Shown here piece after piece: positions 1 to 38,449 of a stretch of 38,449 bases of DNA; within the stretch, counting starts at the first letter, position 1, and each line of letters opens with the position of its first letter. The position numbers and the translations under genes were made by a program. A model generated the notes under the pieces. The model worked only from the letters and a program-made list of their open reading frames with translations. It ran no database searches and had not been told where the DNA came from. The stretch covers positions 1-38,449 of IMG/VR virus record IMGVR_UViG_3300033571_009183; one strand, written 5' to 3'. The DNA comes from a virus.

Positions 1-1323
1 AACCTGTCCGAGTTGACCGCGACGGCCAGCACGGCTCGCGCCAACCTTGGCCTTGGCACGATGGCTACGCAGGCGGCTGCTTCGTACGCCTTGCTCTCCA
101 GTCCGACCTTCAGCGGATCGCCTTCCTTGCCGACCGGCACCGTCGGCGTCACCCAGGCAGCCGGCACCAACAACACCACGCTTGCAACGACTGCCTTCGT
201 CACAGCAGCTGACAATCTGAAAGCCAACCTTTCCAGTCCGACCTTTAGTGGCACTCCGAGTCTGCCTACTGGAACCGTTGGCGTTACCCAGCCGACTCTC
301 GACTCCAGCACCAAGCTAGCCACCACGGCGTTCGTCAAGAACCAGTCGTATGTGACTACGTCCTCCCTGTTGAACCTTGGCTACATTTCTAGTGCCACCG
401 CCGCCGCGCTCTATCAGCCGATTTCCGGAATGGCATCATACCTTACCGATGCTCCTTCCGACGGCTCTGAATACGTCCGCAAGAACGGCGCTTGGGCTGT
501 TTCGACCGGGGGTGGTGGTGGCGTCCAGTTCCCGGCTTACAACAACGGAGTCACCTACACGGTTGGTTCGCAGGTGATGTACAACTATCGTCTCTTCGAG
601 ATGACCACGTCGGTCGGCGCCGCCGGTTACGACCCCATCGGCAATCCTTCCTACTGGACCGAGATCAGCTCCTCCTCCGGCGGTGGTTCGGCTTCGTGGG
701 GTTCCATTTCCGGTACGGTGACCAATCAGACGGACCTCACCAGTTACATCTCCGGCCTTGGCTACCAGACGTCGTTGGATGTTTCTACCTACGCCACGGC
801 GAACTTCTATCCTCTGGCGTCCAACCCCAATGGCTACATCCCGGACGCTCCGAACGACGGCAACCAATACGCCCGCCAGAACGGCGCCTGGTCGCAGGTC
901 ACCGGCGGTGGCGGTGGCGGTTCTACCACCTGGGGAAGCATCACCGGCACGGTGACGGCGCAATCCGACCTCGTTAGTTATATCTCTGGTCTTGGTTATC
1001 TTTCCGCCCCCACCGTCAACAACGTTTCCGCAACGACTCCTTATACGCTGGCATTGAGCGACGCCAACAACACGGTGATTGTGGAGAACGCCAGTTACGC
1101 CAATGTAATCATCGTGCCGGAAAACTCCTCCGTAAACTTCCCTATCGGCACTATCATCAACATCGCCCTGTTCAATTGCCAGTACGTCTCCATCTTGAGC
1201 GGCAACTACGGCACGGCTCCGATGGTCAACGCTTCCAACCAGTCCAACTCCTTCGGAGTATCCAGTCCTTACACGCTATTGCGTCTTATCAAGCTGGACT
1301 CCGATAAGTGGATCATCGCTTGA
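1..1323 (+). CDS. Tail fibre protein, 3' part (5'-truncated)
   Basis: The reading frame is open from the first base, so the N-terminus (virion attachment domain) is missing. A TTG at 13 is only an internal codon. The visible 440 residues are Ser/Thr/Gly/Asn-rich and made of duplicated modules typical of phage tail fibres: two LSSPTFSG...LPTGTVGVTQ units, two DAPxDGxxYxRxNGAW units, and two WGSIxGTV...YISGLGY units joined by Gly-rich linkers. The stretch AYNNGVTYTVGSQVMY...YWTEI, about residues 176-220, resembles the small chitin-binding (CBM5/12-like) folds found in tails. The last 100 residues look like a beta-rich trimeric tip ending DKWIIA. Role inferred: receptor binding. The stop overlaps the TerL start (TGATG), so the two are probably translated together. 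The family is fairly sure; receptor specificity is unknown. Confidence 0.75.
   Translation, partial: NLSELTATASTARANLGLGTMATQAAASYALLSSPTFSGSPSLPTGTVGVTQAAGTNNTTLATTAFVTAADNLKANLSSPTFSGTPSLPTGTVGVTQPTLDSSTKLATTAFVKNQSYVTTSSLLNLGYISSATAAALYQPISGMASYLTDAPSDGSEYVRKNGAWAVSTGGGGGVQFPAYNNGVTYTVGSQVMYNYRLFEMTTSVGAAGYDPIGNPSYWTEISSSSGGGSASWGSISGTVTNQTDLTSYISGLGYQTSLDVSTYATANFYPLASNPNGYIPDAPNDGNQYARQNGAWSQVTGGGGGGSTTWGSITGTVTAQSDLVSYISGLGYLSAPTVNNVSATTPYTLALSDANNTVIVENASYANVIIVPENSSVNFPIGTIINIALFNCQYVSILSGNYGTAPMVNASNQSNSFGVSSPYTLLRLIKLDSDKWIIA
94..336 (+). repeat. Two tandem 36-aa tail-fibre modules (45-aa period)
   Basis: Coding repeats at 94-201 and 229-336 encode LSSPTFSG(S/T)PSLPTGTVGVTQ followed by a variable linker and LATTAFV. 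The core is nearly identical at protein level, while the DNA differs at many third positions. This suggests an old duplication kept by protein selection. Confidence 0.8.
448..1008 (+). repeat. Second pair of duplicated fibre modules
   Basis: The DAPxDGxxYxRxNGAW unit occurs at 448-495 and 844-891. The WGSIxGTVTxQxDLxSYISGLGY unit occurs at 697-774 and 931-1008. Each is followed or preceded by a poly-Gly linker. The first interval also contains the CBM-like insert (about 530-670), which the second lacks, so the module appears to have been duplicated and one copy expanded. Confidence 0.7.
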
Positions 1324-2927
1324 TGGCGAAGAAGGCACCCAACGCCGAGCAGAAGCGCAAGCTGGCTGAAATCGCCGAAGTGGAGGCGCAGCTGGCGGCC
1401 GCCACTCGCCTCCTTCGCGTCAAGAAAGCCAGGCAGTCGCTCATCGACTTCACGTCGATGACCATGCCAGACCCACAAGACCCGGACAACGTCGAAAAGA
1501 GCCGCTACCAACCCGTCCGCCACCATGAAACCATCTGCGCCGCGTTGGAACAGGTTGAGAAGGGACATTACCAGCGACTCATCATTTCGATGCCTCCCCG
1601 TCACGGTAAGTCTGAACTGGCTTCTCGTCGGTTCCCTGCGTGGTTTCTGGGCAAAGATCCGTACCGCCAGGTCCTCTTCGCCACCTACAACGCCGACCTG
1701 GCGATGGACTTCGGACGTTCCGTCCGAGAGATCATGCGTTCGCCGGCCTACCAACAGGTCTTCCCGGGGTGCAAGTTGCGCCAAGGCGAACAGGCGGCAG
1801 ACCGCATCAAGACCGAGGAAGGCGGGGTAGCGGGCTTCGTTGGCGTTGGCGGTGGCTTGACCGGCAAGGGCGCCGACTTGCTCATCATCGACGACCCCAT
1901 CAAGGACCGCGAGGAAGCCGACTCCAAGCGTGAGCGTGATAAGTTGTGGGAATGGTTCACCCAGGTCGCCATGACCCGTCTGATGGACGGCGGTCGGGTG
2001 GTCATCATCATGACCCGGTGGCACGAAGACGACCTTGTCGGTCGGCTGACCGACCCCAAGAATCCCTGCTACAACGACGAAGTCGCCCAGCAATGGCGTA
2101 TCCTTGCCTTGCCTGCATTGGCTGACGACCACGACCCTATGGGCCGGCAGAAGGGAGACGCCCTTTGGCCCGAACGCTACGGCCTGGAGTTCCTCAATGA
2201 AATCCGCCGGCTCAACCCCAAGGGCTTTTCCGCCCTCTACCAAGGCAAGCCTACGCCCGACGACGGCGACTTCTTCCGACGCGACTGGTTGAAGTTCTAT
2301 GGCCCGGGCGAACTGCCCAAGAACCTACGACTGTACTGCGTTTCTGACCACGCCGTGTCTACCGCCCAGACGGCCGACAAGACCTGCCTGCTGCCGTTCG
2401 GCGTGGACGAGAATGACAACGTCTACATCCTGCCGGACGTGTGGTGGAGAAGGGCTTCCACCGATCAGGTGGTCGACGGAATGATCGACTTGATGGTACG
2501 CCACAAGCCATCCAAGTGGGGAGCCGAACGTGGACATATCTCCCAGTCCATCGGTCCATTCCTGCGCAAGGTCCAGCAGGAGCGACAGGTATGGACGGTG
2601 GTCGAGGAGATTACCCCCGTGAAGGACAAGCAGACCCGCGCCCAGGCCATCCGCGGCCGCATGGCGATGGGCAAGGTGTTCTTCCCGAAGTTCTCCCCTT
2701 GGTGGGCAGACGCGGAGACTGAAATCCTCAAGTTCCCGTCGGCTCGCCACGACGACTTCGTGGACGCATTGGGGCTTGCCGGCCTGCTTCTGGCTACCCT
2801 TCACGGGGCATCCCGCCCGGTCGAGAAGACCCCGGAAGGTCCCAAGACCGGCACCCTGGAATGGGTCAAGTACTCCACCAAGTGGGAGGAGACGCGGAAG
2901 AAACTGTTGCAGATGGGAGGGTTCTGA
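1323..2927 (+). CDS. terL: Terminase large subunit (packaging ATPase/nuclease)
   Basis: This 534-residue protein is the DNA-packaging motor at the portal vertex. The ATPase shows a Walker A-like PPRHGKSE (residues 91-98, Lys96) and Walker B LLIIDDP (Asp190/Asp191). The C-terminal nuclease shows CVSDHAVS (Asp342) and SARHDDFVDAL (Asp477, Asp478, Asp481), as expected for the RNase H-like domain. Length and motif spacing fit large terminases of the TIGR01630 type. I chose ATG 1323, which overlaps the fibre stop as TGATG, over GTG 1308, because MAKKAPNAEQ is a natural charged N-terminus and the overlap implies translational coupling. An N-terminal coiled coil (residues 9-40) precedes the ATPase. 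The matching small subunit lies at the far end of the window. Confidence 0.93.
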   Translation: MAKKAPNAEQKRKLAEIAEVEAQLAAATRLLRVKKARQSLIDFTSMTMPDPQDPDNVEKSRYQPVRHHETICAALEQVEKGHYQRLIISMPPRHGKSELASRRFPAWFLGKDPYRQVLFATYNADLAMDFGRSVREIMRSPAYQQVFPGCKLRQGEQAADRIKTEEGGVAGFVGVGGGLTGKGADLLIIDDPIKDREEADSKRERDKLWEWFTQVAMTRLMDGGRVVIIMTRWHEDDLVGRLTDPKNPCYNDEVAQQWRILALPALADDHDPMGRQKGDALWPERYGLEFLNEIRRLNPKGFSALYQGKPTPDDGDFFRRDWLKFYGPGELPKNLRLYCVSDHAVSTAQTADKTCLLPFGVDENDNVYILPDVWWRRASTDQVVDGMIDLMVRHKPSKWGAERGHISQSIGPFLRKVQQERQVWTVVEEITPVKDKQTRAQAIRGRMAMGKVFFPKFSPWWADAETEILKFPSARHDDFVDALGLAGLLLATLHGASRPVEKTPEGPKTGTLEWVKYSTKWEETRKKLLQMGGF

Positions 2928-2942
2928 ACAGAAAGGATGTAA

Positions 2943-5018
2943 ATGGAAAGCGACTTTATCCAGCCCGACCCCTCCCTTGAGCAGCCCAGCTCCGGCATCA
3001 TCCGAGACGCCGAGAAGCCCACGCCATCGCGTGCCGCTCTGGTCAAGGCTCTGGCCGACAAGGTCACCCGGGCGAAGAAACATTGGAAGCGGTCCTTCGA
3101 CCGCATGAAGGAGGACGTGGACTTCTACATGGGCAAGCAATGGTCGTCGTCCGAGACGGACGACCGCTACGTCGCCAACATCGTCCAGTCCCACGTCCGG
3201 CAGCGCGTATCCGCTTTGTACGCCAAGAACCCGAAGTTCGTCGCCAAGCGACGCGACACGCTGGACTTCACGATGTGGGAGGGCGACATCGCGTCCTTCC
3301 AGAACGCCCAGACGTCTATGGCTCACGCGGCCGCCGTAGGTCAGCCCATCGACCCCGTGATGATTCAGACGATGCAGGACGCCCAACAGGGCTTCGAGCG
3401 TCGGCGCATGTTGGACCGTGTGGCGAAGACGATGGAGATCGTCGCCGCCTACCAAATCTCCGAGCAGCAGCCCTCGTTCAAGGGTCAGATGAAACAACTC
3501 GTCCGGCGGACCTGCGTCAACGGCGTAGGCTACGTCAAGCTCGGCTACAACCGGGTGATGGAGAAGCGTCCGGAGGACGTCGAGAAGATCACCGACATCA
3601 CCCAGCAGATGTCTACCCTCGGTCGTCTCATCGCCGACAAGACCGATAAGATCTTCGACGAAGACAACGCCAAGATGGAGCAGCTCAAGCAAATCCTTGA
3701 GGAACTCCAGAACAAGCGAGACGTCATCGTGCGCGAGGGCGTCGCCTTCGACTTCCCGCTGTCGAACACCATCATCGTCGACCCCAAGTGCCGCCAACTG
3801 TCCGGCTTCGTCGGCGCCGACTGGGTCGCCCAAGAGTTCATCTTGGACGTCGAGGAGATCAAGGAGATTTACCAGGTCGACCTTGGCAAGAGCTACACCG
3901 GCTACGAAGACCCGAACGCCAAGGACGACGAATGCAAGAAGGCGACCGTGTGGGAAATCTACTCCAAGAAGGACAACCTGTGCTACGTCGTCGCCGACGG
4001 CTACCACGACTTCCTCAAGGAGCCTGCTGCCCCCGAACTTGGCCTGGAGCGTTTCTGGCCTTTCTTCACCCTCATCTTCAACGAAGTCGAGTCTGACCGA
4101 GACATCTACCCCCTGTCTGACGTACGCCTGTTGATGCCGGTCCAGCGTGAGTACAACCGCGCGCGACAGGGTCTGCGTGAACAGCGATACGCCAACCGCC
4201 CGGTCTACGCCACCTACGAGGGCGCCCTTTCGGAGAAGGATCAAATCAACCTCCAGAGCCACCCCGCCAACGCGGTCATCAAACTCCAGAACCTGTCGCC
4301 CGGCCAGGCCGTCAACCAGATCCTCCAGCCGATCCAGCACTCGCCCATCGACCCGTCGTTGTACGACACGACGATGCTACTGGACGACATGATGCGCGTT
4401 GTCGGCTCCCAAGAGGCAAACATCGGCGGCGCGTCCGGCTCCACCGCCACCGAGGTGTCCGTCGCCGAAGGTAGCCGCATGTCCAGCCTGTCGTCCAACG
4501 TCGACGACCTTGAGGATTTCCTAGGCGAACTTGCCCGAGCCACCGGCCAGGTCCTGCTCGAGCAGCTCGACCAGGAGACGGCCATGAAGATTGCCGGCCC
4601 TGGCGCCGTGTGGCCGCAGCTGACCGCCAACGAGATCGCCCAGGAGCTGGCCTTGGAGGTCGAAGCCGGTTCCAACGGTCGCCCGAACAAGGCTATGCAG
4701 ATTCAGAACTTCGAGCGTCTCGCACCCATCCTGCTACAGATTCCGGGCATGAACCCAGAGTGGATGGCGAAGCAAGCCATCAACCGCCTGGACGACGGCA
4801 TGGACATCACCGACGCCATCCGCGCCGCCCTGCCGTCCATCGTCGCCCAGAACGCCCAGAAGCAACTGACGACCGGCAACCCCATGTCCGACCCCAACGC
4901 CCAAGGCGCTGCTGGCGGTCAGAACGCCCCCGTCCCACCCGAAGCCCCGGGAACTAACGGACCGCAGATGACCCCGTCGTCCATCCGTAGCGAAGGCGTC
5001 ACTATGCCTAATAGTTGA
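2943..5018 (+). CDS. Portal protein
   Basis: This 691-residue protein is the likely dodecameric portal, the DNA channel at one capsid vertex and the docking site for terminase and tail. The N-terminal region (residues 30-110) has the pattern WKRSFDRMKEDVDFYMGKQW, then an Asn-Ile-Val-x-x-His-Val-Arg-x-Arg-x-Ser-x-Leu-Tyr stretch typical of podovirus-type portals. Long helical coils (about residues 215-260) and a Gly/Pro/Gln-rich tail (about residues 640-691) follow. It is longer than many portals (450-600 aa), in the range of P22/T7-like ones with extended C-termini. It sits directly after terL and before scaffold and capsid. A good Shine-Dalgarno (AAAGGA, 2932-2937) lies 5 nt before the ATG, one of the few in the window. 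Confidence 0.88.
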   Translation: MESDFIQPDPSLEQPSSGIIRDAEKPTPSRAALVKALADKVTRAKKHWKRSFDRMKEDVDFYMGKQWSSSETDDRYVANIVQSHVRQRVSALYAKNPKFVAKRRDTLDFTMWEGDIASFQNAQTSMAHAAAVGQPIDPVMIQTMQDAQQGFERRRMLDRVAKTMEIVAAYQISEQQPSFKGQMKQLVRRTCVNGVGYVKLGYNRVMEKRPEDVEKITDITQQMSTLGRLIADKTDKIFDEDNAKMEQLKQILEELQNKRDVIVREGVAFDFPLSNTIIVDPKCRQLSGFVGADWVAQEFILDVEEIKEIYQVDLGKSYTGYEDPNAKDDECKKATVWEIYSKKDNLCYVVADGYHDFLKEPAAPELGLERFWPFFTLIFNEVESDRDIYPLSDVRLLMPVQREYNRARQGLREQRYANRPVYATYEGALSEKDQINLQSHPANAVIKLQNLSPGQAVNQILQPIQHSPIDPSLYDTTMLLDDMMRVVGSQEANIGGASGSTATEVSVAEGSRMSSLSSNVDDLEDFLGELARATGQVLLEQLDQETAMKIAGPGAVWPQLTANEIAQELALEVEAGSNGRPNKAMQIQNFERLAPILLQIPGMNPEWMAKQAINRLDDGMDITDAIRAALPSIVAQNAQKQLTTGNPMSDPNAQGAAGGQNAPVPPEAPGTNGPQMTPSSIRSEGVTMPNS

Positions 5019-5050
5019 TTTTCGGTTACCCGTACCCTATTCTCAACCTA

Positions 5051-6073
5051 ATGGATCAAACCGACACCCAGGCCGCTCCCGACGCGGCCGTCATCGAACC
5101 GCAGGCCAACACGCCTGCTGAACCTATTTCCCAGCCGGCTACGCCGGTTGCGGCCGACGCTAAAGAAAACAGCCAGCCAACCTCGTCGGTGGCGGGCGAC
5201 CAGGACGCTAACAAGAAGCCGACCTCTCTGCTCGACGCCGTCAAACGCGCGGTGCAGACGCCGGCTGACGCGGATTCGTCCACCGTGGAAACCAACGGAG
5301 CTTCCGCTTCGTCCTCGAAGTCCCCTTCGCCAGGTCTGGACGACCCTGCGAACGACAAGACGCGAGCCGAAGCCGACCAGAAGCTGCCGTTCCACAACCA
5401 CCCACGCTGGAAGGAAGTGGTCAGCGAGCGAGATGCATACCGCTCGGACGCCGGTGAATACCGGAAGATCACTTCCTTCATGTCGTCGAATGGGCTGACC
5501 AATGCGGAGGTCGTCGAAGGGTTCCAGATCATGGCCCTCATGAAGACCAACCCGGCGGAAGCCCATAAGAAGATCAGCGAGTACAAGGCGCGACTAGACG
5601 CGTACGTCGGTGAAAGCCTCCCCGAAGACATCAAGAAACGTGTCGACGAAGGTTACATCGACGACGCGTCGGCGAAGGAGCTGGCGGCCCTCAAGGCCGA
5701 AAAGCAACTTCAAGTCGAACGCATGCAGTATGCCGCGGAGCAGCAGGCCCACCAGGCCCGCGCCAGCATCCACGGTGCAGTCGTGAGTTGGGAACAGCAG
5801 ATGAAGGCCAAGGATCCCGATTGGTCCGCCAAACAGGAGCTGGTCACCGACCAGGCCAAGCTGATGCTTGCAAGCGAAAGACCGTCGACCCCGGAGGAGG
5901 CTATTGCGCTCGTCGAGCGCGCCCACTCCATCATCAAGGAACGGCTCTCTCGTTTCGCGCCGCAGCGCCGGCCCGTGTCTTCGGTTTCCAGTTCCGCGTC
6001 GTCCGCCAACGCATCGCCCGTGCCGAAGTCGCTTCTCGAAGCGGTGAGGCTCGGGATGACGCAGTCCCGCTAA
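5051..6073 (+). CDS. Probable capsid scaffolding protein
   Basis: A hydrophilic 340-residue protein lying exactly between portal and capsid genes, the usual scaffold position. The first 115 residues are Ala/Pro/Ser/Asp-rich and look disordered. Residues 120-265 are predicted helical and charged (KLPFHNHPRWKEVVSERDAY..., then long KAEKQLQVERMQYAAEQQAH stretches). The C-terminus is basic (RFAPQRRPVSS...), as scaffolds often are where they contact capsid. HNHPRWKEVVSERD is a motif I remember from many phage scaffold-position proteins. I chose ATG 5051 over the in-frame TTG at 5015 that overlaps the portal stop. No Shine-Dalgarno is visible; the leader is C/T/A-rich. Function is inferred mainly from position and composition. 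Confidence 0.68.
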   Translation: MDQTDTQAAPDAAVIEPQANTPAEPISQPATPVAADAKENSQPTSSVAGDQDANKKPTSLLDAVKRAVQTPADADSSTVETNGASASSSKSPSPGLDDPANDKTRAEADQKLPFHNHPRWKEVVSERDAYRSDAGEYRKITSFMSSNGLTNAEVVEGFQIMALMKTNPAEAHKKISEYKARLDAYVGESLPEDIKKRVDEGYIDDASAKELAALKAEKQLQVERMQYAAEQQAHQARASIHGAVVSWEQQMKAKDPDWSAKQELVTDQAKLMLASERPSTPEEAIALVERAHSIIKERLSRFAPQRRPVSSVSSSASSANASPVPKSLLEAVRLGMTQSR

Positions 6074-6089
6074 CAACCCCCTAATCAAG

Positions 6090-6106
6090 AGAAACACACA
6101 TCATGG
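6090..6106 (+). promoter_or_regulatory. Capsid gene leader, 17 bp identical to SSB-like leader
   Basis: AGAAACACACATCATGG, spanning the capsid start codon (6103), recurs exactly at 28207-28223 around the start of the SSB-like gene. A shorter AACACACATGATC sits at the Sak4-like ATPase start (27341). None contains a clear Shine-Dalgarno. It is probably a translation-enhancing A/C-rich leader; a conserved transcription start or RNA-binding site is the alternative. Confidence 0.5.
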
Positions 6107-7146
6107 CCTTCACGGTCGCTGAACTCGCTAACATCACCGCCTCCGCCCTCGACTACAACATCAAGGGTGGCGCGCTCGCCCAGTCCATCCAGGACAAGCC
6201 CCTCCTCAAGGCTCTGTCCAAGAAGAAGAAGACCTTCCCTGGTGGCAAGGGTAACATCACGGTGCCGGTCGTCTTCGACTACACCACGGCTATCGCTGGC
6301 TTCACGCACAACGATACCGTCTCCTACGCCAACCCCGCGAACACCAAGCGCGCCTCCTTCCCCTGGAAGGAAATCCACGCTGGCATCTCGCTCACCCTCA
6401 CCGAGCTGAAGCACGACGGCCTGTCCGTCGTCGACAGCACGTCCGGCGAGTCCACCTCCAAGCACTCCGATCGTGACGTCACCGTCTTGACCGGCCTGCT
6501 CGACGAGAAGCTCAAGGACATGAACGAGGGTTGGGCCAAGTCGTTCAACGCCATGCTCTGGCGCGACGGCGTTGCCCAGCCGAAGGAAGTCCCCGGTCTC
6601 CTGTCCCTCATCACCGACGCTCCGGCGACCGGCACGGTGGGTGGCATCGACCGCGCGACCAACCCCCTCTGGCGCAACCGCTCGGCCGTTGGTGCGAACA
6701 AGATCACCTACAACTCCGGCTCCCAGAAGATCAGCGAGTTCCTCCGCAAGGAGATCCGCCAGCTGACCCGCTTCGGTGGCAAGCCCTCCCTGGTCCTCTG
6801 CGGCTCCGGCTTCCTCGAGAAGCTCGACCTGGAGATCACCTCGAAGGGTACGTTCACCCAGACTGGCTTCGCCAAGGGCATGACCGACATCGGCCTCGCC
6901 GGTATCACCATGCAGGGCGTCGGCGAGTTCGTGTATGACCCCACCCTCGATGACCTCGGTTACACCAACCGCGCGTACTTCATCGACGAGGGCAACATCA
7001 ACCTCTACGTCATGGACGGCGAGGAGAACAAGACCCACAGCCCGGCTCGCCCGCATGACCAGTACGTCATGTATCGCGCCATGACCTGGACCGGCGGCCT
7101 TGTCGGCAAGCAGTTCAACGGTTGCGGCGTCTACGAAGTCGCCTAA
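6103..7146 (+). CDS. Major capsid protein
   Basis: This 347-residue protein is the likely head shell subunit. Evidence is its place after portal and scaffold, its length, and its sequence style: an N-terminal helical arm (AFTVAELANITASALDYN), a Lys-rich segment KALSKKKKTFPGGKGNITV, then beta-rich text (FTHNDTVSYANPANTKRASFPWKEIHAGISLTLTEL), as in HK97-fold capsids of the P22/T7-like type. Codon choice is strongly biased towards C-ending codons, more than in the flanking genes, consistent with high expression. It is followed by a strong terminator, as the T7 capsid gene is. There is no cleaved prohead domain or protease gene nearby, in line with a separate scaffold. Confidence 0.85.
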   Translation: MAFTVAELANITASALDYNIKGGALAQSIQDKPLLKALSKKKKTFPGGKGNITVPVVFDYTTAIAGFTHNDTVSYANPANTKRASFPWKEIHAGISLTLTELKHDGLSVVDSTSGESTSKHSDRDVTVLTGLLDEKLKDMNEGWAKSFNAMLWRDGVAQPKEVPGLLSLITDAPATGTVGGIDRATNPLWRNRSAVGANKITYNSGSQKISEFLRKEIRQLTRFGGKPSLVLCGSGFLEKLDLEITSKGTFTQTGFAKGMTDIGLAGITMQGVGEFVYDPTLDDLGYTNRAYFIDEGNINLYVMDGEENKTHSPARPHDQYVMYRAMTWTGGLVGKQFNGCGVYEVA

Positions 7147-7169
7147 TCGGTAGCCGATAGCATCACCCG

Positions 7170-7201
7170 GGGGGTGGTTCCGCAAGGAGCCACCCCCTTT
7201 T
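7170..7201 (+). terminator. Intrinsic terminator after capsid gene
   Basis: A 12-bp stem (7170-7181 with 7186-7197, GGGGGTGG pairing CCACCCCC plus four inner pairs, one T-G) closed by a GCAA tetraloop, followed by TTTT. It lies 24 nt after the capsid stop. This is the cleanest rho-independent terminator in the window. It would reduce transcription into adaptor and tail genes, much as T-phi follows gene 10 in T7. Confidence 0.88.
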
Positions 7202-7241
7202 GCTTGCAACAACAACAGCCCTAGGCACGATGATAGGACCT

Positions 7242-7541
7242 ATGGAATACGCCCAAATCGAAGTTCGTCTCTCCGGCTCCCTCGAGAACACCGTCATCAA
7301 GGAGGTTTCGGCCGCCGAGATTCCCGTCATCAAGTCCCTCCACGGCCACGACGCCGTGGTGAACATCAAGAAGACCCGCTCCGAAGCGGTCGACCAGAAG
7401 GAAGAACGCGACCGCCTGGAACGCGAGTACACTTCCCCCGTCGTCGAGAAGCTCTTCCCTGGCGTCCTCGGCAAACTCCCGCAGACGCTCGTCGAAATCG
7501 GCGTCGAAGAGCCGGTCGTCGAAACCGCCAAGAAGAAGTAA
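7242..7541 (+). CDS. Small hypothetical virion-region protein
   Basis: A 99-residue acidic/basic protein with no family that I recognise. The N-terminus (EYAQIEVRLSGSLENTVIKE) looks like a beta-hairpin, and the middle (residues 43-65) is a charged helix with Lys/Glu repeats. The C-terminus ends AKKK. It lies between the capsid terminator and the adaptor, where many podoviruses encode a head decoration or head-closure factor. ATG 7242 has a modest AGGA just upstream. In-frame TTG 7200 falls in the terminator tail and ATG 7230 has no better support. The stop is 2 nt before the next start, so the two genes are coupled. Confidence 0.6.
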   Translation: MEYAQIEVRLSGSLENTVIKEVSAAEIPVIKSLHGHDAVVNIKKTRSEAVDQKEERDRLEREYTSPVVEKLFPGVLGKLPQTLVEIGVEEPVVETAKKK

Positions 7542-7543
7542 GG

Positions 7544-8239
7544 ATGGCTCGCGGCACCCAGCTCTCGGCGCTGGTCGATGCCCTGCGGGCGGAGATCGGT
7601 GCTTCGACCAACGTGGCGATGGGCGTGAACACGCTCCCCGCCCTCAAGCAGACGATCAACCGCACGCAGCAGCTGCTGTGGGAAGCGTTCGACTGGCCGT
7701 TCGCGTTCATCGAACGCGACGAGCCGATGCTCAACGGCCAGCGTTACTACGGCTTCGACAACGACATCGACTTCGGTCGCATCAGCTCGGCCCACATCCG
7801 GTATTCGGGGTCCTGGCGTCCGCTGGAATACGGCGTCGGCCCGGAGGAGTACAACTCCTCCGACCCCACCGAAGGCGAGAAGGAAGACCCGCCCACCCGC
7901 TGGCGCCACTACGAGGGCAACCAGTTCGAGGTCTGGCCGATGCCGGCTAGCGACGAGTGCGTGCTTCGCTTCAAGGCAATCCGCAAATGCCCGCTGATGG
8001 TAGCCGACTCCGACGTCGCGTTGCTCGACGACAACCTCATCGTCCTTTCGGCTGCCGCCGAGTTGCTCGCGCGCGCGAAGTCCGACGACGCTCCTGCCAA
8101 GCAGCAGGCCGCCCTTCAGCTCCTCCAGAAGCTCAAGGGTTCCAGCATCAAGACCGACGTGTTTACGCTTGGCGGTTCGCCGGCCCAGGAAGGCTGGAAC
8201 CTCAAGGGTGCGCGCATCACCCCGAGCGATCGGGTCTAA
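7544..8239 (+). CDS. Head-to-tail adaptor (gp11-like)
   Basis: This 231-residue protein sits in the T7 gene 11 position and reads like podovirus adaptors. It has an N-terminal helical bundle (LSALVDALRAEIGASTNVAMG, then KQTINRTQQLLWEAFDWPF), a central beta domain with several Trp/Tyr (SGSWRPLEYGVG, PPTRWRHYEGNQFEVWPMP), and a C-terminal helical stretch (AAELLARAKSDDAPAKQQAAL). It would form the ring under the portal that joins the nozzle. The WEAFDWPF and YEGNQFEVWPMP strings resemble adaptor families I recall from T7-like phages of environmental bacteria. Start ATG follows the upstream TAA by 2 nt. Confidence 0.7.
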   Translation: MARGTQLSALVDALRAEIGASTNVAMGVNTLPALKQTINRTQQLLWEAFDWPFAFIERDEPMLNGQRYYGFDNDIDFGRISSAHIRYSGSWRPLEYGVGPEEYNSSDPTEGEKEDPPTRWRHYEGNQFEVWPMPASDECVLRFKAIRKCPLMVADSDVALLDDNLIVLSAAAELLARAKSDDAPAKQQAALQLLQKLKGSSIKTDVFTLGGSPAQEGWNLKGARITPSDRV

Positions 8240-8242
8240 TCT

Positions 8243-10852
8243 ATGGCATACATCGTCGTCGAGAACTTCTCCGCGGGCCTCGACACGCGGAAGCATCCGC
8301 TGACCGCACGGCCTGGTACGCTCCAGACGCTGAAGAACGCCCACATCTCACGGGGCGGCGAGATTGAGAAGCGCAAGAAGTTCGCATCCTTTGCGTCATT
8401 GCCGGCTGGCACGTTCGGGATGGAAGCCGCCGACAATACCATCTACGTCTTTGGCTCCGTCGCCACGCCTACGATGCCGGCCGGCGTCACCTACCAGCGG
8501 CTGGTCAGCCCGACCGGCTCGGCGATGACCGAGGTTGTATTCTCGACCCTGTACGGCGGCCTTCCGTTCGTCATCGCAAAGTTCGCTGACGGCAAGTCCT
8601 ATCCATACTACAACGGATCGGTCATCACGGACTTCTTCGGCGGTGTGACGAACACCTCGATGGGCAGCCTCACAAACGCCGCAGCCCACATGGCGTCCAT
8701 CATCAACCTCGCCGGCACCGGCTACACGGCCGTGGCGGTCGGCGCGGTCGTCACCGTCACCGGCCCGAACGGCGTTGCCTTCACCCCCACGGCGACCATC
8801 GACGCCCCTATGACGGTCGCCATCGCCAAGACCCAGACCGCCGTCGCCGGCACGGCCGAAAAGCTCGCGGCCGCCAGCTTCTCCGTCACCGGCGGTAGCA
8901 CCTGTACGGCAGCAAGCACCTTTAGAACTTTGGTGAACATCAATGCCACGCCAAAAATCACCAGGGCTTACTACGGAGCTACTCTGGTGGCGAACTACGC
9001 TACTGGGAACCCGCTGACTCCGAATGAACTTGGCATCGACGCCAACACTTGGACTTACCCAGGCGACCCCAAGACGCCCGCTCAACGGCTTGCTTGGTAC
9101 CTATACACATACACCAAGATTCCTGCGGTGATGTACACGGTACCTGGAACGTACATAGACTATTATGTCAGCGACGCGGCATACGAGGACATCACTTCTG
9201 GTGGAACTGTAGGCGGAAAGATTACATTCAAGTCTTTCGTTTCTGACGCCTTCTGGCCTAGCAACGTCGTCGTCAGCCAGTACTACGACAATCCTGCCCA
9301 GTACAACGGCCAGACCGTGTGGTTGGAGTTCTCATCCGACCCTTCTTCGTCTCCGAACATCAGCGAGCTTATCGACGTAGCGACCATCGCCCCCAGCCCA
9401 TACATGGCTGGACGATACATCGCTCGTGCCGGAATCTTGAACGGAGGCATCACTAACGCCATTACGTCAGTAAAGGTAGATGGCGTTGAGGTTATGGGTT
9501 CGCCACAGAAGTGGCAGTACTCAAACACCGAAACGATGACCAAGCTTGCCGACCGCATCAACGCCTACACGTCTTCCACCGAGTACACGGCGACCGTCGC
9601 CAATGGCATGATTACCCTGACGGCCGTCGCGGGCAGCGGCTCGACCCCGAACGGCAAGGTCATCTCCGTCACCAAGACCGGCGATGTCACCATCGGCAGC
9701 CTGGTGTCCTTCTCGGGCGGCGTCACGGGCGTCAACAACCTGCCCCAGAAGTCCACGATGACGCTCGGCGGTTCGTACGCCAACGGCGTCAACATCACCT
9801 TCAAGTTCTCCCCCGACAACGATCCGGCCAGCGCGATCTACGCTGGCGCCAGCCGAGCGTCGAACACGACGCCCGTGTCGGCCCTCACGTTCAAGACCAA
9901 GGCCCACATCACCAGCGGCTCGAGCCTATTCTTCTCCGGCGTCAACCAGCCAACGAAGTGGGGCGAGAATGGCACCGGCGCCGGCTTCATCAATCTGTCG
10001 AACAACAGCGGCGGCAATGAGGTGCTTACCGCCCTTGCCCTTTATCAAGGTCAACTCGCCGCTTTCGCCCGCCGGTCAATCCAGTTGTGGGGTATCGACA
10101 CCGATCCTGCAAACAATCGCCAGGGCCAGGTGCTTTCCAATACCGGCACGTTCGCAGCCAGCAGCGTGGTGTCCATCGGGGAGATTGACGTCTTCTACCT
10201 ATCCGACTCCGGCGTACGATCCCTCCGCGCGCGAGACGCCTCCAATGCTGCCGTCGTCAACGACGTAGGTACTCCCGTTGACGGCATCATCCTTGGGGAG
10301 CTTGCCGCTATGACCGAAGTCCAGAAGGCGGCGTGTTGCGCCATCATCGAGCCGATTGATGGTCGCTACTGGCTGGCTGTCGGCTCCAAGGTATACGTCT
10401 ACTCCTACTTCCCGAACAGCCAGGTCGCCGCCTGGTCGGTCTATGAACCTGGCTTTGCGATCACCAAGTTCACCACCAAGGACGGCCGCGTGTACGCCCG
10501 AGCTGGTAACGTGGTATACCTGTACGGAGGTACGAACAACGCCGAGTACGACAACAGCGAGGTCGAGGTCGTGCTGCCTTATCTTGACGGAGGAAAGCCG
10601 GCCCACCAGAAGACGCTCAACGGATTGGACATGACAATCGAGGGAAGTTGGAAGGTGTTTATCGGAATGGACCCGGTTGCCATCAACGCCCGCGATGACT
10701 GCGGCACCATCACCCAGCCGACCTTCAGCCTTGGTCGAGTGATGGCTAACGGAACCGGCACGCACGTCGGCATCCGCATGGTCAACAACTCGTCCGGCTA
10801 CGCACGCATCGCCAACATCATCGCTCACTTCGAGGCGAATGAAAGTAACTGA
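8243..10852 (+). CDS. Tail nozzle protein (gp12-like tail tube B)
   Basis: This 869-residue protein follows the adaptor, as gene 12 does in T7. The N-terminus VVENFSAGLDTRKHPLTARPGTLQTLKNAHISRGGEIEKRK is a hallmark of nozzle/stabilisation proteins (quoted as its first part VVENFSAGLDTRK). The second half holds the typical propeller text FARRSIQLWGID and FYLSDSGVRSLRARD. Two related beta modules (about residues 155-225 and 432-500, the latter INAYTSSTEYTATVANG) flank a lower-GC insert at about 8920-9535. The gene carries more AT-ending codons there than elsewhere, suggesting mosaic exchange. Its 3' end overlaps the next gene by 14 bp. Role: distal tube and DNA gate of the short tail. Confidence 0.75.
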   Translation: MAYIVVENFSAGLDTRKHPLTARPGTLQTLKNAHISRGGEIEKRKKFASFASLPAGTFGMEAADNTIYVFGSVATPTMPAGVTYQRLVSPTGSAMTEVVFSTLYGGLPFVIAKFADGKSYPYYNGSVITDFFGGVTNTSMGSLTNAAAHMASIINLAGTGYTAVAVGAVVTVTGPNGVAFTPTATIDAPMTVAIAKTQTAVAGTAEKLAAASFSVTGGSTCTAASTFRTLVNINATPKITRAYYGATLVANYATGNPLTPNELGIDANTWTYPGDPKTPAQRLAWYLYTYTKIPAVMYTVPGTYIDYYVSDAAYEDITSGGTVGGKITFKSFVSDAFWPSNVVVSQYYDNPAQYNGQTVWLEFSSDPSSSPNISELIDVATIAPSPYMAGRYIARAGILNGGITNAITSVKVDGVEVMGSPQKWQYSNTETMTKLADRINAYTSSTEYTATVANGMITLTAVAGSGSTPNGKVISVTKTGDVTIGSLVSFSGGVTGVNNLPQKSTMTLGGSYANGVNITFKFSPDNDPASAIYAGASRASNTTPVSALTFKTKAHITSGSSLFFSGVNQPTKWGENGTGAGFINLSNNSGGNEVLTALALYQGQLAAFARRSIQLWGIDTDPANNRQGQVLSNTGTFAASSVVSIGEIDVFYLSDSGVRSLRARDASNAAVVNDVGTPVDGIILGELAAMTEVQKAACCAIIEPIDGRYWLAVGSKVYVYSYFPNSQVAAWSVYEPGFAITKFTTKDGRVYARAGNVVYLYGGTNNAEYDNSEVEVVLPYLDGGKPAHQKTLNGLDMTIEGSWKVFIGMDPVAINARDDCGTITQPTFSLGRVMANGTGTHVGIRMVNNSSGYARIANIIAHFEANESN

Positions 10853-11327
10853 ACTCTATCCGGAGGGGGTTCATCACGTCGTCCACAAGATGCGCGAGAA
10901 GGACCAGAAGGAGATCTTCGCAACCCAATGGTCGGACGACCCGTGGTCATTCGCCAACGGCGTCCTCAAGTGCGGAGACTTCGGCTTTGTGCTTCACGCA
11001 GACGACGGCGAGCCGGTGGTCTGCTGCGGGGCTTTGGCTATGTGGCCTGGCGTGTGGTCGGTTTGGATGTTCGCGACGGATCGCTTCGACGAGATTGCCC
11101 TGTCCACTACCAAGTTCGGCAAGCGCGTGTTCTTCCCGGCTCTGGACGCCGCCGGCTGGCATCGAATGGAATGCCGAAGCCTAGACAGCCACGACATTGC
11201 CCATCGTTGGCTTGAGTCGTTCGGTGCCTACAAAGAGTCGGAGACTACCAAGTACGGCAAGGGCGGGGAGCGGTTCTTTGTGTATTGCTGGACAAAGGAA
11301 CCAGCCGAGGCACAATCAAACGCATAA
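10839..11327 (+). CDS. GNAT-like internal virion protein (gp13/DUF2833 type)
   Basis: This 162-residue protein has the layout of the T7 gp13/DUF2833 family, which carries a GNAT acetyltransferase-like fold: an opening helix (HHVVHKMREKDQKEIFATQW), a beta sheet with VVCCGALAMWPGVWSVWMFAT, and HRWLESFGAYKESETTKYG near the C-terminus. The classical acetyl-CoA loop (Q/RxxGxG/A) is not obvious, so catalysis is doubtful. In T7 the protein is needed to assemble virions correctly and is ejected or lost. The start overlaps the nozzle gene by 14 bp, implying co-translation. Assignment rests on gene order plus overall pattern. Confidence 0.65.
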   Translation: MKVTELYPEGVHHVVHKMREKDQKEIFATQWSDDPWSFANGVLKCGDFGFVLHADDGEPVVCCGALAMWPGVWSVWMFATDRFDEIALSTTKFGKRVFFPALDAAGWHRMECRSLDSHDIAHRWLESFGAYKESETTKYGKGGERFFVYCWTKEPAEAQSNA

Positions 11328-11331
11328 ACAG

Positions 11332-11637
11332 ATGTGCTACGGAACCGTAAACCCTAGGGCTTCGCTGGACGAGGCACGCGCGCGTATCGACGCCTTGTCT
11401 CCCTCGATGCAGGCCCCCAAGCCCGTTGCGCAGCCGCAAACATTCACGACCTACAAGTCCACTTCCGACGGCACTCCTCTTGCCGACGCCGTCGCCCCTG
11501 CTCCGTCTACCGTCAACTTCATGGGTACGCAGATGCCTAGCCAAGGACGCATTGGCAATGCTCCGGCAGGCACTTCGGCTGCTTCTGGGATTACCCGCTC
11601 ACTTTCTCGTCAACCTAGCATGAGGGTTATCGCCTAA
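11332..11637 (+). CDS. Small Met-Cys virion-region protein
   Basis: This 101-residue protein starts MCYGTVNPR. It has one short helix (SLDEARARIDALSP), then Pro/Ser/Thr-rich, probably disordered text ending RQPSMRVIA. I do not recognise a family. ATG 11332 lies 4 nt after the previous stop. It is preferred over the in-frame ATG at 11197, whose extra 45 residues merely overlap the GNAT-like gene. It is the first of three consecutive proteins starting Met-Cys. Its stop overlaps the next start (TAATG), so the two are coupled. Probably a minor internal or tail component. Confidence 0.6.
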   Translation: MCYGTVNPRASLDEARARIDALSPSMQAPKPVAQPQTFTTYKSTSDGTPLADAVAPAPSTVNFMGTQMPSQGRIGNAPAGTSAASGITRSLSRQPSMRVIA

Positions 11638-12263
11638 TGTGCTTCGGCGGCGGAGGCGGAGGTGACGGTGGCGCTGCTCAAGCTCGCGCAGACGAGATGG
11701 CGCGCCAGGCGCGCATCAAGGAAGGCGTTGCTCGCATCGACCAGGAGTTCTCGAAGTTCAACGACGACTTCTACAATCAGCGCAAGAATGCCTATACGGC
11801 GTTCGCCATGCCTCAAGTCGGCGAACAGTACAAGCAGAACAAGGATCAGCTCGCCTACTCATTGGCTCGAAGCGGCCTTGGTCAGTCCAGCGAAGGCGCG
11901 CGCCAGGCTGGCGTCCTCCAGCGTGACAACGCGATGGCTCGCCAGCAGGTGGCCGAAGGTGCCACCTCCGAAGCCCAGAAGGCCCGCCAGGCCGTCGAAG
12001 ATCAGCGATACAACCTCGTCGGCCAGCTACAGTCTACGAGCGACCCCACTATGGCAGCCAACAACGCCCTCCGCCAGGCCGGCGTGTTGTCCATGCAGAC
12101 CGGCTTCAACCCCGTCGCGAACCTCTTCCAGAACACCACCGGCATGCTTGCCGCCGCCAACCAGGCCGGCGCCTATTCCGGCGGACCTGGCATGGGGGCA
12201 TACAAGGAGTACTTCGGCTTCGGTAAGCCCAACTCCTCCGGCAATCGAACCGTCGGACGATAA
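11637..12263 (+). CDS. Internal virion protein candidate (Met-Cys, Gly-rich start)
   Basis: This 208-residue protein starts MCFGGGGGGDGG, then is almost entirely helical and Ala/Gln-rich (ARADEMARQARIKEGVARID, FNDDFYNQRKNAYTAFAMPQ, LARSGLGQSSEGARQAG). The string FNDDFYNxRxxAY...P is one I recall from phage proteins encoded just before gp14-like genes. The helical, alanine-rich nature and position suggest a protein packed in the capsid and ejected with the DNA. The start overlaps the previous stop by one base. No membrane helix is clear, although residues 165-185 (LFQNTTGMLAAANQAGAYSG) are mildly apolar. Confidence 0.6.
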   Translation: MCFGGGGGGDGGAAQARADEMARQARIKEGVARIDQEFSKFNDDFYNQRKNAYTAFAMPQVGEQYKQNKDQLAYSLARSGLGQSSEGARQAGVLQRDNAMARQQVAEGATSEAQKARQAVEDQRYNLVGQLQSTSDPTMAANNALRQAGVLSMQTGFNPVANLFQNTTGMLAAANQAGAYSGGPGMGAYKEYFGFGKPNSSGNRTVGR

Positions 12264-12268
12264 ACACT

Positions 12269-13057
12269 ATGTGCGATCCTATCACCGCTTCAATCGCCCT
12301 CACCGTAGCCGGTACCGCCGCGCAGTCGGCAGGCCAGAACCGCGCGCGAAAGGCTATGGAAGGCGCGCAGGAGGCTGAACGCATTCGCCAGCGAGGCTTC
12401 CAGCAACAGTCCGAAGCCGTCCAGCAGGCCAGCGAGGCTCGCGGATCGAAGTCCAACCAGGACAAGGAGCAAGCCGCCGCAGAAGCCAGCCGCCAGGCTG
12501 ATTACGCCGCCGCCACGGCGGCCGCCCAGGCGCCTGTTGTCGCCGCCGGCGAGAACATCGCTGGCGACCAGGCTGCCAACGCCATCATCGCCAACGAAGC
12601 CGCCAACGCCAGCCGCAACGCCCTTGCGTTCGCCGGCCAGCAGGGGAACGCCAAGGCGGCCCTCCAGGGCTTCAGCGACCTACAGCTCGGCAACGCCCTT
12701 GCGAACGCCCGGGCTATGGAGCAACAGCGTACGCTCGGCAACTTCATGCAGGGGTCGTCCGGCGTGCTTGGTCTTGAGATGGAAGCCGCGTCCCGCAAGG
12801 GCGACAACCTAAAGACCCTCGGCACGCTTCTCAACGCCGGCGGCATGATCACCGGAATGGGTGCCGGCGCTGGTTGGTTTGGTACCAATCCTTCTACGGC
12901 CGCCACACTCGAAACCGCATCCAAGGGCCTGGCTCCTTCCTTGACGATTGGTGAAATCCTCAAGAATGGGGTCAAGACGATCAAAGGCGGAAAGCCTGTT
13001 CTTGGTGGAACTCCCGATCCCTCTTTGGGAATGAAGACCTACAAACTCAACGGGTGA
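12269..13057 (+). CDS. Internal virion protein B (gp14-like)
   Basis: This 262-residue protein starts MCDPITASIALTVAGTAAQS. T7 gp14 likewise starts Met-Cys, with a short apolar stretch and then SGQNNAQK; here SAGQNRARK follows. The middle is a long Ala/Gln helix (residues 30-190), and a Gly-rich apolar segment (AGGMITGMGAGAGWFG, about 187-210) follows. In T7, gp14 is the first ejectosome protein and forms a pore in the outer membrane; this homologue would do the same. The start lies 5 nt after the previous stop. Confidence 0.7.
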   Translation: MCDPITASIALTVAGTAAQSAGQNRARKAMEGAQEAERIRQRGFQQQSEAVQQASEARGSKSNQDKEQAAAEASRQADYAAATAAAQAPVVAAGENIAGDQAANAIIANEAANASRNALAFAGQQGNAKAALQGFSDLQLGNALANARAMEQQRTLGNFMQGSSGVLGLEMEAASRKGDNLKTLGTLLNAGGMITGMGAGAGWFGTNPSTAATLETASKGLAPSLTIGEILKNGVKTIKGGKPVLGGTPDPSLGMKTYKLNG

Positions 13058-13076
13058 ACCGAAGCAGCCTTAAACA

Positions 13077-14564
13077 ATGACCCTTAAACTTAACGTTCAA
13101 GGCGACCCCATGTGGGGTGCTGCCGTCCAAAACCTTGTCGGCTTGTATGACCCCAAGGCTCAAGCCGAAGGGGCTGCCTTGCTTGCTCGCACCCGCAACT
13201 TCGACGCGGAGACGCGCTACCACAACGCCCGCGCGGTCGGAGCCGAGGATCAGAACTCCGCCCTCGGTGAGGCTTACCTTGCCTCCGCCGGCTACACCCC
13301 AGCCGAGATTGCCGCCATGCGTGCGGCCCGATCCGGCAGCGTCTACGACATCGCCCACGGTCAGAACACCTTCCGCGGCCGCACGGCCTTGGAGGCTGGG
13401 AACATGACCCAGGCTTTGCCTTTGCTGGGTCAAGCCGCCTCCTTGGACGACTACGTCAAGGGCAAGAGCCAGTACGACCTGCTCTACCCGAAGGGCAGCT
13501 TTAACTTCCCGCTCGCCGCTGCTATTGCCAGCGGCATTCCAGAACGCGGCGGTAACGTCGTAACCCTTGATGAAAAGGGCAACGTTGTGCTTGGCCCGGT
13601 TACCGCCGAGGGCAAAGCCCGCGTAAGTCTCTTGGATACGCAAGGCGTCAACGACACCTCTCGCACCGCGGCGCAGAACGCCACCGACGCCGCGCGAGCC
13701 GCGGCCGTAACCAAGACCGGCGACGCGATGGTTGATCTTCGCCAGGCGCAAGCCGGCGCAGCCACCACCACCGCCGAGTCGAAGGCCGAAAACCTCACCA
13801 ACCTTACCAAGGCCCAGATTGAATACCTCCAGTCTAAAGGTGTCAGCCTGGCTGACTTGACTGCGGCCCGCGTTGGAACGGAAACCGCCAAGCAGGAAGC
13901 CATCGGACAGGGCGCTACCGACAAGACCCGGGAGACGGACGCCCGCATCAATCGCATCAACGCCAACATCAACAACGACGCTGTCAAGGCGGGCGCCGAG
14001 GCGGCGAAAGGCACCGACCCGGTCAAGGCCGCCAAGGCGCAGGCCGATCTGCGTGGCGCTATCGACAGCATGTACGCCAAGGACTTCTCCGAGAACCTCG
14101 GGGCTTCCAACGCCTGGGAACGTGTCGACCCCGCCCAGAAGCGTTCCCTCACCGAACGGGCGATGGAGTACATCGTCAATCAAAAGCTCGACCTTGGTAC
14201 GGCCATGAAGAAGGCCGAAGCCGACCACGGTCTGACGGGCAAGACCGTCAAGGGCCAGAAGAGCAAGTGGTTCGGCCTTAAGGAAACGCCGGACGGCAAG
14301 ATCACCTTCGAGGGCTTCACCGCCCCGTCTGCCTTGGCGGCTGCCGCCGCGGCTGGGTCTAATCCTGCTGGCACGCCGGCTGCCCCGACTATGGCACCCT
14401 CGGCGACGACTTCGGCCGTCCCGGCTACCCCGGCTGCCACTACCGCTCCGGCCGCTCCTGCCATCCCCGCCGGGGCTATCGAGGTTAAGACCCAGGCGGA
14501 CATTGACAATGCGCCTAGTGGGGCAATCCTAATCGTTAACGGCAAGCCCATGCGCAAGTCGTAA
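13077..14564 (+). CDS. Internal virion protein in gp15 position
   Basis: A 495-residue Ala/Thr/Lys-rich, mostly helical protein with no enzyme motif that I can see. An N-terminal helical half (MWGAAVQNLVGLYDPKAQAE, ARTRNFDAETRYHNARAVGA) is followed by a coiled region (about residues 185-310) rich in DAARAAAV/AESKAENLTNLTKA. Next comes a small domain (about 380-425, KAEADHGLTGKTVKGQKSKW), then an Ala/Pro/Thr linker (about 425-465), and a C-terminal mini-domain VKTQADIDNAPSGAILIVNG. The latter resembles the short SNxxGxxxxNGxPM tails on phage internal proteins. Gene order (between gp14-like and giant gp16-like genes) suggests an ejection-tube component like gp15; sequence alone does not prove it. 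Confidence 0.58.
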   Translation: MTLKLNVQGDPMWGAAVQNLVGLYDPKAQAEGAALLARTRNFDAETRYHNARAVGAEDQNSALGEAYLASAGYTPAEIAAMRAARSGSVYDIAHGQNTFRGRTALEAGNMTQALPLLGQAASLDDYVKGKSQYDLLYPKGSFNFPLAAAIASGIPERGGNVVTLDEKGNVVLGPVTAEGKARVSLLDTQGVNDTSRTAAQNATDAARAAAVTKTGDAMVDLRQAQAGAATTTAESKAENLTNLTKAQIEYLQSKGVSLADLTAARVGTETAKQEAIGQGATDKTRETDARINRINANINNDAVKAGAEAAKGTDPVKAAKAQADLRGAIDSMYAKDFSENLGASNAWERVDPAQKRSLTERAMEYIVNQKLDLGTAMKKAEADHGLTGKTVKGQKSKWFGLKETPDGKITFEGFTAPSALAAAAAAGSNPAGTPAAPTMAPSATTSAVPATPAATTAPAAPAIPAGAIEVKTQADIDNAPSGAILIVNGKPMRKS

Positions 14565-14567
14565 ACG

Positions 14568-17500
14568 ATGCCCGACACCTTCGACACCTCGAAACTGGTA
14601 CCCCTCGACGTCAGCGGTTTGGTTCCGCTGAAGGAGGAGCCGAAGCTGGACTTGGGCGGCCTTGTTCCGCTCAACACCGCGGGGCTTGTGCCGGTCGAGG
14701 CAACCGCACCCGTCGCGCCGGCGCCCGTATCAACCGCCACCACGGCCGCTCCGCGGGCTGGCTTTGGCTCATTTGTCGACTCCGCCCAGCGCAGTTACTA
14801 CGAACACGGCGTCAACAACTACATCAAGGAAAAGTTCGACAACGCCGCCTACCTAAACCGACTCCGCGCGGGCGGGAAGGTCGAGCCGATGGAAGACGGC
14901 GCATTCAGCGCCGAACAGCAAAAAGCCTTCTACGACCTGTCTATGGCCGGGAAGTCTGGCAGCTCTCCAGAAGCAAGGGCCGCTGAAATCGCCCGAGTCG
15001 AGCGAAGGGTTCTTGAGTTGAACGACATCATCAAGGCCGAGGAAGCGAAGCGTGTCGGCGTAGGACCAGAAAGCGCGCAGAGCATCAGCCTCGGCCAGGC
15101 TCTCGAGAAGGCCAATCAAATGCCGACAGTCGGCGGACGCATCGGTAGTTCGTTTGGCGCATTGATAGACAACGCCGGCGGCATCCCGGACATGGTCGCC
15201 GGTGGTGCATACGGAACGGCGCGGCCCATCGCTGGCGCGCTTGCCACGGCCCTCGTCACGCGCGGGTCCGGCCTAGTCGCTCGCGTCCTTCCGGAAATCG
15301 TCAGCGGCGCCATCACGCTCAACGACTCCCAGGTCGGCATCGTCGGCGAGCTGATGCAGAAGATGGCGCAAAAGCGCGGCTTCGACATCCGCAAGAACCC
15401 GGAGATGATGGATGCGCTGATGAACGACGTCGACTTCGTCGAAGACGTCCGACAGGAAGCACTCCGAGGCGGCACAAGCGACGCCATTTGGACCGCCATT
15501 TCCACCCGCCTCGGCCTGTCGCCGAAGATCAAGGGCGTGTGGCAGCCCATCGTGCAAGCCGGCGCCGAGTCGGCGACGACCGCCAGCCAGGGTCTTTTCC
15601 GAACCGGCGAGGTTGACGTCGCGCAGACCGTCGCAGCGTTCCCGGCAGGCTTTGCGATTGAAGGTCCCAGCTTCGCCATCGGCCGTGGGATTGATGCCAT
15701 CAAGGCCAACGTCGCATCCCGAGGTTCGACGGCGCCGGCCACCCCGGCAGCCCAGCCGGCGGCTGCCCCTGCTCCAGCGCCGGCAGCCCCCGTTGCTGCT
15801 CCCGCCCAGCCTGGCGTAGATCCGACGACCCTAGCCGGAGAAGTTCCCGCTCCAGCCGCTCCAGCTGCGGAAGCACCTGCACCCGCTACGCCGGCCGCAG
15901 ACCCTCTTCAACTAGAAGTCGAACGTCGGCAACTTGAGTCTGATTTCATCGCCGCATCTGATGCGCACTTGGCTGCGTTTCAAAGGTTGAGTGCCATCAT
16001 CGACGAACTAGGAGTCGATCACCCGGACGCAATCGCTGCAAAACAGGAAATGGATGCAGCCGGATCTGCCCTCGAAGCTGCAAGGGTTGCCCTCGAAGCA
16101 AAGACCGCGGAAGTCCAAGCGGCCAACGTCGCCGCGGATGCGGCCCGCAACACCCCGCCCGCTCCTCAAGCAGCTCCTTCTGCCCCGCCCGCTACTCAAG
16201 CTGTCGTCGCCCAAGGAAGCGTACCACCGCGTCCTATTTATGATGACCGCTTTTCCGGAAAAGGGCAGGCCGGTCTAAATGACTTTGTTGCTGCCGTAAA
16301 AGAGTGGGATGAAAAATACGGAAAGACGCATTTGTTTGACGGTACGCCCAAGGAAGCCCAAGCCCAAGCCCAGGTCGCTCCCGCCGTTCCCGCCGCTCCT
16401 GCCGCTCCCGCACCCACTACCGCTACGGCAACTCCTGCCGCTCCGGCTCCGGCAGATGGTGCTAATCTACGCAATTCTGCGGAGAATACGGCTCCCCAAT
16501 CTACGCAAGCCCCGGCGGCTCCCGCCGCATCTTACGACGGCGGCGACCCGCGTAACGACCCGCGTTTCGCCGACCTCGACCGAGACGACAAGAGCGAACT
16601 GCGCCGCGCCTTCTCGACCCTCCAGAAACTCCAGGAGCGTCGAGCCGAGGCTGCCGCCAACGGCAACCCGACCAACCGCCTGGATGACCAGATTGCCCGG
16701 TTGAAGGCAAACATCGGCGAGACGCTGGGCGACGGTAAGCCCGCTCCCCAGCAGCAAGCCCAGCCCGCCCAGCCTGCACCCGCTCCTGCGGCTCCTGTAG
16801 CCCCGCAAGCCGCCGAGGTGACTCCTACCCCTTCCCCGCAGGCCCAGACCGCCCCAGCCCCTGCCAGCGACACGCAGACCGCCCAGCAGGAAGCCCCTGC
16901 CCAGCCCGCCCCCACCCAGACCCCCGTCCAGAAGCCGTCCTTCGTCGCCGGCCTGCGCGAGGACGCCCGCAAGCTGCGGGGCGAGGGCATCCCCCAGACG
17001 CCCCCCGCCAAGCCCCTCCCGCCGCGTCCCGAAGCCGCCGTCCCGGTCGACCCGAACGACCCGCAGACCGACCCGCGCTTCAAGAACCTCAACCGCAACC
17101 AGCGGGAGCAGGTCAACGTCGCCCAGAACAAGATCAACAACGACCTCAAGACCCGCGCGCAGGCCGTGCGGGATGGACGTTCCACCAAGAACCTGGACGA
17201 CCGCATCGCCAAGAATCGCGCCGAAGTCGAGCGTGTGCTGTCCGGCGCGCCGAAGCCCCCGAAGCAGGCGAAGCCAGCCAACGCCCCTGTCGATCCCAGC
17301 GCCACGCCCATCGACCCTACGGCTCCCGAAGAGCAGTCCGCCACGTCCGAGGACGACCCGGAGGTACAGGCCGCCAAGTTCCCGAACCCCAATCCGGACC
17401 TGGATAATCCTATCAAGAACGATTTGGCCGACTTTAACGAACAGCGAGCCGCAGAACTTGAGAAGACCGCCCAGGAAACGGACGACCCAGACCTGAAGGA

Positions 17501-20500
17501 CAAGTTCCAGCGCGAGGCTAAAGCTCTACGCAACCGAGCCGAAGCTATGCGCCGGGCCGATAACGAACAGGCCGTCCGGGATAGCCAAGGACAGGCGCGT
17601 CCCATCAACCGGGACGACGACGGCAATCCGCAGGCGAACCGCCCCGACGACGAGGAAGACGACGGCAGCGGCCGGGCCGAATACTCTCCGCGTCGCAAAG
17701 AGACGCCGCTCGAGGACCTGGTCAAAACTGACATTATGCGCGGCGGAAGGCCAGCGTACCGCGACGCCAAGGGGCCAAAGGCCAAGCCAGAGACTGTTTT
17801 TGAACTACTCCAGAATGGCCTTGCCCAGCAGAAGCCGGTCAACCCCAACATCGCCTACAATCTTGCGGAGGGCAAGTACGCCCCTCTGAAGGTCAAGGTC
17901 GAGGGCAACGGTCTGACCCTCCGCATCGGCAACATGACGGAGAGTTATTCCGTCGACAACCAGTCCCGGGATGGCTGGCGTGGTATCATCGAAGACATCC
18001 GCAAGCGTCACGAAGGGAAGTACGACACGGTCGTCATTGAATCCGTCGCCGGCTCCAAGCCGGCGGCAAAACCTCTTACCCAGGCCGACACCCAGGCCGA
18101 CACCAAGGCGCAGGGCGAAATCGACGACGACCTTGCGGAGTTCATGGACCAGGGCGGTGAAAGTTGGAAGGCCAACAAGACCGCCGGAGAGGTTCTCCAG
18201 AAGATCGTCGACCTCAACGGCCGTCTCGCCCCCATCGCCAAGGTGCTTCTCGCATTGGGTGACAAGGTATCCCTGTCCAGGCGCGTCACCACGGGAGACG
18301 TGGATGGCGGCCGATGGACGCCTCTGAAGAAACTCGGCATCAACGGCGAACAGTTCCCCGACGACGGCGATCCGTTCAAGTACGGCGAGGAAATCTTCAT
18401 CGGCGGTCAAGGTTCTTCGTTCGGCGGAAAGAACTTTTCGTACGTCGAGGACACCGCCATCGAGGAAATCCTCCACGCCCTCACGGCGTCGAAGTACCCC
18501 AAAGACCTTCGCACCCAGCTCGGCGAGAAACTAAACAGAAAGGCCAGAGGTAATATTGACGTATCCAAGTCTAGGGCGGAGATTGAAATCGCCGTAGCCA
18601 GGGAATACGCCAAGAACGGCTCCAACAAGGAGTGGCGCGACCTGTGCCGCGCGTACGTTGCCTTCGTCGACAAGCGCGTCGACAGCAAGAAGTTCAAACC
18701 GGGCGACCCATTCCCGAGCGGCATCAACTACCGGGCGTCAAATCTGGCCGAGTTCATGGTCGGCGCGCTTTCGGAAAAGGAAGTCCAGGACATCCTGGCC
18801 GGCATCAAAGACCCCGACCAGAAGCAGTCCCTGCTCCAGACCTTCATCAACGCCGTCAAGCAGGTGTTCGGTTTCACCGACGCCCAGATGAAGTCCATGC
18901 TCGGCACGGCCGTCTCGTCCATCGAGAAGATCACGTCGAGCGAACGCACCCTCAAGGAGGGTGAAGGTATGTACGGCCCTCTCGACGCGGATGAAGCCGA
19001 AGAGGTCGCCAAGGGCGAATACGCCCCTGGCAAGCCGGCTAACGAAGCCGACCCGGAGAACTACTTCAAGAAGACCAAGCCCGGCCAGAAGCTCGGAAGC
19101 GACGGCCTGCCCATCCGAGATCAGACCGGGCTTCCTAGTTACTTGGAAGTAGGACACAAGGGCTGGAAGGGAAGGCTCATCGGCGCAGGCCGAGAGGGAA
19201 GTATCCTGTGGGGTAGGTACGATGGTGGAGCGATTGAATCAAAGAACTCCAAGTTGAACAAGGATGGACGAAGCCAGGTAAACCACGGCGAATGGTTCGG
19301 GGATGCCGACCAGCAGGGCCGCATGGAGCCTCCTGTGGTCAAAGACGGCAAGATCACCGAGAAGGGCCGCATCTCCATCATCACGATCCTCGGAGCGGAC
19401 GCAACGAAGGAAGAGGTTCGCCAAGCAAGGGAGTACGCAGCCAAGGAGTTCTCGAAGCGACTCCGTATCGAGGTTAAGCCGTCAGACTTCGACGTATTTG
19501 AGTACGGGATGGATAAGGATGCGAGGGCCGCAAAGTACGGCATCAGCCGCGACGACACGGGGCCTGTCCTTCGCTCGCCAAGCCCGCAGAGCAGGTTGCA
19601 GGCGCAGACCGAAGGCAAGGGCGTCGTCACTCCCGACGGAGACGTAGCCAACCATACGGACGCAAACCTGGCGAAGCGTGGCTTCGTGTCTGCCATCTCC
19701 GACGAGAAGCTATCCGATAAAGATCGCGGTTCCCTTTCGATGGATTTCGAGTTTGTCGATGAACAGTACTTCAAAGGTTACGTCGGAAGGATTCGTCGCA
19801 AAGGAAAGGAAGTAGGCCGCATCGAGGTCGAGTACGACGAGCGTAAGTCCGTCGCACGAATCGGTGAATCACATGTCGACGATGGCGAGCGAAACAAGGG
19901 ATACGGAACCATCCTTTATGCCGAGGCTGGCGAGCGTCTTCGACGAATGGGTGCCACCAAACTTACTGGCGACCTTGCTAACTCCGAAAGCGTCCCGCTC
20001 ATAATCCGCGAGAAGGTCTTCGGCGACGGATCTACAAAGGTTACCTACAAAGGCGACGAGATGTCCGTCGGTGACTTCCGAGGAATCAACCCGGACAATG
20101 TTGACTGGGGTGGTCTTTTCGGCCCGACCATCGAAACCGAGGTTCCGCAACTTACGCCAACCGCGCAGAAGCTTGCGCAAGAAATCAAGACCGCAGCAAA
20201 GGGTAACCCGGAAACGGCTGCAGCTCGCATCAAGGCCGCCTTGGACAAGTGGGAGGCGGAGGTGCTTGGAAAGCCTGGTGAGAATCGCCTGTTCTCTCCC
20301 GGACCTGACACCATCGCAGCAATGGCCTACCGCCTGTCGAAGGACGCCGCCGCCCACGCAGCCGGCTTCGCCAAGTGGGCCGCCCAAGCGGTCAAGGACT
20401 TCGGCCAGAAGATTAAGCCTTTCCTCAAGGACATCTGGGCCAAGAGCCAGAAGATGCGCCAGGCCGGTGCCGACATCGTCACCTTCCGCTACCTGTCCAG

Positions 20501-22874
20501 CCGTGCGGACAAGATGTGGCAGAACGCCTCCCGCAACCCACAGTCCAAGACCCTCCGCGACCTGGCGAACCTGATCTTCACCAAGCAAGGACCGGATGCG
20601 GACGCCGCCCAGAACGACATCCCGACCCGCATCCAGACGGTCCGTACGCAGTTCAACAATGCCTACGCCAACATCCTCAAGCCGTTCGCCGACGACTTTG
20701 CGAAGATGTCGAAGCAGCAGCTCCAAGAGTGGGACGCCAAGTTCCGTCGCGCGGTCATCGGTATAGACCCGATGCCGGACGGCAAGCTTGGCGAAGCCGT
20801 CCAGAAGTTCCGCAAGCTGTCGTCGCAGTTGCTGGCCTACCAGCGCAACGCCGGGATGGATATCGGCGACGCCGGCGAGGGCTACTTCCCACGCTCCTAC
20901 GGCGCCGACGCCGTCGCGGAGAACACCCCGGCCTTCGTCGAAGCCGCGGCCAAGGCTTACGAGATGCGGAACGAACGCCTCCGCAATCAAGCCCTTCAGG
21001 ATCTCGAGAGGAACGCGGCCGCCCGCGCCGAGATGCTCAAGCAGCGGGACAAGGACGCCGGCCGCCAAGTCAAGACCGACGCCGAGTACCAGGCCATTGT
21101 CGACGAGTGGTACGCCGAGCAGCAGGACAAAATCAACGCGGAGTTCGACAAGACTACCGAGGACTTCAAGAAGATGGCGTCCGACTGGGCCTTCCGCATC
21201 CAGAACGGCAAGGTCGACGAACTGTCCCTCTACGAGGGCGGCGCTCTCGAGGCGACGATGCCCGACCACGCCGACCCCCGCACCTTTACGGACGCCGAAG
21301 CCGCCCTGCTCGACCAGTTCCTCGACAAGGACATGGACAAGCTGATGGCCCGGTACATCGCCTCGGCCGTCAAGAAGACCGAAGCCGCCCGTGCCTTCGG
21401 GGCGAAGGGCGAGAAGTTCGGCCAGATGATGTCCGCCCTCCAGTCCGAGAACGTTGACGCCGGCACCATCGAGGAGACGGCCGACCTCATCCGCCGATCT
21501 CTGGACATCGGCACCGACCGCCCGACCGGGCTGATGGCGAAGGTCATCGACTGGTCGAACGCCATCATCTCCGCCGGCTACCTCGGCTTCTCCTTCGTCA
21601 ACAACGTGCTGCTCGAGCCGGTGTCCTTCGGCATCCGCACGGGCAACGCCTACCTCGCACTCAAGGGCGTGGCGGAGACGTGGAAAGCCTTCACCCAAGA
21701 ACTGGTCAACTCGCCCGGCCTACAGCGAGGCATCAAGCGTGCCTACGGCACGAAGTTGGAGTTCGCCCGCTCGGTCAACAAGGCTATCTCCGAGGACCTG
21801 GGCCTGCTACACAACGAAATCGAACGCACCCACCTAGGCAGCCATTGGGACTACGGCTCCGAAACCGAGGGAAGCCCCGTCGCACGCTGGCTCACCCAGC
21901 GTGTGCAGATGGGCAACCTCATGGCCCAGACGGAACGCGCCAAGATCCAGGCTTCCGTCGCCATCGCACGCCTGGCCGTACGCAACAACGTACGTTTCTA
22001 CCTCGGCGAAGCCCCCCTCCAGAAGCTGCTCGCCAAGGCTGGTCTGAATGCCAAGGCCGACGCCTCGTCCAAATCGATGCTCCAGGAAATCGGTGTGCCG
22101 GCCGAGGACCACGACTCCTTCGCCAAGTTCGTGATGTCCCTCGACGGGATGTCCGACGCCGAGTACCAGCAGGCCGTCTACGGAGACAGCCGGGAAGCCG
22201 CCCTATACCGCCAGGCCATCCAGCGGATGAGCGTCGGCCTGTCCATCAAGACCAACCCCGCCCTCAAGATGGCCCGGGCCGACCGCGTCGAGGGTCGGTT
22301 CATGATGCAGTTGATGAACTACTCGTACGCCTACGCGAACCTCGTCAAGGACCGCATGTACGACTCCGCCCTCAAGGCCGCCAACCCCAAGGCCAAAATC
22401 TCCGCGATGGACAGGCTCCGCTACGCCGCCCCTCTGATGGTCGGCGCCCCCCTCGCCATCATCGCCTCCGAGGCTGGCAAGCAACTGGTCGGCGCCCTCT
22501 GGCCGTCCGACGGCACGGACGACCGCGATGAACTGGAGGACTGGCAGAAGATCTTCGACTCCTCGTCCTACGCCGGCATGTTCGGCAAGAAGGTCGAGTA
22601 CCTAACCAAGATCCTGCTCCGCGACCAGATTCCCGTGGGCGTCGTCCCCGAGGCCGGCGCCAAGGCCCTCGGCGCGTCCTTCAAGTCCCTCGCCGGGAAG
22701 GATTCCGACGCGATGGACAAGCGCGCCGCAAAGCAAGCCTATCAGGTCGGGGTCAAGCCTGGCGTGATGATGGGTGCTTCGGCAGTCCATCCCTTCTTCG
22801 GCTTCCTCGCCAACCAAGCCCTCCGCCAGCGGGATACGCGGGACGCCTTCGTCGAAGGCATGGCCGGCGAGTAG
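14568..22874 (+). CDS. Giant polyvalent ejection protein (gp16-position, 2768 aa)
   Basis: The largest gene, at the T7 gene 16 place; roughly twice T7 gp16. Order of parts: four LVPL-type repeats (residues 10-45); helical core (60-370); Ala/Pro linkers (about 385-660) holding a 68-residue module that recurs after another linker (660-727, 831-898); a zincin-like domain with E1299-E-I-L-H1303 in place of HExxH, followed by NLAEFMVGALSEKEVQ and NAVKQVFGF, typical of polyvalent-protein zincins; an unrecognised domain (about 1525-1690); a GNAT-like motif A, RNKGYGT (1775-1781); and a helical domain with GEGYFPRSY (Tyr2106). The C-terminal part has apolar segments near 2328-2355 and 2620-2645 and the RFMMQLMNYSYAYANLVKD pattern of ejection proteins. 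No transglycosylase site was recognised. It probably enters the cell with the DNA, forming a channel and delivering effector domains. The stop is TAG, with another in-frame TAG 18 nt later. Confidence 0.78.
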   Translation: MPDTFDTSKLVPLDVSGLVPLKEEPKLDLGGLVPLNTAGLVPVEATAPVAPAPVSTATTAAPRAGFGSFVDSAQRSYYEHGVNNYIKEKFDNAAYLNRLRAGGKVEPMEDGAFSAEQQKAFYDLSMAGKSGSSPEARAAEIARVERRVLELNDIIKAEEAKRVGVGPESAQSISLGQALEKANQMPTVGGRIGSSFGALIDNAGGIPDMVAGGAYGTARPIAGALATALVTRGSGLVARVLPEIVSGAITLNDSQVGIVGELMQKMAQKRGFDIRKNPEMMDALMNDVDFVEDVRQEALRGGTSDAIWTAISTRLGLSPKIKGVWQPIVQAGAESATTASQGLFRTGEVDVAQTVAAFPAGFAIEGPSFAIGRGIDAIKANVASRGSTAPATPAAQPAAAPAPAPAAPVAAPAQPGVDPTTLAGEVPAPAAPAAEAPAPATPAADPLQLEVERRQLESDFIAASDAHLAAFQRLSAIIDELGVDHPDAIAAKQEMDAAGSALEAARVALEAKTAEVQAANVAADAARNTPPAPQAAPSAPPATQAVVAQGSVPPRPIYDDRFSGKGQAGLNDFVAAVKEWDEKYGKTHLFDGTPKEAQAQAQVAPAVPAAPAAPAPTTATATPAAPAPADGANLRNSAENTAPQSTQAPAAPAASYDGGDPRNDPRFADLDRDDKSELRRAFSTLQKLQERRAEAAANGNPTNRLDDQIARLKANIGETLGDGKPAPQQQAQPAQPAPAPAAPVAPQAAEVTPTPSPQAQTAPAPASDTQTAQQEAPAQPAPTQTPVQKPSFVAGLREDARKLRGEGIPQTPPAKPLPPRPEAAVPVDPNDPQTDPRFKNLNRNQREQVNVAQNKINNDLKTRAQAVRDGRSTKNLDDRIAKNRAEVERVLSGAPKPPKQAKPANAPVDPSATPIDPTAPEEQSATSEDDPEVQAAKFPNPNPDLDNPIKNDLADFNEQRAAELEKTAQETDDPDLKDKFQREAKALRNRAEAMRRADNEQAVRDSQGQARPINRDDDGNPQANRPDDEEDDGSGRAEYSPRRKETPLEDLVKTDIMRGGRPAYRDAKGPKAKPETVFELLQNGLAQQKPVNPNIAYNLAEGKYAPLKVKVEGNGLTLRIGNMTESYSVDNQSRDGWRGIIEDIRKRHEGKYDTVVIESVAGSKPAAKPLTQADTQADTKAQGEIDDDLAEFMDQGGESWKANKTAGEVLQKIVDLNGRLAPIAKVLLALGDKVSLSRRVTTGDVDGGRWTPLKKLGINGEQFPDDGDPFKYGEEIFIGGQGSSFGGKNFSYVEDTAIEEILHALTASKYPKDLRTQLGEKLNRKARGNIDVSKSRAEIEIAVAREYAKNGSNKEWRDLCRAYVAFVDKRVDSKKFKPGDPFPSGINYRASNLAEFMVGALSEKEVQDILAGIKDPDQKQSLLQTFINAVKQVFGFTDAQMKSMLGTAVSSIEKITSSERTLKEGEGMYGPLDADEAEEVAKGEYAPGKPANEADPENYFKKTKPGQKLGSDGLPIRDQTGLPSYLEVGHKGWKGRLIGAGREGSILWGRYDGGAIESKNSKLNKDGRSQVNHGEWFGDADQQGRMEPPVVKDGKITEKGRISIITILGADATKEEVRQAREYAAKEFSKRLRIEVKPSDFDVFEYGMDKDARAAKYGISRDDTGPVLRSPSPQSRLQAQTEGKGVVTPDGDVANHTDANLAKRGFVSAISDEKLSDKDRGSLSMDFEFVDEQYFKGYVGRIRRKGKEVGRIEVEYDERKSVARIGESHVDDGERNKGYGTILYAEAGERLRRMGATKLTGDLANSESVPLIIREKVFGDGSTKVTYKGDEMSVGDFRGINPDNVDWGGLFGPTIETEVPQLTPTAQKLAQEIKTAAKGNPETAAARIKAALDKWEAEVLGKPGENRLFSPGPDTIAAMAYRLSKDAAAHAAGFAKWAAQAVKDFGQKIKPFLKDIWAKSQKMRQAGADIVTFRYLSSRADKMWQNASRNPQSKTLRDLANLIFTKQGPDADAAQNDIPTRIQTVRTQFNNAYANILKPFADDFAKMSKQQLQEWDAKFRRAVIGIDPMPDGKLGEAVQKFRKLSSQLLAYQRNAGMDIGDAGEGYFPRSYGADAVAENTPAFVEAAAKAYEMRNERLRNQALQDLERNAAARAEMLKQRDKDAGRQVKTDAEYQAIVDEWYAEQQDKINAEFDKTTEDFKKMASDWAFRIQNGKVDELSLYEGGALEATMPDHADPRTFTDAEAALLDQFLDKDMDKLMARYIASAVKKTEAARAFGAKGEKFGQMMSALQSENVDAGTIEETADLIRRSLDIGTDRPTGLMAKVIDWSNAIISAGYLGFSFVNNVLLEPVSFGIRTGNAYLALKGVAETWKAFTQELVNSPGLQRGIKRAYGTKLEFARSVNKAISEDLGLLHNEIERTHLGSHWDYGSETEGSPVARWLTQRVQMGNLMAQTERAKIQASVAIARLAVRNNVRFYLGEAPLQKLLAKAGLNAKADASSKSMLQEIGVPAEDHDSFAKFVMSLDGMSDAEYQQAVYGDSREAALYRQAIQRMSVGLSIKTNPALKMARADRVEGRFMMQLMNYSYAYANLVKDRMYDSALKAANPKAKISAMDRLRYAAPLMVGAPLAIIASEAGKQLVGALWPSDGTDDRDELEDWQKIFDSSSYAGMFGKKVEYLTKILLRDQIPVGVVPEAGAKALGASFKSLAGKDSDAMDKRAAKQAYQVGVKPGVMMGASAVHPFFGFLANQALRQRDTRDAFVEGMAGE
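16545..17261 (+). repeat. Duplicated 68-aa module inside the giant protein
   Basis: Copies at 16545-16748 and 17058-17261 encode 68 residues each and align without gaps. Shared positions include DPxxDPRF, LxR, NG/DG, LDDxIA and GxxKP. The copies are separated by a Pro/Ala/Gln linker. Predicted as two short helical hairpins. The duplication is old, since only about a third of residues match. Confidence 0.75.
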
Positions 22875-22905
22875 TCCAGAATAACGGGATTTTAGCCTAA
22901 ATCTG

Positions 22906-22934
22906 TTGACTCTGGTTGATTCGGATTCGACGAT
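22906..22934 (+). promoter_or_regulatory. Weak candidate promoter before DUF1599 gene
   Basis: The 69-bp gap after the giant gene is clearly AT-richer than its surroundings. It holds TTGACT (22906-22911), then 17 bp, then GACGAT (22929-22934, 3/6 to the -10 consensus). The -35 is good and the -10 is poor. A promoter is plausible here because it opens a new functional block (DUF1599, lysis genes). Confidence 0.3.
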
Positions 22935-22943
22935 GTACCAGCA

Positions 22944-23279
22944 ATGCCCAACATTGATACCGACGTTCTGGCCGACAAGCTGCACAACGACCTAGGTCTT
23001 CAGACCGAGATGGGGCGGGAATACCTCCGCGCCATCCTGCCACTTGCCCTCCTCATGGATCGCAAGCAACAGGACTACGGGAGCAGCAACATCAGCCTCA
23101 ACGGCGAACTGGGCGTGATGGTACGCACCCAGGACAAGGTCAGCCGCATCCGGAATCTCCTCACCAAGGAGATGAAGGGCGACGGCGCTGCGAACAACGA
23201 GTCAATCAACGACTCTTGGTCCGACCTCGCGAACTACGGCGTCATCGGCCTGCTCCTTCGGACGGGCAAGTGGCGCTAG
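22944..23279 (+). CDS. DUF1599 / nucleotide-modification-associated domain 1 protein
   Basis: This 111-residue protein matches the DUF1599 (PF07659) pattern: RKQQDYGSSNI (residues 40-50), a Gly-x-x-Gly then VRTQDKVSRIRNL (60-72), and NESINDSWSDLANYGVIGLL (85-104), ending GxW. The family is a small all-helical MazG-like fold often found near phage base-modification or nucleotide-pool genes, and probably binds a nucleotide. The exact reaction is not established. No base-hypermodification enzymes are seen apart from the cytosine methyltransferase at 32 kb. It ends in TAG, and a conserved HNH-like reading frame continues directly after that stop in the same frame. Confidence 0.85.
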   Translation: MPNIDTDVLADKLHNDLGLQTEMGREYLRAILPLALLMDRKQQDYGSSNISLNGELGVMVRTQDKVSRIRNLLTKEMKGDGAANNESINDSWSDLANYGVIGLLLRTGKWR

Positions 23280-23285
23280 GCTACA

Positions 23286-23657
23286 ATCGCAAGGACAAGG
23301 GAAGAGCGGGTTGAGTGGATTCGCCAGTACCGGGCGGACAATCCAGCTCGCGTCCTGCTTCACCTTGCGAAGCAAAGGGCGGCAAGGCTGGGCGTCCCTT
23401 TCTCGATTACCGAAGCCGACATCAAGATTCCCAAGCGTTGCCCCGTTCTTGGTCTTCGTCTGAAGCAGGGAACCGGCAAGCGCCGGCGCAACAGTTCTCC
23501 GTCCTTGGATCGTCTCAACCCTCGCCTTGGGTATGTTCCTGGCAACGTTGCCGTCATCAGTTTCGTGGCAAACTCGATCAAGTCCAATGCAACGCCCAGG
23601 CAACTTGAGAAAGTTTCCAAATGGGTGGCGAAAAGGTCGCGTTTGGCATCCCCCTAA
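23286..23657 (+). CDS. HNH-like phage endonuclease ORF without a standard start codon
   Basis: The frame is open from 23280 (right after the upstream TAG) to TAA 23655-23657. It encodes text matching a phage HNH/endonuclease VII-like family: EERVEWIRQYRADNPARVLL, CPVLGLRL, SPSLDRLNPRLGYVPGNV and ISFVANSIKSNAT. There is no ATG, GTG or TTG upstream of the conserved N-terminus. The best candidate is ATC 23286, 5 nt after an AGG, giving 123 residues; ATT 23319 and CTG 23355 are alternatives. Homologues normally begin just ahead of the EER segment, so little seems missing. It could be read by amber read-through as a fusion with DUF1599, start at a rare codon, or be a gene that has lost its ATG. 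It is likely a free-standing nuclease of the homing type. Confidence 0.6.
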   Translation: MARTREERVEWIRQYRADNPARVLLHLAKQRAARLGVPFSITEADIKIPKRCPVLGLRLKQGTGKRRRNSSPSLDRLNPRLGYVPGNVAVISFVANSIKSNATPRQLEKVSKWVAKRSRLASP

Positions 23658-23714
23658 CTTGTAGGCTCTGGGGTGTTTGACTGATGCACCCGTTGCGACA
23701 GCATAGTCGTTGCA

Positions 23715-23849
23715 ATGATCATCGTATTCTCCGTGCTTTCGTTTATCGCCGGCGTCGCCGTCGGCGCGCTGTCCTACAGGAATAACGTCGCCAAGCTTTC
23801 GGCCGTCGAAGCCAAGGCAAAGTCCCTCGCCGACGAGTTCAAGAAGTGA
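23715..23849 (+). CDS. 44-aa small membrane protein
   Basis: Begins MIIVFSVLSFIAGVAVGALSY, one transmembrane helix with a GxxxG-like face, followed by a charged helix NNVAKLSAVEAKAKSLADEF and KK. Proteins of this type (N-terminal helix, short cytoplasmic tail) are common next to phage lysis genes. The stop overlaps the next start as GTGA, so it is co-translated with the lipoprotein. Its role is unknown; a helper or regulator of lysis is possible. Confidence 0.65.
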   Translation: MIIVFSVLSFIAGVAVGALSYRNNVAKLSAVEAKAKSLADEFKK

Positions 23850-24598
23850 GGTGGCTGGCGGCCATCGTCCTGCTATCGGGTTGCGCAAGCAAGCCAGCGG
23901 ACGTTCCGTTGCCACCCGTCCCACCGCCGGCTCCAGTCCAGCAGACCGCCCTGCTCCAGGTCTGGCAGGACGAGGTCCTTGAGGATGCAGCCATCTTCAA
24001 GGCTATCCGCGGTAGCCTAACCGGGTCAGCCGCCTCCCTGTCATTGTACGACTCTGCGACCACCGGCCTAGTCGGCCTGGCCGGCGAGCCGACCGCCAAG
24101 GACGTCGACAAGTTCAAGGCGTGGATCGCCAACCCAGACCCCAAGGAGCTGGAGAAACTCCGCTCCGAGAAGGTCGCCTTGGACAAGAAGACCGACGCCC
24201 TTGAGAAAGCCGTCGATGCGGAGAAGGCCGCTCGCGCCATCGCCGAATCCCAGGCCAAGCAAGCCCGCCTAGACAAGGAAGCAGCCGACAAGGCAGCCAG
24301 TCTGGCGGAGTCGGCTGCCGGACTGACAAAGTACGGGACTTGGACGATTGGCTTGGGCGTCCTGGCCCTGTTGTTCGGTCATCTGCTTGGCATCCAGAAG
24401 TGGGTCGCTGGATTGACCATTGGCGCCGGCGTTCTGGTCGCCGCGACCGCCCGACCCCTCATTGACTTCTTCGGCGGTGAGAAGTCCGAGTGGGTGCTGC
24501 TCGGCACCCTTGGCTTCCTCGCCCTCAACCTCGTCATCGTGCTGGGCGTGAAATCCTGGCGCATCCTACGCCGTGAAACGACGCCGCCCCCTGCCTAA
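23846..24598 (+). CDS. Lipoprotein with C-terminal membrane helices, candidate one-piece spanin
   Basis: This 250-residue protein starts at GTG within the GTGA overlap. Residues 1-13 form a short lipoprotein signal with lipobox L-S-G-C (Cys13). A Pro-rich stretch (PLPPVPPPAP) follows, then an amphipathic Lys/Glu/Ala coiled coil (about residues 92-155). Three hydrophobic segments close the protein (about 164-182, 187-204, 216-236), before the basic end KSWRILRR. A protein anchored in the outer membrane by lipid and in the inner membrane by its C-terminus matches the unimolecular spanin plan (phage T1 gp11), which fuses the two membranes in the last lysis step. Three helices instead of one and the greater length are unusual. 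No Rz/Rz1 pair was found. Confidence 0.55.
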   Translation: MRWLAAIVLLSGCASKPADVPLPPVPPPAPVQQTALLQVWQDEVLEDAAIFKAIRGSLTGSAASLSLYDSATTGLVGLAGEPTAKDVDKFKAWIANPDPKELEKLRSEKVALDKKTDALEKAVDAEKAARAIAESQAKQARLDKEAADKAASLAESAAGLTKYGTWTIGLGVLALLFGHLLGIQKWVAGLTIGAGVLVAATARPLIDFFGGEKSEWVLLGTLGFLALNLVIVLGVKSWRILRRETTPPPA

Positions 24599-24824
24599 AG
24601 TGATCGTGCGTCCGCTTCCCGGTGACACCGGCGGTCTGGCCTGCAAGGAGGACAACACCATCGAGCTAGACCCCAACATCAAGGGGCATAAGGAAAGGCT
24701 TCGCGTCCTGGTGCATGAAGCCCTGCATCTGGCAGATTGGCCGGCCGGAGAGCGTAAGGTTGATCGCGTATCTAGGGAAATCACCGACGTCCTGTGGAAG
24801 CAGGGCTATCGAAAGAAGTCATGA
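24573..24824 (+). CDS. Small zincin-like metallopeptidase
   Basis: This 83-residue protein starts at GTG (MKRRRPLPKVIVRPLPG) and overlaps the lipoprotein gene by 26 bp. It contains a textbook zinc-binding HExxH in LVHEALHLADWP, then a helical C-terminus (DRVSREITDVLWKQGY). Very short phage proteins of this pattern, with an immunity/SprT-like zincin core, are common. The third zinc ligand may be a Glu/Asp after the helix. The substrate is unknown. Placement inside the lysis block could mean a role in envelope breakdown, or only shared transcription. Confidence 0.68.
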   Translation: MKRRRPLPKVIVRPLPGDTGGLACKEDNTIELDPNIKGHKERLRVLVHEALHLADWPAGERKVDRVSREITDVLWKQGYRKKS

Positions 24825-25189
24825 AGCCCGTCGAAGAAGCCCAAGGAAGCATGACCTTTATAGACCACCTACGGCAGGGTGGTTTCACGGCGGCCATCAT
24901 CGGCATGGCCGGCATGGTCGCCAAAATCCTGCTGTCCAACGACGAAACAATGACTTGGGGAAAAGCCCTTCGGCATGTGCTGGCTGCCGGCATAGTTGCC
25001 TGGCTTGTCAGCCAAGGACTGAAGGAGGTTGCTATGGCGGAAGGTCTAAAGACCGCGGCCCTGGGCGTCAGCGGCGCGGCTGCAACCCACATCGTGGACT
25101 TCGCCATCGAGTGGGTTAAGGCAAAGGGGAAAGCAGAGGTGGCGAAGGTAAAGAAAGGAGCCGCCCGTGGACGGAGATCAAAGCGGTAA
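24821..25189 (+). CDS. Holin
   Basis: A 122-residue protein with three predicted membrane segments: TAAIIGMAGMVAKILLS, ALRHVLAAGIVAWLVSQGL, and AALGVSGAAATHIVDFAI. A very basic C-terminus follows (KKGAARGRRSKR). The pattern ILLSxxxTWxxALxxxLAAGxVAWLVSQG fits the phage holin family with three helices. It would form the inner-membrane lesion that times lysis. ATG 24821 overlaps the upstream stop (ATGA). A second ATG at 24851, with AAGGA 3 nt upstream, gives a product 10 residues shorter, a layout seen in holin/antiholin dual starts. The in-frame GTG 24794 is less likely. Confidence 0.72.
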   Translation: MKPVEEAQGSMTFIDHLRQGGFTAAIIGMAGMVAKILLSNDETMTWGKALRHVLAAGIVAWLVSQGLKEVAMAEGLKTAALGVSGAAATHIVDFAIEWVKAKGKAEVAKVKKGAARGRRSKR

Positions 25190-25529
25190 GGCTCCGGCCC
25201 TGGAGGTCGCATTGATCGGCACGCTGCTTATGGCGTCTGCCATCTGCGTGAAGTTGTGGTTCATCATGGCCGACATACGCATGGCCCTTACGGACCCTAT
25301 GACGATGGCCGTGCTGATCACCGAAGACTCCATAAAATCCGACAACAAAAAAGCCGAAGGCATGCTGGAAAGCGCGCGCGTCGGCTTCGAGGACACCGAG
25401 CGTATCGTCGGTGTCTTCAGCGTTGCCTTGATTGTTATTGCGGTAGCACTTGTTGTGCGTGTCTGGAAGCGCGGAAGTTCACCGCCCCGCGCAGGTGGTC
25501 GGGGCAATGGTGGGCGTACACCCTCATGA
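25167..25529 (+). CDS. Two-helix membrane protein after holin
   Basis: This 120-residue protein starts at GTG with a strong Shine-Dalgarno (AGGAG) about 6 nt upstream, overlapping the holin end by 23 bp. It has two hydrophobic segments (about residues 11-33, VALIGTLLMASAICVKLWFI, and 80-99, IVGVFSVALIVIAVALVV) with a charged loop between them (KSDNKKAEGMLESARVGFED). The last 30 residues are basic and lie antisense to the integrase 3' end. A second holin, antiholin or superinfection factor are all possible. The convergent 95-bp overlap with the integrase is real in sequence. Confidence 0.62.
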   Translation: MDGDQSGKAPALEVALIGTLLMASAICVKLWFIMADIRMALTDPMTMAVLITEDSIKSDNKKAEGMLESARVGFEDTERIVGVFSVALIVIAVALVVRVWKRGSSPPRAGGRGNGGRTPS

Positions 25530-26493
25530 CCGTGGCGAGCGTATCGCCAAGCACCCCTGCAATCTCGAACAGCGGTACGCCGGCACGGGCGGCGTGGGTA
25601 GCCCAAGTGTGACGCAGGGTGTGCGGGGTGACGTCGGCGTACGCTTCGCCGGCCTTACGCTTCACGGCGTCGAAGTGGTGCTGGATTGAGTAAGGCGTCT
25701 CAAGCACCCACTCGTCCTGGGTGCGGTCGGCCCACGCCTGGTCAAGCACCTCAAAGGCGAGGTCAGACATCGGAACAGGCACACGGCGCTTCTTGGTTCG
25801 CTGGTTGCCGTCGTTCTGGAAGTGGATGAGGCGAGCCTTGAGGTCGACCTGCTGCCAGCGTAGCGTCTGCACGGCGGTCTTGCGTGCCGCCGTTTCCGAC
25901 GCCAGCACGACGAACCTGTAGATCCGCAACGACACGTCGCCGGCGGCCGCGACGAACTCGTCGAGCTGGTCTTCGGTCAGCCACAGGTCCTTGGGCGGAG
26001 GTGCGTCCGGAAGGGCGATGTGCGGCACCTCGGCCTGCGGGATGCGGCGATGGCGGACCGCGTGGTTGATGGCGGCGATGAGGCAGTTCAACTCCCGCCG
26101 GAGCGTACTGTCTCCGGCGACGTGTCCGTTCACCTTGCCGGCCTTGCGCGCCTTGCGGTAATCGAGGACGACCGCCGGCGTCAGTTGCTGGATGTCGAGG
26201 TGACCAAGCCCCTTGGTGAGGACGGCGATGCACCCTTCCTGTCGATCCTTGGCGACGACTCGCTGGTCGACGTGTTCGGCCTGGTAAGTCGACAGCACCT
26301 CGGCGACGTTGAAGGCGCTGACCTTCTTATTGTCAGCCATGCCCAACAGGTGGCGACCTAGGGCGGCCTGGGCGGAGAGATGATCGGACGTTCCGGTGGA
26401 CTTGCGCTTGGACCGGCGGTTCTCGGTCCAGCGGATTTCGTAGATGCCGGCTTCGTTGAGGTCGAGCCGAGGACCGTTGTTCTTCTTGGGCAT
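25435..26493 (-). CDS. int: Tyrosine recombinase / phage integrase
   Basis: This 352-residue protein is the only clear minus-strand gene. An N-terminal DNA-binding arm (MPKKNNGPRLDLNEAG...) and core-binding region (about residues 58-160) precede the catalytic domain. Catalytic residues: Arg204 in TAARKTAV, a Lys in QRTKKRRVPVP (234/235), HTLRH (His291, Arg294), and the nucleophile Tyr326 in MRVYAHH. The usual His/Trp in the LGH box reads LGD (Asp317), which is uncommon. I chose ATG 26493; an upstream in-frame extension has no support. It would join phage and host DNA, implying a temperate life cycle. It diverges from the helix-turn-helix gene at 26616. Its 3' end overlaps the membrane-protein gene by 95 bp. 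Confidence 0.9.
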   Translation of the reverse strand: MPKKNNGPRLDLNEAGIYEIRWTENRRSKRKSTGTSDHLSAQAALGRHLLGMADNKKVSAFNVAEVLSTYQAEHVDQRVVAKDRQEGCIAVLTKGLGHLDIQQLTPAVVLDYRKARKAGKVNGHVAGDSTLRRELNCLIAAINHAVRHRRIPQAEVPHIALPDAPPPKDLWLTEDQLDEFVAAAGDVSLRIYRFVVLASETAARKTAVQTLRWQQVDLKARLIHFQNDGNQRTKKRRVPVPMSDLAFEVLDQAWADRTQDEWVLETPYSIQHHFDAVKRKAGEAYADVTPHTLRHTWATHAARAGVPLFEIAGVLGDTLATVMRVYAHHCPDHLRGAVNFRASRHAQQVLPQ

Positions 26494-26508
26494 AGTTGGG
26501 ACATCACT

Positions 26509-26569
26509 ACTCCTACAGATTGGAGGAGTCGTCAAGGCATTAGAAAAAACATTTTTGGGGGTTGACGAC
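26509..26569. promoter_or_regulatory. Divergent control region with two inverted repeats
   Basis: The 122-bp gap between integrase and the helix-turn-helix gene is AT-rich at its centre (GAAAAAACATTTTTG). A perfect 8-bp inverted repeat, GTCGTCAA (26528-26535) and TTGACGAC (26562-26569), places a TTGACG -35 motif on each strand, pointing outward. A second inverted repeat, ACTCCT/AGGAGT (26509-26514, 26524-26529), lies on the integrase side. The -10 boxes are not convincing. The likely role is divergent promoters plus operators for integrase and regulator. Confidence 0.5.
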
Positions 26570-26615
26570 CGACAGGAAGTAGGCACAACTTCATCCATCA
26601 ACGCAGCCCAACGCC

Positions 26616-26906
26616 GTGAACACCGCCCGCCTAGACACCAAGAAACTCGTCGCCCACTTCGGCGGACGCAGCGAGCTTTGGCGTCGGCTGGAAGCCCGTG
26701 GCTTTAAGCTTTCCGTTAAGACGATTGAGAAGTGGCAGGAGCGCAGCAACATCCCGGCGACCCGCCTGGTGCAGTTGATGGAACTCGCGCAGCACGAACG
26801 CCGCCCCCTCGACCTAAACGCCTTTGTCCTTCGCCCGGCCCCCAACGCCGGCAAGGAAGTTTCCCCCAACCGACATGAAGATCAAAAAGACCGCACCGGC
26901 CGTTAA
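26616..26906 (+). CDS. Small helix-turn-helix protein, candidate Cro/CI-type regulator
   Basis: This 96-residue protein starts at GTG (MNTARLDTKKLVAHFGGRSE). Residues 10-60 (VAHFGGRSELWRRLEARGF, then LSVKTIEKWQERSNIPATRL) read like a YdaS/Cro-type helix-turn-helix: helix, turn, recognition helix with KTIEKWQ, and NIPATRL as in phage regulators. The tail is Pro-rich and basic. It faces the integrase across a palindromic gap, so a role as repressor or antirepressor of lysogeny is likely. No larger CI-type repressor with a cleavage domain was seen. The GTG lacks a Shine-Dalgarno, and an alternative start cannot be excluded. The 3' end overlaps the next gene by 32 bp. Confidence 0.65.
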   Translation: MNTARLDTKKLVAHFGGRSELWRRLEARGFKLSVKTIEKWQERSNIPATRLVQLMELAQHERRPLDLNAFVLRPAPNAGKEVSPNRHEDQKDRTGR

Positions 26907-27321
26907 GCCGGTCGAGCAGCAGTCCGTCGCGGAACTCCGCGAAGCCGCCGCTCGCAACGCCACCATCATCGACTCCGCCAAGGAGCAGCTCGACGTCATC
27001 CAGACGGAACTGCGCCGACGCTTCGAGGAGGAGTTCAAGCTCGCCCTCGCCAAGCAGGAGAAGCAGCACGGTCAGACGACCTTCGAGGTCGAAGGCGTCA
27101 AGATGACCGCCGAGATCACCGCCCGACGCGAATGGGACAGCGACAAGCTCAAGGCCATCGCCCGCACCATGCCCTTCGACCAGGTCGAGCGTACCTTCAC
27201 CATCAAGTTCAGCGTGCCGGAGAAGGTCTACAACGGCATCCGAGACGAGAAGCTCCTCGACGCCCTCATCGACGCCCGGACCGTCAAGTACTCCGAAACG
27301 AAGTTCATCTTCGCGTCCTAA
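26875..27321 (+). CDS. Hypothetical protein preceding Sak4-like ATPase
   Basis: A 148-residue protein without a recognised family. Residues 18-70 form a long charged coiled coil (SVAELREAAARNATIIDSAK, RRRFEEEFKLALAKQEKQHG). A beta/alpha part follows (TTFEVEGVKMTAEITARREW, then DSDKLKAIARTMPFDQVERT), ending TKFIFAS. Its place immediately upstream of the Sak4/SSB pair suggests an accessory recombination or replication factor. I chose ATG 26875 (MKIKKTAPAV), not the in-frame extension to 26824 that only overlaps the regulator gene. The leader is A/C-rich with no Shine-Dalgarno. Confidence 0.6.
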   Translation: MKIKKTAPAVKPVEQQSVAELREAAARNATIIDSAKEQLDVIQTELRRRFEEEFKLALAKQEKQHGQTTFEVEGVKMTAEITARREWDSDKLKAIARTMPFDQVERTFTIKFSVPEKVYNGIRDEKLLDALIDARTVKYSETKFIFAS

Positions 27322-27340
27322 CTCTCACCCCCCAACACAC

Positions 27341-28192
27341 ATGATCAAAATCATCAAGGCTGACGACCGCCTCAAGGCCGTCCCCAAGGTCAACATCGCC
27401 CTCTTCGGCCCGGCCGGCGTGGGCAAGACGACCCAGGCCCGCACGCTCGACCCCAAGACCACGCTCTTCGTGGACCTGGAGGCCGGCACCCTCGCCATCC
27501 AGGACTGGGCTGGCGACGTCATCGACGTCCGCGCCGTGGCTCAAGAGTACGGCAAGTTCCCGTGGGAAATCGCCCGCGCCCTGGCCCTGTACATCGGCGG
27601 CCATGACCCGAGCGACCGCGACGGCGCCTACTCCGCCGCCATCCACGCCAAGGTCGCCGAGGCTTTCGCGGCCATCGACCTCAAGAAGTACGACACGATT
27701 TTCATCGACTCCATCACGGTCGCCAGCCGCGAGTGCTTCAAGTGGGCGAAGGTCCAGCCCGAAGCCCAGTCCCGCGACGGCAAGCCGGACACCCGCGGCG
27801 CCTACGGTCTGCTCGGGCAGGAGATGATCCGCTGGCTGACCCACCTCCAGCATTGCCCCAAGTCCATCGTCGTGTCTGGCATTCTCGACCAGGAGGTCGA
27901 CGACCTCAAGCGCGTGAGCTGGGTTCCGCAGGTCGAAGGGTCCAAGACCGGCCGTGAACTGCCGGGCATCTTCGACCAGGTCGTGACGCTCCAGAACTTC
28001 AAGCAGGAAGACGGCACCCTTTACCGTGCCTTCTGCTGCCAGCAGCAGAACCCTTGGGGTTACCCCGCCAAGGACCGCTCCGGCCGCCTCGAGTTGCTGG
28101 AAGCCCCGGACCTGGGCGCCCTCATCAAGAAGATCCGCTCGGGCAAGCGTGTCGACGCCACCGTCGTCACGACTATGCCCTCCGCCAAGTAA
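27341..28192 (+). CDS. Sak4-like RecA-family recombination ATPase
   Basis: A 283-residue P-loop ATPase with Walker A GPAGVGKT (residues 23-30) and Walker B YDTIFIDS (Asp123). The text LFVDLEAGTLAIQDW and LTHLQHCPKSIVVSGILDQE fits the phage AAA_24/Sak4 group, RecA-related proteins shorter than RecA that anneal single strands with the help of an SSB. Immediately downstream is an SSB-like gene, the usual partner. Start ATG follows AACACAC, a leader shared with the capsid and SSB genes. Likely role: recombination-dependent repair and replication of phage DNA, together with the nucleases at 30.8-32.2 kb. Confidence 0.8.
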   Translation: MIKIIKADDRLKAVPKVNIALFGPAGVGKTTQARTLDPKTTLFVDLEAGTLAIQDWAGDVIDVRAVAQEYGKFPWEIARALALYIGGHDPSDRDGAYSAAIHAKVAEAFAAIDLKKYDTIFIDSITVASRECFKWAKVQPEAQSRDGKPDTRGAYGLLGQEMIRWLTHLQHCPKSIVVSGILDQEVDDLKRVSWVPQVEGSKTGRELPGIFDQVVTLQNFKQEDGTLYRAFCCQQQNPWGYPAKDRSGRLELLEAPDLGALIKKIRSGKRVDATVVTTMPSAK

Positions 28193-28206
28193 TCTCTCAC
28201 CCACCC

Positions 28207-28223
28207 AGAAACACACATCATGG
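28207..28223 (+). promoter_or_regulatory. SSB-like gene leader, copy of the capsid leader
   Basis: AGAAACACACATCATGG around the start codon at 28220 matches the capsid leader (6090-6106) exactly over 17 bases, although the two genes are unrelated. Preceding bases (ACCCACCC here, CTAATCA there) differ, so the match is confined to the start region. Shared translational control is the simplest reading. Confidence 0.5.
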
Positions 28224-28825
28224 AAAATCCGTTCTCCAACACCTCGGGCGCCGGTTCGGCTCCCGAACTCATCCCCAACGGCACGCTCGCCTGGGCCATC
28301 CTCACGGTCGGCGCTGCGAAGCAGTCGAAGACCTCGGGCTGCACCTACTACCCGGTGACGCTCACGATCGCCGGCGGCGAGTACGAAGGCCGCAAGGTCT
28401 TCGACATGCTCCCCGACATCTACGACATGAACAACGGCGAGAAGTGGCGTCAGATGGGCATCACGGCCATCACCCGCATCTTCGAGTCCAGCGGCTGGTT
28501 CAAGCCCTCCGACCCGGCGTCGTACAACGCCTTCGTCGGCAAGGACACGCTGGCGATCATGACCGGCATGGACGGCCCGCGCGTGGCCATCAAGGTCAAG
28601 GTCGAGAAGAACACCGACCCGGCGTACGCCGACAAGAACAAGGTCAGCGAGTGGCTGTCCCCCAACCCCAACTCCAAGGGTGGCTACAAGGGCTACGTCG
28701 AACTGGTCGGCGGTCAGCAGGCCGTCAACCAGGCTCGCTCTGGGGCGTTCACTCCCGCCGCTCCTTCGGCTGGCGCCGCCCCCGGCTGGGTCAAGTCCCC
28801 GTCGTCCAGCAACGCCCCCTTCTAA
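28220..28825 (+). CDS. SSB-like protein, partner of Sak4-like ATPase
   Basis: A 201-residue protein following the Sak4-like gene by 27 bp. It opens with GSAPELIPNGTLAWAILTV, then beta-strand text (KTSGCTYYPVTLTIAGGEYEGRKVFD), helices (EKWRQMGITAITRIFESSGW) and more strands (IMTGMDGPRVAIKVKVEKN), consistent with an OB-type single-strand DNA-binding core as in DUF669-like phage proteins. The last 30 residues are Ala/Pro/Ser-rich and end SSSNAPF. Bacterial SSB ends in acidic residues plus IPF; here only the Pro-Phe tip is kept. Role: coats single-stranded DNA for annealing or replication. A GC hairpin wraps the stop codon. Confidence 0.68.
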   Translation: MENPFSNTSGAGSAPELIPNGTLAWAILTVGAAKQSKTSGCTYYPVTLTIAGGEYEGRKVFDMLPDIYDMNNGEKWRQMGITAITRIFESSGWFKPSDPASYNAFVGKDTLAIMTGMDGPRVAIKVKVEKNTDPAYADKNKVSEWLSPNPNSKGGYKGYVELVGGQQAVNQARSGAFTPAAPSAGAAPGWVKSPSSSNAPF

Positions 28826-28832
28826 AGGGGCG
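28813..28832 (+). other. Hairpin spanning SSB-like stop codon
   Basis: CGCCCC (28813-28818) pairs with GGGGCG (28827-28832); the TAA stop lies in the loop. It is not followed by a T-run, so it is not a standard terminator. It may stabilise the 3' end or act as a weak attenuator. Confidence 0.5.
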
Positions 28833-28850
28833 ACAAGATCCACACCCAAC

Positions 28851-28917
28851 GGGCTGCCTGTGCGATTGTTGCTGACATCTTCAAAGAGCTTGTCAGCATC
28901 AGTACGCAAGGCAGCCC
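28851..28917. repeat. Nested palindrome (about 67 bp)
   Basis: Outer arms GGGCTGCCT (28851-28859) and AGGCAGCCC (28909-28917), then TGCG/CGCA (28861-28864, 28905-28908), an internal loop, and inner arms GCTGACA/TGTCAGC (28871-28877, 28891-28897) around a 13-nt loop. In total 20 base pairs. No T-tract follows, so termination is unlikely. It is not a tRNA: there is no T-loop and the acceptor-like arm is 9 bp. Confidence 0.78.
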
Positions 28918-29067
28918 ATTTGTGGACGCCTGTTCTTTCTGAAACGCAGGGCGAGAGCGGGACGACAACCTGGCCGTCGGTCCAGACACTTCCGTCCACG
29001 CTCGTAGGGATGACGCGACTGTTGGGGTCGCCTCTCTCCCCGCCCCCCTCTTTCAGCGGCCGCCAGT

Positions 29068-29088
29068 CACCCGTACCGCTTACGGGTG
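29068..29088. repeat. Perfect 8-bp inverted repeat
   Basis: CACCCGTA (29068-29075) and TACGGGTG (29081-29088) with a 5-nt spacer CCGCT. It could be an operator or protein site in the helicase leader, or an RNA hairpin. Confidence 0.65.
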
Positions 29089-29121
29089 CAAGGCTTCATA
29101 GCCTGGTCGCCGCTCCCTTTA

Positions 29122-29147
29122 CCAAAATCGACCCTATCGTATTTTGG
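29122..29147. repeat. Inverted repeat directly before helicase start
   Basis: CCAAAATCGA (29122-29131) mirrors TCGtATTTTGG (29137-29147) with one extra T. It ends 2 nt before the helicase ATG, where a Shine-Dalgarno would normally sit. As RNA it could hide the start codon; as DNA it could be an operator. It is AT-rich, unlike the surroundings. Confidence 0.6.
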
Positions 29148-29149
29148 TC

Positions 29150-30817
29150 ATGAAGCTCCGACCCAGACAGGCGGACTTCGTCCACCGGCTATGCCACGCC
29201 CTCGCCGACAGGGGCAACACGCTTGGCGTAGCCCCTACAGGGGCCGGCAAGACGGTTATGCTGTCGTCGGCAATCAAGTACTACAAGCGGGACGGCAAGC
29301 CCATCCGCGCCTTGGTCCTCCAGCACCGCGACGAACTGGTAGCCCAGAACCGAGCCACCTTCCGTCGCGTCGAACCGGACGTGGCGACCGACCTTTATGC
29401 AGCCGACCGCAAGCGATGGTCGGACGGCGTAACATTTGCGATGGTCCAGACCCTGTGCCGGGAGGACAACCTCGGCACTATGCCGGCGATGGACCTCGTC
29501 GTGATCGACGAAGCCCACCACGTCGCCGCCGACTCCTATGTCCGCATCGTCGACAAGGCCCGGGAACTGAATCCCGATGTCCGCATCTTGGGCGTCACCG
29601 CCACACCGCAGCGGGCCGACAAGAAGGCGCTAGCGAAGGTCTTCGACAACGTCGCCGACGTCATCTCCATCAAGGAACTCATCGACGCGGGCAACCTCGT
29701 CCGCCCCCGGACATTCGTGATCGACTGCGGCCTTCGGTCGGAGCTGGCCGAGGTGCGGAAGACCGTTGCCGACTTCGACATGGCCGAGGTCGAGAAGGTC
29801 ATGGACAAGCAGGCCGTCACGTCCCGCGTCATCGCCGAGTGGAAGGACAAGGCCGGCATCCGGAAGACCGTCGTCTTCTGCTCCACCGTCGACCACGCCG
29901 AACACGTCACCCAGGCTTTCTGCGACGCCGGCATCAAGGCCGACATCGTCCACGGCGGCCTGTCCGACACGGCCCGACGCCGCGCCTTGCACGACTTCGA
30001 GAAGGACCGCACCCAGGTCCTCGTCAACGTCGCCGTCCTCACCGAGGGCTACGACTGCCAGACCGTCTCCTGCGTCGTGCTGCTCCGGCCGTGCAGTTTC
30101 CGAAGTACGATGATTCAGATGATCGGGCGTGGGTTGCGTAAGGTCGACCCCGACAAGCACCCAGGCGTGGTGAAGTCCGACTGCATCGTCCTGGACTTCG
30201 GCTACTCCATCCTCACCCACGGCGGCCTGGACAGCGAGGTCGTCCTCGAGCCGGTCAAGGGCAAGGCCCAGATGAAGGTATGCCCGTCGTGCAAGATGCA
30301 GGTGCCGCTCGGCGTAGCCACCTGTCCGGCGTGCGACCACATCTTCGACGGCGTAGCTAGGCGCCAGAAGGAAGCCGAGGAGAAAGGCATCCTCGAGGAC
30401 TTCTCCCTTACCGAGGTCGAGATCCTGGAGATGTCCCCCTTCAAGTGGGAGGTCTTCTGGGACGGCATCGTCACCATCGCGTCGGCGATGACCGCCTGGG
30501 CTTGCGTCGTCCAGCACGACGGCAAGCAGTACGCCATCGGCGGCAACGAAGGCTTCACCGGGGCGACGCTCATCGCCATCTCCGACGACCGGCTTCAGGC
30601 CATCGCATCCGCCGACGACTACCTTCGGGAACACGGCGACAAGGACGCCAGCCGGAAGTCCAAGCGTTGGCTGACCGAACCGCCGTCCGACAAGCAGCTC
30701 GCCCAACTTGGGGTTGACCCTATGGGGGCGATGGGGATGACCAAGTACCGCGCCACTTGCGCCCTCACCTGGAAATGGAAGGAGCGGTTCATCAAGGCCA
30801 AGGTCCTTGCAATCTAA
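29150..30817 (+). CDS. SF2 DEAH-box helicase with C-terminal zinc knuckle
   Basis: This 555-residue helicase shows motif I APTGAGKT (28-35), motif II VIDEAHH (DEAH 120-123), motif III VTATPQR (149-155), and motif VI QMIGRGLRK. A four-Cys knuckle CPSCKMQ...TCPAC (Cys378, 381, 392, 395) comes after the second RecA-like domain, then a 150-residue tail with a second small domain (EMSPFKWEVFWDGIVTIASA). The type is common in phages that also carry Cas4-like nucleases and Sak4. It likely unwinds or branch-migrates DNA during replication or recombination. The start ATG is preceded by an inverted repeat and no Shine-Dalgarno; an in-frame TTG 6 nt upstream is rejected. Confidence 0.88.
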   Translation: MKLRPRQADFVHRLCHALADRGNTLGVAPTGAGKTVMLSSAIKYYKRDGKPIRALVLQHRDELVAQNRATFRRVEPDVATDLYAADRKRWSDGVTFAMVQTLCREDNLGTMPAMDLVVIDEAHHVAADSYVRIVDKARELNPDVRILGVTATPQRADKKALAKVFDNVADVISIKELIDAGNLVRPRTFVIDCGLRSELAEVRKTVADFDMAEVEKVMDKQAVTSRVIAEWKDKAGIRKTVVFCSTVDHAEHVTQAFCDAGIKADIVHGGLSDTARRRALHDFEKDRTQVLVNVAVLTEGYDCQTVSCVVLLRPCSFRSTMIQMIGRGLRKVDPDKHPGVVKSDCIVLDFGYSILTHGGLDSEVVLEPVKGKAQMKVCPSCKMQVPLGVATCPACDHIFDGVARRQKEAEEKGILEDFSLTEVEILEMSPFKWEVFWDGIVTIASAMTAWACVVQHDGKQYAIGGNEGFTGATLIAISDDRLQAIASADDYLREHGDKDASRKSKRWLTEPPSDKQLAQLGVDPMGAMGMTKYRATCALTWKWKERFIKAKVLAI

Positions 30818-30819
30818 CT

Positions 30820-31614
30820 ATGTTCAAACCAGAAACCACCGATCACGCAACGGAGGCTGTCGTCCAGGCAATCGACGCGGCCCTCAAGAGCAAACGAGGC
30901 GAGCAACCTCCCCGCCAGTACCTAGGCGCGTCACGCATCGGCGACGAATGCGAGCGTCGCCTGGGCTACGAGTACCACCACACGCCGAAGGACGAAGGCT
31001 CCGACTTCGCCGGCAAGACCCTCCGCATCTTCGACATGGGCCACGACGGCGAGGAACGCATGGCCGAATACCTGCGTCTGGCCGGCTTCGTGTTGCTCAC
31101 GCACCACTCCGACGGCAAGCAGTTCGGGATGTCCGACGCGGGCGGCAAGTTCAAGGGACACTACGACGGCGTCATCATCGACGGCCCCGCCATCCCCGGG
31201 CTGAAGTACCGCTGCATCTGGGAGAACAAGGCCCTCGGCGACAAGAGCTGGCGGGATGTCGTCAGCAAGGGGCTAAAGGCCAGCAAGCCGGTCTACTACG
31301 CCCAGGTCCAAATCTACATGGCGTACGAGGAGGTCGAGTACTGCCTCTTCACCTGCCTCAACCGGGACACCGGCGAGATCCACGTCGAGGTGGTGATGCT
31401 CAACGCCCGGGATGCCCAATGTTACATCGACAAGGCCGTCCGCATCGTCTCGTCCGACAACCCCGAGCAACTCGGCAAGGCCGGCCGCGGGATGGACGAC
31501 TTCAAGTGCAAGTGGTGCGACTACAAGCGCCGGTGCCACGGCCCGGTCGCTCCCTCGTCCAAGCTCGACATCCCCGCAGGCGAAGCCCCCAGCTGGTTTC
31601 GCAAGGACGTATGA
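30820..31614 (+). CDS. Cas4/AddB-like PD-(D/E)XK nuclease with iron-sulfur cysteines
   Basis: This 264-residue protein has the nuclease motifs GHYDG (Asp116), WENKA (Glu135, Lys137) and AQVQIYM (Gln162/164), and an early helix with GHDGEER (about 74-80). Four cysteines match the Cas4/AddB iron-sulfur pattern: Cys44 in GDECERRLGY, then C-x2-C-x5-C in CKWCDYKRRC (Cys230, 233, 239). It is probably a 5'-to-3' DNA exonuclease that supplies single strands to the Sak4-like ATPase and SSB. There are no Cas genes nearby, so a role in CRISPR is not implied. ATG 30820 comes 2 nt after the helicase stop. The stop overlaps the next start (ATGA). Confidence 0.82.
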   Translation: MFKPETTDHATEAVVQAIDAALKSKRGEQPPRQYLGASRIGDECERRLGYEYHHTPKDEGSDFAGKTLRIFDMGHDGEERMAEYLRLAGFVLLTHHSDGKQFGMSDAGGKFKGHYDGVIIDGPAIPGLKYRCIWENKALGDKSWRDVVSKGLKASKPVYYAQVQIYMAYEEVEYCLFTCLNRDTGEIHVEVVMLNARDAQCYIDKAVRIVSSDNPEQLGKAGRGMDDFKCKWCDYKRRCHGPVAPSSKLDIPAGEAPSWFRKDV

Positions 31615-32177
31615 CGCTCAAGGTAAAGTTGGACGAGCAGACGATGAGGAACGCCGAGGTCGAAGCCCAAGCCAGGAGCAACGCATCCCGCATGGCCGGC
31701 ATCGTCGACCAGAGGGTCGGCAGCCTGTCGGGCAACGTCGCCGACCTAGTCGGCCTGCTCGGGGAGATTGGCTTCGCCAAGATCTTCGGGATGCAACGCG
31801 ACGACACCGTGTACGCGCGGAGCGGCACGGCCGACTTCGTCGCCGATGACGGCACGCTCATCGAGGTGAAGTCCAGCCACCACGACAACCCGCACCTCCT
31901 CGTCCCGGCCTACCGCATCAACGACAAGTGGACGACCAAGGAGGACATCGGCGTGTACGCCTTGATGCACGTCAACTACGACGACAGCCTCATCACCTTC
32001 AAGGGCTGGTGCCAACGCGACGACCTCATCCGCGACGACCGGCTCGAGCATTTCCGCGGTGCCAACCGCCTGTCCTTCGTCCTGCCCCCCGCCGAACTCC
32101 GCCAACTGGACAGCCTAACCGAGGGATACCTCGCTTGGTTCGCCAAGAACCGTGGCGATCAAGTCACGACCACCTAA
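31611..32177 (+). CDS. Second PD-(D/E)XK nuclease-like protein
   Basis: This 188-residue protein starts in an ATGA overlap with the Cas4-like gene. The core LVGLLGEIGFAKIFG (Glu52), then RSGTADFVADD (Asp75) and LIEVKSSHHDN (Glu85, Lys87) fits the E...D...ExK arrangement of restriction-enzyme-like nucleases, including Holliday-junction resolvases and Mrr-like enzymes. The second half (YRINDKWTTKEDIGVYALMH, GANRLSFVLPPAELRQLDSL) is unrecognised. Given the neighbours, a resolvase or DNA-end nuclease acting on recombination intermediates is likely. Catalytic assignment is by motif only. Confidence 0.7.
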   Translation: MTLKVKLDEQTMRNAEVEAQARSNASRMAGIVDQRVGSLSGNVADLVGLLGEIGFAKIFGMQRDDTVYARSGTADFVADDGTLIEVKSSHHDNPHLLVPAYRINDKWTTKEDIGVYALMHVNYDDSLITFKGWCQRDDLIRDDRLEHFRGANRLSFVLPPAELRQLDSLTEGYLAWFAKNRGDQVTTT

Positions 32178-32239
32178 AGATTGTAGGTTTTGTCGTTGAC
32201 GAACACGTCTTAAATCCCATCACCACCAACACCCAACCT

Positions 32240-34270
32240 ATGAAGTACGTATCCGTCTGCTCTGGCATCGAAGCCGCAACCAATGCTTGGCACAAGTTCG
32301 GATGGACGCCCGTGGCGTTCTCCGAGATTGAGCCTTTCCCCGCTGCCGTCCTCAAGCATCGCTTTCCCAACACACCAAACTATGGAGACCTCACCCAATA
32401 CAAATCCTGGCCCATCGAACCCGGTTCAATCGACCTTCTGGTCGGAGGAACACCTTGCCAGTCATTTTCCGTCGCAGGGCTGCGGAAAGGACTTGCCGAC
32501 CCCCGAGGTAACCTCTGCCTCACCTTTCTTGGGTTGGCTGACCACCTACGCCCCCGCTGGATCTTGTGGGAAAATGTTGTCGGAGTGCTATCAAGCGGCG
32601 GAGGACGGGACTTTGGTTCCTTCCTCGGGGCGCTGGGCCAGCTCGGGTATGGGTGGGCCTATCGGATTCTCAACGCTGAAAACTTCGGAGTGCCACAGCG
32701 GCGTCGGCGAGTGTTCGTCCTGGCCTACCGCAACCCTGTCACAGGTACTGGAGACTGGCGAGTTGCCGCAGAGGCTCTATCTGTCGGCGAAGGCTTGCAG
32801 AGGTATCTTGCGCAGGGCAAGTCGTCGCGGAAAAAGCCTGCCGCCGATGTTGCAGAAGGCGCTGGAGCGGGTAGCCCTGTCGGAGCCGGAGCTACCGGAG
32901 GATTTGGAGTCGGAGCCGGATGCTGGTGGGACGGAGGACAGGTAAGCCAGACGCTCGACGCCGTGCTGGCTAAACGCCAGACGATGCCCGACAAGAACCG
33001 CTTCCCCGCCGTCCTTCAGCCCGTCGTGATTGACAGGGCTGCGTTCAACCAGGGGGAGAACGCCCAGTACGAACCGCACATCGGCGAGTCGGAGGTGATG
33101 GATACCGTCGTCGCTCGCGGTCCTCACGCCGTCGGTGTGCCGCTGATGTTCAAGATCCGCGGCGGCTCGCCGACCGAGACTGGCGAGCAGGGTGGTACGC
33201 CCGGCAAGGTTGCCGGCAAGGGCTTCCTCGGCTCCGAGGACAAGGCATTCACCGTCGCCACCAGCCAAGATCAATGGCTGGCCCAGCCGGTCGTCGCCCC
33301 CACCGTCACGACCTGCAAGGGCAGCAAGGGCGGTTGCTCCGACGAGGCCATCGCCGAGATCACCGCGGTCCACCTAGCCCAGCAGGCTATCCCCATCCAG
33401 GACGGCCGCGAGATTGAGAAGAAGCAGAACGGCATCGGCGTCGGCCAGCCGGGCGACCCTGCTTACACCCTCGACACCACCGGCGCCCAAGCCGTAGGCC
33501 AGCCCTTCATCGTCCAGGCCAGCGAGCTACGCCTCGCCGACAAGATCACCGAGCAGCAGGTCTGCCCGACCCTCAAGGCCAACACCAAGGGCGGCGACAC
33601 CGAGCCGCTCGCCGTCCACCCTGTCCCCTTCCGCAAGAGCAAGCGTGCGCAGTCCGAGACGGACGACGAGACGTGGGTCGCCGACGAGAAGGCCAATACC
33701 CTCAATTGCTTCGACCAAGGCGACACCCGCACCACCCACGCGGTCGTCCAGCCGCAGGGCGTTGACCTCTACAACCAGACCCTCACAGGGGATGTCCACG
33801 TCCCGCTCCGCACCGCGGGCGGTCATGGCGCCCCGGCCGTAGCCTTCCAGCCGGGCAACCTTGTTCGTCGGGTTGGTGCCGACCCCAGCACCAAGGTCTT
33901 CCCGACCTTGACCACGGCCAGCGGCGACCAGTCCCCGCATGTGGCCGCCCCTGTCGCCTTCGACGCCTACAACCAGACCATCTCCAACACCAGCCAAGCC
34001 GTCCGCTCGGCGGCCAGCGACGTCGACCACGTCGGCGCGGTGTTTGACGCCCCCACGATGGTCGTCCGTCGCTTGAGCGTGAACGAATGCCTACGTTTAC
34101 AGGGCTTCCCCGACAACTGGACGAACATCCCTTGGAAGGGCAAGCCCGAGGGCCAAGCCCCCGACGGCCCGCAGTACAAGTGCGCCGGCAACTCGATGGC
34201 CGTGCCGTGCATGTCCTGGATCGCCGAGGGCATCATCCGCGTCGAAGCCAAGCTCAAGGCCAAGGGTTGA
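32240..34270 (+). CDS. C5-cytosine DNA methyltransferase
   Basis: This 676-residue enzyme transfers methyl from AdoMet to cytosine C5. Motif I VCSGIEAA (6-13), motif IV GGTPCQSFS (Cys73 catalytic), motif VI WENVVGV (Glu111), motif VIII VPQRRRRVFVLA (151-162), motif IX RRLSVNECLRLQGFP (about 610-624), and motif X CAGNSMAVP (Cys648-). Between VIII and IX there is a 440-residue insert, far beyond a usual target-recognition domain, with repeated YNQT (twice), LNCF and PTL strings. Such low-complexity inserts are common in phage enzymes. It probably protects phage DNA from host restriction. ATG 32240 (leader CCAACACCCAACCT) is preferred; the frame is open upstream to 31928 without protein-like sequence. 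A different ORF is embedded at 32283-32945. Confidence 0.87.
   Translation: MKYVSVCSGIEAATNAWHKFGWTPVAFSEIEPFPAAVLKHRFPNTPNYGDLTQYKSWPIEPGSIDLLVGGTPCQSFSVAGLRKGLADPRGNLCLTFLGLADHLRPRWILWENVVGVLSSGGGRDFGSFLGALGQLGYGWAYRILNAENFGVPQRRRRVFVLAYRNPVTGTGDWRVAAEALSVGEGLQRYLAQGKSSRKKPAADVAEGAGAGSPVGAGATGGFGVGAGCWWDGGQVSQTLDAVLAKRQTMPDKNRFPAVLQPVVIDRAAFNQGENAQYEPHIGESEVMDTVVARGPHAVGVPLMFKIRGGSPTETGEQGGTPGKVAGKGFLGSEDKAFTVATSQDQWLAQPVVAPTVTTCKGSKGGCSDEAIAEITAVHLAQQAIPIQDGREIEKKQNGIGVGQPGDPAYTLDTTGAQAVGQPFIVQASELRLADKITEQQVCPTLKANTKGGDTEPLAVHPVPFRKSKRAQSETDDETWVADEKANTLNCFDQGDTRTTHAVVQPQGVDLYNQTLTGDVHVPLRTAGGHGAPAVAFQPGNLVRRVGADPSTKVFPTLTTASGDQSPHVAAPVAFDAYNQTISNTSQAVRSAASDVDHVGAVFDAPTMVVRRLSVNECLRLQGFPDNWTNIPWKGKPEGQAPDGPQYKCAGNSMAVPCMSWIAEGIIRVEAKLKAKG
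32574..32945 (+). CDS. Overlapping ORF inside the methyltransferase (ILRRAxxRGK family)
   Basis: Frame 3, wholly inside the methyltransferase gene. It encodes EDGTLVPSSGRWASSGMGG, STLKTSECHSGVGECSSWPT, ATLSQVLETGELPQR and LYLSAKACRGILRRASRRGK, followed by SLPPMLQKALERVALSEPEL. I recall this as a recurrent phage protein family (LS[AP]KACxGILRRAEKRGKxLP), found alone or fused to methylase C-termini. The methyltransferase frame in the same bases reads low-complexity Ala/Gly text (AADVAEGAGAGSPVGAGATGG), as if this frame were the constrained one. ATG 32574 starts a 123-residue product; the frame is open from ATG 32283. A -1 shift near 32900 would join it to the methylase C-terminus. Function unknown. 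Confidence 0.5.
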   Translation: MLSECYQAAEDGTLVPSSGRWASSGMGGPIGFSTLKTSECHSGVGECSSWPTATLSQVLETGELPQRLYLSAKACRGILRRASRRGKSLPPMLQKALERVALSEPELPEDLESEPDAGGTEDR

Positions 34271-34273
34271 ACG

Positions 34274-36535
34274 ATGGACCCAGTCGTGGACCACGACGCC
34301 ATCGAGCGTCACCTTGACCTTCTGTTCGGCCGCGACGCCATTGGCTACGTGTGCCTCCGTGGCATCGGCGAGAAGGGAACCGCCCGCGAGGGCGTGTTCC
34401 GCGAGGACATATTCCTCGAGCCGAAGGTGCTGGGCTGGGATAAGTTTATCTCTGCCGTGATCTTCCACGCCACCCGGTGGGGGCAGCACGATGTAGCCAC
34501 ATTCGTCGTCCCCTGCACCCTCAAGGACGACCGAGGCACGGCGGAGAACTGCGACATATTCCGCACCGTTTGCGCCGACTTCGACACCGGCGACACCCAG
34601 GCCAAGCTCGCCTTCGTCGAGCAGCACTTCGGTGCTGCGTCCTTCGTCGTGCTGTCCGGCGGCATGACCGAGGAAGGTATGCCCAAGCGTCACGCCTACT
34701 GGCAGGTCCAAGGCGTCACCGTACCCGAGGTCGTGGCGATCCGCGACGCCATCGCACGCAAGGCCGGCGGGGACATCCAGTTCGGTCTTGGGGTGGACGG
34801 CAATCCCTACGGCCGCGCCCACCAGCCCATCCGCCTGGCCGGCTCCATCCACGGCAAGAACGGCGTCCGCCGTCTCGTCGAGGTCGAGCGTCACCACCCG
34901 GGCTACCTATGCGCCACGCCGTGCATAAACGCAAAGCTCATGCCCGCCTCCGAGTGGGCCATCGCCGAACGTCCTGCCGACCCTATGACCACGCCGGAAG
35001 GTCCGGCTGCCGTCGACCTGCTGACCGCCGAGGTCAAGGCCGGCGGGGAGGGAGCCATCACCAGATGGTCGGCGTTCAACGGCGTAGCAGGACATTACAT
35101 TCACACCGCACGCATAGGGAAGATGACCCTCGACGCGGCCCGCCTCGCCACCTTCGGTTGGATGCAGGCCAACATGGTGCCGCCTTGGAACGAGCAGAGG
35201 TTCAACACCGAGTGGCAGGGCCTGCTACGCAACGACATCTCCACCCACGGCCCGATGCCCGAGCCGGAGAAGCCCATCCTCGAGGAGGGCAAGGGCCTGG
35301 CCGTCTGGGCCGCCCATCGCTGGAGCTTGGGCGAGAAGCCCGCCCGCCAGTTCCTCGTCGACAAGCTGGTCATCGCCAAGGCCCACCAGTTGATCGTCGC
35401 CGAGGGCGGCGCCGGCAAGACCTTCCTTATGCTGGACCTCGCCATCAAGGTCGCGTCCCGCCGGGACGGCGACACCTGGTGCGGCATGCCCATCCTCCGC
35501 AAGGGTGCGGCCGTCGTCATCACCACCGAGGACGACAAGGACGAGCTGCACATCCGCCTCGCCGACATGGACCCGGACGGCAGCCGACGACGCGAAGCCG
35601 GCGACGACCTGATCATCCTTCCGACCATCAACTCCGGCGGCTCATTCTCCTTGGTCGAGAAGGACCCGAAGACCCAGGAGGCCCGGCCTTCCCGAAAGTG
35701 GATGGAGTTGTTCGCCCTGCTCCGGCAGATTCCCAACCTCCAGCTTGTGGTTATTGACACTCTTAACAGCGTTCTTCACGGCGAGGAGAACAGCGCAACA
35801 GTCATCAACGAGTTCGCCCGAGTCGCCAGCCAGGTGTCCGGCGAACTGGGTGCGACGCTCATCATCCCCCACCACATCCGAAAGCAGGGCGACGAACCCA
35901 TCCGCAACGCCGAGCAGATGAAGGCCGCCGTCCGCGGCTCGACCGCCATCCTAGGCAGCGTACGCGCGGCCTTGGGCATCTGGCATTGCTCCGACTACGA
36001 CCGACGCATGAAGGGTCTGGATCTTTCGCCCAAGAAGGGACACCTCTGGAAGCTCGCCGTCCTCAAGGCCAACAACCCCGAGATGTACGAGGGCGAACGC
36101 ACCCTGCTCCGGTCGGAGGTCGGTCTGCTCGTCGACGTCACGGCTCGCGACAAGTTCAACGACGTGAACGTGTCCGAGCGTCGGGAGTGGATGATCGCCG
36201 CCGTCACCCTCGCCGCCCGAAACGGGCATCCCTATTCCATCGAAGGCAAGAACGCCAAGTCCGGGCTGTACCGCCGGCGTGGCGAGCTGCCTCCCCTGCT
36301 TCGGTCCATCGGACCTGGCGAGTTCGCGCACCTGGTCGAGGAGCTGCTCCTCAATAAGTTCCTCGTCGCGGCCGCAGCCAAGGGCGGCAAGGACAAGAAG
36401 TGGCTGGACCTGCCCAACGGACCCATCGCCACCGACGAGGCCGGAGCGGAGATCAACAGCGGCGCCTACGAAACGCCCGATTGGGACGAATACAACTTCG
36501 ACAAGGACGCGCGAGTCGTCATCAAGAAGCAATGA
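34274..36535 (+). CDS. PrimPol-helicase fusion (AEP primase + RepA-like ATPase)
   Basis: A 753-residue replication protein. The N-terminal archaeo-eukaryotic primase-type domain shows hhhDxD in VCADFDTG (Asp102, Asp104), SGGMTEEGMPKRHAYW (His140), and RLAGSIHGK (187-195). A linker domain (about 215-345) is followed by a RecA/RepA-type ATPase: Walker A AEGGAGKT (376-383, Lys382), then VVITTEDDKDELHIRL (Glu/Asp-rich motif), and Walker B LQLVVIDTLN (Asp495), plus IIPHHIRK (about 530). The C-terminal 200 residues are basic/charged and may bind the template. It would prime and unwind the phage origin; no DNA polymerase gene is seen, so the host enzyme is probably used. It starts 3 nt after the methyltransferase stop. 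Confidence 0.83.
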   Translation: MDPVVDHDAIERHLDLLFGRDAIGYVCLRGIGEKGTAREGVFREDIFLEPKVLGWDKFISAVIFHATRWGQHDVATFVVPCTLKDDRGTAENCDIFRTVCADFDTGDTQAKLAFVEQHFGAASFVVLSGGMTEEGMPKRHAYWQVQGVTVPEVVAIRDAIARKAGGDIQFGLGVDGNPYGRAHQPIRLAGSIHGKNGVRRLVEVERHHPGYLCATPCINAKLMPASEWAIAERPADPMTTPEGPAAVDLLTAEVKAGGEGAITRWSAFNGVAGHYIHTARIGKMTLDAARLATFGWMQANMVPPWNEQRFNTEWQGLLRNDISTHGPMPEPEKPILEEGKGLAVWAAHRWSLGEKPARQFLVDKLVIAKAHQLIVAEGGAGKTFLMLDLAIKVASRRDGDTWCGMPILRKGAAVVITTEDDKDELHIRLADMDPDGSRRREAGDDLIILPTINSGGSFSLVEKDPKTQEARPSRKWMELFALLRQIPNLQLVVIDTLNSVLHGEENSATVINEFARVASQVSGELGATLIIPHHIRKQGDEPIRNAEQMKAAVRGSTAILGSVRAALGIWHCSDYDRRMKGLDLSPKKGHLWKLAVLKANNPEMYEGERTLLRSEVGLLVDVTARDKFNDVNVSERREWMIAAVTLAARNGHPYSIEGKNAKSGLYRRRGELPPLLRSIGPGEFAHLVEELLLNKFLVAAAAKGGKDKKWLDLPNGPIATDEAGAEINSGAYETPDWDEYNFDKDARVVIKKQ

Positions 36536-36726
36536 GACACCGACCGATCATCAGAATTGCCGACGATGGTCGGGACAACCTCTCCCTTTGGGAACGTTGC
36601 CGGCTCATCATAGAGCGTGGCGTGAAGAAGTATGGGGACGCCGGAGGGTTGCCCATATCAGGCACCGGCAAGCCCAGGAAAAAGAAAGAAATTGTAAAGA
36701 AAGACATTGCAAAAAGGAGGAAGTAA
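36532..36726 (+). CDS. Small basic hypothetical protein
   Basis: A 64-residue protein starting in an ATGA overlap with the primase gene. Opening RHRPIIRIADDGRDNLSLWE, a helix with ERCRLIIERGVKKYG, and a very basic tail (GKPRKKKEIVKKDIAKRRK). It looks like a small nucleic-acid-binding protein; no family is recognised. The 3' end is AT-richer than its surroundings. Confidence 0.55.
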   Translation: MRHRPIIRIADDGRDNLSLWERCRLIIERGVKKYGDAGGLPISGTGKPRKKKEIVKKDIAKRRK

Positions 36727-36753
36727 ATCAGCGTCGGAAACCCCAACACCGAC

Positions 36754-37194
36754 ATGATCGCCACGTCACTCATCCTAGCATCGGCAGCCTTCGCACCCAT
36801 CCCGGAAAGATGGGTCGATGCCGTTGAACATATCGAATCATCCGGACGCGGAGCCGACACCCCATTGGGGGACGGGAGCAGGGCCAAAGGTCCGTTCCAG
36901 TTCTGGTCCGAAGCCTGGGCAGATTGCTCGCGCCTACGCAAGAAGGCCGGCTTGCCGGTGTACCCTTACTCCAAGGCGTCCGACCCGCACATCGCCCGCC
37001 AGTACGCCACGACGTGGCTGTCGTGGCTTCGGTCGCAGGTCGGCAAGCAGCTCGGCAGACCTGCAAACCTAGGCGAAACCTGGCTTGCCTACAACCTGGG
37101 CGTCACGGGCTTCGCCCGATATGGCTACCAGATTTCCAAGGTTCCCGACCGCAAGTTCATCAAGGCCGCCAGCCTCAACAACTCCGTCCGGTGA
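36754..37194 (+). CDS. Exported lytic-transglycosylase-like protein (endolysin candidate)
   Basis: A 146-residue protein with an apolar N-terminus MIATSLILASAAFAPIPERW that could be a signal sequence. It lacks a basic n-region and the natural cut would leave Pro at +1, so a retained signal-anchor (SAR-type) is also possible. The core VDAVEHIESSGRGADTPLG (Glu28 candidate catalyst), GPFQFWSEAW (46-55) and TWLAYNLGVTGFARYG follows the goose-lysozyme/SLT order E-S-S-G, G-x-x-Q, Y-N-x-G. It probably cuts peptidoglycan, as the phage endolysin or a virion enzyme. It lies 11.5 kb from the holin. No other endolysin was seen. Confidence 0.65.
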   Translation: MIATSLILASAAFAPIPERWVDAVEHIESSGRGADTPLGDGSRAKGPFQFWSEAWADCSRLRKKAGLPVYPYSKASDPHIARQYATTWLSWLRSQVGKQLGRPANLGETWLAYNLGVTGFARYGYQISKVPDRKFIKAASLNNSVR

Positions 37195-37637
37195 GCGACA
37201 ACATCATCGAATCCCCCGCCCTCCATCTACAGGGTCGAGGCGCCGTCGCCTACAAAGGACGGCTTATGTTCCACTCGACCGCGTCGCGCCTCAAGGAGTG
37301 GTCGCCCAGGCTACGCCAATGCGCCGCCGACGGTATGTGCATCGCCCACGCATCCAACTACCTTGGTTGGTCCGTAGCCACCGTCGCCAGGTGGTCGAAG
37401 ATCCTGGGCGTCACTTGGCGGAAAGCCCGCCAGCGACCCGTGCGAAAGTACGACAAGGCCGGGTGGGAGCAGGCCATCATGGCCGGCATCGCCGCGGGCA
37501 AGACCCAAGGCATGGTCGCCGCTGGCCTGGGCGTCCCCCTCGTCAACATTCACCGCTATTGCCTAGACAACGGCATCAACTGGAAACACCTCAAATCAAA
37601 TGCCAAAGCCTCAAGACAAGGACCAATGGAAGGGTAG
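37191..37637 (+). CDS. Helix-turn-helix protein ahead of TerS
   Basis: A 148-residue protein starting at GTG in a GTGA overlap with the transglycosylase gene. Two helix-turn-helix-like stretches: MCIAHASNYLGWSVATVARW (49-69) and GKTQGMVAAGLGVPLVNIHR (103-122), each ending in an aromatic/basic recognition helix. An ATG at 37266 is the alternative start. It overlaps terS by 38 bp and ends in TAG. It could be a late-gene regulator or a DNA-recognition partner of the terminase. Not assigned to a family. Confidence 0.58.
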   Translation: MSDNIIESPALHLQGRGAVAYKGRLMFHSTASRLKEWSPRLRQCAADGMCIAHASNYLGWSVATVARWSKILGVTWRKARQRPVRKYDKAGWEQAIMAGIAAGKTQGMVAAGLGVPLVNIHRYCLDNGINWKHLKSNAKASRQGPMEG

Positions 37638-38133
37638 CCTCATCATCCGCCACGACTCGGCTCCCGCCCTCAACAAGCAGCAGGAGGCGTTCGTCGCAGG
37701 CTATGTAGCCAACGGCGGCAACGCCGACGCGGCAGCCAGGGCAGCCGGCTACGCCGACGCGTCCGGCTTGCTTGACAACCACAAGATTCGCGAGGCCGTT
37801 GAGCTGAAGCGCGACGTCGAGATCAAGACCGGCGGCGCGACCAAGGCTTGGGAGGTGATGCAGTCCCTGCTTACTGATCCGGCTGCGCCGGCTCAAGTAA
37901 GGTTCCAGGCCGCACGCTGGACGCTCGAGGCCAGCGGTCATGGCCTGTCGGCCATCGCCGCGGCCATCCACCTAGGCAAGCAAGGCAAGAAGGACCAGCA
38001 TGAGATGTCCGTCTCCGACCTGATCGACATCGTCGAGCGTGGTCGCAAGCAACTGGATTCCATGAAGCAGGTCGCCAACGAGATGAAGCGAACCGAGGAC
38101 GCCATCGACGTAAAGCCGGACGAGCCGGCCTAA
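37600..38133 (+). CDS. terS: Terminase small subunit
   Basis: A 177-residue protein with LNKQQEAFVAGYVANGGNAD and AAARAAGYADASGLLD (residues 24-60), the typical N-terminal helix-turn-helix of small terminases that recognise the packaging site. A helical oligomerisation region (about 65-125) and a charged coiled tail (SDLIDIVERGRKQLDSMKQV...) follow. It marks phage DNA for the large subunit at 1323. In circular order the two genes would be separated only by the missing piece plus the fibre. It overlaps the upstream HTH gene by 38 bp. Confidence 0.82.
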   Translation: MPKPQDKDQWKGSLIIRHDSAPALNKQQEAFVAGYVANGGNADAAARAAGYADASGLLDNHKIREAVELKRDVEIKTGGATKAWEVMQSLLTDPAAPAQVRFQAARWTLEASGHGLSAIAAAIHLGKQGKKDQHEMSVSDLIDIVERGRKQLDSMKQVANEMKRTEDAIDVKPDEPA

Positions 38134-38143
38134 CTTTCCCACC

Positions 38144-38449
38144 ATGAGTACCCAACCACCCGAACAAAACCCCAACGACTACGACGAAGTCACCCGGCTC
38201 CGTCTGCAACTGAACCACGCCGAGGTCCAGCGTGATGCCTTCGCCGCCGCCCTAAAGGCCGACGTGCTTAAGGTCGTCCGCGTGTCCATCATCCAGGCGA
38301 CCATCGACGCCGACGAGGAAATCGCCCGCCTCAAGGCCGAGGTCGAGAGGCTGACCAAGGCGGGGGATGCCCTTGCTGGCAAAGCCATCAGTCTTGAATA
38401 CAACGATTATTGGTCGGAGTATGAGAAGGTCGAAGATGTTTGCATTGAT
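38144..38449 (+). CDS. Coiled-coil small protein, 3'-truncated
   Basis: Starts MSTQPPEQNPNDYDEVTRLR 10 nt after the terS stop and is still open at the last base (102 codons visible). Residues 15-80 form a charged helix (RLRLQLNHAEVQRDAFAAAL, ARLKAEVERLTKAGDA). This pattern (heptad coil then KAGDALxxxL) is common in short phage proteins next to terminase genes; no function is known. Confidence 0.6.
   Translation, partial: MSTQPPEQNPNDYDEVTRLRLQLNHAEVQRDAFAAALKADVLKVVRVSIIQATIDADEEIARLKAEVERLTKAGDALAGKAISLEYNDYWSEYEKVEDVCID

Follow-up and report, generated by a model that had tools for sequence, protein, structure and literature searches.

Does a reading frame that lies open inside a phage gene for cytosine-5 DNA methyltransferase (DCM) encode a second protein? 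We analyzed a stretch of 38,449 nucleotides from a virus (IMG/VR record IMGVR_UViG_3300033571_009183), which we call the window. By its match to PF00145, the DCM protein of the window is a good C5-methyltransferase (Table 1), and its reading frame (frame 0) holds all of the motifs: I-VIII plus IX-X. Between motifs VIII and IX there is an unusually long, repeat-like insert of about 370 residues (32950-34060; e.g., VDLYNQTLTGDV / AFDAYNQTISNTS), which an initial reading of the sequence (the first-pass annotation) had described as repeat-rich. The genes that neighbor the DCM are involved in replication or recombination; by far the largest ORF in the window is 2768 aa long (14568-22874). The +1 frame of the DCM is open from 32244 to 32945, with its first ATG at 32283 and its second at 32382. 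The first-pass annotation had drawn attention to the ORF at 32283-32945, which does exist and whose translation contains all three of the peptides that were quoted from it. It had proposed that either two proteins share the DNA or a -1 shift near 32900 joins the methylase C-terminus onto the hidden ORF. The stop-codon tests and the purifying selection on both frames support the sharing of the DNA by two proteins, and judging from this evidence and from its homologues, the hidden ORF is almost certainly a real overlapping gene.

Table 1. Features of the DCM gene and of the hidden gene within it (positions in the window).
Feature	Position	Strand	Description and basis
DCM (cytosine-5 DNA methyltransferase)	32240..34270	+	676 aa, frame 0; PF00145 (E = 1.3e-51), TIGR00675 (1.4e-48)
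Hidden overlapping gene (most likely extent)	32382..32945	+	+1 frame of DCM, 187 aa (METSPNTNPGPSNPVQSTFWSEEH...GGTEDR, stop TAA); homology, stop-codon tests, and selection tests
Most likely start codon, ATG	32382..32384	+	Overlaps DCM Tyr-Gly codons (tAT GG); conservation in relatives
Upstream extension of the open frame, as assumed in the first-pass annotation	32283..32381	+	In relatives, stops at chance level and no detectable selection
QSTFW, beginning of the conserved hidden protein	32427..32441	+	Many relatives have a QL[T/D/S][F/L/M][F/W/L] motif at the same position
Dual-coded part A	32427..32732	+	Frame 0 is DCM motifs IV-VIII; hidden frame Ser/Thr-rich, predicted mostly disordered
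Dual-coded part B	32733..32891	+	C-terminal helical domain encoded in the hidden frame (LSQVLETGELPQRLYLSAKACRGILRRASRRGKSLPPMLQKAL); weak conservation of the DCM frame
DCM motif IV, Pro-Cys-Gln (catalytic Cys)	32453..32461	+	Sequence, alignment
DCM motif VIII, QRRRRVF, the final canonical motif ahead of the frame displacement	32696..32716	+	Alignment
DCM motif IX (RRLSVNECLRLQGFP), frame 0	34067..34111	+	Sequence

Homologues of the hidden translation were found in many phage and plasmid records. Among phage records, 108 matched, and nearly all of the matches listed lie within DCM or methylase genes; a few are labeled as hypothetical, and the two of these that we looked up (Mycobacterium phage Phoebus gp122 and Pseudomonas phage zjk6) are DCMs themselves. 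With a P1-type query (from Escherichia phage JL22), 135 phage records matched, P1 included. A search of plasmids matched 527 records, which are mostly from Escherichia and are annotated as Dam or dmt; there is also a match to the family, with no gene listed, in a plasmid of Bifidobacterium breve (NZ_KM406416.1, 114029-114310). The relatives identified by tblastn with the hidden frame include P1, CP-T1, Javan phages, and Omegaviruses, and the hidden gene is present in dmt of P1 and in phages of Vibrio, Caulobacter, Streptococcus, and Mycobacterium. So as not to bias the sample towards the hidden frame, we also fetched 80 IMG/VR loci by alignment of the DCM frame alone. The hidden protein is present in all 80 of them: 76 have no stop codon across the match, and four have one stop just beyond the C-terminal domain. 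DCM-like N-termini are found in 1779 phage records, so the overlay is confined to one part of the DCM family.

The first-pass annotation had taken the hidden peptides as the signature of a separate phage family. They do define a real family of sequences, but one that lies inside a DCM gene in every sufficiently long locus that we examined; the single locus without a DCM match is cut by the end of the contig. A free-standing copy next to an intact DCM was not found, and what comes nearest is gp104 of Mycobacterium phage Thibault, whose DCM is split by an HNH gene; gp104 is the hidden part, annotated in the hidden frame. It is the only annotated hidden-frame protein that we saw (the hidden gene is almost never annotated), and it is also the best match in BFVD, which therefore leads back to the same family. 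No family was found for the hidden protein in Pfam or NCBIfam, or for the window's protein in PHROGs. Among 30 hidden proteins, 26 matched PHROG 16143 (“DNA methyltransferase,” 139 positions; best 4.6e-13, profile positions 59-133), with the window's own protein unmatched, and PADLOC gave two single weak matches. In the open-access literature, which our search covered, we found no earlier report of the hidden gene or of the overlap.

Could the hidden frame be open by chance? For the DCM protein of the window, with the codon usage of its gene, 3.9 hidden-frame stops would be expected on average in the overlap, and the probability of zero is 0.011. The choice of codons in the DCM also changes within the overlap: among its glycine codons, GGA accounts for 19 of 35 inside the overlap versus 0 of 42 downstream, and the GC3 of the DCM is 0.63 in part A and 0.52 in part B versus 0.87 downstream. 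For 44 divergent loci of the DCM-fetched set, we redrew the DCM codons synonymously, following the codon usage of the respective gene. Upstream of the hidden start, which serves as a control, stops in the hidden frame are at the chance level (44 observed versus 54 expected; just upstream, 41 versus 48). From the first conserved codon (codon 0) onwards, there are no stops at all, versus 31, 53, 72, 59, and 55 expected in successive sections. The loss of stops is sharp and is positioned at the start-codon region. As expected for an overlapping gene, the second frame is open beyond chance given the first protein.

The second frame is also under purifying selection, which is likewise expected of an overlapping gene. 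At the four-fold third sites of the DCM frame, the identity between loci is 0.29 where only the DCM is encoded, 0.56 in part A, and 0.81 in part B, so synonymous variation is reduced in the overlap. In part B, variability peaks at the third position of the hidden codons and not at that of the DCM codons. We then estimated dN/dS for both frames at once across 87 independent pairs (a simplified OLGenie-type count, made with our own script rather than the published program). For the hidden frame, dNN/dNS was 0.25 [0.16-0.40] in part A and 0.07 [0.04-0.10] in part B; for the DCM frame, dNN/dSN was 0.03 in part A and 0.21 in part B; and for the third frame, a control, the values of 1.83 and 4.24 indicate no purifying selection. 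Changes that are synonymous in the hidden frame predominate in part B (378 NS versus 131 SN). Along the hidden gene, there is no signal upstream, codons 1-30 are not significant (0.60 [0.10-1.85]), and selection is significant from codon 31 onwards. Overall, purifying selection acts on both frames, and the hidden frame of the C-terminal part is where it is strongest. The suggestion that the hidden frame is the more constrained one where the DCM turns low-complexity (around 32730-32880) is supported: identity is 0.69 in the hidden frame versus 0.42 in the DCM frame, in line with the ratios of 0.07 and 0.21.

Within the open frame, the relatives indicate where the gene begins. Before 32382, they show no selection on the hidden frame and frequent stops, so the gene most likely starts at 32382 and, by this comparison, most likely spans 32382-32945 rather than 32283-32945. 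The end at 32945 stands as the first-pass annotation had placed it; the start at 32283 most likely does not, and the stretch 32283-32381 is probably not translated. The ATG itself is favored in the relatives. In loci without a later ATG, the DCM codon for Tyr, His, Asn, or Asp ends in T (which creates the ATG) in 49 of 53 cases, as compared to a background of 42% (P = 1e-14); where another ATG is present, it does so in 8 of 21 (Fisher P = 2.7e-6). Some clades (the MNQSTFW class) have an in-frame TAA directly 5' of the ATG and an AGGAG upstream. Among 163 loci whose start region we scanned, 40 have no ATG and would need TTG or GTG, or a later start in the P1-type clade. A TTG recurs at one fixed position in many of the ATG-less loci listed; others belong to the P1 type, with the start further downstream. 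These conserved internal starts suggest that the hidden protein is translated from a start codon of its own.

In the window, no Shine-Dalgarno sequence was found at the hidden start (32382), and it is likewise absent at the start of the DCM and of several other genes. The starts at 27341, 28220, 32240, and 32382, none of which has a Shine-Dalgarno sequence, share an AC-rich context (CCAACACAC-like), which suggests that this phage uses another mode of initiation.

What might the hidden protein be? Given 142 relatives, AlphaFold predicts the N-terminal two thirds mostly with pLDDT below 60 and a helical domain at residues 119-167 with a core pLDDT of 91-97. When the C-terminal domain is predicted alone, the same helices are obtained (H36-49 and H55-67, core pLDDT 95-96). 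Searches of the PDB by sequence and by fold gave nothing significant for the hidden protein; sigma domain 2 was the best result by fold, but its VIA-align Z of 4.1 (the maximum) is not interpretable.

The DCMs themselves were more informative about the C-terminal domain. Directly after motif VIII, the DCM frame of Klebsiella phage Prick1 and that of E. coli Dcm themselves encode GDILEPDNDQYTISDRAWKGFRERKER or a 29-letter counterpart. We built a profile of this canonical segment from 28 in-frame segments that follow motif VIII (26 of them from bacterial genomes, with DCMs drawn from 299 genomes). HHalign aligned the hidden C-terminal domain to this profile at 94% (P = 1.4e-7, score 42), whereas none of 25 controls, reversed or column-shuffled, scored above 16.5. 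When the same DNA is read in the DCM frame, it aligns to motif VIII alone, and the third frame gives no alignment. A comparison of single sequences with E. coli Dcm gave no significant score, so the homology is visible with profiles only. By profile comparison, then, the hidden C-terminal domain is homologous to the segment that follows motif VIII in ordinary C5-methyltransferases, and we think it likely that the domain arose by displacement of that segment of the enzyme. The segment is likewise in the +1 frame in Streptococcus phage Javan584 and in a Brochothrix phage.

Three phages have unusual arrangements of this region. In Thibault (locus L265, 1817-3618), the HNH endonuclease gene lies in the DCM directly after motif VIII and adjoins the displaced segment. 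In Phoebus (locus L084, 2754-4000), motifs IX-X of the DCM are in a different frame from motifs I-VIII, so the DCM is broken or frameshifted. In Vibrio phage 1.088.O (locus L262, 2910-3530), an internal deletion has removed motifs II-VIII from the DCM, and a remnant of the hidden domain can still be read.

We consider it probable, taking the explanation as a whole, that this is an overlapping gene that carries a displaced segment of the methyltransferase and may encode a partner that acts in trans. In the simplest history, an indel after motif VIII would have shifted the segment into the +1 frame, with a compensating change further downstream, and frame 0 would now read a different linker where the segment used to be. 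A new start within motifs II-IV would then have made the displaced stretch part of a protein of its own, the N-terminus of which is overprinted and mostly disordered; this order of events is what we infer. Both proteins would be made from one mRNA. The small protein may supply or regulate the hinge region from which it came, as in C5-methyltransferases of two polypeptides. We place the role of partner first because the protein appears to derive from the hinge region of the methyltransferase and would share its mRNA, but the assignment is tentative.

The N-terminus of the hidden protein is QLxxF-like in many relatives (QLTMF, QLDLF, QLGLF, and similar peptides) and may tether the pair to the DnaN sliding clamp. 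Both the bacterial clamp motif QL(S/D)LF and a clamp-binding toxin, SocB, have been described (PMC9690074). The pattern Q[LMF]x[LMFIV][FWL] occurs at the N-terminus in 45 of 76 unbiased loci versus 0.6 expected and, with the hidden start at a different position of the DCM, in 18 of the 45 loci that belong to the P1/CP-T1 clade versus 0.3 expected; in both comparisons, the observed counts are inflated by shared ancestry. The window (QSTFW, whose QSTFW-type relatives also do not have the strict consensus), P1 (MQLTTN), and CP-T1 (MQSTNN) deviate from the motif, so the clamp reading stays a lead, and we regard binding to the clamp as less likely than not. More broadly, it is conceivable, and we offer this with reservations, that the enzyme split itself by an indel and that both products now cooperate, possibly at the clamp, in phages that infect Proteobacteria, Firmicutes, Actinobacteria, and others, P1 included.

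Among the alternatives, the one that fares best is that the hidden protein has nothing to do with the methyltransferase and is a small clamp-binding phage factor (an N-terminal QLxLF-like peptide plus a helical domain), with the replication of the host or of the phage as its target. The occurrence of the clamp-like pattern in two DCM contexts, far above the synonymous null, would fit such a factor, as would the replication or recombination genes nearby. We nevertheless consider it unlikely, given the deviating peptides of P1, CP-T1, and the window and a C-terminal domain that appears to descend from a methyltransferase. Alternatively, a programmed +1 frameshift just after motif VIII could yield a truncated methyltransferase that ends in the displaced domain and has no TRD, with the hidden frame further upstream not being protein at all. 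This would restore the canonical order (motif VIII and then the displaced segment) and would agree with the rise in hidden-frame selection towards the C-terminus. But the stops disappear sharply at the start region, at least 200 nt upstream of motif VIII (0 versus 31 and 53 expected in the first two sections); that region has conserved start codons and, in some clades, conserved Shine-Dalgarno sites as well; and hidden codons 31-60 are under significant selection. We consider a frameshift of this kind improbable.

Explanations that do not involve a second protein fare much worse. A constraint on the DNA or RNA (a structure, a regulatory signal, or a target site) should also suppress synonymous variation, but in part B the tolerated changes track the hidden codons, the pattern spans 140 codons, and there is no match in Rfam; this explanation is already largely contradicted and seems highly improbable. 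That the displaced segment is an untranslated fossil, similar between phages because of the DCM frame alone (which is indeed under selection in part B), is already contradicted by the dual-frame substitutions, with the hidden frame being the more conserved one in part B and free of stops, and has almost no chance of being correct. Finally, the -1 shift near 32900 is not supported, as there is no conserved slippery site: a -1 slippery heptamer lies within 150 nt of the hidden stop in just 16 of 243 loci, the window has none at 32820-32945, and the position of the stop varies from 18 to 198 codons past GILRRA.

The overlapping gene that we favor would encode a protein that is conserved in well-studied phages (P1 dmt, CP-T1) and is left out of almost every annotation, since gene callers do not allow long overlaps. 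If the proposed origin is true, it is a clear case of a gene that was born when part of its host gene was shifted to a different frame, and the parent sequence of the displaced segment is still recognizable in ordinary relatives. It is also a warning that mutants made in dmt-type genes affect two proteins. The presence of the gene in P1 and other laboratory phages makes the hypothesis directly testable.

The closest report that we found is of ShiLan-type insertions, in which HNH endonucleases are encoded out of frame within phage methylases (PMC11855218). As in our case, there is a second ORF in another frame of a phage DNA methylase, and the methylase frame stays open. However, the ShiLan-type ORFs are inserted homing endonucleases with a patchy distribution (PMC11855218), whereas here there is no insertion, the ORF overlaps DCM motifs IV-VIII, it is present in 80 of 80 relatives, and it is homologous to the methyltransferase itself; nor did we find an HNH family in the hidden frame with Pfam, NCBIfam, or PDB sequences.

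M.EcoHK31I and M.AquI are C5-methyltransferases of two polypeptides (PMC3404938). As in these enzymes, segments of a canonical C5-methyltransferase would be divided here between two polypeptides of one locus, with the HHalign result placing a canonical segment on the second polypeptide. The division differs: the small subunit carries motif IX in EcoHK31I and motifs IX-X in AquI, whereas here the large protein retains both IX and X (for the position of motif IX in the DCM frame, see Table 1), and of the canonical segments the second ORF has just the one that follows motif VIII. The small subunit of EcoHK31I is also read in another frame. Canonical C5-methyltransferases such as E. coli Dcm and the DCM of Klebsiella phage Prick1 have the homologous segment in frame, right after motif VIII, and need no second ORF, whereas in the clade of the window the segment sits in the +1 frame. 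Rz/Rz1 of phage lambda is another overprinted pair, with one gene embedded in another frame of a second gene, as here. The proteins are different, and in our case the nested protein appears to derive in part from its host gene.
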